From Ruania zhangjianzhongii (GTDB lineage: Bacteria; Actinomycetota; Actinomycetes; Actinomycetales; Beutenbergiaceae): a stretch of DNA of 64,000 nucleotides. The DNA lies in the NCBI RefSeq assembly GCF_008000995.1, contig NZ_CP042828.1:4206882-4270881 (forward strand), given 5' to 3'. How positions within the stretch are numbered: the stretch's first letter is position 1; the number at the start of each line of letters is the position of its first letter. Both the position numbers and the translations under genes were made by a program. The notes beneath the pieces were generated by a model that made no database searches, was not told the DNA's origin, and saw only the letters and a list, made by a program, of their open reading frames with translations. Of this stretch, positions 1-64,000 are shown in pieces.

Positions 1-4
1 TTGC

Positions 5-118
5 TCAGCCCTGGCGCTGCTTGTGACGCAGGTTCTCGCAGATCACGCGCACAGTGCCGTGGCGACGGATCACCTTGCACTTCGGGCAGATCTTCTTGAC
101 ACTCGGCTTGACCTTCAT
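5..118 (-). CDS. rpmJ: 50S ribosomal protein L36
   Basis: This 37-residue protein is the zinc-ribbon ribosomal protein L36 of the large subunit. It begins [19 protein letters not shown] and carries the C-x2-C pair, a further Cys (VICENL) and a His (NLRHK), the zinc ligands of the standard (C+) form. It lies 72 nt downstream of infA in the usual infA-rpmJ order; rpsM would be expected just outside the window. The length and both termini match the family, so the call is secure. Confidence 0.95.
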
Positions 119-190
119 GGATTTCCTTTTCCCGCGCGACGGCGCTCCCGGCAGACTGCCTGGTCGCGTGGACGTGATGGTGGAGGTGGA

Positions 191-412
191 CTACTTGTAG
201 CGGTAGACGATGCGGCCACGGGTCAGGTCGTAGGGGCTCAGCTCGACCACCACCCGGTCCTCGGGGAGGATCCGGATGTAGTGCTGACGCATCTTGCCCG
301 AGATGTGAGCGAGTACCTTGTGACCGTTGCTCAGCTCTACGCGGAACATCGCGTTCGGCAGTGCCTCGACCACGTGGCCCTCGATCTCGATGACCCCGTC
401 CTTCTTAGCCAT
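191..412 (-). CDS. infA: Translation initiation factor IF-1
   Basis: IF-1 binds the A site of the 30S subunit during initiation. The 73-residue product starts [12 protein letters not shown] and ends RIVYRYK, covering the single S1/OB-fold domain, the normal length for IF-1. The frame stays open upstream to 484, but the ATG at 412 matches the family start. infA is followed by rpmJ. It is separated from map by two regulator genes, so it must rely on its own promoter or on read-through from them. Confidence 0.96.
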
Positions 413-545
413 GTCCTCCGCTAACTGCAGTGCTGTTCTGACATCGGTGCGCATGCGACACACCTCACCCACCCCGACGAGCAAGAGGGACCAACGACCT
501 CACGCGATCGTCGGAAAGGTGAGCACACGACACGCCCAGCGACCT

Positions 546-574
546 ACTCTACGCCACGGACCAGCTTTGACGAA
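546..574 (-). promoter_or_regulatory. Candidate infA-rpmJ promoter
   Basis: On the minus strand a -35-like TTCGTC (569-574) and a -10-like TAGAGT (546-551) are separated by 17 nt, about 135 nt upstream of the infA ATG. The match to the vegetative consensus is moderate. The position is reasonable because infA is cut off from the ribosomal superoperon here. This is pattern reading only. Confidence 0.4.
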
Positions 575-606
575 ACCCGCCCGGGACGCCAGCCGTGCGG
601 TCTGCC

Positions 607-2979
607 TCACATCTGCAGCTGGTCCGGCGCAGCAGGCAGCAGCCGCAGCTCTCGTGCCCGGTCGACAGCACGCTGGCGGTCATGCACCCCGAGCTTGCGA
701 TAGATCGCGCGAAGCTGGCTCTTCACCGTGTTCGCGGAGACGAACAGCCTACTGGCGACGGCGACCACCGGCTGCCCCTCCGCGATCGCCTCCAACACCC
801 GCAGCTCACCCCGGCTGAGCTCGACCACCGGAGCGGGGAGGCCGAACAGGTCCACCTCGTTCAGCAGTGGTGGCTCGCCGAGGAGCTCGCGCATCTGGGG
901 CACCAGAGTGGCGATAGCCTCCAGATCGCCGCGAGGAACCAACAGGTAGGGGCGCACCAGGCCATGGGTATGCGCGATCAGCATGGCGCTGTGCAGGGTG
1001 TCGGCCGCCTCCTCGATCCGGTCCAAGCGATGCAGGGCGCAGGCACGCAGGAGGATGATCTCCACCTCGAACCGCGGAAGCAGGCCGTCGGGGTCGGCGT
1101 ACCCGCCGCCGCGGTCGTGTCCGAGCACCCCGGTGAAGTCTCCGGCGTAGAACGCCAACCGGTGCCGCAGCCACCGCTCCGTCGCATCGGCGGTGCTCTC
1201 GGCAAAGGCGAGCAGCTCCCGGCACCGCTCCAGCTGGTGCCCGGCCAGGAACACCGTGGTCAGCACCTTGACCAGCACCGTCCGGGCGAGGGTGTACTCC
1301 ACCCCCGCGAGTCGATGCAGCCGCAGCTCGAGCATCCTGCTGTGCTCGGGCACCGGCGAGCTGAGATTCAGCTCGCGGGTCACGGCCAAGGCAGTCTCGA
1401 TCAGTTCCAGTCCCGCGGGCACGGTGATCTCGGCAGGGGGCGGCGGGGTACCGATCGTATACGTCGAGAGGTCCGGCCAGATGTCCTCGTCCGTGAACGT
1501 CATCGAGTCCAGAGCAACCAGTTGCTTCGCCACCCGGACCAGGCCGGCAGTCGCCGGAAGATCGTCGCGACAGGTGCGCAGCCACTCCTCAGCCTCGCTC
1601 ACCGCGCCGGCCATCGCCCGGCCGAAGGCCAGACCCGCGACCGCCTGCTGCGCAACGTCCACTTGACCGAGCGACTCTGCCCGGTCGAGCGCATCCCGCA
1701 GCGCTTCTTCGCCGTCGGCGAGCTCACCGGCACCGAGCCGGGCCAGGCCCCACTGCGCCAGTGTGCTCGGCAGCGCCGCACCGACCTCGCCCGGCGGTGG
1801 CGGACCGGACATCAGCCCGGCATCGACGGTGGCACCGCTCTGCCGACTGAGCACCCAGGTGCGCGGATCCTCGTCCAGACTGACCGAACCCAGGCTGGCC
1901 GCAACCTCGCGAACCAGCTCGGGGTCGTCGGCGAGGCGGAGCCACTCCTGAAGCAGGATGCGTCGGCACCGATCGGCGTCACCGGCGTGCAGCGCATGGC
2001 GGAGCGCGCGCGAGATGTCACCCTTCTGCTCGTACCACCGGGACAGTCGCGCGTGCGCCTGCTCCGCAGCCGCCGGATCGAGCTCGGCGTAGCTGGCCGC
2101 CAGAGCACTGCGGACCACGGCGGTCAGCCGTCCGTCCTCGCCGGTCAACCCGGCCTCGACGAGCGGGTGCATCGCGGCGGTGAGTCCGACGCTGTACCCC
2201 AGCAGCCGGACGATCTCCTCGTCGAGCTCGTCGGCCACCGCCAGCCGCATGGCCGAACCGATCACCTCTCGGATCGACGGGTCCCGAAGCACCACCTGGA
2301 GATAGCTGTTGATCACATCGCCACTCTCGCTGGGCCCGGACGGGCCCGCGAACGTGGCGCGGACCAGCGCCGGCCAGCCACCGACCGCCGAGGTGAGCTC
2401 GGCGGCCTGCTCGGTAGTCACGTCGGCGCCAAGTTCACCAGCGACCTCGTGCACCTCGACGGCCTGCAACCGCAGGTGCTGCACCCGGAACACCACGCCG
2501 TCGGCCTCGATCGGGGCGAGCGTCTCGATCGAGCGCTCGGTCCGGCTGAGTGCCATCACATACAGGCCCCCGATGTGCACCACCGCATCGACCAGGGCTT
2601 CGTCCACAGCCGGGTCGCTGACCAGGTGCAGGTTGTCCACGGCGAGCACCAGATCGCGCTCCCGCGCGGCGAGCACCTGGTCGCAGTGGGCGTGGTCGTC
2701 CAGGTCCAGGTGCAAGCCCAGGTCAGCCAGTCGTTCGCTGACCAGGTCCCAGAACTGCGCCGCCGTGATCGGCCCGCGCACGCTCACCCAGGCGAACTCG
2801 TACTCCGGCCCGAGCGAGCGGAGCCAGGCGGTGGCCGTCGCGGTCTTCCCCCAGCCGCGGGGCGCACGGAACACGGTGATCGGGGCGAGCGAGCCGAACC
2901 GGGCAGCCGGCTCGGCGGCGGGGACGAAACCGTGTGGCACCCGGGGCAGGCCGAGCCCGTCTCCTTGTGTTCGCATCAT
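607..2979 (-). CDS. LuxR-family LAL-type ATPase regulator (MalT-like)
   Basis: This is a 790-residue transcription regulator of the large ATP-binding LuxR (LAL/MalT) type. A Walker A motif (RAPRGWGKTA) lies near the N terminus, followed by a Walker B-like LVLAVDNLHL and a long helical, TPR-like middle. The C terminus is a GerE/LuxR helix-turn-helix (LSRGELRVLEAIAEGQ, then ANTVKSQLRAIYRKL). Two ATGs at 2979 and 2976 follow a GGAGAGG ribosome-binding site; the second has the better spacing (7 nt), and an upstream GTG at 3000 is less likely. It lies 55 nt downstream of a paralogue on the same strand, so the two may form one transcript. The ligand and targets are not visible from the sequence. 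Confidence 0.85.
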   Translation of the reverse strand: MMRTQGDGLGLPRVPHGFVPAAEPAARFGSLAPITVFRAPRGWGKTATATAWLRSLGPEYEFAWVSVRGPITAAQFWDLVSERLADLGLHLDLDDHAHCDQVLAARERDLVLAVDNLHLVSDPAVDEALVDAVVHIGGLYVMALSRTERSIETLAPIEADGVVFRVQHLRLQAVEVHEVAGELGADVTTEQAAELTSAVGGWPALVRATFAGPSGPSESGDVINSYLQVVLRDPSIREVIGSAMRLAVADELDEEIVRLLGYSVGLTAAMHPLVEAGLTGEDGRLTAVVRSALAASYAELDPAAAEQAHARLSRWYEQKGDISRALRHALHAGDADRCRRILLQEWLRLADDPELVREVAASLGSVSLDEDPRTWVLSRQSGATVDAGLMSGPPPPGEVGAALPSTLAQWGLARLGAGELADGEEALRDALDRAESLGQVDVAQQAVAGLAFGRAMAGAVSEAEEWLRTCRDDLPATAGLVRVAKQLVALDSMTFTDEDIWPDLSTYTIGTPPPPAEITVPAGLELIETALAVTRELNLSSPVPEHSRMLELRLHRLAGVEYTLARTVLVKVLTTVFLAGHQLERCRELLAFAESTADATERWLRHRLAFYAGDFTGVLGHDRGGGYADPDGLLPRFEVEIILLRACALHRLDRIEEAADTLHSAMLIAHTHGLVRPYLLVPRGDLEAIATLVPQMRELLGEPPLLNEVDLFGLPAPVVELSRGELRVLEAIAEGQPVVAVASRLFVSANTVKSQLRAIYRKLGVHDRQRAVDRARELRLLPAAPDQLQM

Positions 2980-3034
2980 CACGCCTCTCCTCAGCAACAC
3001 CGCTGGGCCTGAGGCGCGTCGCGTTGACCCGCCG

Positions 3035-5491
3035 TCAGGTATGGATCATTATACGCCCGACCTTCGCCAAGGCCTGGTTTCGGTTCGAGACGTCCAGCTT
3101 TCGATACACGGCACGCATGTGCGTCTTCACCGTGTTCACGGACAGACCGAGCGCATGTGCGATCCCGACCGGCCCGGCGTGCTCCTCCAGCGCGTGCAGC
3201 ACCTGGGCCTCCCGCACCGTGAGGGTGACCATCGGGATGTCGTCGTCGACCTCCTCGGCGACCTCGGAGGTGGGCAGGTGGTCGGGCCACAGGGACAGGA
3301 TCGACTCGTCGCCGCCGGCGAGTGCGGTGAACGCATATCGGTGCATCAGGGCGAGCCCTCGGCGCTGACCGGTCTGCCGGGCCCGGGTGATCGCTGCCCG
3401 GAATGCCTCCCGCGCCTGCGCGAACCGCCCCGACCGGAGCTCGGCACTGGCGATCACCCCGTGAGCAGCAAGCAGGTACCGCCCGGACGCCGCGCTGCTG
3501 TGGATGGCGGTCCGGGCCGCTTCGATCGCCTCCGGGTAGCTCTCCTGGGCCAGCCGCAACCGGGCGATCGCGTTCCAGGTGAAGCCGCGGTGCTCCATCG
3601 ACTCGGTCACCTCCTGCGCGACCATCAGCATGCCGCCCTCGATCAGTACCTCGACCAACGTCGCGGTGAGCAGGGCTTCCATCAACGAGCCGCGGCGGAT
3701 GTACCGCAACGCCGAGCGGACCACGTTCGCCTGCCGGACCACCTCCTCGCTGCTGCCCACCCGCATCACGTGCAGGGCACGGATGAACACCGACAACGCC
3801 CACAGCTCGTCCCGGTGCCGCGACTCGGCAAGCACCTCCACGGCGGCATCGGCCTCCGGGTGGGCGGCATCCACCAGAGCGAGGGCACGCGCGGAGAGCG
3901 CGAGCAGGGCCATCGCGTCTACGGTGCCGTCCTGTTGCACTCGCTCCAGCCAGTCAGCCACCCCGGGTTCGTCCAGCCAGCGCAATGCCTGGTCCGGCTC
4001 ACCCTGTAGCGCGTGCACCAGCGCGAGACCGGCGGCGCCGAGGTAGCTCTCGGTCTCGCCGTCGGTCATCATCGCCCATGCTCGCGCCTGGGAGAAGGCG
4101 TACATCGCCGTATCCAGATCACCCATCAGCAGGCAGGTGGCGCCCCACTGCATCAACAGCAGGAGCTCGTCGTCCCCGGCATCGACCAGCTCGGTGCGGT
4201 GCATGGCGATCTCGGCGTTGAAGCTAGCCGACTCCGCCCCTGACCAGACGGGTTTGCCGACCGGACCGGCCACCTCGGACAGATACCGGGTGGCCACCCG
4301 CAGGCGCACGTTCTCGGCGACCATCGGCGCAGGGAACATCTGCGCGGCCTGCACCAGCGCCCGTGGCGCAGTGGTCAGCAGCATGCCCCAGTCGCTCTCG
4401 ATCACGTCCAGTGCCGCGGTCCACTCCCCGGCGTGCACGGCGTGCACCAGCGCCTCGGCGGGATCGTGCCGGCTGGTCGCCAGCCGCATCAGCTCCAGGT
4501 GGACCTCGTGCTCCACCTCGGGGCGGGACTCGCGCATCACCCGGATCAGCGCCGCACGGATCGCCGGCGGGTAGGAGTAGGACGGGCCGTCCACGGTGCG
4601 GCGCTCGGCGAGCAGTCCGGCGGCGCGGATGTTGCGCAGCATCCGGACCGTGTTCCCCTCGGGGGCGATCATTCGCGCGGTCTCGATGTCGAACTGTTCC
4701 GGGATCGCGGTCCGGAGCAGGAACGCGCGCACGTTCTCGAACCGCAGGTCCCGCACCATCGCGCCGATGTAGTTGTCGGCAAAGGTGACCTCGGCCGTGT
4801 CCCGGCCGCCGCTGGCTGCTGCCCGTTGCAGGCCAGCCCGGATCGCCGAGGGCCATCCGCCCAGGTCGACGACGATCTGCTCCGCCCGGTCGTGGGTCAG
4901 CTGCACCCCGGTGCGGGTCGCGAGCGCGTACACCATGTCGCCGGTGAGCCGCAGCTCGTCCGGGCCGATCACCAAGGTGTCCACCGAGAGCGACCCGACG
5001 GTCTCCAGCGCGCGCAGCGTCCGCCCGGCCGCAGCCAGGTAGAGCTGGTCGTTCTGCCGGACCAGGTCCACCAGGGTGTCGTCGATGCTCGCCGCCCCAT
5101 GCCGCAACCCGGCCTCGTGGTAGTCATCGATGATCACCAACAGCGGTTCGCGCCGCTGCGCCAACCAGGTCGTCACCACCCGCTCGTCGTCGTCAGCCGC
5201 CGACGGCGCAGGGTCCAGCTGGCCACCCGCTCTCGCCAAGGCGTCTCGCAGCTGGGCCCAGAACCCTTCTCGTTCGTTCGACTCGGTGGTGAGCGTGGTG
5301 TAGACAACCTCGGGCAGGTCCTCGGCCTGGCGCAGCCAGGTCACCACCGCGGAAGTCTTGCCATAGCCGCGCGGGCCGCGCAGGATGCTCAACGGATGCA
5401 GCCGGGCGAGCGCCTTCACCAGGTCATCGGCGATCCCGCTCTCCAACGGGATCCGGGGAAGACCGGACACAGATCGCAGTGAACTCTTCAT
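3035..5491 (-). CDS. LuxR-family LAL-type ATPase regulator (MalT-like), paralogue
   Basis: This 818-residue protein has the same layout as its downstream neighbour: Walker A (RGPRGYGKTS) at about residues 38-47, a Walker B-like LLVIIDDYHE, an alpha-helical repeat core, and a C-terminal LuxR HTH (LTVREAQVLHALEEH, then VNTVKTHMRAVYRKLDVSNR). The start at ATG 5491 places the ATPase close to the N terminus as in the neighbour; the frame is open to 5545. The pair sits between map and infA, where ribosomal superoperons normally continue without regulators. Sequence divergence between the two is considerable, so this is an old duplication or two independent family members. Confidence 0.85.
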   Translation of the reverse strand: MKSSLRSVSGLPRIPLESGIADDLVKALARLHPLSILRGPRGYGKTSAVVTWLRQAEDLPEVVYTTLTTESNEREGFWAQLRDALARAGGQLDPAPSAADDDERVVTTWLAQRREPLLVIIDDYHEAGLRHGAASIDDTLVDLVRQNDQLYLAAAGRTLRALETVGSLSVDTLVIGPDELRLTGDMVYALATRTGVQLTHDRAEQIVVDLGGWPSAIRAGLQRAAASGGRDTAEVTFADNYIGAMVRDLRFENVRAFLLRTAIPEQFDIETARMIAPEGNTVRMLRNIRAAGLLAERRTVDGPSYSYPPAIRAALIRVMRESRPEVEHEVHLELMRLATSRHDPAEALVHAVHAGEWTAALDVIESDWGMLLTTAPRALVQAAQMFPAPMVAENVRLRVATRYLSEVAGPVGKPVWSGAESASFNAEIAMHRTELVDAGDDELLLLMQWGATCLLMGDLDTAMYAFSQARAWAMMTDGETESYLGAAGLALVHALQGEPDQALRWLDEPGVADWLERVQQDGTVDAMALLALSARALALVDAAHPEADAAVEVLAESRHRDELWALSVFIRALHVMRVGSSEEVVRQANVVRSALRYIRRGSLMEALLTATLVEVLIEGGMLMVAQEVTESMEHRGFTWNAIARLRLAQESYPEAIEAARTAIHSSAASGRYLLAAHGVIASAELRSGRFAQAREAFRAAITRARQTGQRRGLALMHRYAFTALAGGDESILSLWPDHLPTSEVAEEVDDDIPMVTLTVREAQVLHALEEHAGPVGIAHALGLSVNTVKTHMRAVYRKLDVSNRNQALAKVGRIMIHT

Positions 5492-5685
5492 CGTCAGACC
5501 CCACGCATGCGCGCCTGCTGCACTGCGGCAACAGGCGCAACCCAACTCGGCATGACGACACCAGGAATGGCTGACTGCCCTTCACTCACGCGACCACCAC
5601 AGCATGGCGCACTGACCCGATCACCTTCGAGACTACTCCCCAGCGTCGTCCGCTGCTAGGAAACCGGGTATCGGTCCGCACCGCC

Positions 5686-6504
5686 TCAGGCCAGCGGTAC
5701 CACCTGCACACCGCGTGCCGCCAGCTCCGCTGCTCCCCCGTCGCGTGCTGTGAGCACCCAGAGCCCGCCGTCGTGCACGGCCACAGTGTGCTCCACGTGC
5801 GCGGCTCGGGAGCCGTCCGCACTGACCACGGTCCAGTCGTCCTCGAGCAGCCGGGTGGCTTCATCGCCGCGGGTGAGCATCGGTTCCACCGCCACGCACA
5901 GCCCTGGCCGGATCGACGGCCCACGCGGCCTGCGTGCGTAGTTGAACACGTCCGGTGGCTGGTGCATCGCGGTACCGATGCCGTGGCCGGTGTACTCCCG
6001 CACGATCCCGTAGTCACCAGCGGCATCCTCCACGGCGGCACCGACATCGCCGAGGCGGCCGCCACCGTCGAGCGCAGCGATACCGGCCCACATCGCGGCC
6101 TCCGTGGTCGCGACCAGCTGCTCGTCGGCCGGGTCGACCTGCGCCTCGTCACCAGGCACCACCACGGAGAACGCCGCGTCCCCGTGCCACCCGTCGACCA
6201 CGGCGCCGGCATCGACGGAAACCACGTCCCCGGCCCGGATCACCTGGTCACCGGGGATGCCGTGCACGATCTCGGAGTTCACCGATACGCAGAGCACTCC
6301 GGGGAACCCGTGATAGCCGAGGAAGTTCGACGTGGCCCCGGCGCCCGCCAACACGTCCCGGGCGACGGCATCCAGCTCACCGGTGGTGACTCCGGAGGCG
6401 ATCGCGGCGCGGACAGCGTCGTGGATATCGGCCACTACCAGCCCGGCCGTGCGCATCCGGCGGATCTGGTCGGGCTGCTTGTACTCGATCCCCCGGCCGA
6501 ACAT
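5686..6504 (-). CDS. map: Type I methionine aminopeptidase
   Basis: The enzyme removes the initiator methionine from nascent proteins. The 272-residue product has the pita-bread fold residues in order: substrate His81 (SEIVHGIP) and the dimetal ligands Asp98 (SVDAG), Asp109 (HGDAAF), His174 (GHGIG), Glu207 (VEPML) and Glu238 (HVEHT). It has no N-terminal zinc or SH3-binding extension. Its ATG directly abuts the adk stop codon, so secY-adk-map are translationally linked. The C-terminal 30 residues are a little longer than in E. coli. Confidence 0.95.
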   Translation of the reverse strand: MFGRGIEYKQPDQIRRMRTAGLVVADIHDAVRAAIASGVTTGELDAVARDVLAGAGATSNFLGYHGFPGVLCVSVNSEIVHGIPGDQVIRAGDVVSVDAGAVVDGWHGDAAFSVVVPGDEAQVDPADEQLVATTEAAMWAGIAALDGGGRLGDVGAAVEDAAGDYGIVREYTGHGIGTAMHQPPDVFNYARRPRGPSIRPGLCVAVEPMLTRGDEATRLLEDDWTVVSADGSRAAHVEHTVAVHDGGLWVLTARDGGAAELAARGVQVVPLA

Positions 6505-7083
6505 CTAGCCGGCCGAGGAGCCCAGAGCGTCAGCAAGGCGCGCGGTGACCTCGTCCACGTCTCCCATCCCGTCCACCTGCACCAGCAGACCGCGGCCCGC
6601 GTAGATGCGCACCAGTGGCGCGGTCTGCTCGACGTACACGTCCAGCCGGCGGCGGATCACCGACTCGGTGTCGTCGGCGCGGCCCTGCTCCTCGGCCCGG
6701 TTCAACAGCCGGGCGACCACCTCGTCGGTGTCCGCGGTCAGCTCCACCACATGGGTGAGCTCGTGGCCGTTGCCCGTCAGGATCGAGTCCAGCTCGCTGA
6801 CCTGCGCCTCAGTGCGCGGGTAGCCGTCGAGCAGGAACCCGTCGGCGGCGTCCGGCTCGGCCAGCCGGGCGGCGACCATCTGGTTGGTCACCTCGTCCGG
6901 GACGTACTCCCCGGCGTTCATGTACTTCTGTGCCAGCTGGCCCAGCTCGGTTCCCTCCGAGACGTTGGCGCGGAAGATGTCGCCGGTGGAGATCGCCGGG
7001 ACGCCGAGCCGGGTGGCCAGACGGGCGGCCTGGGTCCCCTTACCTGCTCCGGGCGGGCCAAGGAGGATCAGACGGGTGCTCAT
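6505..7083 (-). CDS. adk: Adenylate kinase
   Basis: Adenylate kinase interconverts ATP + AMP and 2 ADP. The 192-residue protein carries the P-loop GPPGAGKGT (residues 9-17), the AMP-binding STGDIFR and the DGYPRT motif. The length fits the short-LID form without a zinc-binding lid, usual in actinobacteria. Its start overlaps the secY stop by 4 nt (ATGA), indicating coupled translation. Confidence 0.96.
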
Positions 7084-8378
7084 CGCAGGAACCCTTCATA
7101 GTGACGTTGCTGCAGCTGGGAGTCGATCTGCTTGATCGTGTCCAGCCCGACGCTGACCAGGATCAGCAGCGAGGTGCCGCCGAACGGGATCGAGGTGGAC
7201 ACACCCATGATCTTGAAGGCGATGGTCGGGATCATCGCGACGATCGCGAGGTACAGCGCACCGGCGGTGGTCACGCGGGTGATCACGTGCTGCAGGTACT
7301 CGGCCGTGGGCCGGCCGGCGCGGATGCCGGGGATGAATCCGCCGTAGCGCTTCATGTTGTCCGCGACCTCGTCCGGGTTGAACGTGATCGAGGTGTAGAA
7401 GAACGCGAAGAAGATGATCAGCAGCACGTAGATCGCGATGTAGATGTTCTGCCCCGGGTTGGAGATGTTCGCGGCGATCCACTGCACCCAGCCCTCGGAC
7501 TGGTCCCCGAACTGGGCGGCCAGCATCGGCAGCGCCAGCAGCGAGGAGGCGAAGATCACCGGGATCACACCGGACATGTTGATCTTGATCGGGATGTAGG
7601 TGCTGGATCCGCCGTACATCCGGCGGCCGACCATCCGCTTGGCGTACTGCACCGGCACCCGGCGCTGGGACTGCTCCACGAACACGATCAGCCCGATCAC
7701 CACCAGGGAGATGAGGATGAAGATGATCAGCTTGACCAGACCGTTCTCGGCGGCGTTGATCTGCCCGAGGGCGGAAGGGAAGCTGGCCGCGATCGAGGTG
7801 AAGATCAGCAGGGACATACCGTTGCCGACACCGCGCTCGGTGATCAGCTCACCCATCCACATGATCAGACCGGTTCCGGCGGTCATGGTGAGGATCATCA
7901 GCAGCAGCGTCTTGATCGAGTCGTCCGGGATGATCGGCACGTTGCAGCCGGGGTACAGGTTGCCAGAGTTCGCGACCGTGATGATCGTGGTGGCCTGCAG
8001 GATCGCCAGCCCGATGGTCAGGTACCGGGTGTACTGGGTCAGCACGGCCGTGCCGGACTGACCCTCCTTGTGCAGCTCTTCGAAGCGGGGGATCACGACC
8101 CGCAGCAGCTGCACGATGATGCTGGCGGTGATGTACGGCATCACCCCGAGGGCGAAGACGGACAGCTGGAGCAGGGCACCGCCACTGAACAGGTTCACCA
8201 GCGCCAGCGCGGAGGTGTCCTCCCCCATCGGAGCCGCACAGGTCTGCACGTTGGTGTAGTCGATACCCGGCGTCGGCACGAAGGACCCGAGACGGAAGAC
8301 CGCCATGATCGCGAGCGTGAAGAGCAGCTTCCGCCGCAGATCCGGCGTACGGAACGCGCGGGCGAATGCGCTGAGCAA
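7080..8378 (-). CDS. secY: Protein translocase subunit SecY
   Basis: SecY forms the protein-conducting channel of the cytoplasmic membrane together with SecE and SecG. The 432-residue protein starts [20 protein letters not shown] and shows about ten hydrophobic segments, the conserved N-terminal [13 protein letters not shown], and the cytoplasmic loop [23 protein letters not shown]-type region ([10 protein letters not shown]). It is the spc-operon gene after rplO, separated from it by 188 nt that contain a strong hairpin. Confidence 0.96.
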
Positions 8379-8484
8379 TGGTCCTCCAGAGAGGGTTTCA
8401 CGGGACGGTGTGTGCCGGGAGCCACCACGGAGGAGCCCCGGCGAAGAAGTCAGTACGAGTGCTTACGGTACGGCATCAGGCGAT

Positions 8485-8546
8485 GGCGTCGGCGCCGACG
8501 CCCGATATGCCAGCGGCGGTGCGGGTCATCGAACCCGCACCGCCGC
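8485..8546 (-). terminator. Intra-operon hairpins between rplO and secY
   Basis: The 188-nt gap between rplO and secY holds a perfect 14-bp stem (8513-8526 with 8533-8546, loop 6 nt), and next to it a perfect 18-nt palindrome (8485-8502). No clear U-tract follows on the minus strand. It is therefore more likely an attenuating or mRNA-processing hairpin than a full terminator, and could lower expression of secY-adk-map relative to the ribosomal genes. Confidence 0.55.
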
Positions 8547-8566
8547 CCGTGCACTGCTGGCCTGGA

Positions 8567-9040
8567 TCAGGCCTGCTCGACGCTGCCGCCGGCCGCGAGC
8601 ACCTTCTCCTTGGCCGAGGCGGACACTGCGTCCACCGCCAGGGAGAGCTTGACGCTCACGTCGCCGGTGCCGAGCACCTTGACGGGGTGTCCGGCGCGAA
8701 CCGCACCCTTGTCCACCAGGTCCGCCACGGTGACGTCGCCACCCTCGGGGTAGAGCGCGGTGAGCTTGTCCAGGTTCACCACCTGGTACTCGGTGCGGAA
8801 CTTGTTCTTGAAACCGCGCAGCTTGGGCAGCCGCATGTGCAGCGGCGTCTGGCCACCCTCGAACCGGGCGGGCACCTGGTACCGGGCCTTGGTGCCCTTG
8901 GTACCGCGACCGGCTGTCTTACCCTTGGATCCCTCACCGCGACCCACACGGGTCTTCGCGGTACGAGCGCCGGGTGCCGGGCGCAGATGGTGCACCTTCA
9001 ACGGGCTCAGCCCGTCGGTGTCCTTCTCCTGCTCAGCCAT
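8567..9040 (-). CDS. rplO: 50S ribosomal protein L15
   Basis: This 157-residue large-subunit protein has the typical Gly/Arg-rich N-terminal part ([18 protein letters not shown]) that threads into 23S rRNA, and the globular C-terminal domain ending in SVEQA. The usual N-terminal LHHLRPAPG appears as [10 protein letters not shown] after an acidic leader ([10 protein letters not shown]). It follows rpmD after a 2-nt gap. Confidence 0.95.
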
Positions 9041-9042
9041 GT

Positions 9043-9225
9043 TCAGTCGACCTCCTCGACGGTGACGAGGTGCGCCACCGTGGTGACCATGCCGCGAATC
9101 TCGGGCCGGTCCTCCTTGACGACAGTGTCGCCAATACGCTTCAGCCCGAGCGAACGCAGCGTGTCGCGCTGGTTCTGCTTGCCGCCGATGGCGGACTTCT
9201 TCTGGGTGACCTTGAGCTCGCTCAT
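9043..9225 (-). CDS. rpmD: 50S ribosomal protein L30
   Basis: The 60-residue L30 begins [23 protein letters not shown], showing the family's KVT..SxIG and [11 protein letters not shown] motifs, and ends after [11 protein letters not shown]. It overlaps the rpsE end by 4 nt and precedes rplO by 2 nt, the standard spc order. Confidence 0.95.
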
Positions 9226-9890
9226 GAGGCCGCCCCCGTCTTCTGCTCCGTCTTCTCCGCTGCTTCGGCGCGACCCTCGGCCTGCGCGCGCAGCAGGGCT
9301 GCCGGAGCCACGTGGTCCAGCGGCAGCCCGCGACGGGCAGCCACAGCCTCCGGCTGCTCCAGCCCCTTCAGGGCGGCCACCGTGGCGTGCACGATGTTGA
9401 TCGCGTTCTCCGAGCCGAGAGACTTGCTCAGCACGTCGTGGATTCCCGCGCAGTCCAGCACCGCACGCACCGGACCACCGGCGATAACACCGGTACCCGG
9501 GGACGCCGGACGCAGCAGCACGACGCCGGCAGCGTCCTCGCCCTGCACCCGGTGCGGGATGGTCTTGCGGATCATCGGAACCTTGAAGAAGTTCTTCTTC
9601 GCCTCTTCCACGCCCTTAGCGATGGCCGCGGGTACTTCCTTGGCCTTGCCGTAGCCGACGCCGACGGTGCCCTCACCGTCGCCGACCACCACGAGGGCGG
9701 TGAAGGAGAACCGGCGGCCACCCTTGACCACCTTCGACACGCGGTTGATCGTGACCACGCGCTCGACGTAGGTGTTGCGGTCGTTGTCGCGACGGTTGTC
9801 CCGGCGGTTGTCGCCGCCACGGCGGTCGCGACGATCGTTGCTGCGCTCGCCGCCGCCGGACGTCGCGCTGGTGCGCTGCGGTGCAGCCAT
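9222..9890 (-). CDS. rpsE: 30S ribosomal protein S5
   Basis: S5 helps to control decoding fidelity in the small subunit. The 222-residue protein has a charged N-terminal tail ([17 protein letters not shown], about residues 20-40), the dsRBD-like domain ([20 protein letters not shown]), and the C-terminal S5 domain with the glycine-rich loop [17 protein letters not shown] 9890 (or 9893) follows an AAGGA site; the frame is open to 9977 but the longer form is not supported. The Arg/Asp repeat tail is longer than in E. coli. Confidence 0.95.
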
Positions 9891-9927
9891 CATGCGATCC
9901 TTTGTTCGTTGGTCTGCTGGACTCCGG

Positions 9928-10299
9928 TCACAGGGACAGCCCTCCCTCGCGGGCGCCGTCGGCCACTGCGGCCACACGTCCGTGGTACTTGTTGCCCCCG
10001 CGGTCGAACACCACGACCTCCAGGCCCTTGGCCTTCGCGCGCTCGGCGACCAGCTCGCCGACCTGGCGTGCCTTGGCGGTCTTGTCCGCCTCGGCGCTGC
10101 GCAGATCCGCCTCCAGCGTGGAAGCCGAGGCCAGGGTGGTGCCGGTGGTGTCGTCGATCACCTGCGCCACGATGTGCCGCGCGGAGCGGTTGACCACCAG
10201 GCGCGGGCGGGTGGCAGTGCCGGTGATCCGCTTGCGTACGCGGAGGTGACGGCGGGACCGCGCGTTGCGCTTCCCGGTTCCCTTGATGGAAACAGCCAT
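9928..10299 (-). CDS. rplR: 50S ribosomal protein L18
   Basis: L18 binds 5S rRNA in the central protuberance. The 123-residue protein contains the [20 protein letters not shown] core and the C-terminal [26 protein letters not shown], which is diagnostic of the family. It lies between rplF (2-nt gap) and rpsE. Confidence 0.96.
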
Positions 10300-10301
10300 G
10301 G

Positions 10302-10841
10302 CTACTTACCAGCCTTTCCGACCTTGCGGCGGACCTGCTCGCCCGCGTACCGCACACCCTTGCCCTTGTACGGCTCCGGCTTGCGGATCTTGCGAATATT
10401 GGCAGCGACCTCGCCGACCTGCTGCTTGTCGATGCCGGAGACGGAGAACTTCGTGGCCGACTCCACTGCGAAGGTGATGCCCTCCGGAGCGGTCACCGAC
10501 ACCGGGTGGGAGAAGCCGAGGGCGAACTCCAGGTTCGACCCCTTGGCCAGCACCCGGTAACCGGTGCCGACGATCTCGAGCTTCTTCTCGTAGCCCTGGG
10601 TGACACCCTGGACCAGATTGGACAACAGCGTGCGGGTCAGCCCGTGCAGGGCCCGCGACTCGCGGGCCTCGTCCGGACGGTTGACCACGATGGCGCCGTC
10701 GTCGTCGCGGACGACGGTGATCGGTGCCGGGACGACGTGCTCGAGGGTCCCCTTGGGACCCTTGACGGTCACCGTGGCACCGGAGATGGTGACGTCGACG
10801 CCGCTGGGCACGGCGACCGGGATCTTGCCGATTCGTGACAT
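10302..10841 (-). CDS. rplF: 50S ribosomal protein L6
   Basis: L6 sits near the factor-binding site of the large subunit. The 179-residue product starts [17 protein letters not shown] and has two similar domains; the signature [12 protein letters not shown] is near the C terminus. ATG 10841 is used because it matches all L6 proteins, although the frame is open to 10871. It follows rpsH and precedes rplR. Confidence 0.96.
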
Positions 10842-10867
10842 GAGTGTGGCTCCTTTCGATCCCTCGA

Positions 10868-11266
10868 TCACCAGACGTAGGCGAGGACTTCCCCACCCAC
10901 GCCCTTCTTGGCTGCCTGCCGGTCGGTGAGCAGGCCGGAGGACGTGGACAGGATCGCCACGCCCAGGCCGCCAAGCACCCTCGGCAGGTTGGTCGACTTC
11001 GCGTACACCCGCAGTCCGGGCTTGGACACCCGACGGACTCCGGCGATCGAGCGCTCCCGGCTCGGGCCGAACTTCAGGTCCAGGTGCAGCGTCTTGCCCA
11101 CCTCAGCATCGGCAACCGACCAGCCGGTGATGTACCCCTCGGCCTGGAGGATCTCTGCGATGTGGGACTTCAACTTCGAGTACGGCATAGTCACCGTCTC
11201 GTGGTACGCCGAGTTCGCGTTGCGCAGGCGCGTCAACATGTCGGCGATCGGGTCTGTCATTGTCAT
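10868..11266 (-). CDS. rpsH: 30S ribosomal protein S8
   Basis: S8 binds helix 21 of 16S rRNA, and in many bacteria represses the spc operon. The 132-residue protein starts [17 protein letters not shown] and carries the C-terminal motif [16 protein letters not shown]. It lies between rpsN and rplF. Whether it autoregulates here cannot be seen. Confidence 0.96.
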
Positions 11267-11324
11267 TGCGGGCTCATGCCCTTCCTCGTCGCGGTTTCCT
11301 CATCGGACCTGCGACGTAGTCGAT

Positions 11325-11510
11325 TTACCAGCTGCTCTTGGTCACGCCGGGAAGCTGACCCGCCAGGGCCATGTCCCGCAGGCAGACGCGGCACAGGCCG
11401 AACTTGCGGTAGACCGAGTGCGGACGGCCGCACTTCTGGCACCGGGTGTAGCTCCGGACCTTGAACTTCGGCTTACGCGCGGCCTTGTTGATCAGAGCGG
11501 TCTTCGCCAT
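11325..11510 (-). CDS. rpsN: 30S ribosomal protein S14, type Z (zinc-binding)
   Basis: The 61-residue protein is the short S14 form with four zinc-ligating cysteines ([13 protein letters not shown] and [12 protein letters not shown]). It starts [16 protein letters not shown], and its stop lies directly before the spacer to rpsH. The main-operon copy being the zinc form means a zinc-independent paralogue, if present, is elsewhere. Confidence 0.96.
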
Positions 11511-11511
11511 C

Positions 11512-12090
11512 TCAGTTCTCCTTGAACGGGAAGCCGAGCCGGCGCAGCAGCGAACGGCCCTCGTCGTCGTTGGTCGCCGTGGTCACCACGGTGATGTCCA
11601 TCCCGCGGACCCGGTCGATCTTGTCCTGGTCGATCTCGTGGAACATCGACTGCTCGGTCAGGCCGAAGGTGTAGTTCCCGTTCCCGTCGAACTGCTTGGG
11701 CGAGAGACCACGGAAGTCGCGGATCCGCGGCAGCGCGAAGCTGAGCAGACGTTCGGCGAACTCCCACATCCGGTCCCCGCGCAGGGTGGCGTGGGTACCG
11801 ATCGGCTGGCCCTCGCGCAGCTTGAACTGCGCGATCGACTTGCGCGCACGGGTCACCAGGGGCTTCTGCCCGGTGATCGCGGCGAGGTCGCGCACGGCGC
11901 CCTCGATCAGCTTGGAGTCGCGAGCGGCGTCCCCCACGCCCATGTTCACCACGATCTTGACCAGACCGGGCACCTGGTGCACGTTGGTGTAGCCGAACTC
12001 CTCACGCAGCGCGGGGAGGATCTCCTCGCGGTACTTCGCCTTCAGCCGCGGGGCGGCCGAGGGCGCACTCGTTTCGGTTGCTGTGCTCAT
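11512..12090 (-). CDS. rplE: 50S ribosomal protein L5
   Basis: L5 contacts 5S rRNA and P-site tRNA. The 192-residue protein has an N-terminal extension ([16 protein letters not shown]) before [18 protein letters not shown], then the typical VVNMGVGDA and [23 protein letters not shown] 12090 follows AAGGA with 6-nt spacing and overlaps the rplX stop by one base. The adjacent upstream GTG at 12093 is less likely. Confidence 0.96.
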
Positions 12091-12431
12091 CACACGTCCT
12101 TACCGGAGCGCTTGGCCACGCGGACCCGGGTGTTCCGGGTGCGTCCGTCGCGCTCGACTTCCTCGGTGCGGTACCCGACCCGGGTGCCCTTCTTGGTCTC
12201 GGGGTCCACCAGCATCACGTTGCTGACGTGGATGGATGCCTCGATGGTCTCGATGCCGCCGCTGCTTCCGCCCCGCTGGTTCTGTGACACCTTGGTGTGC
12301 CGCTGGACGCGCTGGACACCCTCGACGATCACTCGGTCGCGGTCGGTGAGGACCTCGAGAATCCGGCCCTGCTGCCCCTTGTCGCGACCGGCGATGACGA
12401 CCACCAGGTCGCCCTTCTTGATCTTTGCCAT
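12090..12431 (-). CDS. rplX: 50S ribosomal protein L24
   Basis: L24 is an assembly-initiator protein at the exit-tunnel rim. The 113-residue product starts [22 protein letters not shown], a KOW motif, and ends [11 protein letters not shown]. It follows rplN after 2 nt and overlaps rplE. Confidence 0.96.
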
Positions 12432-12433
12432 GG

Positions 12434-12802
12434 TTACAGCACCTCCGGTGCGAGCGAGACGATGCGCATGAACCGCTTGTCCCGCAGCTCACGGCCGACA
12501 GGGCCGAAGATGCGGGTGCCGCGCGGTTCGCCGTCGTTCTTCAGGATCACGGCTGCGTTCTCATCGAACCGGATGTACGAACCGTCCGGACGACGGCGCT
12601 CCTTGCGGGTGCGCACGATGACCGCCTTGACGATCTCGCCCTTCTTCACGTTCCCGCCGGGGATCGCATCCTTCACGGTGGCGACGATGGTGTCGCCAAT
12701 GCCGGCGTAGCGACGTCCGGAGCCGCCGAGCACACGCACGCAAAGGATCTCCTTCGCGCCCGTGTTGTCGGCGACCTTCAGTCGCGACTCCTGCTGGATC
12801 AT
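12434..12802 (-). CDS. rplN: 50S ribosomal protein L14
   Basis: L14 forms part of inter-subunit bridge B5/B8. The 122-residue protein starts [19 protein letters not shown] and contains the signature [19 protein letters not shown]. It has the standard length for the family. Its start lies 100 nt from rpsQ, a gap that contains a small hairpin. Confidence 0.97.
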
Positions 12803-12878
12803 TCGATCTACTCCTGTCGTCGTGCCGGTTCTCGCCTCTCAGCGAGCCTGGCCGAACGGATGGTTGTCTTCTCCTCCG

Positions 12879-12898
12879 GTCCACCCACGCGGGTGGAC
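12879..12898 (-). repeat. Small hairpin after rpsQ
   Basis: A perfect 8-bp inverted repeat with a 4-nt loop (arms 12879-12886 and 12891-12898) lies 5 nt after the rpsQ stop codon, in the rpsQ-rplN gap. No U-run follows, so it is more likely an mRNA-stability or pausing element than a terminator. Confidence 0.4.
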
Positions 12899-12902
12899 TG
12901 GA

Positions 12903-13178
12903 TCACTTGGCCTTTTCGAGGACCTCGACGATGCGCCAGCGCTTGGTGGCTGACAGCGGCCGAGTCTCCATGATCGACACGAGGTCGCCCACGCCGACGG
13001 CGTTGGTCTCGTCGTGCGCCTTGACCTTGTTGGTGCGTCGCAGAACCTTGCCGTAGAGCGGGTGCTTGACCCGGTCCTCGACCTCGACCACGACGGTCTT
13101 GTCCATCTTGTCGCTGACCACGTAGCCGCGGCGGGCCTTGCGGATGTTCCGCTCAGCGGCGGGCTTCTCGATGCTCAT
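12903..13178 (-). CDS. rpsQ: 30S ribosomal protein S17
   Basis: S17 is a primary 16S rRNA binder with an OB fold. The 91-residue form starts [28 protein letters not shown] and ends VLEKAK. ATG 13178 is preceded by AGAAGG at 5 nt. A GTG at 13196 in the same frame would overlap the rpmC stop, but its ribosome-binding site is poor. Confidence 0.94.
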
Positions 13179-13192
13179 CGCTACCTTCTCGT

Positions 13193-13435
13193 TCACTTCG
13201 CCTCGGCGGTCGGCGCGCTGCGAATGTGCAGCTCGCGCTCCCGCAGGATCGTGTAGATGCGGGCGATGTCGCGCCGCACGGTCTTCAGCCGGCCGTGATC
13301 CTCGAGCTGGCCGGTGGCAGAGGAGAACCGCAGGTTGAACAGCTCCTGCTTGGCCTTCTTCAGCTCAGCGGCCAGGCGCTCGTTGTCCATCCCGTCCAAA
13401 TCGGCAGGCATGAGGTCCTTGGACCCGATAGCCAT
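13193..13435 (-). CDS. rpmC: 50S ribosomal protein L29
   Basis: L29 lies at the exit tunnel near L23 and helps to dock SRP and trigger factor. The 80-residue protein has the two-helix coiled-coil layout ([20 protein letters not shown] and [20 protein letters not shown]) with an N-terminal extension and an Ala/Glu tail. It overlaps rplP by one base. Confidence 0.95.
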
Positions 13436-13854
13436 CAGATGTCACCACCCTCACGAGAGATGAAACGCGTCTTCATGGGAAGCTTGTGCTGGGCACGCCG
13501 GAGCGCTTCCCGAGCCAGCTCTTCGTCGACACCGCCGAGCTCGAACATCACTCGACCGGGCTTGACGTTGGCTACCCACCACTCGGGGGAGCCCTTACCG
13601 GAACCCATCCGGGTCTCGGCCGGCTTCTTGGTCAGCGGACGGTCCGGGAAGATGTTGATCCACACCTTTCCGCCACGCTTGATGTGCCGGGTCATGGCGA
13701 TACGGGCCGCCTCGATCTGCCGGTTGGTCACGTAGGCACGCTCGAGCGCCTGGATGCCGTAGTCACCGAAAGCGACTGTGGTGCCGCCCTTGGCGATACC
13801 GCTGCGCTTCGGGTGGTGCTGCTTGCGGTGCTTGGTGCGCCGGGGGATGAGCAT
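13435..13854 (-). CDS. rplP: 50S ribosomal protein L16
   Basis: L16 organises the A-site region of the peptidyl transferase centre. The 139-residue protein starts [19 protein letters not shown] and contains [24 protein letters not shown], the family signature. It follows rpsC after 3 nt. Confidence 0.97.
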
Positions 13855-13857
13855 GGC

Positions 13858-14718
13858 TCAGGCCTCCGTCTCGGTTCCGGTTGCGGGCTCAGCCGCAGCG
13901 GACGTGGGTGCGGGTGCGTCGGTAGCTGCCGCTGCCGGGGCACCGGACTGCTCGCCGCGGGACTCGCTGCGCGGCTCACGGCGGTCGCCACCGCGGCGGT
14001 CGCCGCCACGGTCGTTCCCCCGGCCACGGCCACGCGGGGCGCGCGGTGCAGCAGAGGCCTGCTCACGGGCGAACTCACGCTCGGTCTGGTCGCCCTTGTA
14101 GATCCACACCTTGACGCCGATGCGGCCGAAGGTGGTGCGGGCCTCGAAGAAGCCGTAGTCGATGTAGGCGCGCAGCGTGTGCAGCGGCACCCGACCTTCG
14201 CGGTAGAACTCGGTGCGGCTCATCTCCGCTCCACCGAGCCGGCCGGAGACCTGCACGCGGATGCCCTTGGCGCCGGCGCGCTGGGCGGACTGCATGCCCT
14301 TGCGCATCGCGCGGCGGAAGGAGACACGCGAGGCGAGCTGCTCGGCGATGCCCTGGGCGACCAGCTGCGCATCGATCTCGGGGTTCTTCACCTCGAGGAT
14401 GTTCAGCTGCACCTGCTTACCGGTGAGCTTCTCCAGCTCGCCGCGCAGGCGGTCGGCCTCGGCGCCGCGGCGGCCGATCACGATGCCCGGACGCGCGGTG
14501 TGCAGGTCGACGCGGACCCGGTCCCGGGTGCGCTCGATCTCCACCTTGGCGATGCCGGCACGCTCCAGGCCGGTGGCCATCAGCTTGCGGATCTTCACGT
14601 CCTCGCGGACGTAGTCGCGGTACCGCTGACCCTCCTTGGTGGAGTCAGCGAACCAACGGGACCGGTGATCGGTCGTGATGCCGAGCCGGAACCCTGTGGG
14701 GTTGACCTTCTGGCCCAT
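13858..14718 (-). CDS. rpsC: 30S ribosomal protein S3
   Basis: S3 lines the mRNA entry channel. The 286-residue protein has the N-terminal KH type-2 domain ([20 protein letters not shown]) and the C-terminal domain ending near [17 protein letters not shown]. It is followed by about 65 low-complexity residues rich in Arg, Gly, Pro and Ala. That tail is longer than E. coli's and typical of actinobacterial S3. It overlaps rplV by one base. Confidence 0.96.
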
Positions 14719-15086
14719 CAGCGAGCCCCTCCCTTGGTCTGACGCTCGGCCACGATCACGGTGATGTGGCTGGTGCGCTTGAGGATCTGGTTCGCGCGGC
14801 CCTGTGCCCGAGGGCGGAACCGCTTCAGCGTCGGACCCTCGTCTACGAATGCCTCGGTGATCACGAGATCACCGGGGTTGAACGGCTGCGAGGCCTGCTC
14901 CGCCTTCACACGGGCGTTGGCCAGCGCACTCTCCACGAGCTTGCGGACGGGCTCCGCCGCCGCCTGCGGGGCGAACCGGAGCGCGGTCACGGCCTCCTCG
15001 GCCCGCTTGCCGCGGATGTTGTCCACGACGCGCCGGGCCTTGAGGGGCGTGACGCGAGTAAATCGCGCCTGCGCCTTGGCTTCCAT
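14718..15086 (-). CDS. rplV: 50S ribosomal protein L22
   Basis: L22's beta-hairpin loop lines the exit tunnel and is a macrolide-resistance site. The 122-residue product starts [21 protein letters not shown] and includes [25 protein letters not shown], the tunnel-loop signature, without visible alteration. ATG 15086 is the conserved start; the open frame continues to 15521 across rpsS only by chance. Confidence 0.96.
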
Positions 15087-15130
15087 CGATGTCCTGCCTT
15101 CTTGATCAGTTCGGGTAGTTGTTCGCTCGG

Positions 15131-15412
15131 TCAGCGACGACGTGCCTTGCGGTCGTCCTTCTCGTGCCCACGGAACGTGCGGGTCGGGGCGAACTCCCCG
15201 AGCTTGTGGCCGACCATCGACTCGGTGACGAACACCGGGACGTGCTTGCGACCGTCGTGCACCGCGAAGGTGTGGCCCAGGAAGTCGGGAGTAACAACCG
15301 ACCGACGGGACCAGGTCTTGATGACGTTCTTGCTGCCCTTCTCGTTCGCAACGTCCACCTTTTTCTGCAGGTGGTCGTCGACGAAGGGGCCCTTCTTCAA
15401 ACTGCGAGGCAT
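15131..15412 (-). CDS. rpsS: 30S ribosomal protein S19
   Basis: S19 works with S13 in the head of the small subunit. The 93-residue protein starts [20 protein letters not shown] and contains [30 protein letters not shown], diagnostic for the family. It lies between rplB and rplV. Confidence 0.97.
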
Positions 15413-15430
15413 CTCGTGGTCCTCTCCCTA

Positions 15431-16267
15431 TCAGCGCTTCTTGCCGGTGCGCCGACGACGCACGATGAGCTTGTCGCTCGGCTTGTTCGGACGGCGGGTA
15501 CGACCCTCCGGCTGGCCCCACGGGCTCACCGGGTGGCGACCACCGGACGTCTTACCCTCACCACCACCGTGCGGGTGGTCGACCGGGTTCATCACCACAC
15601 CACGGACGTGCGGGCGCTTGCCCTTCCAACGCATCCGGCCGGCCTTGCCCCAGCTGATGTTGGACTGCTCAGCGTTGCCGACCTCGCCGATGCTGGCGCG
15701 GCAGCGAGCGTCCACGTTGCGGATCTCGCCCGAGGGCATCCGCAGCTGGGCGTACGGGCCCTCTTTCGCCACCAACTGCACGGAGGCACCAGCCGAACGG
15801 GCGATCTTCGCCCCGCCACCCGGCTTGAGCTCCACGGCGTGGATCACGGTACCGACCGGGATGTTGCGCATCGGAAGGTTGTTACCGGGCTTGATGTCTG
15901 CCCCGGCGCCGTTCTCCACCCGGTCGCCCTGCTTCAGCCGCACCGGAGCGAGGATGTAACGCTTCTCCCCGTCGGCGTAGTGCAGCAGCGCGATCCGTGC
16001 GGTGCGGTTCGGGTCGTACTCGATGTGCGCGACCTTGGCCGGCACGCCGTCCTTGTCGTGGCGACGGAAGTCGATCACGCGGTACGCACGCTTATGCCCG
16101 CCACCGATGTGCCGAGCGGTGATCCGGCCGGCGCTGTTGCGCCCCCCGCTCTTGGTGAGCGGACGGACCAGCGACTTCTCCGGCGTCGTACGGGTGACCT
16201 CGACGAAGTCGGCGACGGAAGAGCCACGGCGGCCCGGCGTCGTCGGCTTGTACTTACGGATTCCCAT
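15431..16267 (-). CDS. rplB: 50S ribosomal protein L2
   Basis: L2 is required for peptidyl transferase activity and subunit association. The 278-residue protein starts [20 protein letters not shown] and holds the signature [21 protein letters not shown] with the conserved His near residue 230. Length and termini are standard. Confidence 0.97.
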
Positions 16268-16297
16268 GAGATTCGATCCTCACTCTTCTCCGGCGGC

Positions 16298-16591
16298 TCA
16301 GGCGCCGAAGATGTCGATGGTGCCCTCGCGCAGGGTGACGATGGCGCGCTTGGTGTCCTTGCGCTTGCCCAGCCCGAAACGGGTGCGGCGCGTCTTCCCC
16401 TTGCGGTTGATCGTGTTCACCGAGGCCACCTTCACGCTGAAGATCTGCTCGATGGCAATCTTGATCTCGGTCTTGTTCGAGCGCGTGTCCACCAGGAAGG
16501 TGTACTTGCCCTCGTCGAGGAGGTTGTAGCTCTTCTCCGAGACGACCGGTGCGATCACGACGTCGCGCGGGTCCTTGGTCAGTGCAGTCAC
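16298..16591 (-). CDS. rplW: 50S ribosomal protein L23
   Basis: L23 is the docking site for trigger factor and SRP at the tunnel exit. The 97-residue protein contains [21 protein letters not shown] and [20 protein letters not shown]. It overlaps the end of rplD by 4 nt. Confidence 0.96.
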
Positions 16592-17271
16592 TTCTGCTCC
16601 TCCTCGGCAGTCGTCGCGCCGGCGGGTGAGACCAGCGCCTCGAGGGCAGCGGACGTGAACACCACGTCGTCGCTGACCAGCACGTCGTAGGTGTTCAGCT
16701 GGTCCGGGTGGATCAGGTGCACCGTGGGTACGTTGCGCAGGCTGGCCCAGGCGAGCTCGTCGTCACGGTGCAGCACCACGAGCACGTGGCGGGACTCGGT
16801 GACGTTCGCCAGCGCCTGCACGGCGGTGGAGGTGGACGGAGTCTCACCCGAGACGAGCCCGGAGAGCACGTGCACGCGTCCACCGCGGGCCCGGTCGGAG
16901 AGGGCTCCGCGCAGGGCGGCGACCTTCATCTTCTTCGGGGTCCGCTGGCTGTAGTCGCGCGGCACAGGGCCGTGCACGATGCCACCACCGGCGAACTGCG
17001 GGGCGCGGATCGAACCCTGACGGGCGCGGCCGGTGCCCTTCTGCCGGTACGGCTTGCGGCCACCACCGGCGACCTCAGCGCGAGTCTTGACCTTGTGCGT
17101 GCCCTGGCGCGCGGCCGCGAGCTGGGCCACGACCACCTGGTGGATCAACGGCACGTTCGCGGTCACGTCGAAGATCGACGCAGGCAGAGTAGCGGTGCCG
17201 GACTTGGCACCCTTGGCGTCGAGCACGTCGACGGTCACGTCATTCTGTGCGACAGCGGTCATCTTCGTCAC
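16588..17271 (-). CDS. rplD: 50S ribosomal protein L4
   Basis: L4 reaches into the exit tunnel and autoregulates the S10 operon in enterobacteria. The 227-residue protein contains [18 protein letters not shown], the tunnel-loop signature. Two starts are possible: GTG 17271, overlapping the rplC stop as GTGA, or ATG 17262. Both place the conserved VDVLDAKG region near the N terminus. Confidence 0.95.
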
Positions 17272-17933
17272 GCCCCCTTCGCAGCGGTACGGACCACGAC
17301 GAGGCCACCCTTGGGCCCGGGGACGGCACCGGAGACGAGCACGAGGCCCTTCTCCGCGTCCACCGCGTGGATCGTGAGGTTCTTGGTGGTCTGGCGCGCG
17401 TTGCCCATCCGGCCGGCCATCCGCTGGCCGCGGAACACGCGACCTGGGGTGGCGGCGCCACCGATGGAACCCGGCTTGCGGTGGTTGCGGTGCGCACCGT
17501 GGGAGGCGGAGACGCCGGCGAAGCCGTGCCGCTTCATCACACCGGCGGTGCCCTTGCCCTTGGTCGTGCCGACGACGTCGACCGTGGCGCCGGCCTCGAA
17601 GGCGTCAGCGGTGATCTCCTGGCCGAGGCTGTACTCGGCGGCGTCGGAGGTGCGGAACTCGGCCACCCGCCGACGCGGGGTCACGCCTGCCTTGTCGAAG
17701 TGGCCGCGCAGGGGCTGGGTCACGCGTCGGGGATCCAGCGATCCGAAGCCGAGCTGGACGGCAGAGTAGCCATCGTTCTCGACCGTGCGGACCTGGGTCA
17801 CGACGTTGGTGCCCACCTGCACGACCGTGACGGGCACCAGGCGGCCGGCGTCGTCCCATACCTGGGTCATGCCGAGCTTGGTGCCGAGGACCGCCTTGAC
17901 GACGCGCTCGGACTGGGAGGGAAGTGAAGTCAT
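17268..17933 (-). CDS. rplC: 50S ribosomal protein L3
   Basis: L3 is an assembly initiator near the peptidyl transferase centre. The 221-residue protein contains [14 protein letters not shown] and the W-loop region [25 protein letters not shown]-type signature ([14 protein letters not shown]). The short N-terminal extension [10 protein letters not shown] precedes the conserved part. It follows rpsJ by 11 nt. Confidence 0.96.
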
Positions 17934-17944
17934 GACTGATGTCC

Positions 17945-18253
17945 TCAGAGCTTGATCTCGATGTTCACGTCAGCCGGGAGGTCGAGTCGCATCAGCGAGT
18001 CGACTGCCTTCGGCGTCGGGTCCACGATGTCGATCAGCCGCTTGTGCGTCCGCATCTCAAAATGATCGCGGCTGTCCTTGTACTTGTGCGGAGAACGGAT
18101 GACGCAGAACACGTTCTTTTCCGTTGGCAGCGGCACCGGGCCCACGACCGTCGCACCAGCTCGGCTCACCGTGTCGACGATCTTGCGCGCCGAACTATCG
18201 ATGACCTCGTGGTCGTAGGACTTGAGCCGGATGCGGATCTTCTGTCCCGCCAT
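17945..18253 (-). CDS. rpsJ: 30S ribosomal protein S10 (NusE)
   Basis: S10 acts in the 30S head and, as NusE, in transcription antitermination with NusB and NusG. The 102-residue protein starts [21 protein letters not shown] and ends VNIEIKL, with the standard [27 protein letters not shown]. It opens the S10 superoperon and has a long untranslated leader of about 260 nt. Confidence 0.97.
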
Positions 18254-18292
18254 GGCGTCGTCTGACTCTCTCTCGTTGAACCGCTACTGACC

Positions 18293-18325
18293 GACCCCCG
18301 CGCTCGGGCGTGTCGCGACTTTCTG
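18293..18325 (-). promoter_or_regulatory. Leader element upstream of rpsJ (copy 1)
   Basis: These 33 bases lie 40-72 nt upstream of the rpsJ ATG and match 30 of 33 positions at 23320-23352, upstream of rpsL, in the same orientation. On the transcript strand the core reads GACACGCCCGAGCGCGGGGG. Its position in both 5' leaders suggests an RNA element or processing/antitermination signal for ribosomal transcripts. The function is inferred. Confidence 0.6.
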
Positions 18326-18519
18326 ACACACCCCACCGCTGCGCACCGGGATTCGGTGCTGGTCGGAGGATGACTTTCGTGTGTTCACCGCCTGGCCATG
18401 CTGGTCAGTCGGTCTCGAACCACTGGGATGGTTACCATCCCGGGCCGCCGGCGGAGGTCCGAGCCAAGACTTCGGCTGACGCACACACTGACGCACCTCA
18501 CGGGCGAGGCAACCTGTAC

Positions 18520-18549
18520 AGTCTGCCACACGGGGCCCGGATTCCCCAA
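18520..18549 (-). promoter_or_regulatory. Candidate rpsJ (S10 operon) promoter
   Basis: On the minus strand a -35-like TTGGGG (18544-18549) and a -10-like CAGACT (18520-18525) are separated by 18 nt, inside the sequence TGGCAGACTGTACAGG. The predicted start would leave a leader of roughly 260 nt before rpsJ. The rest of the 18326-18817 stretch has no coding support. Confidence 0.45.
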
Positions 18550-18616
18550 GTCGGGCTCGGGTGGGCTGGACCACAATCCCCGCCGAGGCGACCTGAGGCG
18601 GGCGAGCTCCGCCGTC

Positions 18617-18655
18617 GCCGGCCTGCCCGCCTGCCCGCCTGCCTGCCCGCCTGCT
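18617..18655. repeat. Short CCTGCC(CG) repeat tract
   Basis: This tract consists of iterated CCTGCCCG/CCTG units (about four to five imperfect copies). It lies upstream of the candidate rpsJ promoter in the tuf-rpsJ gap. No coding function is evident; slippage-type variation is likely. Confidence 0.5.
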
Positions 18656-18817
18656 GAGGTTCTCGTGTCGCACGGAGGTTGAACAGGAGCACCTCCATCT
18701 GCAAGCAGTGCCTCCGTACCGCAAGCGCGCCTCACTGCCGCGCACCGCCCCAGTGGAGGGTGCGCAGCGGCGTCACCGCACAGCAGCCGCACGCCCAGCA
18801 CCGCAGCCGGCGCAAGC

Positions 18818-18851
18818 GGAAGGCCCGCCGAGCGAACTCGACGGGCCTTCC
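18818..18851 (-). terminator. tuf transcription terminator
   Basis: A 15-bp stem (18818-18832 with 18837-18851) closed by a 4-nt loop lies 30 nt after the tuf stop. On the transcript the loop reads UUCG and the single non-Watson-Crick pair is a U-G wobble. It separates the str operon from the S10 operon promoter. No strong U-tract follows, as is common in actinobacteria. Confidence 0.75.
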
Positions 18852-18857
18852 GTGATC

Positions 18858-18874
18858 GCCAGGGAATCCCTGGC
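18858..18874. repeat. 17-nt palindrome between tuf stop and terminator
   Basis: GCCAGGGAATCCCTGGC is a perfect inverted repeat with 8-nt arms around a single central base. It lies 7 nt after the tuf stop codon and just before the tuf terminator. It could be part of the termination region or a protein-binding site. Confidence 0.5.
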
Positions 18875-18880
18875 ATCAGA

Positions 18881-20071
18881 TCACTTGAGGATCTTGGTCA
18901 CACGACCGGAGCCCACGGTGCGGCCACCCTCACGGATGGCGAAGCCGAGGCCGTCCTCCATGGCGATCGGCTGGATCAGCTCGACCGACATCTCGGTGTT
19001 GTCGCCCGGCATGACCATCTCGGTGCCCTCGGGCAGCGTGATGACGCCGGTGACGTCGGTGGTGCGGAAGTAGAACTGCGGGCGGTAGTTCGAGTAGAAC
19101 GGGTTGTGCCGTCCACCCTCGTCCTTGGCCAGGATGTAGACCTGGGCCTCGAAGTTGGTGTGCGGGGTGATCGAACCCGGCTTCACCACGACCTGACCGC
19201 GCTCGACGTCCTCACGCTTCGTGCCGCGCAGCAGCAGACCCACGTTCTCGCCCGCGTCGGCGGTGTCCAGCAGCTTCCGGAACATCTCCACGCCGGTGAC
19301 GATGGTCTTCTGCGACGGACGGATGCCGACGATCTCGACCTCTTCGTTCACCTTCAGCTGACCGCGCTCGACACGACCGGTGACCACGGTGCCGCGGCCG
19401 GTGATCGTGAAGACGTCCTCGATCGGCATCAGGAACGGCTTGTCGATGTCGCGCTGCGGGTCCGGGACGTTCTCGTCCACGGCGTCCATCAGGTCCTCGA
19501 TGGCCTTGACCCACTTCTCGTCGCCCTCGAGCGCCTTGAGTGCGGACACCTGGATCACCGGAACGTCGTCGCCGGGGAAGTCCTGGCTGGACAGCAGCTC
19601 ACGGACCTCCATCTCGACGAGCTCGAGGATCTCCTCGTCGTCGACCATGTCGGACTTGTTCAGCGCCACCAGCAGGTACGGCACGCCGACCTGACGGGCG
19701 AGCAGCACGTGCTCACGGGTCTGGGCCATCGGACCGTCGGTCGCGGCGACCACGAGGATCGCACCGTCCATCTGGGCGGCACCGGTGATCATGTTCTTGA
19801 TGTAGTCAGCGTGACCCGGGGCATCGACGTGCGCGTAGTGGCGCTTCTCCGTCTGGTACTCCTGGTGGGAGACGTTGATCGTGATGCCGCGCTGCTTCTC
19901 CTCCGGCGCGTTGTCGATCGCGTCGTAGGCGGACGCGGTGTTCACGTCCGGGTACTTGTCCGCCAGCACCTTGGAGATCGCCGCGGTCAGCGTCGTCTTA
20001 CCGTGGTCGACGTGACCGATGGTGCCGATGTTGAGGTGCGGCTTGGTCCGCTCGAACTTGGCCTTCGCCAC
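18881..20071 (-). CDS. tuf: Elongation factor Tu
   Basis: EF-Tu delivers aminoacyl-tRNA to the ribosome as a GTP complex. The 396-residue protein has G1 GHVDHGKT, G3 DAPGHADY and G4 NKSD, followed by domains II and III ending [12 protein letters not shown]. It is the last gene of the str operon, 120 nt after fusA, with an AGGAGGAA ribosome-binding site and a strong terminator downstream. No kirromycin-type substitution is evident by eye. Confidence 0.97.
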
Positions 20072-20174
20072 TGGTGTTCCTCCTGGAACTCGGGTAGTTG
20101 TGCGCAGCTGCTGCGGCGACGGTTGTCACCACGTGGGGCGTACGCGTCCTACGGGTCGGTTGTTGGTGATGTTA

Positions 20175-20188
20175 CTGGTCGACCAGTG
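20175..20188. repeat. 14-nt perfect palindrome after fusA
   Basis: ACTGGTCGACCAGT lies 3 nt after the fusA stop codon in the fusA-tuf spacer. It may form a short hairpin in the mRNA or be a protein site; the rest of the spacer shows no clear promoter. Confidence 0.4.
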
Positions 20189-20191
20189 GGA

Positions 20192-22306
<2,115 letters not shown>

Positions 22307-22352
22307 AGTTGCTCTCTTCTGGTCGTAACGAGCGAGGTCGATGCCGGCGGTC

Positions 22353-22375
22353 GGGCGCCTCCGAGGGAGGCGCCC
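22353..22375 (-). terminator. Hairpin between rpsG and fusA
   Basis: A perfect 10-bp stem (22353-22362 with 22366-22375) with a 3-nt loop occupies the short rpsG-fusA spacer, 7 nt after the rpsG stop. No U-tract follows, so partial attenuation or mRNA processing within the operon is more likely than complete termination. Confidence 0.5.
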
Positions 22376-22382
22376 TGGCCAC

Positions 22383-22853
22383 TCACCAGCGGTAGTGCGC
22401 GAACGCCCTGTTGGACTCGGCCATCTTGTGCGTGTCCTCGCGGCGCTTCACCGCGGCACCGAGGCCGTTGGAAGCGTCGAGGATCTCGTTCATCAGGCGC
22501 TCGGTCATGCTCTTCTCCCGGCGAACCCGGGCGTAGTCCACGAGCCAGCGCAGCGCGAGGGTGGTCTGCCGGGGGGTACGCACCTCGACCGGGACCTGGT
22601 AGGTGGCGCCACCCACGCGGCGCGAACGCACCTCGAGCGTGGGGCGCACGTTCTCCAGTGCGCGCTTGAGCACGACGGCGGGGTCCGACTGGGTCTTATC
22701 CCGCACCCCGTCCAGGGCGCCGTAGACGATCCGCTGCGCCGTGGACTTCTTGCCGTCCACCAGCACGCGGTTCACCAGCTGGGTCACAGTGCTCGACCCG
22801 TACACGGGGTCGGCGGTCAGCGGCCGCTTCGGGGCCGGGCCCTTACGAGGCAT
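22383..22853 (-). CDS. rpsG: 30S ribosomal protein S7
   Basis: S7 nucleates assembly of the 30S head. The 156-residue protein starts [20 protein letters not shown] and contains [20 protein letters not shown] near the middle and AHYRW at the end. Its ATG overlaps the rpsL stop by one base (TAATG), consistent with translational coupling. Confidence 0.97.
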
Positions 22854-23227
22854 TACTTCTTCTCCTTCTTCGCGCCGTAACGGCTACGGGCCTGCTGCCG
22901 TCCACGTACACCCTGGGTGTCCAATGCACCGCGCACGATCTTGTACCGCACACCCGGCAGGTCCTTCACACGTCCACCGCGCACGAGCACGATGGAGTGC
23001 TCCTGCAGGTTGTGGCCCACGCCCGGGATGTAGGCGGTGACCTCGGTGCCGTTGGAGAGCTTCACACGCGCGACCTTGCGGAGGGCGGAGTTCGGCTTCT
23101 TCGGGGTGGTCGTGTACACGCGGGTGCAGACGCCACGACGCTGCGGGCTGCCTTTCAGCGCCGGCGTCTTGGTCTGGCCGACCCGTGCGCTGCGGCCCTT
23201 ACGGACCAACTGCTGGATGGTGGGCAC
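22853..23227 (-). CDS. rpsL: 30S ribosomal protein S12
   Basis: S12 sits at the decoding centre. The 124-residue protein uses a GTG start at 23227 and reads [17 protein letters not shown]. The residues altered in streptomycin-resistant strains, Lys43 (TTTPKKPNS) and Lys88 (RVKDLPG), are wild type. It begins the str operon and is preceded by a leader of about 270 nt. The frame is open to 23533 but the longer form has no family support. Confidence 0.97.
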
Positions 23228-23319
23228 TACTTCTCCGTCTCGAACGATTGACTGCTCTGGGTGATCGGGGGCCGATCGATGGTTCCGGCGCACGGCGCCG
23301 GCGGAATCCACCCCGAGAA

Positions 23320-23352
23320 GACCCCCGCGCTCGGGTGTGTCGCCACCTTCTG
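23320..23352 (-). promoter_or_regulatory. Leader element upstream of rpsL (copy 2)
   Basis: This 33-nt element lies 93-125 nt upstream of the rpsL GTG and is 30/33 identical to 18293-18325 before rpsJ. The transcript-strand core is GACACACCCGAGCGCGGGGG. It lies downstream of the str promoter, so it is transcribed in the mRNA leader. Confidence 0.6.
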
Positions 23353-23503
23353 GGCTCGCCGCACGACCGGACCGAGAAAAAGTGTGGGGGTCGTGCTCGC
23401 GTCCAGCTGGTGGAGAACCACCGCACGCCAGGCCGGGACTCGTAGACGAATTCCTACCGTGTTGCGCGCACGCGAGAGCCCGACAGAGCGGGCACTGCCG
23501 ACC

Positions 23504-23533
23504 AGAGTACTCCGGACGCGGTAACGGCGTCAA
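23504..23533 (-). promoter_or_regulatory. Candidate str operon promoter
   Basis: On the minus strand TTGACG (-35, 23528-23533) and TACTCT (-10, 23504-23509) are 18 nt apart, a good vegetative-promoter match. Transcription would start near 23497 and give a 5' leader of about 270 nt before rpsL. The remaining 23228-23648 gap contains no gene. Confidence 0.65.
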
Positions 23534-23648
23534 AGCCAGGGCACTGTGGTCCGTGCCACGTCACCGGCTGACTGAAACGGACGGCCGAGGCTTTGGCTGC
23601 TGACGCGATTGCGCCCACAGCCAATGCCCAGCGTGGCACAGTGACAGC

Positions 23649-25172
23649 GTGCGAACAAGCAGCGGCACGCCTGCCGTCACGGTCGATGCAGTCCCGGTGC
23701 GGCCCACTGCCCCGGCGCGCTACGCCGTCGGCATGTTCGGCACCTCGTTGCCGATCAACATGTTCACGGCCTTCATGGCCTACTTCTATATCAACGATCT
23801 GGGCATGTCCACGCGCGCGTACGCGGCGGTCCTGGCGGTGTACGCGGTGATCGACGCCGTGGACAACCCGGTGTACGGGTACCTCTCCGACCGGACCCGG
23901 ACCCGGTGGGGCCGGCGCCGGCCGTGGATGGTGCTCGCCGCTCCGGTGCTGGGGATCTCGTTCGTGCTGTTCTTCTCCCCACCGAACCTGGACGGCTGGG
24001 CACTGGTGGCCTGGTTCGCGCTGTTCGTGCTGCTCACCGGCACCAGCGACTCCCTGGTGAACGCCAACTACGGCGCGCTGCTGCCCGAGCTCTTCCCGCA
24101 GGAGAAGCGCCGGGCGGTGGCGAACTCCATGCGGCAGGGCTTCCAGCTGGTGGCGATGATCCTCTCGGTGGCGATGGTGCCGATGGTGGCCGCGCAGATC
24201 GGCTACTCCGCGACGGCGCTGATCCTGGCGGTGGTCGCCGTCGTGGTGATCATCTTCTGCGCCACCGGTGCCCGGGAGGACCCGGCGGCCTGGCAGGTGG
24301 AGCCGCCGCGCCTGTGGGACACGGTGAAGACGATCGTGTCCCAGCGCAAGTTCTGGATCCTCGCCCTGGCCGGTGGCGCGTACTCGGCCGGGATGGCGCT
24401 GGTGATCGCCGCGGTCGCGTTCTTCGTGGACTACACCCTGGGTCTGCCGAGCGGGAACTCGACCTACCTGCTCGCCACGGTGATCGGGGTCAGTGCGCTG
24501 TGCCTGCTGGTCTGGACCAAGCTGGTGCGCCGGTACGGGCCGGAGCGGATCTGGCGGCTGGCGCTGATCCTGCTGGCGGGGGCGTTGGCGCTGATGTCGC
24601 TCGCCACCGGGCTGTACTCCGCGATCGCGATCGGGATCCTGGTGGGGATGGGCTACAGCGGGGTGATGGCCACCAACGACCTCATCGTGGCGCGACTGCT
24701 GGATGAGGACGCGGCACGCACCGGGCAGCGTCGGGAGGGGATGTTCCTGGCCGCCTTCGGGTTCTTCAACCGGCTGAATGCCTGGATCAAGTCGCTGGCG
24801 TTCCTGGCGGTGTCGGTGCTGTTCGGGTTCGAGAGCGGCGAGGATCCTGGTCCGGCGCCGGACCAGGCCGCCCGGTTCCTGATCTCGGTGTTCCCGGCGG
24901 TGCTGGTGGCGATCGCGGCGGTGCTGTCCTTTTTCGTCCGGTTCGACCGGCGCGTGGTGGCGCGGGCGCGAGCGGGAGCCGACGGCGGGGACGGCGGTAC
25001 CGGCGGGTCGGGCGGCGGGGCGGCCGCCTCGGCACCATCTGAGGTCACAGGTGCGGTCGGAGGTCAGCGCGGCGCGCCTCAGTCCGCAGCCGGTACCTCG
25101 GATGGGCCGGCGGATCCAGGTGGCGCGGACCCCACCGGCACCGGTGACGGCGTCGGCGGCCGCAGCCAGTGA
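23649..25172 (+). CDS. GPH-family sugar/glycoside:cation symporter (MFS_2)
   Basis: This 507-residue membrane protein has about 12 hydrophobic segments. It shows the hallmark of the glycoside-pentoside-hexuronide symporters: YAVIDAVDNPVYGYLSDRTRTRWGRRRPW near residues 75-105, including DxxDNPVxGxxSDRTRTRWGRRRP. Family members take up oligosaccharides or glucuronides with Na+ or H+; the substrate here is unknown. The start is a GTG. The C-terminal 80 residues after the last membrane segment are low-complexity Gly/Ala/Ser. Its stop overlaps the next gene's GTG (GTGA), so the two are co-translated. Confidence 0.85.
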   Translation: MRTSSGTPAVTVDAVPVRPTAPARYAVGMFGTSLPINMFTAFMAYFYINDLGMSTRAYAAVLAVYAVIDAVDNPVYGYLSDRTRTRWGRRRPWMVLAAPVLGISFVLFFSPPNLDGWALVAWFALFVLLTGTSDSLVNANYGALLPELFPQEKRRAVANSMRQGFQLVAMILSVAMVPMVAAQIGYSATALILAVVAVVVIIFCATGAREDPAAWQVEPPRLWDTVKTIVSQRKFWILALAGGAYSAGMALVIAAVAFFVDYTLGLPSGNSTYLLATVIGVSALCLLVWTKLVRRYGPERIWRLALILLAGALALMSLATGLYSAIAIGILVGMGYSGVMATNDLIVARLLDEDAARTGQRREGMFLAAFGFFNRLNAWIKSLAFLAVSVLFGFESGEDPGPAPDQAARFLISVFPAVLVAIAAVLSFFVRFDRRVVARARAGADGGDGGTGGSGGGAAASAPSEVTGAVGGQRGAPQSAAGTSDGPADPGGADPTGTGDGVGGRSQ

Positions 25173-26011
25173 CCGCGGGCGTTCGGCTGCGGGTGGTGGC
25201 CGATGATGTCGGCCAGTCCGCCGCGATCGACGACGGCGTTGCTGCCTTGGCCAGGGCCGGTCACCTGAGCGCAGCGTCGGTGTTGGTGCGAGCGCCGGGT
25301 GCGCTCGCGGCGCTCGCCGCGCTCGACGGGGTGGTCCCGCTCGGTGTGCATGTGCAGCTGGAGCCAGCTGAGCTCGCCGGCGCCAGCAGCGCACAGATCA
25401 CCGCGCTGATCACTGAGCAGGTAGAGGCGATGATCACCGCCGGCTACTCCCCTGCACATCTTGATCTGCACACCGCTGCGTTGTACGGCCTGGCTGAGGG
25501 CGAGAGGCGTACCGGCGAGAGGCGCACCGGCGGGAGGCATACGGGCGAGAGGCGCACGGGCGCGAGGCGCACCGGCGGGAGATGCACCGGTGCGGCGCGG
25601 GAGGGCGGAGTGCTCGCCGAGGCGATCGCGGTGGCTGCGGCCTACCGACTCCGGTTCCGGCTCCCCCGGCGGGCGCCGGTGGGTCTCAGCGGTGCGCACC
25701 TCGCGGCACACGCTCGGGCAGTCGCAGCGGCCCAGGCGGCTGGGGTAGAGCTGCCCGACGTGCTGATCACCGAGATGCCCGACGCCGCGGCCGTGCCCGC
25801 GTTCCTCGCCGAACTTTCGAACCTGCTGGCGAGCGGACCGGACGGGCCAACAACTGCGCCGCTTCGAACCGGCCCGCAGCCCCAGGGACTACGCGGTGAG
25901 GTGGAGCTGGTCACCCATCCCGCGCTGCGCGCTGACCCGGGCGACCCGCTGGGCCCTGAGCGGGTGCGCCAGCACGCGCTCCTCGCCTCGGGCGCGCTGC
26001 ACCCCCGGTGA
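25169..26011 (+). CDS. YdjC/ChbG-family carbohydrate deacetylase-like protein
   Basis: The 280-residue product begins VRLRVVADDVGQSAAIDDGV, matching the N-terminal metal-binding Asp-Asp motif of the YdjC/ChbG deacetylases, followed by GVHVQLEP and AHLDLHT at the positions of the family's His motifs. The second part of the usual HxHxH motif is not conserved (HTAALYGL). About residues 110-141 are six 5-residue repeats ([E/G/A]RRTG-like) that look like an in-frame tandem expansion. It is coupled to a GPH symporter, suggesting linked uptake and processing of an acetylated sugar. The altered motif and the insertion make activity uncertain. Confidence 0.65.
   Translation: MTAGVRLRVVADDVGQSAAIDDGVAALARAGHLSAASVLVRAPGALAALAALDGVVPLGVHVQLEPAELAGASSAQITALITEQVEAMITAGYSPAHLDLHTAALYGLAEGERRTGERRTGGRHTGERRTGARRTGGRCTGAAREGGVLAEAIAVAAAYRLRFRLPRRAPVGLSGAHLAAHARAVAAAQAAGVELPDVLITEMPDAAAVPAFLAELSNLLASGPDGPTTAPLRTGPQPQGLRGEVELVTHPALRADPGDPLGPERVRQHALLASGALHPR
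25502..25591 (+). repeat. 15-nt tandem repeat inside the YdjC-like gene
   Basis: Six imperfect copies of a 15-bp unit (GAGAGGCGCACCGGC consensus) lie in frame and encode repeated E/G-R-R-T-G. Differences are mostly A/G or C/T substitutions. The unit length preserves the reading frame. Confidence 0.8.
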
Positions 26012-26090
26012 CGCACCCCAGCCCCGCGAGCTCCGCCGTCGCCGGCGCTTGAAATCACCCCCGCCGCCGCGCCGCACACCTGCAGACGCG

Positions 26091-26158
26091 TGTCTGAGGA
26101 CCCCGTGCACATCTGAGGGCCGAAACTTCGGTACTCCGATGTCCAGGAGGTACTCACA
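26091..26158. repeat. Dispersed palindromic element, copy A
   Basis: The segment contains CCGAAACTTCGGTACTCCGA with partial left arm TGTCTGAGGACC and right arm GTCCAGGAGGTACTCA. It shares its core with elements at 53648-53712 and 62705-62774. It lies between the convergent YdjC-like and P-loop kinase genes. The left half of the core is degenerate in this copy. Confidence 0.7.
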
Positions 26159-26177
26159 TGGGCGACCGGTGCGCCGG

Positions 26178-26723
26178 TCAGAGGTCGGCGAACAGCTGGA
26201 AGAACTCGCGTGGGTGGCGGAGCAAGATCACCGGCGGCACGTCCGGATCCGCGTGCCAGCTGCGCATCTGCGCGCGTTTGCGTGCCCAGCTGCGGAAGTG
26301 CCACCAGATGATCGAGTCCCGCGCCAGCGTCCGCCGCCACGTCTCCACGTTGCCGTTGCAGACGAGCTCCTGGCTGCGGATCCGGCGGACGGTGCGGCGG
26401 AGCAGACGGCCCAGGGAAAGGTACCGGGGATAGTCGAGCGCCACGATCACGTCCACCCGCTGCAGAGCGTGAGCGTGCTGCGGGCGGTAGATCGAGTCGA
26501 ACACCCACGAGGGCTCGTCCAGCCGATCGGTGATGATCGCGTGCTGCTCCGGCGCGGGCCGCTGCTGCCAGCCCGGTAGCCAGCAGATGTCGTCCACCAG
26601 GGTGACCGGGAGATCGAGGTAGGTGCCGATCATCGCGGCGGCGGTCGACTTGCCGGACCCGGTGGCCCCAAAGCAGAGCACCCGCCGCGCACCGCGCAGG
26701 TCGGCCACGCTCCCCTGGCTCAC
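26178..26723 (-). CDS. P-loop kinase of the adenylate kinase/topology-modulation-like family
   Basis: The 181-residue protein has a Walker A motif (FGATGSGKSTAA, about residues 17-28), then LVDDICWLPGWQQRP, DSIYRPQHA, VIVALDYPR and an Arg-rich lid region (LLRRTVRRIRSQEL). This layout is that of small adenylate-kinase-like ATPases annotated as DNA topology modulation protein FlaR; the true substrate is unknown. GTG 26723 has a GAGGGG site at 7 nt; the frame is open to 26792. Confidence 0.7.
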   Translation of the reverse strand: MSQGSVADLRGARRVLCFGATGSGKSTAAAMIGTYLDLPVTLVDDICWLPGWQQRPAPEQHAIITDRLDEPSWVFDSIYRPQHAHALQRVDVIVALDYPRYLSLGRLLRRTVRRIRSQELVCNGNVETWRRTLARDSIIWWHFRSWARKRAQMRSWHADPDVPPVILLRHPREFFQLFADL

Positions 26724-26892
26724 CGGCGGTCCCCTCGTCGTTGCTTCTTGCCGTTCATCCGGGATGGGCCGCGCCACCCGCCCGCCGCGCACTCGTTACT
26801 TCCCGCGCTCGGACGATACCGCAGAGCACGATTTCCTGCGGCGAGTGACGACTGCATCGATTCACGGCGAGGGGCGGCGGGTGGGTGAGTGC

Positions 26893-26972
26893 GGGCTGGT
26901 GGGCTGGTGGGCTGGTGGGCTGGTGGGCTGGTGGGCTGGTGGGCTGGTGGGCTGGTGGGCTGGTGGGCTGGT
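26893..26972. repeat. Ten perfect tandem copies of an 8-bp unit
   Basis: The unit GGGCTGGT is repeated ten times without error, from 26893 to 26972, between the P-loop kinase start and the rpoC terminator. It is non-coding by position. Perfect identity between copies suggests recent or ongoing slippage. Confidence 0.9.
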
Positions 26973-26984
26973 GGGCGGACGTTA

Positions 26985-27030
26985 ACGAGCGACGGCCCGG
27001 CACCCCTGTGGGTACCGGGCCGTCGCTCGT
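26985..27030 (-). terminator. rpoBC terminator
   Basis: A 21-bp stem (26985-27005 with 27010-27030) with a 4-nt loop lies 13 nt after the rpoC stop. The only imperfect pair is a U-G wobble on the transcript. TTAAC follows the stem on the minus strand. This is a strong end for the rpoBC transcript. Confidence 0.85.
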
Positions 27031-27043
27031 CAGCCGGGCTGGC

Positions 27044-30000
27044 TCAGCGGAAGTCCGCCTCGTAGCCGCGGCCCAGGTCCAGCTCCTCCAGGGCGATCGC
27101 GTCGCCGCCGTCGGTCATCGGACCATAGTCGATCTCGTCATAGCCGAAGCTCGGGTAGAGCTCAGCCTTGGCCTCTTCGGTGGGCTCCACCCGGATGTTC
27201 CGGTACCGGGGCAGACCGGTGCCGGCCGGGATGAGCTTACCGAGGATCACGTTCTCCTTCAGGCCCATCAGCGAGTCACTGCGACCGCTCATCGCGGCTT
27301 CGGTGAGCACCTTGGTGGTCTCCTGGAAGGAGGCCGCCGACAGCCACGAATCCGTGGCCAGCGATGCCTTGGTGATACCCATCAGCTCCGGACGACCCGA
27401 GGCCGGCTGACCGCCCTCGGAGACCACACGCCGGTTCTCGTCCTCGAACCGGGCCCGCTCGGCGAGCTCGCCGGGCAGCAGGTTCGAGTTCCCGGAGTCC
27501 AGCACGGTCACCCGGCGCAGCATCTGCCGCACGATGACCTCGATGTGCTTGTCGTGGATGTCCACACCCTGGGAGCGGTAGGTGTCCTGCACCTCGTCCA
27601 CCAGGTGCTTCTGCACCGCGCGCGGACCGAGGATTCGCAGCACCTTCTTCGGGTCCACCGCACCGGCGACCAGCTGCTGACCGACGGCCACGTGGTCGCC
27701 GTCGTGCACCAGCGAGCGCGCACGGCGGGTGACCTGGTAGGACACGTCCTCGGTACCGTCGTCGGGAGTGACCACGATCTTCCGGGCGCGGTCGGTGTCC
27801 TCGATGGTGACCCGGCCGGCCACCTCACTGATCGGCGCCTCACCCTTGGGGGTGCGGGCCTCGAACAGCTCGGCCACACGCGGCAGACCCTGCGTGATGT
27901 CCTCGGCGCTGGCCACACCACCGGTGTGGAACGTCCGCATCGTCAGCTGGGTACCGGGCTCACCGATCGACTGGGCGGCGATGATGCCGACGGCCTCACC
28001 GATGTCCACCAGCTTCCCGGTGGCCAGCGAGCGGCCGTAGCACTTGGCGCAGGTGCCCACGCGAGACTCACAGGTGAGCACGGAGCGCACCTTGAGCTGC
28101 TCCACGCCAGCGGCCACGAGGTTGTCGATGAGCACGTCGCCGACGTCGTCGCCACCCTCGCCGAACACCGTACCGTCCGGTCCGGTGACCGCACCGGCCA
28201 GGGCGCGGCCGTACACGCTGGTCTCCACCGTGTCCGCACGGCGCGTCGACCCGTTCGGCAACTGCTCCACGATCGGCAGGGTCAGACCCCGCTCCGTGCC
28301 GCAGTCGTCCTCACGGATGATCACGTCCTGGGAGACGTCCACCAGGCGCCGGGTGAGGTACCCGGAGTCAGCGGTCCGCAGCGCGGTGTCAGCCAGGCCC
28401 TTACGAGCACCGTGGGTGGCGATGAAGTACTCCACCACGGTCAGGCCCTCGCGGTAGTTCGACTTGATCGGCCGCGGGATGATCTCACCGTTCGGGTTCG
28501 CCACCAGGCCACGCATACCGGCGATCTGGCGCACCTGCATCCAGTTACCGCGGGCGCCGGAGGTCACCATGCGGTTCACCGTGTTGTCCTCGGTGAAGTT
28601 CTTCTGCATGGCCTTGGCGACCTCCTCGGTCGCCTCGTTCCAGATCTCCACGAGCTCCTGACGCCGCTCGTCGTCGGTGAGCAGACCACGGTCGAACTGC
28701 CCCTGGACCTTCGCGGCCTTGGCCTCGTAGGACTCCAGGATCTCAGTCTTGTTCTCCGGCGTGGCGACGTCGGAGATCGCGATGGTCAGCCCGGACCGGG
28801 TGGCCCAGTAGTAACCGACGTCCTTGAGGGCGTCCAGGCTCGCAGCCACGACCGCCTTCGGGTACCGCTCGGCGAGGTCGTTGACGATCGTGGAGATCGC
28901 CTTCTTGTCCGCCACCTCGTTCACGAACGGGTAGTCCACCGGCAAGGCCTCGTTGAACAGCACCCGGCCGAGCGTGGTCTTCAGCAGCGCCGTGTCACCC
29001 TCGGTGAAGCCTTCCGGCTGTTCCCAGCCCTCCGGCGGCACCAGATCGGGCATCCGCATCGTGATCGTTGCGCTGACGTCCAGCTGACCCGCGTCGAAGG
29101 CCATCATCGCCTCGGCAACCGAGGTGAAGGAGCGGCCGGTACCGACCGGCTCGCCCGACTTGTCCACGGTGAGGTGGAACAGGCCGACGATCATGTCCTG
29201 CGAAGGCATGGTCACCGGACGGCCGTCGGACGGCTTGAGGATGTTGTTGCTGGACAGCATCAGGATGCGCGCCTCAGCCTGTGCCTCCGCGGACAGCGGC
29301 AGGTGTACGGCCATCTGGTCACCGTCGAAGTCGGCGTTGAAGGCGCCACACACCAGCGGGTGCAGGTGGATGGCCTTACCCTCGACCAGCTGCGGCTCGA
29401 ACGCCTGGATGCCCAGACGGTGCAGCGTGGGCGCACGGTTGAGCAGCACCGGGTGCTCGGTGATGACCTCTTCCAGCACGTCCCAGACCACGGAACGGGC
29501 CCGCTCGACCATCCGCTTGGCGGACTTGATGTTCTGCGCGTGGTTCAGGTCGACCAGGCGCTTCATCACGAACGGCTTGAACAGCTCCAGCGCCATCTGC
29601 TTGGGCAGACCACACTGGTGCAGCTTCAGCTGCGGGCCGACCACGATCACGGAGCGCCCGGAGTAGTCCACGCGCTTACCGAGCAGGTTCTGCCGGAACC
29701 GGCCCTGCTTGCCCTTGAGCATGTCCGAGATCGACTTCAGCGGCCGGTTGCCCGGGCCGGTGACCGGACGGCCACGGCGGCCGTTGTCGAACAGCGAGTC
29801 GACGGCCTCCTGCAGCATCCGCTTCTCGTTGTTGACGATGATCTCCGGCGCACCCAGGTCGAGCAGTCGCTTGAGCCGGTTGTTCCGGTTGATCACGCGG
29901 CGGTAGAGGTCGTTCAGGTCGCTGGTGGCGAACCGGCCACCGTCGAGCTGCACCATCGGGCGCAGGTCCGGCGGGATGACCGGGATGCAGTCCAGCACCA

Positions 30001-30934
30001 TGCCCAGCGGGGAGTTGTTCGTGGTGAGGAACGCGTTGACGACCTTGAGTCGCTTCAGGGCGCGGGTCTTGCGCTGGCCCTTCCCGGTGCGGATGATCTC
30101 GCGCAGGGACTCGGCCTCGGCGTCCAGGTCGAAGGTCTCCAGGCGCTTCTGGATCGCGCCGGCGCCCATCGAGCCCTCGAAGTAGTTGCCGTAGCGGTCG
30201 AGGAGCTGGCGGTAGAGCAGCTCGTCACCCTCCAGGTCGGAGACCTTGAGGTTCTTGAACCGGTCCCAGACCTGCTCCACGCGGTCCAGCTCGGCGTCCG
30301 AACGCTTCCGGAGCTGAGCCATCTCGCGCTCGGCGGAGTCCTTCACCTTGCGGCGGGCGTCGGCCTTCGCGCCCTCGGCCTCGAGCTCGGCCAGGTCGGC
30401 CTCGAGGCGCTCACCGCGCTGGGCGATGTCCAGGTCCCGCTTCTTCGTGATCTCCTGCTTCTCCAGGTCGATCTCGTTCTGCAGGCTGGGCAGGTCCTCG
30501 TGCCGGCCCTCTTCGTCGACCCACGTGATCATGTAGGCGGCGAAGTAGATGACCTTCTCCAGGTCCTTCGGGGCCAGGTCGAGCAGGTAGCCCAGGCGGG
30601 AGGGCACACCCTTGAAGTACCAGATATGCGTGACCGGAGCGGCCAGCTCGATGTGGCCCATCCGCTCCCGGCGCACCTTGGAGCGAGTGACCTCTACCCC
30701 ACAGCGCTCACAGATGATGCCCTTGAACCGGACCCGCTTGTACTTTCCGCAGTAGCACTCCCAGTCCCGAGTGGGGCCGAAGATCTTCTCGCAGAAGAGG
30801 CCGTCCTTCTCAGGCTTGAGGGTGCGGTAGTTGATGGTCTCCGGCTTTTTCACCTCGCCGTGCGACCAGGCGCGGACCTCGTCCGCGGTCGCGAGACCAA
30901 TTCGCAGCTCGTCGAAGACGTTGACGTCGAGCAA
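27044..30934 (-). CDS. rpoC: RNA polymerase beta' subunit
   Basis: The beta' subunit carries the catalytic Mg site of RNA polymerase. The 1296-residue protein has the N-terminal zinc ribbon (Cys60, Cys62, Cys75, Cys78), the active-site NADFDGD near residue 535, and the second zinc site ([16 protein letters not shown]). It starts [20 protein letters not shown], the usual actinobacterial N terminus. It follows rpoB after 107 nt and ends in a strong terminator. Confidence 0.98.
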
Positions 30935-31041
30935 TTTTCCTACTTCCTTCGGTGGATCACCGTGTGGAACCGATCAGGTTGAGTCCGCCATGCCGCCCCG
31001 GGGCCGCCGAGAGGCGGCGCCGCAGGGCAGCACGGCGCGGC

Positions 31042-34560
<3,519 letters not shown>

Positions 34561-34699
34561 GAGGGGTCCTTCCCTACGAATTGTGTGCACACACGCTCAC
34601 GTCACCACAGCACGCTTCTTCGGACCTCGCTCGACGCGTGGCATGGCGAAGTTCGTGATCCGACGATGGGTGCTGGGGCAGACGACAGCGCAAAGCGAC

Positions 34700-34728
34700 A
34701 GCATACTCACATTGCAGAGCATTGTCCA
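34700..34728 (-). promoter_or_regulatory. Candidate rpoBC promoter
   Basis: On the minus strand TGGACA (-35, 34723-34728) and TATGCT (-10, 34700-34705) are exactly 17 nt apart, the best vegetative-promoter match in the window. Transcription would begin near 34693, about 130 nt before the rpoB TTG. The rest of the 34561-34967 gap holds the rplL terminator and no gene. Confidence 0.7.
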
Positions 34729-34873
34729 GCGTCAGGGGCGCCGGGTCGCGTTGGCGGGCGGCGGCTCGGCCGGTTGGCCGGGCCACGGCGGGCCGGTGGG
34801 ATTCGGGTGGCGACTTGACCGGTGTGCGCCGCAGGCGCTCCGGTATCGTGCGGCAGTTCAGCCTAGTCACGCA

Positions 34874-34907
34874 ACGAGGCCCGCACCGTCTCGGGTGCGG
34901 GCCTCGT
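34874..34907 (-). terminator. rplJL terminator
   Basis: A perfect 14-bp stem (34874-34887 with 34894-34907) and a 6-nt loop lie 60 nt after the rplL stop. Together with the rpoB promoter downstream, it shows that rpoBC can be transcribed independently of rplJL. Confidence 0.8.
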
Positions 34908-34967
34908 CGTCGTGGCGCTACGGCGTGTTGCCTTCGGCGAGTCCCGCAGCTGCGGTCCTCGCCTGGC

Positions 34968-35357
34968 TCACTTGAGGGTGACGGTGGCGCCGGCGCCCTC
35001 GAGGGCCTCCTTGGCCTTGTCCGCGGCCTCCTGGTCGACACCTTCGAGAACCGGCTTCGGCGCACCGTCGACCAGGTCCTTGGCCTCCTTCAGGCCGAGG
35101 CTGGTGAGGGCACGCACCTCCTTGATGACCTGGATCTTCTTGTCGCCCACGCTCTCGAGGACGACGTCGAACTCGGTCTGCTCCTCCTCGGCGGGGGCGT
35201 CGCCACCGGCGGCGGCGCCACCGGCAACGGCCACGGCCGCCGGGGCAGCAGCGGTGACCTCGAAGGTCTCCTCGAACTGCTTCACGAAGTCCGAGAGCTC
35301 GATGAGGGTGAGGTCCTTGAAAGCATCGATGAGCTCGTCAGTGCTGAGCTTCGCCAT
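34968..35357 (-). CDS. rplL: 50S ribosomal protein L7/L12
   Basis: L7/L12 forms the flexible stalk that recruits translation GTPases. The 129-residue protein has the N-terminal dimerisation helices ([21 protein letters not shown]), an Ala/Gly-rich hinge ([16 protein letters not shown]), and the C-terminal domain with [28 protein letters not shown]. It follows rplJ by 75 nt. Confidence 0.97.
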
Positions 35358-35432
35358 GATCGGCGTTCCTTCCTGTTGGTCCTGCTTGCGCAGATGCGCG
35401 AGAAGCAGTGGTGGGTGGTCGAACCAGGGCCG

Positions 35433-35960
35433 TCAGGCCGCTGCCTCGTTCGCCTGCTTCTCCCGCAGGGCTTCGATGGTGCGCACGGCCTTGGAAGCCG
35501 GCGCGTTGAAGACGTAAGCCGCCTGGTGCAGCTTGGCCTTCATGGCGCCCGCGGCCTTGGCCAGGAGCACCTCACGGGACTCGAGGTCCGCGAGCTTGGT
35601 GATGTCGCCGGCGGTGATGGCGTTGCCGTCCATCACCCCGCCCTTGACGACGAGGGCCGGGTTGGCCTTGGCGAAGTCACGCAGTCCCTTGGCCGCCTCG
35701 ACCGGGTCACCGTCGATGAAGGCGATGGCGGTCGGACCGGTCAGCTGGCCGTCGAACGCGTCGATACCGGCGTCCTTGGCCGCAAGATTGGTGAGCGTGT
35801 TCTTCACCACGGCGTACTGGGTGGAACTGCCGAGGGCGGTGCGCAGCTCCTTGAGCTGGGCGACTGTGAGCCCGCGGTACTCAGTCAGCACAGCAGCCGT
35901 GGACTGGCGGAGCTTCTCCGTCAGCTCGGCAACTGCCGCTGCCTTGTCAGGCCGTGCCAT
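35433..35960 (-). CDS. rplJ: 50S ribosomal protein L10
   Basis: L10 anchors the L12 stalk to 23S rRNA and, with L12, classically represses its own mRNA leader. The 175-residue protein starts [21 protein letters not shown] and contains [18 protein letters not shown] 35960 has a GGAGGG site. The upstream leader contains an attenuator-like stem and L10-leader features. Confidence 0.96.
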
Positions 35961-35995
35961 GAGCCCTCCTTCCGTGATGTGCCGCGGCCGGACCC

Positions 35996-36029
35996 ACAAA
36001 AGAAGGCCCCGCGCAGATGCACGGGGCCT
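35996..36029 (-). terminator. Attenuator in the rplJ leader
   Basis: An 11-bp stem (36004-36014 with 36019-36029, one U-G pair, 4-nt loop) is followed on the minus strand by UUCUUUUG, so it has the form of an intrinsic terminator. It lies 36 nt before the rplJ ATG, suited to regulating rplJL by premature termination. Confidence 0.7.
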
Positions 36030-36160
36030 GAGTTGCTCACGACGGCGGAACTTGCCGGGAGAGAGTCAGTCACGTTCACCTGCGCTGGCCCCGCTGAGCG
36101 GGCTTAACCCCCGTCTAGCGACGGGCGACCGGCGGTCTGAGGCGATGGTTACTCTACCCG
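36030..36160 (-). promoter_or_regulatory. Probable L10 (rplJL) mRNA leader
   Basis: Upstream of the attenuator the minus strand carries a structured, conserved-looking leader including GCGCAGGTGAACGTGACTG, which resembles the conserved part of bacterial L10 leaders where L10-L12 binds. The 5' boundary is not certain. A covariance-model match would settle it. Confidence 0.6.
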
Positions 36161-36224
36161 GCCGGGCTGCGCCGTCAAAATCGCGAGCCTGAGAGGCTGC
36201 TCACACCACCCCTCCCCCACCTCG

Positions 36225-36283
36225 CCCCGGGTCGTCAGGTGAGGAGTGCGCCATAGCGCACCCCTGACAGGACGACCCCGGGG
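36225..36283. repeat. Long imperfect hairpin between rplA and rplJ leader
   Basis: Nested inverted repeats form one extended hairpin: 36225-36233 with 36274-36283, 36234-36239 with 36263-36268, and 36246-36251 with 36256-36261, with a CATA apical loop. It lies just beyond the rplA terminator and upstream of the L10 leader. It may be a second terminator or a small structured RNA. Confidence 0.6.
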
Positions 36284-36300
36284 GTGGGCCGGGTGGGATG

Positions 36301-36339
36301 CCGACGGCCCGGCTCCCGTCGCGGGAACCGGGCCGTCGG
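36301..36339 (-). terminator. rplKA terminator
   Basis: An 18-bp inverted repeat (36301-36318 with 36322-36339, one mismatch or wobble) with a 3-nt loop lies 20 nt after the rplA stop. It ends the secE-nusG-rplK-rplA transcript. Confidence 0.8.
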
Positions 36340-36358
36340 TCGAACTGGGTGAGCTCCG

Positions 36359-37042
36359 TCAGGCGGTGGCCAGCGGAATGCCCGGGCCCATCGTCGTGGA
36401 GAGCACGGCCTTGCTGATGTAGCGACCCTTGGCCGAGGACGGCTTCAGGCGCTGCACCTCGTCGAGTGCGGCCGCGTAGTTCTCCAGCAGCGCCTCCTCG
36501 GAGAAGGACGCCTTGCCGATGATGAACTGGAGGTTGGCGTGCTTGTCGACGCGGAAGTCGATCTTGCCGCCCTTGATGTCGGTGACGGCCTTGGTCACGT
36601 CCATGGTCACGGTGCCGGTCTTCGGGTTCGGCATCAGCCCGCGGGGGCCGAGCACACGACCCAGCCGGCCAACCTTGCCCATCAGGTCCGGCGTGGCCAC
36701 GGCCGCGTCGAAGTTGGTGTAGCCCCCGGCGACCTTCTCGATCAGCTCGTCGCCGCCGACCTCGTCGGCCCCGGCCTCGATCGCCTGCTCGGCGCGGTTG
36801 CCGGTAGCGAACACCACCACGCGGGCGGTCTTGCCGGTGCCGTGCGGCAGGTTCACCGTGCCACGGACCATCTGGTCCGCCTTGCGCGGGTCCACACCGA
36901 GGCGGAAGACCACCTCGACGGTGGAGTCGAACTTGGTACCGGCGGTCTTCTTCGCCAGCGCCACGGCCTCGGCCGGGGTGTACTGCTCGTCGCGGTCCAC
37001 CAGGTCGGCGGCCTTGCGATACGTCTTGCTGCGCGTTGCCAT
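36359..37042 (-). CDS. rplA: 50S ribosomal protein L1
   Basis: L1 forms the mobile stalk near the E site and can repress rplKA translation. The 227-residue protein starts [20 protein letters not shown] and holds [22 protein letters not shown], the family signature. It ends [12 protein letters not shown], then a strong terminator. Confidence 0.97.
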
Positions 37043-37122
37043 CTGCTTCTCCTTGGTTCTCAGCAGTTGTGGTACGGGTCCGCGCGGACCCTGCCACGTC
37101 GACGCCGGGTGGCGCCGGGGGT

Positions 37123-37551
37123 TCAGTTGACCGTGATACCCATCGAGCGGGCGGTGCCGGCGATGATCTTCGCGGCGGCGTCCACGTCGTTGGCGTTCAG
37201 GTCGGTCATCTTGGTCTCGGCGATCTCGCGCACCTGGTCCATGTTCAGCGAACCGACCTTGGTGGTGTGCGGGGTGCCCGAGCCCTTGGCCACGCCGGCG
37301 GCCTTCTTGATCAGCTCAGCGGCCGGCGGGGTCTTGGTGATGAAGGTGAACGAGCGGTCCTCGTAGACGGTGATCTCGACCGGGACCACGTTGCCGCGCT
37401 GGGACTCCGTAGCGGCGTTGTAGGCCTTGCAGAACTCCATGATGTTCACGCCGTGCTGACCCAGCGCGGGGCCGATCGGCGGTGCGGGGTTCGCGGCGCC
37501 GGCCTGGATCTGGAGCTTGATCAGGCCGGTGACCTTCTTCTTGGGGGGCAT
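37123..37551 (-). CDS. rplK: 50S ribosomal protein L11
   Basis: L11 with its rRNA forms the GTPase-associated centre and the thiostrepton site. The 142-residue protein starts [18 protein letters not shown] and includes [20 protein letters not shown] and the C-terminal RNA-binding domain ([20 protein letters not shown]). ATG 37551 is the conserved start; the frame extends to 37605. Confidence 0.97.
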
Positions 37552-37649
37552 GCTGTGACTCTTTCTGGTGGTGGGCCCACGCCGTGGGCGATGACCCGGT
37601 TGCATAACCGGGCGGTTGCCCGGTCAGGTTCTGGCTCTGGTGGAGCCGG

Positions 37650-38348
37650 TCAGATCTTGGCGACCTGGTTGAACGACAGCTCGACAGGAGTCTCGCGGCC
37701 GAAGATCGAGACCAGCACCTTGAGCTTCTGGCTCTCGGCGTTGATCTCGGAGATGGTGGCGGGCAGGGTCTCGAACGGCCCGTCGGTCACCGTGACCGAC
37801 TCGCCCACGGAGAACTCGACCTGCACCGCGGGCGCACTGGCCGGGGCAGCCCCGGTCGCGGCCGGCGTCTTGGCCTCGATGGTCGGGGCCAGCATGGACA
37901 TGACCTCGTCCAGGGTGAGCGGCACCGGCTGGTGGGTGTTCCCGACGAAACCGGTGACCCCCGGCGTGTGGCGCACCGCGCCCCACGACTCGTCGGTGAG
38001 GTCCATCCGCACCAGCACGTAGCTGGGGATCCGCACCCGGCGCACCAGCTTGCGCACCGAGTTCTTGATCTCGACGACCTCTTCCATCGGCACCTCGACG
38101 CCGAAGATGTAGTCCTCCATGTTCAAGGACTGGATCCGGGACTCGAGGTTGGCTTTCACCCGGTTCTCGTAGCCGGCGTAGGAGTGGATCACGTACCACT
38201 CGCCGGGCAGGCTCCGCAGCTCGGTGCGGAACGCTGCGACCGGGTCCTCAACGGGAGCCTCGCTCGCGGGCGCCTGCTCGGCCTCGACGGCGTCGGTCAC
38301 CTCCTCGGTGGAGGTCACCTCATCCTGGGCCTGGGCGTCTTCAGACAC
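37650..38348 (-). CDS. nusG: Transcription termination/antitermination factor NusG
   Basis: NusG binds RNA polymerase and couples it with Rho or with S10 on the ribosome. The 232-residue protein has an acidic N-terminal extension (about residues 1-48, rich in Glu, Asp and Ala), then the NGN domain ([25 protein letters not shown]) and a C-terminal KOW domain ([21 protein letters not shown]). It follows secE, the universal order. Confidence 0.96.
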
Positions 38349-38416
38349 GTGCTCGACCTGCTTCCCTCATCCGATGTCGTCTCTCGATGGTCCGTAGTGC
38401 TGGCGGTGGTGGCTCG

Positions 38417-39046
38417 TCAGCCGCCGAACGCCCACAGCACCAGGCGTCCAATACCGTAGTCAAGGGCACCGACGTAGGCCATCATGATGATCAGGAAGAC
38501 CACCACCACAGTTGCGTAGGTGAACAGCTCGTTCCGGGTCGGCGTGACCACCTTGCGAAGCTCGGCGATCACCTCCCGGACGTACCGGACGATCCGGGCA
38601 AAGACGTTCGGGCGCGTGGCGCGCGCCGCCTCGGCCTCTGCTCGCGACGTCGTCGCCCTGCCTTTACCCCCCTCAGCGGCACGGACCGAGGTGGGCCGAC
38701 CGGACGAGGAACCACCTGAGCCGCGCGCCGAGCGGGTGCTGCGCACCGAGGTGCTGCGGGTGCTGCCGGAGCTCTTTGCGGCGGCTACGTCTTTGCTCTT
38801 GTCAGCGGACTCAGATTTCTCCGCGCCCTTGGCCTCGTCCGCGGGCTCAGACTTCTCCGCCTCGCTCGACTCGCCTGCTGGCTCAGCCTTCTTCGAGTCG
38901 GCAGCGGCGGCGTCGGCCTCTGTCGCGTCGTCGCCAACCAGGCCATCAGCCTGCGGCTGGTCTGTGCCTTCTGCCCCTTCTGGAGCAGCGTCGCCACGGC
39001 CGTGGTCCTCGGGCTCGCCCGAGTCGGCACTCGTGGATTTGCTCAC
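38417..39046 (-). CDS. secE: Preprotein translocase subunit SecE with long N-terminal extension
   Basis: SecE clamps SecY in the membrane. The conserved part is at the C terminus: RPNVFARIVRYVREVIAELRKVVTPTRNEL, then one transmembrane segment (TYATVVVVFLIIMMAYVGALDYG). It is preceded by about 140 residues of low-complexity, highly charged sequence rich in Glu, Ala, Lys, Ser and Asp, then an SRSTSVRSTRSARGSGG-type basic stretch. GTG 39046 is chosen because tRNA-Trp lies immediately upstream; a shorter internal start cannot be excluded. The length (209) is far above the usual 60-160. Confidence 0.88.
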   Translation of the reverse strand: MSKSTSADSGEPEDHGRGDAAPEGAEGTDQPQADGLVGDDATEADAAAADSKKAEPAGESSEAEKSEPADEAKGAEKSESADKSKDVAAAKSSGSTRSTSVRSTRSARGSGGSSSGRPTSVRAAEGGKGRATTSRAEAEAARATRPNVFARIVRYVREVIAELRKVVTPTRNELFTYATVVVVFLIIMMAYVGALDYGIGRLVLWAFGG

Positions 39047-39098
39047 AGAACTGCTTTCGTTGGCTCGATGACTGCGGGTGGGGTGCTGAGGTGAGGTG

Positions 39099-39171
39099 CA
39101 GGGTAGGAGGGACTCGAACCCACAACCGCCGGTTTTGGAGACCGGTGCGCTACCAATTGCGCCACTACCCT
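39099..39171 (-). tRNA. tRNA-Trp (CCA)
   Basis: The 73-nt cloverleaf has acceptor AGGGTAG pairing with CTACCCT, a CCA anticodon in the loop CTCCAAA, T-arm GGTTCGAGTCC and discriminator G. It lies directly upstream of secE on the same strand, the arrangement common in actinobacteria. CCA is not encoded. Confidence 0.95.
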
Positions 39172-39245
39172 TTGCAGTGAACGCCGCCGGTGATCCGGGC
39201 CGATGGGCACAAACCAGCGTGGCGGACGTCAACCACCGGACACCG

Positions 39246-39275
39246 AGTGTACGGGACATCGACGGCCAGGTCGAA
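39246..39275 (-). promoter_or_regulatory. Candidate tRNA-Trp/secE promoter
   Basis: On the minus strand TTCGAC (-35, 39270-39275) and TACACT (-10, 39246-39251) are 18 nt apart, about 75 nt upstream of the tRNA. It would serve tRNA-Trp and probably secE-nusG-rplKA. The rest of the 39172-39415 gap shows no gene. Confidence 0.5.
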
Positions 39276-39415
39276 CCACCCTACGCGAGTCCGCACCCCA
39301 GCTGAAGCCGGCGCCCGCCCGTGCGGGGGAAATTCGGCGACGAAGCCTCGGCCGAGAACGTTCGCGAGACGCGGGCGGGTGGGAATGGCCGTATCTGCGC
39401 GCGCTGACACCGATA

Positions 39416-40888
39416 ATGGCTGATATGGCTTCGAAGGATCGTCAGTGGCGGATGAGTGTGCGCACGCGTGCCCTCGCCGCCCTCATCGGTCTGGCTGCGT
39501 TGGCGATGGCCGCAGCCGGGATGACGGCCTACTCCTTGGAGCGCGACCACACCGCCCGAGTGATGGACGAGTCGCTCCTGCGCAACGCGGACGAGATCCG
39601 CACCCTGCACGAACAGGGGGTGGACCCCGCGACCGGGGACCCGTTCGCGTCGGTGGAGGCGGTCCTGCGCACCGCGCTGAGCCGAGTGGTGCCGGCGGAG
39701 AACGAAGCGGTGGCCGGATTCATGGGCGCCGAGCTGTCCCAGGTTCCGAGCGTATTCACGTCCTTCCGGATCCAGGACGACCCCGAGCTGTTGGCCGCGG
39801 TGGCTCCGGTGAGTACCTGGTCCAGCGCCGACATCATGACGGTGGACACCGACCAGCGCAGCTATCGCGTGCTCGGGCTCCCGGTGCAGAGTGGTGGCGA
39901 TGGGCCCGACGGTGCGGTGGTGCTCGCCTTCGACCTGGACGCCGAGTTCGCCCAGCTGAACAACACCTTCGGCACCTATGCGCTGGTGGCAGTGGTCGCG
40001 CTGGTCTGGATCACCGTGATCGGCTGGTTCGTGGTGGGCCGGATGCTGCTCCCGGTCACTGTGCTGCGCACTACGGCTGCCGAGATCAGCTCCTCCGACG
40101 ACCTGTCCCGCCGGGTCCCGGTGACCGGGAAGGACGATCTTGCTGCACTGAGCGAGACGGTGAACGGCATGTTCGCTCGGCTGGAGCATACGTTCGCCTC
40201 CCAGCGTCAGCTCCTCGACGACGTCGGTCACGAGCTGCGTACGCCCCTCACCGTGGTGCGGGGTCATCTGGAGCTGATGGACCCCACCGACGCAGCCGAT
40301 GCCGCGGACACCCAGGCGCTGGTCCTGGACGAGGTGGACCGGATGAACCTGCTGGTGGAGGATCTGATGACGCTGGCCAAGGCCCGGCGCCCGGACTTCG
40401 TCACCCTGATCGGCGTGGATATGGCACTGCTCACCGACGAGGTGCTTGCCAAGGCGCAGCCGCTGGGTGAACGCCGTTGGGTGTTGGACTCGCTGGCCGA
40501 CGTGCAGGTCGAGGCTGACCCGCGCCGTCTCACCCAGGCCTGGCTGCAGCTGGTCTCGAACGCGGTGAAGTTTTCCGCCGAAGGCTCGACCGTGGCTATC
40601 GGGTCGCGGTACTCGCCGTCGACGGGCACAGTGCGGCTGTGGGTCCGGGACGAGGGTGCGGGTATCGAGCCGGAGGACCAGGCGCGCATCTTCGAACGGT
40701 TCGAGCGCTTGAATCCCTCCGTCGACGGGACCGGGCTGGGGCTGTCCATCGTGTCCCTGATCGCCGAGGCACACGGTGGTCAGGTGGACCTGGAATCCAC
40801 TGTTGGCGCAGGGAGCACGTTCAGCATCGTCCTTCCGTTATCGCCCAGCGAGGCACCGCAACGTTCAGAAGAGAGGACAACCCGATGA
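39416..40888 (+). CDS. Two-component sensor histidine kinase (OmpR-system type)
   Basis: The 490-residue membrane kinase has two transmembrane segments (ALAALIGLAALAMAAAGMTAY and YALVAVVALVWITVIGWFVV) flanking an extracellular sensor of about 120 residues, then HAMP, the H-box DDVGHELRTPL with phospho-acceptor His near residue 272, the N-box NAVKFS, and G-boxes DEGAGIEPEDQARIF and GTGLGLSI. The start is uncertain: ATGs at 39416, 39425 and 39452 have weak ribosome-binding sites. Its stop overlaps the response-regulator ATG (ATGA). The signal is unknown. Confidence 0.88.
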   Translation: MADMASKDRQWRMSVRTRALAALIGLAALAMAAAGMTAYSLERDHTARVMDESLLRNADEIRTLHEQGVDPATGDPFASVEAVLRTALSRVVPAENEAVAGFMGAELSQVPSVFTSFRIQDDPELLAAVAPVSTWSSADIMTVDTDQRSYRVLGLPVQSGGDGPDGAVVLAFDLDAEFAQLNNTFGTYALVAVVALVWITVIGWFVVGRMLLPVTVLRTTAAEISSSDDLSRRVPVTGKDDLAALSETVNGMFARLEHTFASQRQLLDDVGHELRTPLTVVRGHLELMDPTDAADAADTQALVLDEVDRMNLLVEDLMTLAKARRPDFVTLIGVDMALLTDEVLAKAQPLGERRWVLDSLADVQVEADPRRLTQAWLQLVSNAVKFSAEGSTVAIGSRYSPSTGTVRLWVRDEGAGIEPEDQARIFERFERLNPSVDGTGLGLSIVSLIAEAHGGQVDLESTVGAGSTFSIVLPLSPSEAPQRSEERTTR

Positions 40889-41544
40889 GCCAGATCCTGA
40901 TCGCGGAGGACGAGGAGCGGATCGCCTCCTTCGTGGCCAAAGGGCTGCGCTCCGCCGGCTACTCCCCCACCGTGGTACCCACCGGGACCGAGGCGATCGA
41001 TCTGGCGAGTACCGGCGAGTTCGACCTGCTCATCCTGGACCTCGGCCTTCCGGACCGGGATGGCTTCGACGTGCTGAACACGATCCGCGGCCAGGGTGGG
41101 ACGATGCCGGTGATCATCCTCACCGCGCGGTCGTCGGTCACCGACACGGTCACCGGCCTGGAGAGCGGCGCCGACGACTACATGGCCAAGCCGTTCCGGT
41201 TCGAGGAGCTACTCGCCCGAGTGCGGTTGCGGCTGCGGGCCGAGCCGACCGGCGAGGGCTCGACCGTACTCAGCCACGACGGGCTCTCCCTGGATCTGCG
41301 CACTCGGCGGGCGAGCGTCGGCGGACGTGAGGTGGATCTGTCCGCGCGAGAGTTCACCCTGGCGGAGACCTTCCTGCGCAGCCCCCGGCAGGTACTCAGC
41401 CGCGAGCAGCTGCTCTCCCGGGTGTGGGGCTACGACTTCGACCCAGGATCGAACGTGGTGGACGTCTATGTGCGCTACCTGCGCAAGAAGCTCGGCGCGG
41501 ACCGGTTCGAGACGGTCCGCGGGATGGGCTACCGGCTCCGGTAG
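40885..41544 (+). CDS. OmpR/PhoB-family response regulator
   Basis: The 219-residue regulator has a receiver domain with acidic pocket EDEE (8-11), phospho-acceptor Asp52 (LILDLGLPD) and the MAKPF lysine, and a winged-helix DNA-binding domain ending DVYVRYLRKKLGADRFETVRGMGYRLR. It is co-translated with the upstream kinase. It converges on the low-complexity protein genes, and the repeated TGAGA/TCTCA sites there are plausible targets, by inference only. Confidence 0.92.
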   Translation: MSQILIAEDEERIASFVAKGLRSAGYSPTVVPTGTEAIDLASTGEFDLLILDLGLPDRDGFDVLNTIRGQGGTMPVIILTARSSVTDTVTGLESGADDYMAKPFRFEELLARVRLRLRAEPTGEGSTVLSHDGLSLDLRTRRASVGGREVDLSAREFTLAETFLRSPRQVLSREQLLSRVWGYDFDPGSNVVDVYVRYLRKKLGADRFETVRGMGYRLR

Positions 41545-41560
41545 CACTCCGGACACACGT

Positions 41561-41595
41561 CGGCCCCGGTACCGCACTGGGCAGTACCGGGGCCG
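41561..41595. terminator. Bidirectional terminator between response regulator and (SPNTPA)n gene
   Basis: A perfect 12-bp inverted repeat (41561-41572 with 41584-41595) with an 11-nt loop lies in the 68-nt convergent gap. It can act for both the two-component operon and the opposite repeat-protein gene. Confidence 0.75.
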
Positions 41596-41612
41596 GCGGG
41601 TGACTAGGACCG

Positions 41613-42179
41613 TCAGTCGCCAGAGTCAGCCGAGGGGGCGCTCTGCGGGCTGTTCGGGCTGTTCGGGCTGTTCGGGCTCTGCGGGCTCGCAGGGCTGTTC
41701 GGGCTCGCCGGGGTATTCGGGCTGGCCGGAGTGTTCGGGCTCGCCGGGCTGTTCGGAGTGTTCGGGCTCGCCGGAGTGTTCGGGCTGTTCGGGCTCGCCG
41801 GAGTATTCGGCGTGTTCGGGCTCGCCGGAGTGTTCGGGCTCGCCGGGGTATTCGGGCTGGCCGGAGTGTTCGGGCTCGCCGGAGTGTTCGGGCTGTTCGG
41901 CGTCCGCGGTGACTGAGCCGACTGGGCCGTCTGGGCGGACTGTGCGGTGATCGCGGTCGTCGCGCTATCCGACGCGACGTTGGCCGGATCGGCGGTCGCC
42001 TCGACGCTCCCACCGCCGGCGAGGGCAGCCTCGATCGTCGGCCCGGCTGCCTGCGCCACCTTGGCGGTGGTGCCGGCGTTGGACTGGGGCAGCCCGTCGG
42101 ACCCGGCGGCTGCTGCGGTGCCGGCGATTCCCAGCACACCCAGTGCGCCGGTCACAACCCATGCGGTACGCGTTTTCAT
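41613..42179 (-). CDS. Secreted low-complexity (SPNTPA)n repeat protein
   Basis: The 188-residue product has an N-terminal signal peptide (basic MKTRT, hydrophobic WVVTGALGVLGIAGTA, cleavage near TAAAA-GS). A short Ala/Gly region and an SAQTAQSAQS stretch follow. From about residue 90 to the end it is SPNTPA, SPNTPNTPA and SPNSPNTPA repeats. There is no sortase signal or C-terminal membrane segment. I do not recognise a named family. Its N terminus (TGALGVLGIAG) and Gln/Ser-rich tail resemble the neighbouring (GNGGS)n protein, so the two are likely paralogues. A TGAGA/TCTCA palindrome lies about 90-110 nt upstream. Confidence 0.7.
   Translation of the reverse strand: MKTRTAWVVTGALGVLGIAGTAAAAGSDGLPQSNAGTTAKVAQAAGPTIEAALAGGGSVEATADPANVASDSATTAITAQSAQTAQSAQSPRTPNSPNTPASPNTPASPNTPASPNTPASPNTPNTPASPNSPNTPASPNTPNSPASPNTPASPNTPASPNSPASPQSPNSPNSPNSPQSAPSADSGD
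41640..41915 (-). repeat. 9/18-nt repeat array encoding SPNTPA units
   Basis: The DNA consists of GC-rich 9-nt modules (AGCCCGAAC and ACTCCGGCG-like on the minus strand) combined into 18-nt and 27-nt units. All changes keep the frame, so the number of units can vary without breaking the gene. Confidence 0.8.
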
Positions 42180-42245
42180 GTCGTCTCCTCAGACTGTGGG
42201 TCCCGCACCCTGCGGGATCGTTCACTAGTGATACTGCTGCGGCTG

Positions 42246-42287
42246 GATGAGAGGACCAGGACAGGGCGGTGAGAGGTCTCTCATCTT
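42246..42287. promoter_or_regulatory. TGAGAG/CTCTCA operator-like site before the (SPNTPA)n gene
   Basis: The palindrome TGAGAGGTCTCTCA (42270-42283) continues as TCATCT, and a further half-site GGATGAGAGG lies at 42245-42254. The same motif, TGAGA-N4-TCTCATCT, occurs at 44168-44187 upstream of the APH-like gene. It is probably a regulator-binding site; the regulator is not shown by the sequence. Confidence 0.6.
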
Positions 42288-42312
42288 CCACGCGGAGTGC
42301 GTGCGGGCTCGA

Positions 42313-42825
42313 TCAGTCGTCGTCCGGCGAGTCTGCGCTCGGCGGAGACTGCGGGCTCTGCGGCGTCTGAGCGCTCTGCGCGGAGACCGGGGAGGCGAGC
42401 GAGACGGTCTCCGGTGCGTCGTCATCGTCCGACCCACCGTTGCCGGAGCCACCATTGCCGGACCCACCATTGCCCGAACCGCCGTTACCGGAACCGCCGT
42501 TGCCCGAGCCACCATTGCCCGAACCGCCGTTACCGGACCCACCATTACCGGACCCCCCGTTCCCGGAGCCACCGTTGCCGGAATCACCCGAGGAACCCTC
42601 CCCCGAGCCATTGCCGGACTGACCACCCGAGGTGCGTTCCTCGCTCGGCCGGGCTCCGCCGTCGTTGCCCGCTTCCGCCTGCTCGGTGACCTGCGGGCTC
42701 GGGGTGACCACGATCACCTCACCGGGTGCAGGGCTCGCCCCGCTCGGGCTGGTTGCCAGCACAGCGGCCACTACTCCGGCCACACCGAGCACACCGGTGG
42801 CCATCCAGGTCGTGTTCTTGCTCAT
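42313..42825 (-). CDS. Secreted low-complexity (GNGGS)n repeat protein
   Basis: The 170-residue protein starts MSKNTTWMATGVLGVAGVVAAVLA, a signal peptide or anchor. Then comes a charged segment (QVTEQAEAGNDGGARPSEERTSGG), ten uninterrupted GNGGS repeats, an acidic DDDDAPE and the tail SAQSAQTPQSPQSPPSADSPDDD. ATG 42825 follows GGAGG; it lies 19 nt after the APH-like gene and is probably co-transcribed. The tail shares the SAQ/PQSP and PSADS motifs with the downstream (SPNTPA)n protein. The family is not recognised. Glycine-rich exported proteins of this kind may be surface or linker proteins, but that is a guess. Confidence 0.7.
   Translation of the reverse strand: MSKNTTWMATGVLGVAGVVAAVLATSPSGASPAPGEVIVVTPSPQVTEQAEAGNDGGARPSEERTSGGQSGNGSGEGSSGDSGNGGSGNGGSGNGGSGNGGSGNGGSGNGGSGNGGSGNGGSGNGGSGNGGSDDDDAPETVSLASPVSAQSAQTPQSPQSPPSADSPDDD
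42432..42582 (-). repeat. Ten 15-nt repeats encoding GNGGS
   Basis: Ten consecutive 15-bp units encode GNGGS. Synonymous third-position differences between units indicate that the protein repeat is older than a simple recent slippage and is held by selection on the amino acids. Confidence 0.85.
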
Positions 42826-42844
42826 GATTCCTCCGTCGTGTTCC

Positions 42845-44125
42845 TCAGCTGTGCTCTGCCTGCGGCGCTTCAGCCACCAGGTGGTGCGCACGGCTGAGCC
42901 AGTCCTCTGCCGTTGCCAACCGCTGCCGGGCCTGGTCCGGTCCGGTACCCGCCACCAGGGAGAGCACCACCCCCGCCACACGTGCGGCCAGGGACGCCGG
43001 GTCGCAGGTGCGGGCGAGGACCTCGAACCACTCGAGTACCAGCTCATCCCCGTGCGGATAGATCGTGGGCGCCAGCGAGCGCAGCACCGCCAGATGCCCG
43101 AGCAGCGTGGCGAGATCGTCCTCGCGCACGCCGGGCCCGAGCGAGTCCAGGTCGATCACCCCGCTGACGCTCCCGGCGGCCGTGAAGATGTTCGCCTCGT
43201 AGAAGTCACCGTGGGTCGGGACCGTCGGTGACGTGGGCCGCTCGGCCAGCACGTCCTGCACGCCGGTCTCGATCGCATCGATCCGCGCGCCTTCCTCTGG
43301 GAGGGTGCCGCGGGCGGCAGCCGCGTGGAAGTCGACGCGATCCACCCAGGAGGACCGTGCGCCGAGCTCCAACACCCCCGCGGGGAGCTCGTCCAACCAG
43401 GCGACCACCTCTCGCGGGTCAGGCAGGTCCCCGGGATGGCTCCGAGCAGCCGCGATCGCCTCGGCCAGCGGACGCCCCGCAGCGGTGGCGAGCACCAGAA
43501 CTGTCGGCAGCGGGCGGGCCAGCACCTTCGGCGCCCGGTGCACCGGTGCCTCGAGCAGTCGATGCCGCCGTTCCAGCCGGCGGGCGCGCCGCTCCGGGAG
43601 CACCTTGAGGTAGCAGGTCGTCCCGTCCACGCTCGCGCGGATCACTGCGCGCCGGGTGGGCCGGTAGCTGAGCAGCTGGATCCGCGCAGGGCCGCCGTTG
43701 CCGACGCCCACGTCCCGCAACCACCCACCTACGGTGGCCGGATCGAGCGCCTGCTCCAGCCCAGGCAGAACCGGGTCCTGCGCGCGGCGCCACACCCGCA
43801 CGGTCCGTACGCCGTCCTGGAGCACCGCCACTCCCGGGCCGTCCGGGACCTCAGCGGTCGAGGCAACCAGGTATTCGCTCACCTGCACCCCGGCGACGGC
43901 GTAGCCCACCCGGTATCCGACGCTCACCCCGGCACCGGGCCGGTGGTGCACGGAGTCCACCTCGGCGGCCCACTCGGTGATGGTCTCCCCGTCCGGATCG
44001 GGAGAGGCGTGTCGGCCCGGTGCGCCTGCCCGGCCGGAGCCGATGACGGCGAGGCGGAGCAGCTCACCGGCGTCAGAACCGGTGAGTACCTCGATCGTCG
44101 CGCGCTCGAGCGCAGGGCTGGACAT
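42845..44125 (-). CDS. Aminoglycoside-phosphotransferase (APH)-fold kinase
   Basis: The 426-residue protein has the APH/choline kinase-type catalytic loop THGDFYEANIF (near residues 303-313) and the metal-binding VIDLDSLG some 15 residues later, with an N-lobe containing TTCYLKVLPE as the ATP-lysine region. An unusual N-terminal domain of about 130 residues comes first. The APH family phosphorylates small molecules including sugars, choline and drugs; no substrate can be assigned. It is first in an apparent operon with the (GNGGS)n gene. ATG 44125 is chosen; the frame is open to 44185. Confidence 0.78.
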   Translation of the reverse strand: MSSPALERATIEVLTGSDAGELLRLAVIGSGRAGAPGRHASPDPDGETITEWAAEVDSVHHRPGAGVSVGYRVGYAVAGVQVSEYLVASTAEVPDGPGVAVLQDGVRTVRVWRRAQDPVLPGLEQALDPATVGGWLRDVGVGNGGPARIQLLSYRPTRRAVIRASVDGTTCYLKVLPERRARRLERRHRLLEAPVHRAPKVLARPLPTVLVLATAAGRPLAEAIAAARSHPGDLPDPREVVAWLDELPAGVLELGARSSWVDRVDFHAAAARGTLPEEGARIDAIETGVQDVLAERPTSPTVPTHGDFYEANIFTAAGSVSGVIDLDSLGPGVREDDLATLLGHLAVLRSLAPTIYPHGDELVLEWFEVLARTCDPASLAARVAGVVLSLVAGTGPDQARQRLATAEDWLSRAHHLVAEAPQAEHS

Positions 44126-44167
44126 GCCCCCATCACACCATCGAAACCCACGGCGCACATGAGCCGA

Positions 44168-44187
44168 AGATGAGAAAGCTCTCATCT
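44168..44187. promoter_or_regulatory. Perfect AGATGAGA/TCTCATCT palindrome between APH gene and add
   Basis: AGATGAGA and TCTCATCT form 8-bp arms around AAGC in the 91-nt divergent gap. The site is 43-62 nt upstream of the APH ATG and 30-49 nt upstream of the add GTG. It matches the site before the (SPNTPA)n gene, so it may coordinate these transcription units. Confidence 0.65.
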
Positions 44188-44216
44188 GGGCAGGTCCGGG
44201 CTCCTACAGTGGACGG

Positions 44217-45260
44217 GTGGTTCGAGATCTGCGCGCCCTGCCGAAGGCACACCTGCACCTGCACTTCACCGGATCGATGGACCCGCGCACCCTGGTGGAG
44301 CTGGCCGACCAGCAGCGGATCTCGCTGCCCGATTCCCTCCGTGCCGCAGTGGCCCCGGATGCGGCGCTCCGGCTGCCCGCCAACGAGCGTGGCTGGTTCC
44401 GGTTCCAGCGGATGTATGACGCCGCCCGAGCCGTGGTGCGGTCGGAGGAGGTGATGCGTCGGCTGGTGCACGAGGCCGCGGCGGCCGACGCCGCCGAAGG
44501 ATCACGGCGGCTCGAGCTGCAGGTGGACCCGACCTCCTACGCCCCGTTCGTCGGCGGGATCACCCCGGCGCTGGAGATCGTCCTGGACGCGGCACGCCAG
44601 GCCAGCGCCGCCACCGGGGTGGAGGTGGCGATCATCGTGGCCTCGTCCCGGACCCGGCACCCGCTGGACGCACGGACGCTGGCCCGGTTGGCGGCACGGC
44701 ACGCCGATGACGGGCCCGGTGGGGTGATCGGTTACGGCCTCAGCAACGACGAGCGCCGCGGGGACACCTCCGAGTTCGCCGGTGCCTTCCAGATCGCCGC
44801 CCGGGCCGGCCTCGCCCTGGTGCCGCACGGTGGCGAGCTGCTCGGTCCGGGACATGTGCGAGAGGTCGTGGCCCATCTGCACCCGGACCGGCTCGGGCAC
44901 GGGGTGCGCGCGGCCGAGGACCCCGCCCTGCTGGACCGGCTGGTGGCGGACGGTATCGCGTTCGAGGTGTGCCCGGCCTCGAACGTCTCCCTCGGGGTGT
45001 ACGCCCGGGCCACGGACGTCCCCCTGGCCACGCTGCACGCTGCCGGCGCGCAGATCGCCCTCGGTGCCGACGATCCCTTGCTGTTCTCCTCCCGGCTGCT
45101 CGCCCAGTACGAGGCCGCCCGGCAGGTGCACGGATTCAGCGATAGCCAGCTGGCCGATCTGGCCCGCTCCTCGATCACCACCTCGCGTGCGTCGGGGAGC
45201 ACGAAGGCGCAGCTCCTCAGCGAGGTGGACGAGTGGCTCGCCCAGCCCGCAGGCGACTGA
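44217..45260 (+). CDS. add: Adenosine deaminase
   Basis: The enzyme hydrolyses adenosine to inosine in purine salvage. The 347-residue protein has the metal motif KAHLHLHFTGS (metal His14 and His16), the PHGGELLGPGH region, HPDRLGHGVRA, the catalytic CPASNVSLGVY, and GADDPLLF near the C terminus. The HFTG variant in place of HLDG is common in actinobacterial ADAs. It uses a GTG start without a strong ribosome-binding site and converges on the paralogue pair downstream. Confidence 0.92.
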   Translation: MVRDLRALPKAHLHLHFTGSMDPRTLVELADQQRISLPDSLRAAVAPDAALRLPANERGWFRFQRMYDAARAVVRSEEVMRRLVHEAAAADAAEGSRRLELQVDPTSYAPFVGGITPALEIVLDAARQASAATGVEVAIIVASSRTRHPLDARTLARLAARHADDGPGGVIGYGLSNDERRGDTSEFAGAFQIAARAGLALVPHGGELLGPGHVREVVAHLHPDRLGHGVRAAEDPALLDRLVADGIAFEVCPASNVSLGVYARATDVPLATLHAAGAQIALGADDPLLFSSRLLAQYEAARQVHGFSDSQLADLARSSITTSRASGSTKAQLLSEVDEWLAQPAGD

Positions 45261-45285
45261 TCCTGAGTCGGCCGGCGGTCGCTGG

Positions 45286-46014
45286 TCAGGCGTCCTGGCG
45301 CACCGGGTCGCTCGGCGAGAACCAGCCGGTGAACAGGCGCCACCCGTCATCGAAGTGACCGCCGCGCACGTACAGGTACTGCTCGTCGGTCAGCGGCTCG
45401 TCACCGACGTAGGCCCAGGCGCCGCCGCTTCCGGTAACCGAGAGCTCGAGCTCACCGTCGGCGGGCGAGATCAGGGTCAGGTGCCCGCGGGCGTCATCGG
45501 ACATTCCTACCTGGAGGTCGCCGAAGATCGGGTACTCCCCCGAGCGGGCGATCACCGGGTCCGTCTCCGCCAGCTCCACCTCCGGGTCGACCGTGCCCGA
45601 CAGGTGGTCGGACTCGGTGTGCACCACCAGGGCGGCGAACTCGCCGCCAGGCGCCACCCCGACGATCAGGCGCTCCGCCGGGGAGTCACCGCCACCACCT
45701 TCGGGGTGTTCGGCCAGGTGCACCACCCAGTGGGTTCCGGGCTGGTCGAGCAGGCTGAGCCGCTCGACCTGTTCTGCGGAGGGTGCCTCGGCGCCGCTGG
45801 CCAGCATCGCCTCCGGGTCCTCGGCCACCCCGGCTACGTACTCCTGCGCGGTCTCGATGGCGCTCTCGTCGCTCTCCGGGATCGAGCACCCGCACGCCGC
45901 GGAGTCGCCGAGCACCAGCACCAGGACTCCGACCACGACGGCGACCAGCACGAGCGCACCGGCCAGGACGACCTTGCGCCGGGTCCAGCGCCACCGGCCG
46001 GCGGCCTCAGTCAT
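45286..46014 (-). CDS. Membrane-anchored CxCSIP protein (paralogue 2)
   Basis: This 242-residue protein has a basic start (MTEAAGRWRWTRRK) and one transmembrane segment (VVLAGALVLVAVVVGVLVLVLG), and then the extracellular motif CGCSIPESDESAIETAQEYV. The body contains VARSGEYPIFGDLQVGMSDDARGHL and ends GGAWAYVGDEPLT...FSPSDPVRQDA. It is clearly paralogous to the upstream gene, whose last codons overlap its ATG (46014 versus stop at 46007). I do not recognise the family; it is likely a surface-exposed protein with a disulfide or metal-binding CxC. Confidence 0.7.
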   Translation of the reverse strand: MTEAAGRWRWTRRKVVLAGALVLVAVVVGVLVLVLGDSAACGCSIPESDESAIETAQEYVAGVAEDPEAMLASGAEAPSAEQVERLSLLDQPGTHWVVHLAEHPEGGGGDSPAERLIVGVAPGGEFAALVVHTESDHLSGTVDPEVELAETDPVIARSGEYPIFGDLQVGMSDDARGHLTLISPADGELELSVTGSGGAWAYVGDEPLTDEQYLYVRGGHFDDGWRLFTGWFSPSDPVRQDA

Positions 46015-46726
46015 CCTCGGTGACCGGATCAGACGGGGAGAACCAGGCGGCCCCGAACCACCAGGCATCGTCCGACGAGCGCTGTCCGCCACGCACGTAC
46101 CGGTACTCCTCCTCCTGCAACGGCTCCGCACCGACATACGCCCAGGCGCCGCCGTTTCCGGTCACCGAGAGCGCGATCGGATCGCCGGCGAGCGGGACCA
46201 CCGCGAGGCGCCCGCGGGCATCGTCCGACATCCCGACGTTCAGCTCGCCGAAGATCGGGTACTGGCCGGAGCGGGCGATCACCGGCTCGGTCTCCCTTGC
46301 CTCCACCGCCGGGTCCACTGTGCCCTGCTCGTAGTCGGTCTCGGTGTGCACCACCAGCGCCGCCACCTCCCCTTCGGGTGCGATACCGACGACCAGCCGC
46401 TCGGCGGGTGAACGCCCGTAGCCACCGTCGGGTCGCTCGGTGACGAGCACGGTCCAGGTGGTGTCCGGGTGATCGAGCAGGCTGAGCTGGCTCACCTGCT
46501 CAGCCGTGGGGGCCTGGGCGTCCTCGGCCAGCATCGCCTCCGGTGCCTCGTCCACCCCGGCCACGTACTCCTGCGCGGTGGCGATCGCGTCCTCCTCGTT
46601 CGGTGGGATCGAGCAGGCGCAGGAGGCCGAGCTGCCGATCACCAGCACCACCACGCCCACGACGACGAGCAGCACCACGAGGATCCCGGAACCGATAGCG
46701 ACCTTGAAGCCGATAGAACGCGCCAT
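46007..46726 (-). CDS. Membrane-anchored CxCSIP protein (paralogue 1)
   Basis: The 239-residue protein starts MARSIGFKVAIGSGILVVLLVVVGVVVLVIG, a single N-terminal membrane anchor, followed by SSASCACSIPPNEEDAIATAQEYVAG. It shares with its neighbour LSLLDHPDTTWTV, SPAERLVVGIAPEGEVAALVVHTE, VIARSGQYPIFGELNVGMSDDA and the C-terminal GNGGAWAYVG and FSPSDPV. The start at 46726 places the anchor correctly; the frame is open to 46795. It lies in one overlapping pair, so the two are co-translated. The function is unknown. Confidence 0.7.
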   Translation of the reverse strand: MARSIGFKVAIGSGILVVLLVVVGVVVLVIGSSASCACSIPPNEEDAIATAQEYVAGVDEAPEAMLAEDAQAPTAEQVSQLSLLDHPDTTWTVLVTERPDGGYGRSPAERLVVGIAPEGEVAALVVHTETDYEQGTVDPAVEARETEPVIARSGQYPIFGELNVGMSDDARGRLAVVPLAGDPIALSVTGNGGAWAYVGAEPLQEEEYRYVRGGQRSSDDAWWFGAAWFSPSDPVTEDD

Positions 46727-46845
46727 GTCCCGAACCTTGCCAGGGCGAGTCCGCGCCGTCGATGGGCACAACTGTCCCTCCCACAGCGCCGACATCTGGC
46801 GTGCGCCAGCGCCGGCCGACCATCCAGCACGGCTACGGTGGAGCG

Positions 46846-47592
46846 GTGCGAGCGTCCCGGATCACCACTGCAGCACGCCGGGGCGGAGCGTGGGCAGCGG
46901 ACTATGCCTACGCCGTCCGGCAGATCGGTGCCGGACTGATCCGCCCGGCACCCGAGTGGGCCACCTCCGGGGCCACCTCCGGCACCCAGGTGCCGGTCCT
47001 GCTCATCCCGGGCATCTACGAGTCATGGCGCTTCCTCGAACCGCTGGCGGAGCGGCTGCTGGACGCGGGCCACCCGGTGCACGTGGTGCGCGAGCTCGGC
47101 CTCAACCATCGCAGCGTGCGCAGTGGTGCGGACATGGTGGCGGCGAACCTGCGCACGCTGGCCGCGCGCGAGGTGGTGCTGGTGGCGCACAGCAAGGGTG
47201 GTCTGATCGGTAAGCAGGTGCTGCTGGACCGGGCCGACGGCGTCACTTACGGTGCACAGGCCGGTGCGGGCGATGCGCGGCCCGGGCCGCGGGTGCTCGG
47301 GTTGGTGGCGGTGAACACCCCGTTCCGGGGCTCGGCCTATGCCACGTTCATGCCGGTGCGGGCGGTGCGCGCCCTCTCCCCGCGAGCGCTGCGGGCGCTG
47401 GCCGAGCAGCGCGCTGTGGACGCGCAGATCACGTCGCTGTACACGTCGTGGGACCCGCACATCCCCGGGGGCAGCGAGCTGCTGACGGCCCGGAACGTAC
47501 AGGTACCGGCGGTCGGGCACTTCCGAATCCTCGGCGACCGGCACACCCAGGACGCGATCGTGGCCGCAGTCCGCAGCTACCAGGAGGGGTAG
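46846..47592 (+). CDS. Alpha/beta-hydrolase (lipase/esterase-like)
   Basis: The 248-residue protein shows a nucleophile elbow VLVAHSKGGLIGK (Ser in AHSKGG), a preceding VLLIPGIYESWRFLEPLAERLLDAGHPVHVV, a late SWDPHIPGG as acid candidate, and VGHFRILGD with the His. It is related to the PGAP1/lecithin-acyltransferase-like or triacylglycerol lipase group, but the substrate is unknown. GTG 46846 follows GGTGGAG; the open frame extends to 46762. No signal peptide is evident. Confidence 0.75.
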   Translation: MRASRITTAARRGGAWAADYAYAVRQIGAGLIRPAPEWATSGATSGTQVPVLLIPGIYESWRFLEPLAERLLDAGHPVHVVRELGLNHRSVRSGADMVAANLRTLAAREVVLVAHSKGGLIGKQVLLDRADGVTYGAQAGAGDARPGPRVLGLVAVNTPFRGSAYATFMPVRAVRALSPRALRALAEQRAVDAQITSLYTSWDPHIPGGSELLTARNVQVPAVGHFRILGDRHTQDAIVAAVRSYQEG

Positions 47593-47601
47593 CGACGCCG
47601 C

Positions 47602-47755
47602 GTGCCGGCCAGCGCACACGTGCCGGCCAGTGCCGGGCGACGCACACGTGCCGGCCAACGCCACGCGTGCCGGCCAACGCACGCATGCCGGCCAACGCAC
47701 GCATGCCGGCCAACACCACGTGTACCGGCCAACGCCACGTGTACCGACCTCGCTG
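47602..47755. repeat. Imperfect tandem repeat between hydrolase gene and murB
   Basis: About eight imperfect copies of an 18-20 nt unit (core ACGTGCCGGCCAACGC, containing the palindromes GCCGGC and GCATGC) fill the convergent gap between the hydrolase stop and the murB stop. Frames through it are only repeat-driven. Variation between copies shows it is older than the 8-bp array at 26893. Confidence 0.75.
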
Positions 47756-47779
47756 CTCCGGCCAGAATCGGCGTGCAGC

Positions 47780-48874
47780 TCAGAGCCGCACGCCCACCAG
47801 CACCGGTTCGCAGACCAGCTCGACCCCGAAGGTGGTGCGCACACCGTCGCGAACCTCGCGGGCCAGGTGGAGCAGCTCGTCCGTGCTCGCCCCGCCGCGG
47901 TTGGTCAGGGCGAGGACATGCTTGGTGGACAACGCTGCCGGACCCGGCATGCCGTGCCCCTTCTCGAACCCGGAACGGGCGATCAGCCACGCTGCGCTGG
48001 TCTTCACCCGGCCGCTGCCGGCCTCGAACCTCGGGGCATCGGCCGGCAGCCGGTCCGCCTCGGCAGCCGGGAGGATCGGGTTGGTGAAGAACGACCCGGC
48101 ACTCCAGGTGTCGTGATCGGCCGGGTCGAGCACCATCCCCTTACCGCCGCGCAGCGCCAGCACCGCCTCGCGCACTTCGGCCGACGGCGCCCGCTCCCCC
48201 AGCTCCACGTCCAACGTCCTGGCCAGCTCCGGGTAGCGCACCGGCGCCGAGGTATCCGCGAGCACCATCTGGAAGCCGACATCCAGCACCACGTAGCGAG
48301 GTGTGGGCCGCCACGCCCGGCCGGCGCCGTCGTCAGCGAGCGACTCCTTGAGCACCGAGGAGCGATACCCGAAGCCCAGCTCCGACCGGGCGAGGGTGCG
48401 CACCCGGCCGGCAGCCCGGTCCCAGGTGCGCACCGAGGAGATCACCTCGGCCACCTCTTGGCCGTACGCGCCGACGTTCTGTACCGGGGTGGCGCCGGTG
48501 CTCCCCGGGATCCCGGAGAGTGCCTCGATCCCCCGCCAGCCCTCGGCCACTGCGCGCAGCACCACATCGTCCCAGACCTGCCCGGCCGGCACCCGGATCG
48601 CCGCGCCACCGCAGGAGTCCGCGGTCTCCACGCTGATGCCGCGCCGCGCGTCGCGCACCACCACGCCGTCGAACCCCTGGTCCGCGGCGAGGACGTTAGA
48701 ACCGCCGCCGAGCACCAGCAGCGGGACGCCTTCGGCGTCCGCGGCGGCGATCGTGGCGATCAGCTCCTCCTCGGACTCGGCCGACACCAGCGAGCGCACC
48801 GGACCGCCCACCCGCAGGGTCGTCAACTGCGCCAGCGTGGCTGTCACCGTCTCCTGCTCAGTGGCCGTCCTCAT
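47780..48874 (-). CDS. murB: UDP-N-acetylmuramate dehydrogenase
   Basis: MurB reduces UDP-GlcNAc-enolpyruvate to UDP-MurNAc in peptidoglycan synthesis, using FAD and NADPH. The 364-residue protein shows TTLRVGGPVRSLV, the FAD loop VLGGGSNVL, GIPGSTGATPVQNVGAYGQEV, the FGYRSSVLK segment, SAGSFFTNPI and the C-terminal catalytic Glu region (VCEPVLVGVRL). ATG 48874 overlaps the end of the upstream MFS gene. Confidence 0.95.
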   Translation of the reverse strand: MRTATEQETVTATLAQLTTLRVGGPVRSLVSAESEEELIATIAAADAEGVPLLVLGGGSNVLAADQGFDGVVVRDARRGISVETADSCGGAAIRVPAGQVWDDVVLRAVAEGWRGIEALSGIPGSTGATPVQNVGAYGQEVAEVISSVRTWDRAAGRVRTLARSELGFGYRSSVLKESLADDGAGRAWRPTPRYVVLDVGFQMVLADTSAPVRYPELARTLDVELGERAPSAEVREAVLALRGGKGMVLDPADHDTWSAGSFFTNPILPAAEADRLPADAPRFEAGSGRVKTSAAWLIARSGFEKGHGMPGPAALSTKHVLALTNRGGASTDELLHLAREVRDGVRTTFGVELVCEPVLVGVRL

Positions 48875-50123
48875 GACCTGCCACTCTACGACTCGCAGGC
48901 CCGGCCGTGGGGCTGGTCGGCGCACCCGTCTGCTCTGCGGTCTGCGGGGGCCGCGCTGCGGGGATCGCCAGCAGGCCAGCCACCAGCGGCACCAGGATCA
49001 CCAGCAGGGCGCTGCGGGTGCCGACCACATCGGCGAGCAGGCCGAGGACCCCGGGCCCGACCAGGAACGCGGTGTACCCAATCGTGGAGACCACGGACAG
49101 CCGGGCGGCGGCCTTCATCGGTTCATCGGAGGCGGCGCTCATCCCGACCGGGAAGCCGAGTGCAGCACCCATCCCCCACAGCACCGCGCCAGCCAGGGCC
49201 ACCGGCATGCTCGGCACCAGGCAGAACACCGCCAGTCCGACGATCGCCAGCGCCGTGCACAGCCGCAGCACCGTCACCCGCCCGAACCGGTCCAACAACC
49301 AGGTGCCGAGGAAGCGCATCACGGTCATCCCGATGAGGAAGATGGTCAACCCGCTCGCGCCCACATCGTTAGGCACGTCGAAGCCGTCCACGACGGCGAG
49401 TGCGAGCCAGTCGTTGGCCGCCCCCTCGGTCAGGGCGGCCGCGAGGACCACCAGGCCCACCATCAAGGTGCGCGGCTCCAGCCAGACCCGCGCGAAGGAG
49501 GTGTGCGCGCTGTGCTGCGCTGCGCCGTCGGGGGTGGGCTCGGCGGGCGGTTCCGGGAGGAAACCGCGGCCGAGGACGATCACCGCCACCAACGCCAGCC
49601 CCACCACGGTCATCACGTGCAGCGGGACACCGATGCCGAAGCGCATCGCTACCGCGCCGAGCGCGGCACCGAGCACCGTGCCGATGGAGAAGCCGCCGTG
49701 GAAAGCGGGCATGATCGCGCGGCCGAGGGCCTGCTCCACCCGGGCACCGGCGAAGTTCATCGCCACATCCCAGCCACCGATTCCCATCGTGGTCACGAAC
49801 AACCCGGCGGTGAGCAGCAGCGGCAGACCGGAGGCCACCCCGGTCACCGCCAGCCCCAGGCCGACCGTGGCCAGGATGGCGGCGACCAGGACGGTGGCCC
49901 GGGCGCCGATTCGGGCGATCACGCGCCCGGACAGCGGCAGGGAGAGGACGGAGCCGAGCGAGCCGACCACGATGATCAGCCCCAGGTCGCGCTCGCGCAG
50001 GGAGAGCTCGTCGCGGATGGTCGGGATGCGGGAGAGCCAGTTCGCGAAGGTGAACCCGTTCAGCACGAAGGTGGCGAACACCACGGCGGCAGCACGACGC
50101 GCAGAGGCGGTGGTGGTGGACAT
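48858..50123 (-). CDS. MFS transporter (YbjJ-like)
   Basis: The 421-residue protein has about twelve membrane segments with the first MFS signature (NWLSRIPTIRDELSLRERDLG then LPLSGRVIARIGAR). It starts MSTTTASARRAAAVVFATFVLNGFTFANWLSRIP, typical of the YbjJ-like branch, whose substrates are unknown. It is divergent from the LacI gene with a 143-nt shared promoter region, suggesting control by that regulator. Its stop overlaps murB. Confidence 0.82.
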   Translation of the reverse strand: MSTTTASARRAAAVVFATFVLNGFTFANWLSRIPTIRDELSLRERDLGLIIVVGSLGSVLSLPLSGRVIARIGARATVLVAAILATVGLGLAVTGVASGLPLLLTAGLFVTTMGIGGWDVAMNFAGARVEQALGRAIMPAFHGGFSIGTVLGAALGAVAMRFGIGVPLHVMTVVGLALVAVIVLGRGFLPEPPAEPTPDGAAQHSAHTSFARVWLEPRTLMVGLVVLAAALTEGAANDWLALAVVDGFDVPNDVGASGLTIFLIGMTVMRFLGTWLLDRFGRVTVLRLCTALAIVGLAVFCLVPSMPVALAGAVLWGMGAALGFPVGMSAASDEPMKAAARLSVVSTIGYTAFLVGPGVLGLLADVVGTRSALLVILVPLVAGLLAIPAARPPQTAEQTGAPTSPTAGPASRRVAGHEDGH

Positions 50124-50266
50124 CGCGGCGCTTTCGTCCGTGGGGTGGGCCGCGGCCGGCGGCAGAAGCCCGCGGCGGGCGGAGGACCAGGCGGCCCCTG
50201 GACTATGGTGCGACTCAGCCCGAGCGGGGTCAACCCGCCGCAGCCGAGGTCGAGAGGAGAGTGACG

Positions 50267-51307
50267 GTGAGCGAACGCGTCACGCTGACGCATGTGGCCC
50301 GTGCCGCCGGGGTGTCGCTGTCGACGGCGTCGCTGGCGTTCTCCGGTGCCGGTCCGATCTCCGCGGCCACCCGGCAGAAGGTGCTCGATGCCGCTGCCGG
50401 GCTCGGCTACTCCGGCCCGAACCCGGTGGCACAGTCGTTGCGCCGGGGCCGCAGCGGGATCATCGGGGTGGTGGTGGGTGGGGACCTGCGCGCCCGGTTC
50501 CGGGATCCGGTGGCGCTGGGCACCCTGGACGGGCTGGCCACCACGCTCGCTGCCGAAGGGATGGGGGTCCTGCTGCTGCCCTCGGAGCCGGCCGGTGCCC
50601 GGCTGCTGACGCACTCGGCGATGGATGCGGCGGTGCTGCTCAGCGTCTCCGCTGGTGATGCGGCCCGGACCCTGCGCCGCCGAGGTATCGCGATGGTGCG
50701 GGTGGACTCCACCGCTCGTGGCGTCAGCTCGGTGCTGGTGGAGGACGAGGCGGGGATGGCGGCGCTCGCCGAGCATCTGCGCACGCTCGGCCATCAGCGG
50801 GTGGCGGTGCTCACCCTCGGCTGGAGCAACCGCCGCCGCCAGGGGCCGATCGACCTGGCAACCGCGCCCCGCGCGAAGGTGCCCTACACCGCGGCTCGGA
50901 TGGCCGGCATCCTCGGCGCCGGGATCGAGCCGATGGCAGTGGAGGAGACCACGGGGTCACTGGTGGAGGAGGGAATCCGCGCCGGGCATGCGGTGCTGGC
51001 GGCCACGCCCCGGCCGACGGCGGTGGTGGCGATGAGCGACCTGCTCGCCGCCGGAGTGGTGCTGGCGGCGCGGGAGCGCGGGCTGCGGGTGCCGCAGGAC
51101 GTGTCGGTGGCCGGGTTCGACGGCGCCAGCCTGCCCTGGTTGGCCGGGCACGAGCTGACCTCGGTGTGCCAGCCGATCGAGGAGAAGGGCCGGCGGGCGG
51201 CGCAGGCAGCGATCCGGCTGGCCGCGGGTGAGAAGGTTCGCTCGGTGACGCTGGGCTGCACGCTGCGGGTGGGTACGACCACCGGGCCGGCGCCGCGGAC
51301 CTCCTGA
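50267..51307 (+). CDS. LacI-family transcription regulator
   Basis: The 346-residue protein begins VSERVTLTHVARAAGVSLSTASLAFSG, the LacI HTH, with hinge helix NPVAQSLRRGRSGIIGVVV and a periplasmic-binding-protein-like domain (GHQRVAVLTLG, DVSVAGFDGASL, LTSVCQPIEEKGRRAA). GTG 50267 has GAGGAG at 7 nt; an in-frame GTG at 50261 is the alternative. It is divergent from the MFS exporter and is likely to regulate it and itself. No obvious palindrome is visible in the 50124-50266 gap. Confidence 0.88.
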   Translation: MSERVTLTHVARAAGVSLSTASLAFSGAGPISAATRQKVLDAAAGLGYSGPNPVAQSLRRGRSGIIGVVVGGDLRARFRDPVALGTLDGLATTLAAEGMGVLLLPSEPAGARLLTHSAMDAAVLLSVSAGDAARTLRRRGIAMVRVDSTARGVSSVLVEDEAGMAALAEHLRTLGHQRVAVLTLGWSNRRRQGPIDLATAPRAKVPYTAARMAGILGAGIEPMAVEETTGSLVEEGIRAGHAVLAATPRPTAVVAMSDLLAAGVVLAARERGLRVPQDVSVAGFDGASLPWLAGHELTSVCQPIEEKGRRAAQAAIRLAAGEKVRSVTLGCTLRVGTTTGPAPRTS

Positions 51308-51416
51308 CGCCCCTGCGCCCCAACAACCTCCACGCCGCGACTGGACCACATCCGTTGCCCCCAGCGCTCCCAGGGAACACAATTTGTCCACTCGGCGGCC
51401 GGGTAGCGGGCACTCG

Positions 51417-51839
51417 TCAGTGCAGGCGGACCTGCGCCTGGGACTTGCCGAGCACGCTGGCACCGTTCACCGTGACCTTCAGGTCCACCCGCGCGGTGCC
51501 GGCATCGGCGTCGACGGCGCCGACCACGGCGACGATGTCCACTTCCGCCGCATCGGGGTCGGGCACCACTACCGGACGGGTGAACCGCACCCCGTAGGAG
51601 AGCAGATCGGCCGGGTCGTCCAGCCAGTCGGAGAGCGCCCCAGCAGCCAGGCCCATGGTGAGCATGCCGTGGGCGATCACCCCGGGCAGGCCGACCTCGA
51701 GCGCGAACCGCTCGTTCCAGTGGATCGGGTTGAAGTCCCCGGACGCACCGGCATAGCGGACCAGCCGGGCGCGGTCCACGGCGTGAGTCACCGCGAACAG
51801 TTCGGTACCGACGGTCGAGGACGCCTCGAGCGCGCCCAT
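51417..51839 (-). CDS. MaoC/HadB-like (R)-specific enoyl hydratase
   Basis: The 140-residue hot-dog-fold protein contains RYAGASGDFNPIHWNERFALEVGLPGVIAHGMLTMGLA, with the catalytic Asp/His of the hydratase-2 motif. Its GTG/ATG region overlaps the end of the HadA-like gene by one base. Mycobacterial HadB dehydrates beta-hydroxyacyl chains in mycolate synthesis. Micrococcales make no mycolates, so a role in other acyl or polyketide-like metabolism is possible. Confidence 0.85.
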   Translation of the reverse strand: MGALEASSTVGTELFAVTHAVDRARLVRYAGASGDFNPIHWNERFALEVGLPGVIAHGMLTMGLAAGALSDWLDDPADLLSYGVRFTRPVVVPDPDAAEVDIVAVVGAVDADAGTARVDLKVTVNGASVLGKSQAQVRLH

Positions 51840-52288
51840 CAGCCCTCCCCTCGCACAGCGAGAGTGGAGGTGACGGTGCAGACCGGGGCTGCGCCGTCGT
51901 CGGCAATCTCGGTACGGGTGGTGACCATCGAGATGCCGCCCCGGGTGGTGATCGAGTCCACGTGCACGGACGTGTGCAGCAGATCTCCGGCCACGATCGG
52001 TCGGTGGTAGACGAACCGCTCCTCGGCGTGCACCACCCGGGAGAAGTCGATACCCGCGCCGGGGTCCTCGATGTACTCCGCCTCGGCGCGCTGAGCGACC
52101 ACCACCGCGAAGGTCGGCGGCGCGAGCACATCCTCGTGCCCTGCGGCCCTGGCCACCTCCGGGTCGGTGTGTACCGGGTCACTCGCCCCCACAGCGGCGG
52201 CGAACTCGCCGATCTTCACCCGGGAGACGGCGTAGGGCGGGGTTCCGTGGAACTCCCGCCCTACGTAGTCGGTGCTGACCGCGGTCAT
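51839..52288 (-). CDS. HadA-like MaoC/FAS1 dehydratase-region protein
   Basis: The 149-residue protein starts MTAVSTDYVGREFHGTPPYAVSRVKIGEFAAAVG and has the N-terminal MaoC/FAS1-DH fold with VVHAEERFVYHRPIVAGDLLHTSVHVDSI. HadA-type proteins pair with HadB to form a dehydratase heterodimer. ATG 52288 lies 4 nt after the rpmG stop, and rpmG-hadA-hadB order matches that in other actinobacteria. Confidence 0.85.
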   Translation of the reverse strand: MTAVSTDYVGREFHGTPPYAVSRVKIGEFAAAVGASDPVHTDPEVARAAGHEDVLAPPTFAVVVAQRAEAEYIEDPGAGIDFSRVVHAEERFVYHRPIVAGDLLHTSVHVDSITTRGGISMVTTRTEIADDGAAPVCTVTSTLAVRGEG

Positions 52289-52292
52289 ACCC

Positions 52293-52463
52293 TCAGCGGG
52301 TCTCGCGGTGGTTGGTCTTGGCGTTGCAGCGCGGGCAGTACTTCGCCAGCTCGAGCCGGTCGGGGTTGTTCCGCCGGTTCTTCTTGGTGATGTAGTTGCG
52401 CTCCTTGCACACGTCACAGGCAAGGGTGATCTTCGGACGGACGTCCGCGGACTTGGTGGCCAT
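52293..52463 (-). CDS. rpmG: 50S ribosomal protein L33 (zinc-binding form)
   Basis: The 56-residue protein reads [20 protein letters not shown], then [20 protein letters not shown] and [16 protein letters not shown]. The two CxxC pairs show the zinc-containing (C+) form. It is transcribed after tRNA-Thr and tRNA-Met and before the hadA-like gene. Confidence 0.95.
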
Positions 52464-52512
52464 TGGTCTTCCTCACGATCTGCACTCGGATGGTGCGGCG
52501 GCGCTGGTGGTG

Positions 52513-52586
52513 TAGCGGGGGCGGGGCTCGAACCCGCGACCTCACGATTATGAGTCGTGCGCTCTGACCGACTGAGCTACCCCGCC
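52513..52586 (-). tRNA. tRNA-Met (CAT), probably elongator
   Basis: The 74-nt cloverleaf starts GGCGGGGTAGCTCAGTCGG, has the anticodon loop CTCATAA (CAT), and T-arm GGTTCGAGC. A paired first acceptor position (G-U) excludes initiator tRNA, whose 1-72 pair is mismatched. An isoleucine (lysidine) tRNA cannot be fully excluded, but the body matches elongator Met. Confidence 0.9.
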
Positions 52587-52634
52587 GCGTCCTGCGAAGG
52601 GCCCGCCCTGCTGACGGGCACCTTTACAGACCAG

Positions 52635-52707
52635 AGCCCCGATAGGGAATCGAACCCTAGACCTTCTCCTTACCATGGAGACGCTCTACCGACTGAGCTA
52701 TCGGGGC
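52635..52707 (-). tRNA. tRNA-Thr (GGT)
   Basis: The 73-nt tRNA starts GCCCCGATAGCTCAGTCGG, with anticodon GGT in the loop ATGGTAA, T-arm GGTTCGATTCC and acceptor pairing GCCCCGA with TCGGGGC. It lies just upstream of tRNA-Met on the same strand. Confidence 0.94.
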
Positions 52708-52880
52708 AGCGGGATCGAGGGTACATGCTCAGCCGCCCGGAGACGAAATCGCAGCGGCCCCTCGAGGCGCTTCTGTGACCGGAACCACTCCCGAGGCGAT
52801 GGTACTGCCCTGGAGGTGAGTCTCGGTCGGTCGGAACAGACGCCGAGACGCCTCATCGAGGCGCCCCACGTCGGTTCCGG

Positions 52881-52961
52881 TGGCGGGTGCAGGATTCGAA
52901 CCTGCGAAGCTTGCGCGGCTGATTTACAGTCAGCTCCCTTTGGCCGCTCGGGCAACCCGCC
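52881..52961 (-). tRNA. tRNA-Tyr (GTA)
   Basis: This class II tRNA of about 81 nt starts GGCGGGTTGCCCGAGCGGCC, has anticodon GTA in CTGTAAA and a long variable arm, and ends in T-arm GGTTCGAATCC with ACCCGCC. The 52708-52880 gap between it and tRNA-Thr holds no gene. Confidence 0.93.
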
Positions 52962-53059
52962 GGGGGTGATCCATGGGACCGGATGGAACAATACCAAGTT
53001 CAGCGGCAGTCCGTGACATCGCCGAGCTCCGGCGGTGGCTAGATGTGAAGGAGATCTCA

Positions 53060-53560
53060 GTGGCCAGCGATTCCTCGTTCGATGTGGTGAGCAAAGTGGA
53101 CCGGCAGGAGGTCGACAATGCGCTCAACCAGACCGCCAAGGAGATTTCCCAGCGGTACGACTTCCGGGGCGTGGGTGCCTCGATCGAGTGGAGTGGGCAG
53201 GACGCGATCGTGATGGTCGCCAACGCTCCGGACCGGGTGCTGGCGATCCTGGACGTGTTCCAGACCAAGCTGATCCGCCGGGGCGTCTCGCTCAAGGCGA
53301 TCGACACCGGTGAGGACGAGCCCCAGCCCTCCGGGAAGGAGTACCGGCTGGCGGGCACCCTGAAGGAGGGACTGTCCAGCGAGAATGCGAAGAAGATCAC
53401 CAAGCTGGTCCGCGACGAAGGCCCGAAGGGAGTCAAGACGCAGATCACCGGTGACGAGGTGCGGGTGTCCTCGAAGAAGCGGGACGACCTGCAGGACGTG
53501 ATCGCGCTGCTCTCCGGCGCGGACATCGACGCGGCACTGCAGTTCACCAACCGCCGGTAG
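53060..53560 (+). CDS. yajQ: YajQ-family nucleotide-binding protein
   Basis: The 166-residue protein starts [25 protein letters not shown] (GTG start) and ends [15 protein letters not shown], covering the complete UPF0234/YajQ family. Some members bind cyclic di-GMP and act as regulators; others bind tRNA or GTP. The start has a GGAG site at 6 nt. It lies alone between the tRNA cluster and the reductase gene. Confidence 0.93.
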
Positions 53561-53647
53561 CCGCGGGCGCGGGCGGGCGCGGAGTGGGCGCGGCCGCACC
53601 GGGGCCGGGTGCGCTCCGCCGTCGTGCCGCTCGCCCTGCAAACCGAC

Positions 53648-53712
53648 TGAGTACCTCCTGAACATCGGAGTACCGAAACTTCGGTACTCCGATGCCGTTT
53701 CGGTACTCGGAC
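53648..53712. repeat. Dispersed palindromic element, copy B
   Basis: The core ACATCGGAGTACCGAA (53671-53687) is followed by its inverted copy TTCGGTACTCCGATG, preceded by the left arm TGAGTACCTCCTG and followed by a second TTTCGGTACTCGGA. It lies between the convergent yajQ and reductase genes. The left arm is the reverse complement of the right arm of copy A. Confidence 0.8.
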
Positions 53713-53722
53713 GGTTGTGCCC

Positions 53723-55114
53723 TCAGGTGCGCGCGCCGACTCCCCGGGAGATCTCGGTCATGTGCTCGCGCGGGACGACCTTCACCCGCTCGCGGCCATG
53801 CTCCTCACCCAGGGACCGCTCGTAGGCGTCCAACAGCTCCCAGCCGTGCCAGGTGGTGTAGGGGATGCCATCGGCCGCCAGTCGGTCCAGCAGAGCCTGC
53901 GGATCACGGTCGACGGCGGAGCTCAGCGTGCCCTGCTCGGCTCGCTCGGCGAGGTCGGCCACCAGGTGGCGGACGGTCTCGCTGGCATCGGACTTGGTGT
54001 GCCCGATCAGGCCGACCGGCCCGCGCTTGATCCAGCCGGTGGCGTACAGTCCCGGCACCTGCTCGCCGCGTTCGTCCAGCACCCGGCCGCCCTCGTTCGG
54101 GACGACGCCGGCCACCGGGTCGAACGGCACGTCCGCCAGCGGGGAACCGAAGTAACCGACCGCGCGGTAGACGGCCTGGACGTCGAAGTCCTCGAAGCGA
54201 CCGGTGCCCCGGACCGACCCGTCGCCGGCGAGCTCGGTGCGTTCGGTGCGGATGCCGGTGACCTGCCCGTCGGTGCCGAGGATCTCCGCCGGCCGGTGCA
54301 GGAAGTGCAGGTGGATGCGCCGGGAGGCGGTGAGCTCGCTCTCCTCGCGCAGAGTCCAGTCAGTGAGGGTCTTGACCACCTGCTTGGTCTGGTTCGAGGA
54401 ACGGATCGCCTCCTCCGAGCCCTCGTCGAAGTCGAAGTCCTCGGGATAGACCACGATGTCCACATCCGGCACGTGCCCCAGCTCGCGCAGCTCCAGCGGA
54501 GTGAACTTCACCTGCGCGGGCCCGCGGCGGCCGAACAGGTGCACATCGGTGATCGGGCTCGAGCGCAGCCCCTCGGCCACGTTCTCCGGGATCTCGGTGA
54601 CCATCAGGTCGTCGACGTGCTTGGCCAGCACCCGAGCGACATCGAGGGCCACGTTCCCTGCCCCGAGGACCGCCACCTGGGTAGCCTCCAGCGGCCAGGT
54701 ACGCGGGACGTCCGGGTGGCCGTCGTACCAGGAGACGAAGTCCGCTGCGCCGTAGCTGCCGTCCAGGTCGATCCCGGGAATGTTCAGGTCCGCGTCCCGA
54801 ATCGCACCGGTGGCGAAGATCACAGCGTCGTAGTAGGCGCGCAGCTCGGCCAGGTCGACATCGGTGCCATAGTCCACGTTCCCGATGAACCGCACCGTGC
54901 CCTTCTGCAGCACCTTGTACAGCGCGTTGATGATCCCCTTGATCCGCGGGTGGTCGGGGGCTACTCCGTAGCGCACCAGACCGTAGGGCGCGGGCAGTCG
55001 TTCGAGGAGATCGATCTCAACGTTCAGGTCGGTCTTGGACAGGATGTCCGCGGCGTAGATCCCGGCGGGGCCGGCACCCACGACGGCGACGCGGAGCGGG
55101 GTGGTGGTAGGCAC
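53723..55114 (-). CDS. Ferredoxin/adrenodoxin-type NADP+ reductase (FprA-like)
   Basis: The 463-residue flavoenzyme has the FAD Rossmann motif VAVVGAGPAGIYAADIL near the N terminus, the adrenodoxin-reductase signature PYGLVRYGVAPDHPRIKGI, the NADP-binding VLGAGNVALDVARVL, and C-terminal GWIKRGPVGLIGHTKSDA. This layout is that of mycobacterial FprA, which passes electrons between NADPH and ferredoxin. GTG 55114 gives a start directly before VPTTTPLR; an in-frame TTG at 55138 is possible. Confidence 0.92.
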   Translation of the reverse strand: MPTTTPLRVAVVGAGPAGIYAADILSKTDLNVEIDLLERLPAPYGLVRYGVAPDHPRIKGIINALYKVLQKGTVRFIGNVDYGTDVDLAELRAYYDAVIFATGAIRDADLNIPGIDLDGSYGAADFVSWYDGHPDVPRTWPLEATQVAVLGAGNVALDVARVLAKHVDDLMVTEIPENVAEGLRSSPITDVHLFGRRGPAQVKFTPLELRELGHVPDVDIVVYPEDFDFDEGSEEAIRSSNQTKQVVKTLTDWTLREESELTASRRIHLHFLHRPAEILGTDGQVTGIRTERTELAGDGSVRGTGRFEDFDVQAVYRAVGYFGSPLADVPFDPVAGVVPNEGGRVLDERGEQVPGLYATGWIKRGPVGLIGHTKSDASETVRHLVADLAERAEQGTLSSAVDRDPQALLDRLAADGIPYTTWHGWELLDAYERSLGEEHGRERVKVVPREHMTEISRGVGART

Positions 55115-55268
55115 AGTGATGGAATGCCTCTTTCGCAAGTGTCTAGTCGGCGCAGGGTGACGCCGAAGGGCCAGCCCCCAGTGTAAGGGTCACCTTAGTG
55201 TGGATGCACTCGGCGCCCATCCGGCGGACCACGGCGCAGGCTGGCTGTGACATGGGTAGATTCCAGGC

Positions 55269-56228
55269 GTGACCGCCCCGCCTCCCCCACCACCGAACGG
55301 CGGCGACGACCTCGACCGGCGCGGGCTGGCGGCGGGCTTCGGCGGGTACCTGTGGTGGGGCCTGCTGCCGCTCTACTTCCCTCTGCTCGCACCGGCCGGG
55401 CCGTTCGAGATCACCGCGCACCGGGTGGTCTGGTCCCTGCTGCTGTGCCTGGCGCTGCTGGCGGTCTTCGGGCAGCTCGGCACATTCCGGCGGCTGCTGC
55501 GCACGCCGAGGATCTTCGCCCGGCTGGCGCTGGCCGCCGTGCTGATCGCCGCCAACTGGGTGACCTTCGTGCTCGCGGTGCTCACCGGGCATGTCGTGGA
55601 CGCCTCACTCGGGTACTACATCAACCCGCTGATGACCGTGCTGATGGCCGTCGCGGTACTCGGCGAGCGGCTGCGCCGGGCGCAGTGGATCGCGGTGGCG
55701 CTCGGCGCTGTCGGCGTGCTCGTGATCGCTCTGGGCCACGGCACCTTCCCGTGGATCTCCCTGGTGCTGGCGCTGACCTTCGGCTGCTACGGCCTGGTGA
55801 AGAAGCAGGTCGGTGCCCAGGTGCCGGCACTTCCCGGGCTGGCGGTGGAAACGTTCGTGCTGGCACCACCGGCGCTCATCCTGCTGGTGGTGCTCGCAGC
55901 GACAGGCACCGGGGCCTTCGGTGGACCGGGTGAGCACGCCGGCACACCGGGTCTGACCCTGCTGCTGATCGGCACCGGAGTACTGACGACGGTGCCGCTG
56001 GTGCTGTTCGCGACCGCCGCACGGCGCCTGCCGTTGGCGATGGTCGGCCTGCTCCAGTACGTCACTCCGACGATGCAGTACCTCACTGGCGTGTTCCTCT
56101 ATCACGAGACCATGTCGGCAACCCGGTGGGTGGGTTTCGCCGTGGTCTGGCTGGCGCTGGTGGTGCTCAGTACCGACGGCTACCGCGCGATCCGGGCGGC
56201 GGCGCCGAGGCCGCGGCGGGACCGGTAG
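55269..56228 (+). CDS. rarD: RarD-family EamA transporter
   Basis: The 319-residue protein has ten hydrophobic segments and the family's YLWWGLLPLYFPLL, EITAHRVVWS, INPLMTVLMAVAVLGERL and LLQYVTPTMQYLTGVFLYHE. RarD was named for chloramphenicol sensitivity in E. coli-related bacteria, but its transported substrate is not known. It starts at GTG 55269, and a strong hairpin follows the stop. Confidence 0.9.
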   Translation: MTAPPPPPPNGGDDLDRRGLAAGFGGYLWWGLLPLYFPLLAPAGPFEITAHRVVWSLLLCLALLAVFGQLGTFRRLLRTPRIFARLALAAVLIAANWVTFVLAVLTGHVVDASLGYYINPLMTVLMAVAVLGERLRRAQWIAVALGAVGVLVIALGHGTFPWISLVLALTFGCYGLVKKQVGAQVPALPGLAVETFVLAPPALILLVVLAATGTGAFGGPGEHAGTPGLTLLLIGTGVLTTVPLVLFATAARRLPLAMVGLLQYVTPTMQYLTGVFLYHETMSATRWVGFAVVWLALVVLSTDGYRAIRAAAPRPRRDR

Positions 56229-56279
56229 CTCAGCCGTCGCCGGACACCGGTGCTCACTCACTGGGGCCTCAGTGCTGCC

Positions 56280-56333
56280 GTGGGTGGGGTTTCCGTCGCC
56301 GAATCGCGATCTAGCGACGGAGACCCCACCCAC
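56280..56333 (+). terminator. rarD terminator
   Basis: A 20-bp inverted repeat (56280-56299 with 56314-56333, one mismatch) with a 14-nt loop lies 51 nt after the rarD stop and directly before a tandem repeat. It is a strong candidate terminator. Confidence 0.7.
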
Positions 56334-56334
56334 G

Positions 56335-56438
56335 GCGCAGGTTCGACATGACCGCGCGGGTTCGACATCACCGCGCAGGTTCGACAAGACGGCGCGGGTT
56401 CGACATGACCGCGCAGGTTCGACAAGACGGCGCAGGGT
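56335..56438. repeat. 19-nt tandem repeat
   Basis: Five copies of GCGCRGGTTCGACAWSACS (19 nt) and a partial sixth lie between the rarD terminator and the sensor kinase gene. Copies alternate A and G at position 5 and vary near the 3' end. There is no coding function. Confidence 0.85.
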
Positions 56439-56484
56439 GAGTCAGTGACGTGACAGCGCGGCCCAGACCTGGTTGTCTCCTGCC

Positions 56485-57654
56485 ATGAGCCCGGAGGTGC
56501 TGGCCGCGATCGCGTCCGCTGTGGCGGTGGTCGCCGCGGTGGCCGTGGTCTGGCGCGTGCTCCGGCCACGGATGCTGCTCGGGCCCTCCGAACACCGCTC
56601 CACCTACCGGATCCTGCACCTGATCACCCTCGCCTCCCCGCCGCTGCGCGCAGGGCTACCCGCCGGCGCCGGGCGGGCGGTCAAGCACCTGCACGCGGTG
56701 ACCGGCACGGCCGCACTGACCTTGGCGGACGAGGACCGGCTGCTCGCGTGGAGCGGTATCGGGGAGACGCACCAGCACCACGTGCCCACCGGTGCGGAGG
56801 TCGCCGAGACCCGGGTGCTCGGCCCCGAGGTGATCACCTGCGGGGATGTCTCCTGCCCGCTGCGGTACGCGGTGACCGCACCGCTGACCACCGCCGATCT
56901 GCAGGTCGGCGCAGTGACCGCGTATGCCACCAGTGCACCACCGACCGGCCTGGTGCGGGCCGTGGAGGAGATCGCGGACTTCATCTCCGGGCAGCTGGAC
57001 CTGGCCGAGCTGGAGAGCTCCCGGGCCGAGCTCGCCGAGGCGGACCTGCGGGCGCTGCGCGCGCAGATCTCCCCGCACTTCATCTACAACTCTCTCGGCG
57101 CCATCGCCTCCTACATCCGCACCGACCCCGAGCACGCCCGGGAGCTGGTGCTGGACTTCGCCGACTTCACCCGGTACTCCTTCCGCCGGCACGGGGAGTT
57201 CACCACACTGGCCGAGGAGCTGAAGTCGATCGAGCGCTACCTCACCCTGGAACGGGCCCGGTTCGCCGGCCGGCTGCGGGTCACCCTCCGGGTCGCACCC
57301 GAGGTACTCGGCGTCGTGGTGCCGTTCCTCTGCCTGCAGCCACTGGTGGAGAACGCGGTCCAGCACGGGTTGGAGGGCCGGCCCGGCGGCGGGCACATCA
57401 CCATCGTCGCCGAAGACGTCGGCAACGAAGCGCACCTGAGCATCGAGGACGACGGCGCCGGGATGGACCCGGAGGTGCTGCGCGAGCAGTTCGCCGGCGA
57501 GTCCGGGGACCGGGTCGGCCTGGCGAACGTGGACGAGCGGCTGCGCACTACGTTCGGTGAGGAATTCGGCCTGGTGGTGGAGACCGCCGTCGGTGCGGGT
57601 GCAAAGATCAGCCTGCGGGTGCCGAAGTTCCACCCGGGCGTCTACGTGGAGTGA
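56485..57654 (+). CDS. LytS-type sensor histidine kinase
   Basis: The 389-residue kinase has one N-terminal transmembrane segment (VLAAIASAVAVVAAVAVVW), a GAF-like middle (about residues 60-180, with CGDVSCPLRYAV), the His-kinase region (AQISPHFIYNSLGAIASYIR, phospho-acceptor His near residue 199) and a HATPase domain (LQPLVENAVQHGLE, then DDGAGMDPEVL and VGLANVDERLR). It is co-transcribed with a LytTR regulator and an ActP-like symporter, so it probably senses the transported acid or a linked metabolite. ATG 56485 is chosen over TTG 56473. Confidence 0.88.
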   Translation: MSPEVLAAIASAVAVVAAVAVVWRVLRPRMLLGPSEHRSTYRILHLITLASPPLRAGLPAGAGRAVKHLHAVTGTAALTLADEDRLLAWSGIGETHQHHVPTGAEVAETRVLGPEVITCGDVSCPLRYAVTAPLTTADLQVGAVTAYATSAPPTGLVRAVEEIADFISGQLDLAELESSRAELAEADLRALRAQISPHFIYNSLGAIASYIRTDPEHARELVLDFADFTRYSFRRHGEFTTLAEELKSIERYLTLERARFAGRLRVTLRVAPEVLGVVVPFLCLQPLVENAVQHGLEGRPGGGHITIVAEDVGNEAHLSIEDDGAGMDPEVLREQFAGESGDRVGLANVDERLRTTFGEEFGLVVETAVGAGAKISLRVPKFHPGVYVE

Positions 57655-57667
57655 CTACTCTGTGCCC

Positions 57668-58393
57668 ATGCTCACGGTCCTCGCCGTCGATGACGAGCCC
57701 CCGGCACTGGACGAGCTCGCCTTCCTGCTCGGCCAGGACGAGCGCGTCGGTCAGGTGCGCACTGCCGGTGACGGCGCGAGCGCCCTGCGCGAGCTGGACG
57801 CCGGAGATGTGGACGTGATCGTGCTGGACATCAAGATGCCCGGGCTGACCGGCCTGGATCTGGCCCGGGTGCTCGCCCGGTTCCGCAGCCCGCCGGCGAT
57901 CGTGTTCGTCACCGCCTACGACGAGCACGCCGTGGAGGCGTTCGACGTCGGTGCCGCGGACTACGTGATGAAGCCCTACCGCCCGGAGCGGCTCGCCGAG
58001 GCGGTGCGCCGCGCCCAGCAGTCCCTGCAGGCGAGCACTGGGGTGGCCGATGAGGACGAGACGATCGTGGTGGAGCTGGCCGGGGTGACCCGGTACGTGC
58101 GCCGCAGCGACGTGCGGTACGTGAGTGCGCACGGCGACTACGCCCGGTTGCACACCGCCGAGGGCGAGCACCTGGTGCGGATGCCGCTGAGCACCCTGGC
58201 CGATCGCTGGGCCGGCGCCGGCTTCGTGCGGATCCACCGCAGCCATCTGGTGGCCCTGGACCAGGTGCGCGAGCTGCGCGGGGACTCCGGCCGACTGTAT
58301 GTGGTGGTGGCCGGGACCACTCTGCCGGTAGCCCGGCGGCACGCCCGCGAGCTGCGTGACCTGCTCGCCGGTCTCGGCCGGGAGCGGCGATGA
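57668..58393 (+). CDS. LytTR-family response regulator
   Basis: The 241-residue protein has a receiver domain (acidic VDDE, phospho-acceptor Asp54 in IVLDIKMPGL, VMKPYRPE) and a C-terminal LytTR DNA-binding domain (YVRRSDVRYVSAHGDYARLHT, then FVRIHRSHLVALDQV). It follows the kinase by 13 nt and overlaps the next gene by 4 nt (ATGA). It is expected to activate its own symporter operon. Confidence 0.92.
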   Translation: MLTVLAVDDEPPALDELAFLLGQDERVGQVRTAGDGASALRELDAGDVDVIVLDIKMPGLTGLDLARVLARFRSPPAIVFVTAYDEHAVEAFDVGAADYVMKPYRPERLAEAVRRAQQSLQASTGVADEDETIVVELAGVTRYVRRSDVRYVSAHGDYARLHTAEGEHLVRMPLSTLADRWAGAGFVRIHRSHLVALDQVRELRGDSGRLYVVVAGTTLPVARRHARELRDLLAGLGRERR

Positions 58394-58749
58394 CCGAACG
58401 GCAGGTGGTCACCGGCCCGCGCCGCCCCCGGCGGCGGGCGCGGCGCCCGGCCACCTCCGATATCGACGAGCAGACCCGTCTGGGCGATGTGTACCTGCGC
58501 GGGCTGATGCGCACCCAGCTGCGCCTGGGCCTGACCGTGGCGCTGTCCACGCTCGGTCTGCTGGCCGTGCTGCCGGTGGTCTTCGCTCTGGCGCCGGGAA
58601 CCACCACTCCGACGATCGCGGGCATCCCGGTGCCCTGGCTCCTCCTCGGCGCCGGGGTGTACCCACTGCTGGTGGGCGCAGCCTGGTTGTACGTGCGCCA
58701 GTCCGAGCGGGTGGAGCGTGAATTCACCGACCTGATGGACCGCCGGTGA
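58390..58749 (+). CDS. Small membrane protein linked to the SSS symporter
   Basis: The 119-residue protein has a basic N terminus (GPRRPRRRARRPATS) and two transmembrane segments (LTVALSTLGLLAVLPVVFAL and VPWLLLGAGVYPLLVGAAWLYV). It overlaps the response regulator and the symporter by 4 nt on each side. Its place corresponds to that of the DUF485 (YjcH) protein in acetate-permease operons, but it is not clearly that family. It is probably an accessory subunit. Confidence 0.65.
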   Translation: MTERQVVTGPRRPRRRARRPATSDIDEQTRLGDVYLRGLMRTQLRLGLTVALSTLGLLAVLPVVFALAPGTTTPTIAGIPVPWLLLGAGVYPLLVGAAWLYVRQSERVEREFTDLMDRR

Positions 58750-60497
58750 ACCCCACGGCCGGGATCGTCGCGGTGGTGCTGGTAGCGATCAGCACGGCAC
58801 TGCTCGGGATCCTCGGCGTGCGTGCGGCGCGCACCACCAGCGACTTCTACGTCGCCTCGCGGTCGGTGAGCCCGTGGTGGAATGCCTCGGCGATCAGCGG
58901 CGAGTACCTCTCCGCGGCCTCGTTCCTCGGGATCGCCGGACTGATCCTCGCCTACGGCGCAGACATGCTTTGGTTCTCGGTCGGCTACACCGCCGGGTAC
59001 CTGCTCCTGCTCGTGCTGGTGGCCGCCCCGCTGCGGCGCAGCGGCGCGTACACGCTGCCGGACTTCGCCGAGCTGCGGCTGGAGTCGGCCGCCGTGCGCA
59101 AGATCGCCAGCGCCGGTGTGGTGACCATCGGCTGGCTCTACCTGCTTCCCCAGCTGCACGCGGCCGGGATCACCCTGCGCACCGTGATCGGTACCCCGGC
59201 ATGGGTCGGCCCCGTGGCGGTGGCAGCGGTGGTGCTGGTCTCCGTGGTGGCCGGCGGGATGCGGGCGATCACCTTCGTGCAGGCGTTCCAGTACTGGCTC
59301 AAGGTCACCGCGATCGCCGTGCCGGCGATCATCCTGGTGCTGGTCTGGCGAGCCGACGGCGCACCAACAGTGGCCGAGTCCGGTCCGGTGACGTTCACCG
59401 ACGAGACCTCCGTTCAGGTCAGTGCCGATGTGCAGGTACAGCTGCCGGAGCCGGTGCAGGTCCACGCCGCGGGCACAGTGGACGGGCAGGAGGTGGACGG
59501 AGAGATCACCTTGCCGGCGGGCACCACGACCATCGATGCAGGTACCGAGGTGCAGTTCCCGGCCGGCGCGGCCGTGCCGCACGCCGACGGGCTTCGTCCG
59601 GTGGACTCGGCCGGCTGGCTGTTCCCGATGAACGACGGGCACCCGTACGCCCTCTACACCACCTACTCGCTCATCGTGGCGCTGTTCCTCGGCACGATGG
59701 GTCTGCCGCACGTCCTGGTGCGCTTCTACACCAACCCGGACGGACGAGCCGCACGCCGCACCACGGTGACCGTGCTGGCGATGCTCGGGGTGTTCTACCT
59801 GTTCCCCACCCTGTACGGGGCATTGGGGCGGCTGTACGCCCCCGACCTGCTGTTCACCGGCCGCACCGAGGCGGTGGTGCTGCTGCTCCCGGCCCGCATC
59901 CTTGGCCCCGAGGCCGGGCAGGTGCTCACCGTGCTGGTGACCGCCGGGGCATTCGGCGCGTTCCTGTCCACCGCGTCCGGCCTCACCGTGAGCGTGGCCG
60001 GGGTGATCTCCCAGGATGTGCTGAATCGGCGCATCTCCTCCCCGGTGACCGCGTTCCGGGTCGGCGCCGTGCTGGCACTGACCGTGCCGACGCTCGGCGC
60101 CCTGGGCGGGCTGAACCTGGGCATCGCCGACGTCGTCGGGCTTGCCTTCGCGGTCGCCGCCAGCACCTTCTGCCCCCTGCTGCTGCTCGGCATCTGGTGG
60201 CGCAAGCTCACCGATGTCGGGGCGATGGCCGGACTGATCGTCGGCGGTGGGGCAGCGACCTTCGCCGTCGGTGCCACGATCGTGACCGGCTCCTCCACCA
60301 CGGCAGCGGGGGCGTTCCTGGCGCAGCCGGCGGCTTGGACGGTGCCGCTGGCCTTCATCACCATGGTGGTCGTCTCGCTGCTCACCCCGAACCGGCGCCC
60401 GCGCGGTCTGTGGCGGACCATGGTGCGGCTGCACACGCCGGAGAACCTGGCCCTGAACCGGGGCAGCTGGGACCCGGAGCGGCGGTTCCGGCGCTGA
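58746..60497 (+). CDS. Sodium:solute symporter, ActP-like
   Basis: The 583-residue protein belongs to the SSS family. It shows SDFYVASRSVSPWWNASAISGEYLSAASFLGIAG, GLPHVLVRFYTNPDGRAARR, FLSTASGLTVSVAGVISQDV and ADVVGLAFAVAASTFCPLLLLGIWW, as in acetate/monocarboxylate carriers. An extracellular insertion of about 80 residues (59360-59630) with V-x-V-x repeats (DVQVQLPEPVQVHAAG) sits between membrane segments and is not normal for ActP. Co-transcription with the LytS/LytTR pair suggests regulated uptake of a carboxylate. Confidence 0.85.
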   Translation: MNPTAGIVAVVLVAISTALLGILGVRAARTTSDFYVASRSVSPWWNASAISGEYLSAASFLGIAGLILAYGADMLWFSVGYTAGYLLLLVLVAAPLRRSGAYTLPDFAELRLESAAVRKIASAGVVTIGWLYLLPQLHAAGITLRTVIGTPAWVGPVAVAAVVLVSVVAGGMRAITFVQAFQYWLKVTAIAVPAIILVLVWRADGAPTVAESGPVTFTDETSVQVSADVQVQLPEPVQVHAAGTVDGQEVDGEITLPAGTTTIDAGTEVQFPAGAAVPHADGLRPVDSAGWLFPMNDGHPYALYTTYSLIVALFLGTMGLPHVLVRFYTNPDGRAARRTTVTVLAMLGVFYLFPTLYGALGRLYAPDLLFTGRTEAVVLLLPARILGPEAGQVLTVLVTAGAFGAFLSTASGLTVSVAGVISQDVLNRRISSPVTAFRVGAVLALTVPTLGALGGLNLGIADVVGLAFAVAASTFCPLLLLGIWWRKLTDVGAMAGLIVGGGAATFAVGATIVTGSSTTAAGAFLAQPAAWTVPLAFITMVVVSLLTPNRRPRGLWRTMVRLHTPENLALNRGSWDPERRFRR

Positions 60498-60616
60498 CCG
60501 CTCGTCGCGGCTGCCGGACCGTTCGTCGCAGCCGAGAGCCCCGTCCAACGAGGCAGGCCGCCACCTGGCGCGCGGACCGGCGGGCCGCCTTCCGCGCGTC
60601 GATCCCTCGCTCTTAC

Positions 60617-60632
60617 TGTGACCACGGTCACG
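60617..60632. promoter_or_regulatory. CRP/GlxR-like operator before yjcH-actP
   Basis: TGTGACCACGGTCACG matches the CRP/GlxR consensus TGTGA-N6-TCACA at 9 of 10 key positions, and it is 39-54 nt upstream of the yjcH-like GTG. The 60498-60670 gap otherwise holds only an imperfect 22-nt direct repeat near 60500. CRP control of acetate uptake is known in related bacteria; the regulator here is inferred. Confidence 0.65.
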
Positions 60633-60670
60633 TCGGCCGCACGCCGACACCTCGAGCGAAGGAGCCCGCT

Positions 60671-61060
60671 GTGCACGATGACAGCCCCGGCGCCGCGCCG
60701 CCGCAAGGCGCCGCCGTCGTCGGTGATCCGCCCAGGGAGCGGGTTGTCACCCAGGAGGACTACGAGCGCGCTCAAGCCTCCCCGGAGTTCCAGGAGCTGC
60801 GCCGGCGGGTGCGTGCGTTCGCCTTCCCGATGACGGCGGCGTTCCTGCTCTGGTACCTGACCTATGTGCTGCTGTCCACCTATGCGGTGGAGTTCATGTC
60901 CACGCCGGTGATCGGCCACGTGAACATCGGCCTGCTGTTCGGCCTGGGCCAGTTCGTCACCACCTTCCTGATCACGTTCCTGTACGTGCGGCACGCGAAC
61001 CGCCGGCTGGACCCGATCGCGGACAAGATCCGCACCGAGCTGGAAACGGGGGACCTCTGA
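60671..61060 (+). CDS. yjcH: DUF485 membrane protein (YjcH-like)
   Basis: The 129-residue protein ends with the DUF485 core: EDYERAQASPEFQELRRRVRAFAFPMTAAFLLWYLTYVLL, a second membrane segment (IGLLFGLGQFVTTFLITFLYV) and RHANRRLDPIADKIR. GTG 60671 follows AAGGAG at 6 nt. Its stop overlaps the actP start (TGATG). YjcH and ActP form a conserved pair, and the small protein is thought to be an accessory subunit of the permease. Confidence 0.92.
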   Translation: MHDDSPGAAPPQGAAVVGDPPRERVVTQEDYERAQASPEFQELRRRVRAFAFPMTAAFLLWYLTYVLLSTYAVEFMSTPVIGHVNIGLLFGLGQFVTTFLITFLYVRHANRRLDPIADKIRTELETGDL

Positions 61061-62673
61061 TGGATATCGGCAACAGTGCCGTGAACTTCGGCATCTTCGG
61101 GCTGTTCGTGGCGGCCACGATGGTGATCGTGATCCGCGCTTCCCGGAACAACAAGAGTGCGGCGGACTTCTACGCTGGCGGGCGGGCCTTCACCGGTCAG
61201 CAGAACGGCATCGCGATCTCCGGTGACTACCTCTCCGCGGCCTCCTTCCTCGGCATCGCCGGGGCCGTGGCTGTCTACGGCTACGACGGGTTCCTGTACT
61301 CGATCGGCTTCCTGGTGGCCTGGCTGGTGGCGCTGCTGCTGGTTGCCGAGCTGCTGCGGAACACCGGCCGGTTCACGATGGCCGATGTGCTCTCCTTCCG
61401 GATGCGGCAGCGGCCGGTGCGCACCGCAGCGGCCTCCTCCACGCTGGCGGTCTCGTTCTTCTACCTGCTCGCGCAGATGGCCGGTGCCGGTGGGCTGGTG
61501 GCGCTGCTGCTCGGGGTCACCGACCGCGGCGGGCAGTCGATCGTGATCGCGATCGTCGGCGCGATCATGGTGTTCTACGTGCTGGTCGGCGGGATGAAGG
61601 GCACCACCTGGGTACAGATCGTCAAGGCGGTGCTGCTGATCATCGGGGCCGCCGTGATGACGGTGTGGATCATGGCCCAGCACAACTTCAACCTCTCCGA
61701 GCTGCTCGGGCACGCCGTGGCCACCGCCGGTGAGGGCGGTGCCAATCTGCTGGACCCGATGAACAAGTACGGCGGCTCGGAGGTCGCCAAGCTGGACTTC
61801 ATCTCGCTGGCGCTCGCTCTGGTCCTCGGCACCGCCGGGCTGCCGCACGTACTGATGCGGTTCTACACCGTGCCCACAGCGAAAGAGGCACGCCGGTCGG
61901 TGACCTGGGCGATCGCGTTGATCGGCCTGTTCTACCTGTTCACCCTGGTGCTCGGCTTCGGCGCGGGAGCGCTGGTCGGCGCGGACGAGATCCTCGCCGC
62001 TCCGGGTGGAGTGAACTCGGCTGCTCCCCTGCTGGCCTACGAGCTCGGCGGGACGATCCTGCTCGGGGTGATCTCCGCCGTCGCGTTCGCCACCATCCTG
62101 GCGGTGGTGGCGGGACTGACGATCACCGCCTCGGCCTCCTTCGCCCACGATCTGTATACCAACGTCTTCAAGAAGGGTAAGGAGGACCCGCAGAAGGAGG
62201 TGAAGGTCGCCCGCCGGGCCGCCGTGGTGATCGGCGCTGTCGCGATCGTCGGCGGTGTGGTCGCCAACGGGCAGAACATCGCGTTCCTGGTGGCCCTGGC
62301 CTTCGCAGTGGCGGCCAGCGCGAACCTGCCGGTGATCCTGTACTCGCTGTTCTGGAAGCGGTTCAACACCTCCGGCGCTCTCTGGGCGATCTACGGCGGA
62401 CTGGTCACCGCGGTCACGCTGATCGTCTTCTCCCCCGCGGTCTCCGGCAAGCCGGTGGACCCGAGCACCGGGCGCAGCCCGTCGATGATCCAAGGGGTGG
62501 ACTTCCACTGGTTCCCATTGGACAACCCGGGCCTGGTCTCCATTCCGGCTGGCTTCTTCTTCGGTTGGCTCGGCACGATGATCTCCAAGGAGTTCAACAA
62601 GGCCAAGTACGCCGAGATGGAGGTGCGCTCCCTCACCGGTACCGGCGCGGAGAAGGCCACAGTGGCGCACTGA
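61060..62673 (+). CDS. actP: Cation/acetate symporter ActP
   Basis: The 537-residue SSS protein shows RASRNNKSAADFYAGGRAFTGQQNGIAISGDYLSAASFLGIAG, GLPHVLMRFYTVPTAKEARRSV and LTITASASFAHDLY, the hallmarks of ActP/MctC carriers for acetate and related monocarboxylates. It is paired with the YjcH-like protein. A palindromic element lies just after the stop. The upstream CRP-like site suggests carbon-source control. ActP from other bacteria also transports glycolate or pyruvate, so the exact substrate is not certain. Confidence 0.92.
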   Translation: MDIGNSAVNFGIFGLFVAATMVIVIRASRNNKSAADFYAGGRAFTGQQNGIAISGDYLSAASFLGIAGAVAVYGYDGFLYSIGFLVAWLVALLLVAELLRNTGRFTMADVLSFRMRQRPVRTAAASSTLAVSFFYLLAQMAGAGGLVALLLGVTDRGGQSIVIAIVGAIMVFYVLVGGMKGTTWVQIVKAVLLIIGAAVMTVWIMAQHNFNLSELLGHAVATAGEGGANLLDPMNKYGGSEVAKLDFISLALALVLGTAGLPHVLMRFYTVPTAKEARRSVTWAIALIGLFYLFTLVLGFGAGALVGADEILAAPGGVNSAAPLLAYELGGTILLGVISAVAFATILAVVAGLTITASASFAHDLYTNVFKKGKEDPQKEVKVARRAAVVIGAVAIVGGVVANGQNIAFLVALAFAVAASANLPVILYSLFWKRFNTSGALWAIYGGLVTAVTLIVFSPAVSGKPVDPSTGRSPSMIQGVDFHWFPLDNPGLVSIPAGFFFGWLGTMISKEFNKAKYAEMEVRSLTGTGAEKATVAH

Positions 62674-62704
62674 GCCGGTGGCACCGTTCCGGCATTGCAC
62701 GGGC

Positions 62705-62774
62705 GTCTGAGGACCACGTGGACATCGGAGTACCGAAGTTTCGGTACTCCGATGTCCATCCGGTCCTCAGACAC
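62705..62774. repeat. Dispersed palindromic element, copy C
   Basis: This is the most complete copy: left arm GTCTGAGGACC, core ACATCGGAGTACCGAA and TTCGGTACTCCGATGT, and right arm GGTCCTCAGAC. The whole segment forms a long nested inverted repeat in the convergent gap between actP and the prenyl synthase gene. Its arms match the left arm of copy A. Confidence 0.85.
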
Positions 62775-62791
62775 TTGTCTGGCCGAGAGAC

Positions 62792-63796
62792 TCAGGCGAG
62801 CCGGTCCACCAGCAGGTGCGCGAACTCGTCGAGAGCGGTGCGGGTCTCGCTCGCCGGCAGCAGGTCGAGCTCGGCCACCGCACCGGCGGCCCAGTCGCGC
62901 GCCATCTCCCGCGCTTCGGCCAGCACGGGGTGCGCGGTCAGCCGGCTCAGCACGTCGGCGAGCATCTCGTCCGAGGACAGGTCGCCATCCAGATCGGCCA
63001 GCAGCTGCCGCCCGGCGTCGTCCAGCTCTCCGGCGCTGGCCTGACGGCGCAGCAGCAGCACCGGCATCGTCGGCACGCCCTCGCGCAGGTCGGTACCCGG
63101 CGTCTTCCCAGTGGTCTCAGCGTCGGAGACCAGGTCGATCACGTCGTCGGCGAGCTGGAAGGCGATACCGACCTTCTCCGCGTACGCCACTGTGGCGGTC
63201 TCGATCTCCGGCGCAGCACCGGACAGGATGGTGCCGTAGTGCGCGGCCGCGGCGATCAAGGAACCGGTCTTGTCCGCGAGCACCTGCAGGTAGTGCGCGG
63301 TCGGGTCCTCACCCTCGGCCGGGCCGAGGGTCTCGTGCAGCTGACCGAGCACGAGCCGTTCGAAGGCTTCGGCCTGGATCCGCACCGCCTGCGGCCCGAG
63401 GTCGGCCACGATCCGGGACGCCTTGGCGAACAGCAGGTCGCCGGTGAGGATCGCCACCGAGTTGCCCCACACCTCGTGCGCGGAGGGCGCTCCGCGCCGC
63501 AGCGGCGCGGAGTCCATCACGTCATCGTGGTACAGCGTGGCCAGATGGGTGAGCTCGGTGGCCACCGCGGCGGCCCGCACCTGATCGTTCACCCCGCTAC
63601 CGAACTGGCTGGTGAGCAGTACCAGCATCGGTCGGATCCGTTTCCCACCGGCGTCCAGCAGGTGGTGGGCGGAGGGGTCCACCAGCGGGTCGGCGCTGCG
63701 GGCAGCCGCCTGCAACCGCTGCTCGATGTCCTCGAGCTCGGTGGCGAGCTGTGCCTGGAGGTCGCCGTCGCCCAGCGGCAGGCCGGGCTGGGTCAC
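62792..63796 (-). CDS. Polyprenyl diphosphate synthase
   Basis: The 334-residue trans-prenyltransferase condenses isopentenyl diphosphate units. It has GGKRIRPMLVLL, the first Asp-rich motif DDVMD (residues 91-95), a second FQLADDVIDL motif near residue 218, and the KTGSLIAAAAHYG region. Product chain length cannot be read with certainty. Overlap with nuoN (GTGA) suggests that it supplies the menaquinone side chain for the respiratory chain. Confidence 0.9.
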   Translation of the reverse strand: MTQPGLPLGDGDLQAQLATELEDIEQRLQAAARSADPLVDPSAHHLLDAGGKRIRPMLVLLTSQFGSGVNDQVRAAAVATELTHLATLYHDDVMDSAPLRRGAPSAHEVWGNSVAILTGDLLFAKASRIVADLGPQAVRIQAEAFERLVLGQLHETLGPAEGEDPTAHYLQVLADKTGSLIAAAAHYGTILSGAAPEIETATVAYAEKVGIAFQLADDVIDLVSDAETTGKTPGTDLREGVPTMPVLLLRRQASAGELDDAGRQLLADLDGDLSSDEMLADVLSRLTAHPVLAEAREMARDWAAGAVAELDLLPASETRTALDEFAHLLVDRLA

Positions 63797-64000
63797 AGCA
63801 GGAACTGCGTGGCGTTCGCAGCCAGGTCGAGCAGCGGACCGGGGAACAGGCCGAGCGCCAGAGTGCCGAGGGCGCAGACCGCCACCGCCACCACGCTCAG
63901 TCCTTCGGTGCGCACCACAGTGGCCCGGGCGCCCTGAGCCTCCTCGTTCGGCTGGGTGAAGAACATCAGCACGATCACCCGCACGTAGAAGAACGCCGCA
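63793..64000 (-). CDS. nuoN: NADH-quinone oxidoreductase subunit N (C-terminal part)
   Basis: Only the last 68 residues are inside the window: AAFFYVRVIVLMFFTQPNEE followed by a final hydrophobic helix (SVVAVAVCALGTLALGLFPGPLLDLAANATQFLL). This matches the C terminus of the antiporter-like NuoN subunit of complex I. The gene is cut by the right edge. Its stop overlaps the prenyl synthase start by 4 nt. Confidence 0.88.
   Translation of the reverse strand, partial: AAFFYVRVIVLMFFTQPNEEAQGARATVVRTEGLSVVAVAVCALGTLALGLFPGPLLDLAANATQFLL

Follow-up and report, generated by a model that had tools for sequence, protein, structure and literature searches.

Several described systems resemble, each in part, the locus analyzed here. 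MtrAB of actinobacteria is also an OmpR-type pair, CutRS of Streptomyces is also an envelope-facing pair of a histidine kinase (HK) and a response regulator (RR) with exported targets, and MacRS of Streptomyces has a palindromic site. Among enzymes, aminoglycoside 3'-phosphotransferases share the PF01636 fold and the catalytic motif with the kinase considered below, and LxmK, the class V lanthipeptide kinase, dehydrates residues together with the lyase LxmY. In the literature searched on such exported proteins, on TCTCA-type sites and on this genus, with subscription papers mostly outside reach, nothing alike was found, and the gene system is apparently undescribed so far.

The window, a stretch of 64,000 nucleotides of the Ruania zhangjianzhongii genome, carries a sensor HK gene (39425..40888, plus strand; Pfam HAMP, HisKA, and HATPase_c) that overlaps by 4 nt the RR gene (40885..41544, plus strand; Pfam Response_reg and Trans_reg_C). 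These domains place the pair in the OmpR/PhoB type, as the preliminary description of this DNA had proposed. The HK is predicted to have an extracytoplasmic PAS-like sensor flanked by two membrane helices; the structure model of the sensor region has pLDDT 92.8, and its Foldseek matches, to 4zr7 and the SrrB and WalK sensor domains, were weak. RR identity is 60–95% in most related loci and 48% in L035.

The MtrA and MtrB profiles were among the better NCBIfam matches, but the scores, 179.1 bits for the RR and 175.4 bits for the HK, are under the cut-offs of 300 and 450, respectively, and identity with MtrAB was rejected. Identity with CutRS was also rejected, since the CutR site, TAWATAAA according to the available part of the published account, is unlike the conserved site found here, TGAGA-N4-TCTCA (PMC12802291); the targets here are also other, and the entire HK has no cysteine, versus the two conserved extracellular ones which that account gives for CutS. 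MacRS was dropped because a review, in its available part, classes MacR as NarL-type (PMC9739842).

The kinase gene (42845..44125, minus strand) yields a PF01636 match (E 4.8e-10), its product contains the catalytic HGD...N and DxD motifs, and its structure model (pLDDT 93.8) has the corresponding fold; thus, the protein belongs to the APH family, as had been claimed. Residues K174, H305, G306, D307, D325, and D327 are invariant across 42 kinase sequences, and the catalytic site is intact as judged from sequence. The first Foldseek row is mycobacterial maltokinase 4u94 (E 2.8e-9, 17% identity, rmsd 12.7); structural comparison of the kinase is weak on residues 1–113. An aminoglycoside resistance gene was ruled out, as the APH_3p profile scores 28 bits versus the NCBIfam cut-off of 205; the kinase also differs from aminoglycoside 3'-phosphotransferases in having about 115 additional residues at the N-terminus. 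LxmK-type peptide kinases match by fold only, and no LxmY-like lyase was seen among the scanned window genes beside the kinase. TvaE (8jsu) was among the Foldseek matches as well, but it was dropped as a precedent for a peptide-modifying kinase, and LxmK is the sole one kept, because TvaE and its relative RosX are, in the available part of the source, kinase-fold proteins without canonical catalytic residues (PMC12291118). Divergently from the kinase lies the adenosine deaminase gene ada (44217..45260, plus strand; NCBIfam NF006849 above cut-off). The two genes are neighbors even where the pair is missing, as in L036, L040, and L042.

Putative exported repeat proteins and their operator

Two further genes encode proteins predicted to be exported. 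Protein A (42313..42825, minus strand; 170 aa), whose gene starts 19 nt after the kinase stop, has a (GNGGS)10 core, a triplet tail, and an Asp-rich end; in other Ruania loci, counterparts of A directly follow the kinase. Protein B (41613..42179, minus strand; 188 aa) is a [ST]-[PA]-x triplet-repeat protein with seven exact copies of SPNTPA. Tandem DNA arrays were found by TRF at 42429-42588 (A) and 41646-41900 (B). The previously noted features all recur upon inspection: exactly ten GNGGS units in A, similar signal peptides, in which both a short, basic N-terminal part and a hydrophobic segment are seen, and the tails, A ending in ...SAQSAQTPQSPQSPPSADSPDDD and B in ...SPQSAPSADSGD. The gene of B converges with that of the RR, as had been stated, at a strong hairpin (41558..41598; −44 kcal/mol for the fold of 41545-41612), likely a bidirectional terminator.

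Neither protein matches a Pfam family or an NCBIfam family above cut-off. Both share features beyond low complexity, namely the N-terminus, which resembles TxWIVTGALG, and the tail, with a family of 85 genes delineated by sequence. Ser or Thr occupies every third residue in this family, mostly in phase with the C-terminus; since the 85 genes were chosen by the N-terminal pattern and a composition and triplet filter, the periodicity is partly selected, but the common C-terminal phase is not. In the wider repeat-protein search, 93 genomes out of 396 gave a match with E ≤ 0.05, the weak rows not being trusted; among 35 fetched regions, four (L145, L151, L152, and L153) had no such protein, and L124 has an apparently decayed one.

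The Ser/Thr-Pro/Ala triplets and the lack of any Cys beyond residue 35 in all 85 proteins would suit mucin-like wall proteins, with A, B, and their relatives O-mannosylated to form a glycosylated wall layer and the kinase as an accessory. Of 59 relatives, the window's genome included, 55 have a PMT-family match, which agrees with this, but PMT does not discriminate because it is nearly universal in the group, and the repeat-positive genome G008 (only 89% complete) has no PMT match. We regard this reading as possible, though on balance doubtful.

The site TGAGA-N4-TCTCA, previously reported as shared, indeed occurs twice in the locus, at 42270-42283 and at 44171-44184. The former belongs to the putative operator of B (42248..42283, minus strand), TGAGA-N4-TCTCA-N6-TGTCC-N6-TCTCA, its first box lying 104 bp before the start of B; the latter, between the kinase and ada, is the putative operator palindrome of the kinase, and perhaps ada is under it as well. 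Two of the four perfect copies in the 5.1-Mb genome are thus at this locus. When one mismatch is tolerated, the genome has 28 matches to the palindrome and 20 to the reversed control pattern; by itself, the palindrome therefore shows no strong genome-wide enrichment.

A multi-box operator lies upstream of 72 of the 85 repeat genes (54 exact palindromes and 18 near matches), and 12 further genes are directly 3' of a kinase. The half-sites are spaced by N4 in 54 of 85 genes and by N14 in one, all remaining spacings between 0 and 20 being absent; shuffled half-sites upstream of the same genes, and the palindrome within their first 300 bp, were found in none. Of 396 genomes of the order, 71 carry the 36-bp form and one carries the reversed control; the operator of the repeat family recurs in 27 of 109 sampled genera. 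Taking this pattern of sequence conservation into account, we regard the shared site as a conserved operator. PhoB-like regulators bind to directly repeated boxes spaced by approximately 11 bp ahead of a −10 element. In the consensus of the 54 promoters, the boxes follow in 11-bp steps, and past the last box an A (at 13 bp) and a T (at 17 bp) are conserved.

Co-conservation and the proposed regulon

The preliminary description had suggested looking for the genes together in related genomes, and this expectation held. Among 58 kinase-seeded loci, five near a contig end were set aside, and in the remaining 53 we scored the pair, the operator, and a triplet-repeat ORF (detected without the N-terminal pattern) anywhere within the fetched kinase locus. 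With the pair, the operator was present in 29 of 30 loci and a triplet-repeat exported protein in 29 of 30; without it, in 0 of 23 and one of 23, respectively. The loci are related by descent, and the counts, which ignore kinship, overstate the number of independent events; moreover, a genome may contribute several loci (L122, L123, and L032 are from G007; L078 and L082, from G031; L119 is from the window's genome). The functional link, originally drawn from proximity, convergence, and the shared site, is more than proximity, as the pair, the operator, and the triplet ORF co-occur. That the genes are chance neighbors, for which the sole argument is that A and B are of low complexity, is extremely improbable and was rejected, given the 53-locus co-occurrence, the recurrence of the 36-bp operator (71 of 396 genomes) with its exact spacing, and its position upstream of 72 of 85 genes.

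The supposed five-gene unit proved too narrow, as the link extends past these genes because B-type copies sit elsewhere in the genome. A third repeat gene with the same promoter layout lies 0.73 Mb away in the window's genome. Repeat genes without the kinase or the pair, which had been named as evidence against the link, do occur: lone extra copies in L119–L123, and copies without a nearby pair in Jonesia (L049, kinase and repeat gene) and L124 (G229, a kinase beside an apparently decayed family member). But the genomes of L119–L123 also carry the full locus, and these copies retain the promoter layout with one or two mismatches. G106, related to the Jonesia genome, has the kinase but falls outside the 174 genomes in which the sensor was matched. 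Five repeat-positive genomes without the kinase at the repeat locus (G066, G133, G286, G357, and G386) carry it elsewhere, and L126, L129, and L134 were dropped as cases of a repeat gene without the kinase for the same reason.

We consider it probable, on comparative sequence evidence, that an envelope-sensing two-component system switches on the APH-fold kinase and the exported Ser/Thr-rich disordered proteins as a conserved actinobacterial regulon. The sensor HK would read an extracytoplasmic cue, and the phosphorylated RR would bind the TCTCA boxes, one inverted and three direct ones 11 bp apart, in an array that stops shortly before a −10-like element, and thereby activate the kinase–A operon, B, and the distant B-like copy. 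The kinase so produced would be active and remain intracellular; the disordered proteins would be exported. In a polyproline-type helix, every third residue lies on one face; the regular Ser/Thr would align hydroxyls on a single face of such a helix, and the proteins would most likely form a modifiable stalk or shield, rich in hydroxyls, that lines or spans the cell wall. The kinase would act in the same pathway, on the repeat protein or on a small hydroxylated precursor.

Of all the parts, the kinase has the greater age or the wider spread: 22 of the 23 usable loci without the pair have neither the operator nor a triplet ORF. This counts against the regulon, as do the Jonesia locus without a nearby pair and the related pairs that adjoin poly-Asp exported proteins. 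It also argues against a peptide kinase that would phosphorylate the repeat protein on Ser/Thr ahead of export and thus yield a secreted phospho-Ser/Thr polymer, e.g., to bind cations or mineral. The fold is not decisive here and gives no choice of substrate, because the closest ones include methylthioribose kinase and maltokinase. We regard such a kinase as unlikely; the full scheme, in which the two-component system drives a dedicated protein kinase and a translationally coupled exported substrate that carries phosphates on one face and, once secreted, serves as an envelope material binding cations or mineral, is quite improbable.

Alternatively, the enzyme might be a housekeeping small-molecule kinase for sugar or nucleoside salvage, perhaps with ada, beside which the pair and the repeat genes settled later. 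We give this somewhat less than an even chance. Against it, 13 loci show a 4-nt overlap of the kinase stop with the start of the repeat gene (12 ATGA and one GTGA), all with the operator near the kinase start, and adjacency to the repeat gene survives rearrangement, as L222, L223, and L231 keep it in the altered order HK–RR–kinase–exported repeat protein on one strand. The kinase is also absent jointly with the repeat gene. In seven genomes with the pair, the locus yielded no exported low-complexity ORF; five of them (G022, G080, G226, G345, and G382) have no kinase beyond weak matches, and in the other two it is split over two frames (G238) or located elsewhere (G318).

With the preferred regulon, a family of exported proteins gains a proposed regulator, DNA site, and partner enzyme, and the strict three-residue register, the overlap with the kinase gene, and the very specific operator make the role of such low-complexity secreted proteins directly testable by a few gene removals.

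Variation among loci found by sensor or operator

Twenty loci were fetched from a longer list of strong sensor-domain matches. The kinase and the pair accompany a triplet gene in L226 and L227, a T/N/D-type repeat protein in L222, L223, and L231, and an Asp-tailed protein in L219; L232 has the kinase and the pair. L229 combines the pair and the operator with an ORF of ambiguous kind, no kinase being found beyond a weak match (G299), and L215 (G238), the pair and the operator with the split kinase, the repeat gene not being found. In L216, L217, L218, L220, and L221, the pair is present, and no low-complexity exported ORF passed the filter except a part of ada in L216. No RR match was found in L228, and the RRs of L224, L225, L230, and L234, only 46–47% identical, are taken as paralogs.

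Among operator-bearing loci, L198 (G345), fetched by the operator, has the pair with no exported low-complexity ORF found, and in L195 and L196 the operators are near HK/RR pairs, with no exported gene identified among the genes listed. In L188–L192, L219, and L233, related pairs adjoin poly-Asp exported proteins instead, L233 having the pair with an acidic protein and the kinase elsewhere in the genome (G164).

Organization of the locus and the repeat-protein family

The histidine kinase gene (HK, 39425–40888, plus strand) lies downstream of a tRNA gene (39099–39171) and is followed, with a 4-nt overlap, by that of the OmpR-type response regulator (RR, 40885–41544). Facing this pair on the minus strand are the genes of exported repeat proteins B (41613–42179) and A (42313–42825) and of the APH-fold kinase (42845–44125), beyond which the adenosine deaminase gene ada (44217–45260) has the direction opposite to the kinase gene; a strong hairpin forms the common end of the RR and B genes. 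All parts named in the preliminary description are confirmed, i.e., the HK/RR pair, the kinase, and the two repeat proteins; A has exactly ten GNGGS units and B has seven SPNTPA units. The kinase is 84% identical to that of Ca. Ruania gallistercoris (L032) and 76% to that of R. albidiflava (L033), the nearest named loci. The HK region between two membrane helices is modeled with a PAS-like fold (pLDDT 92.8), whose Foldseek matches, all weak (best E 1e-4), include 4zr7 and the SrrB and WalK sensor domains; the whole HK protein contains no cysteine.

Two adjacent, similar ORFs on the minus strand (45289–46137 and 46010–46795), both encoding a membrane segment and the motif CSIP, had no Pfam family above the cut-off in the Pfam scan and are probably tandem paralogues.

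The interval from the kinase gene to the HK/RR pair encodes one to four short exported proteins in related loci. The pair is usually convergent, but has the same direction as the kinase gene in L070 and L071. These proteins are one family, with a common N-terminal pattern like TxWIVTGALG, where M, W, L, and G are invariant (alignment A1, 19 sequences). In the family set (85 genes, 58 loci), to which a filter for Ser/Thr at every third residue (triplet) was applied while the C-terminal phase was left unfiltered, Ser/Thr occupies positions -3, -6, ... -30 from the C-terminus in 79–85% of proteins and the in-between positions in 2–11%, and over the C-terminal 60 residues the best-frame Ser/Thr share reaches 0.85 vs. 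0.42 in shuffled sequences. The C-terminal residue is Asp in 65 of the 85 proteins, Pro (0.43) and Ala (0.38) predominate at triplet position 2, and none of the 85 has a cysteine beyond residue 35. B is a plain family member, and A, whose middle is occupied by a Gly/Ser core, is counted as a member owing to its N-terminus, the triplet tail, and a gene position following the kinase.

Two tandem family members are almost identical within each genome in L067, L068, and L069, which suggests recent duplication or conversion. An ORF adjoining a kinase gene without the pair in genome G229 (L124, local 5646–6048, minus strand) has a family-like N-terminus followed by unrelated sequence up to the stop, and looks like a decayed family copy.

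The operator and its distribution

The 7-mer GATGAGA/TCTCATC, present in 56 upstream regions vs. 4.3 expected, gave the first lead to the operator, the palindrome TGAGA-N4-TCTCA, which occurs at most 300 bp upstream of 54 of the 85 family genes. Among spacings 0–20, only N14 occurs besides N4, once; shuffled half-sites were absent upstream, as was the palindrome from the first 300 bp of the 85 genes. A further 18 family genes have the three boxes with no more than two mismatches over 15 positions; one gene (L134) has five mismatches, and the last 12 lie immediately behind the kinase gene. In the consensus of the 54 promoters, the palindrome is joined by a (T)CTCC box and another TCTCA, so that boxes 2, 3, and 4 follow at 11-bp steps. 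Conservation extends to an A (83%) and a T (94%) located 13 and 17 bp past the last box, and the median distance from the first box to the start codon is 101 bp.

Upstream of B, the operator reads TGAGA-N4-TCTCA-N6-TGTCC-N6-TCTCA (42248–42283). Of the genomes searched, 71 of 396 in the order and 17 of 394 in the class contain the 36-bp form of the operator; the reversed control occurs in a single genome in either set. The R. zhangjianzhongii genome has four perfect palindromes, one before B and one before the kinase; by eye, the other two stand upstream of the gene of a large secreted protein and of a GntR/ABC-transporter cluster. Allowing one mismatch raises the count to 28, vs. 20 for the control; hence the multi-box form carries the signal and the bare palindrome says little. 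The extended palindrome GATGAGAGCCCTCTCATC before the genes of the GntR-like regulator and ABC transporter (L185, local position about 4999, G000:C2:4695498) may be a chance occurrence or another target.

A third family member of this genome, with (SAQ)n repeats (L119, G000:C2:4980111–4980599), lies 0.73 Mb from the window; neither the kinase nor the HK/RR pair is found within the 12 kb fetched around it, and the gene just upstream presumably resembles a cation antiporter gene. The three scored boxes are present in its promoter with two mismatches, and in those of extra family copies in two other genomes, G007 and G010 (L120–L123), with one or two; given these boxes, the extra copies look like regulon members, not exceptions.

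The operator also stands before genes of exported proteins whose tail is poly-Asp, CEWDD...ECDDDD(n), in L188–L192 (family f12), where the adjacent HK/RR pair is related (RR 59–61% identical); these loci are a poly-Asp version of the system. The palindrome also lies upstream of ORFs in L187 and L194 that we take to resemble PepSY-type lipoproteins.

Co-occurrence of the pair, operator, kinase, and repeat gene

Loci were found by the kinase alone (n = 58), five near contig ends being set aside. Among the 53 scored, the 30 with the HK/RR pair have a perfect operator in 29 and a triplet ORF in 29 cases, vs. 0 and 1 (Jonesia, L049) of the 23 without it, which supports the functional link proposed in the preliminary description. 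Kinase genes without a repeat gene are common where the pair is absent.

The co-conservation check in related genomes was also run from the sensor. The HK sensor domain alone has matches in 174 of 396 genomes of the order (E ≤ 1e-12, paralogues included); among 20 further loci examined, L226 and L227 contain the full set, L222, L223, and L231 have HK, RR, kinase, and exported repeat protein genes in one direction, and L216, L220, and L221 retain HK, RR, and ada while both the kinase and the repeat gene are absent from the locus. In seven genomes with the pair, the locus yielded no low-complexity exported ORF: in G022, G080, G226, G345, and G382 the kinase has only weak matches (E > 1e-8), in G238 it is split across two frames, and in G318 it lies elsewhere in the genome. 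Five repeat-positive genomes without the kinase at the fetched repeat locus (G066, G133, G286, G357, G386) all contain it. Judging by these sensor-seeded loci and genome-wide kinase checks, where the pair exists, the kinase and its repeat gene tend either to occur jointly or to be missing jointly; in 13 loci the two genes overlap. The locus is one case of a widespread putative regulon that is apparently undescribed, no account of it having been found in the open-licence literature searched.

L222, L223, and L231 also have a second exported acidic ORF with PDEDEPDED-like repeats, upstream of HK next to the palindrome.

Putative regulation and modification

At the level of sequence, the linkage, the operator, the protein family, and the intact kinase are established. 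The RR likely binds the TGAGA-N4-TCTCA operator, as supported by the joint occurrence of pair and operator, and would activate the target genes, since the boxes end just upstream of a -10-like element. In a polyproline-type chain, Ser/Thr recurring every third residue next to Pro/Ala would have their hydroxyls exposed on one side, which would suit a modified wall-lining chain. The chain may be mannosylated; a PMT-family match is present in the R. zhangjianzhongii genome, but is almost universal in relatives, with none in the repeat-positive G008, whose genome is incomplete. Alternatively, it could be phosphorylated by the coupled kinase, for which the class V lanthipeptide kinase LxmK is a precedent (PMC12141560).
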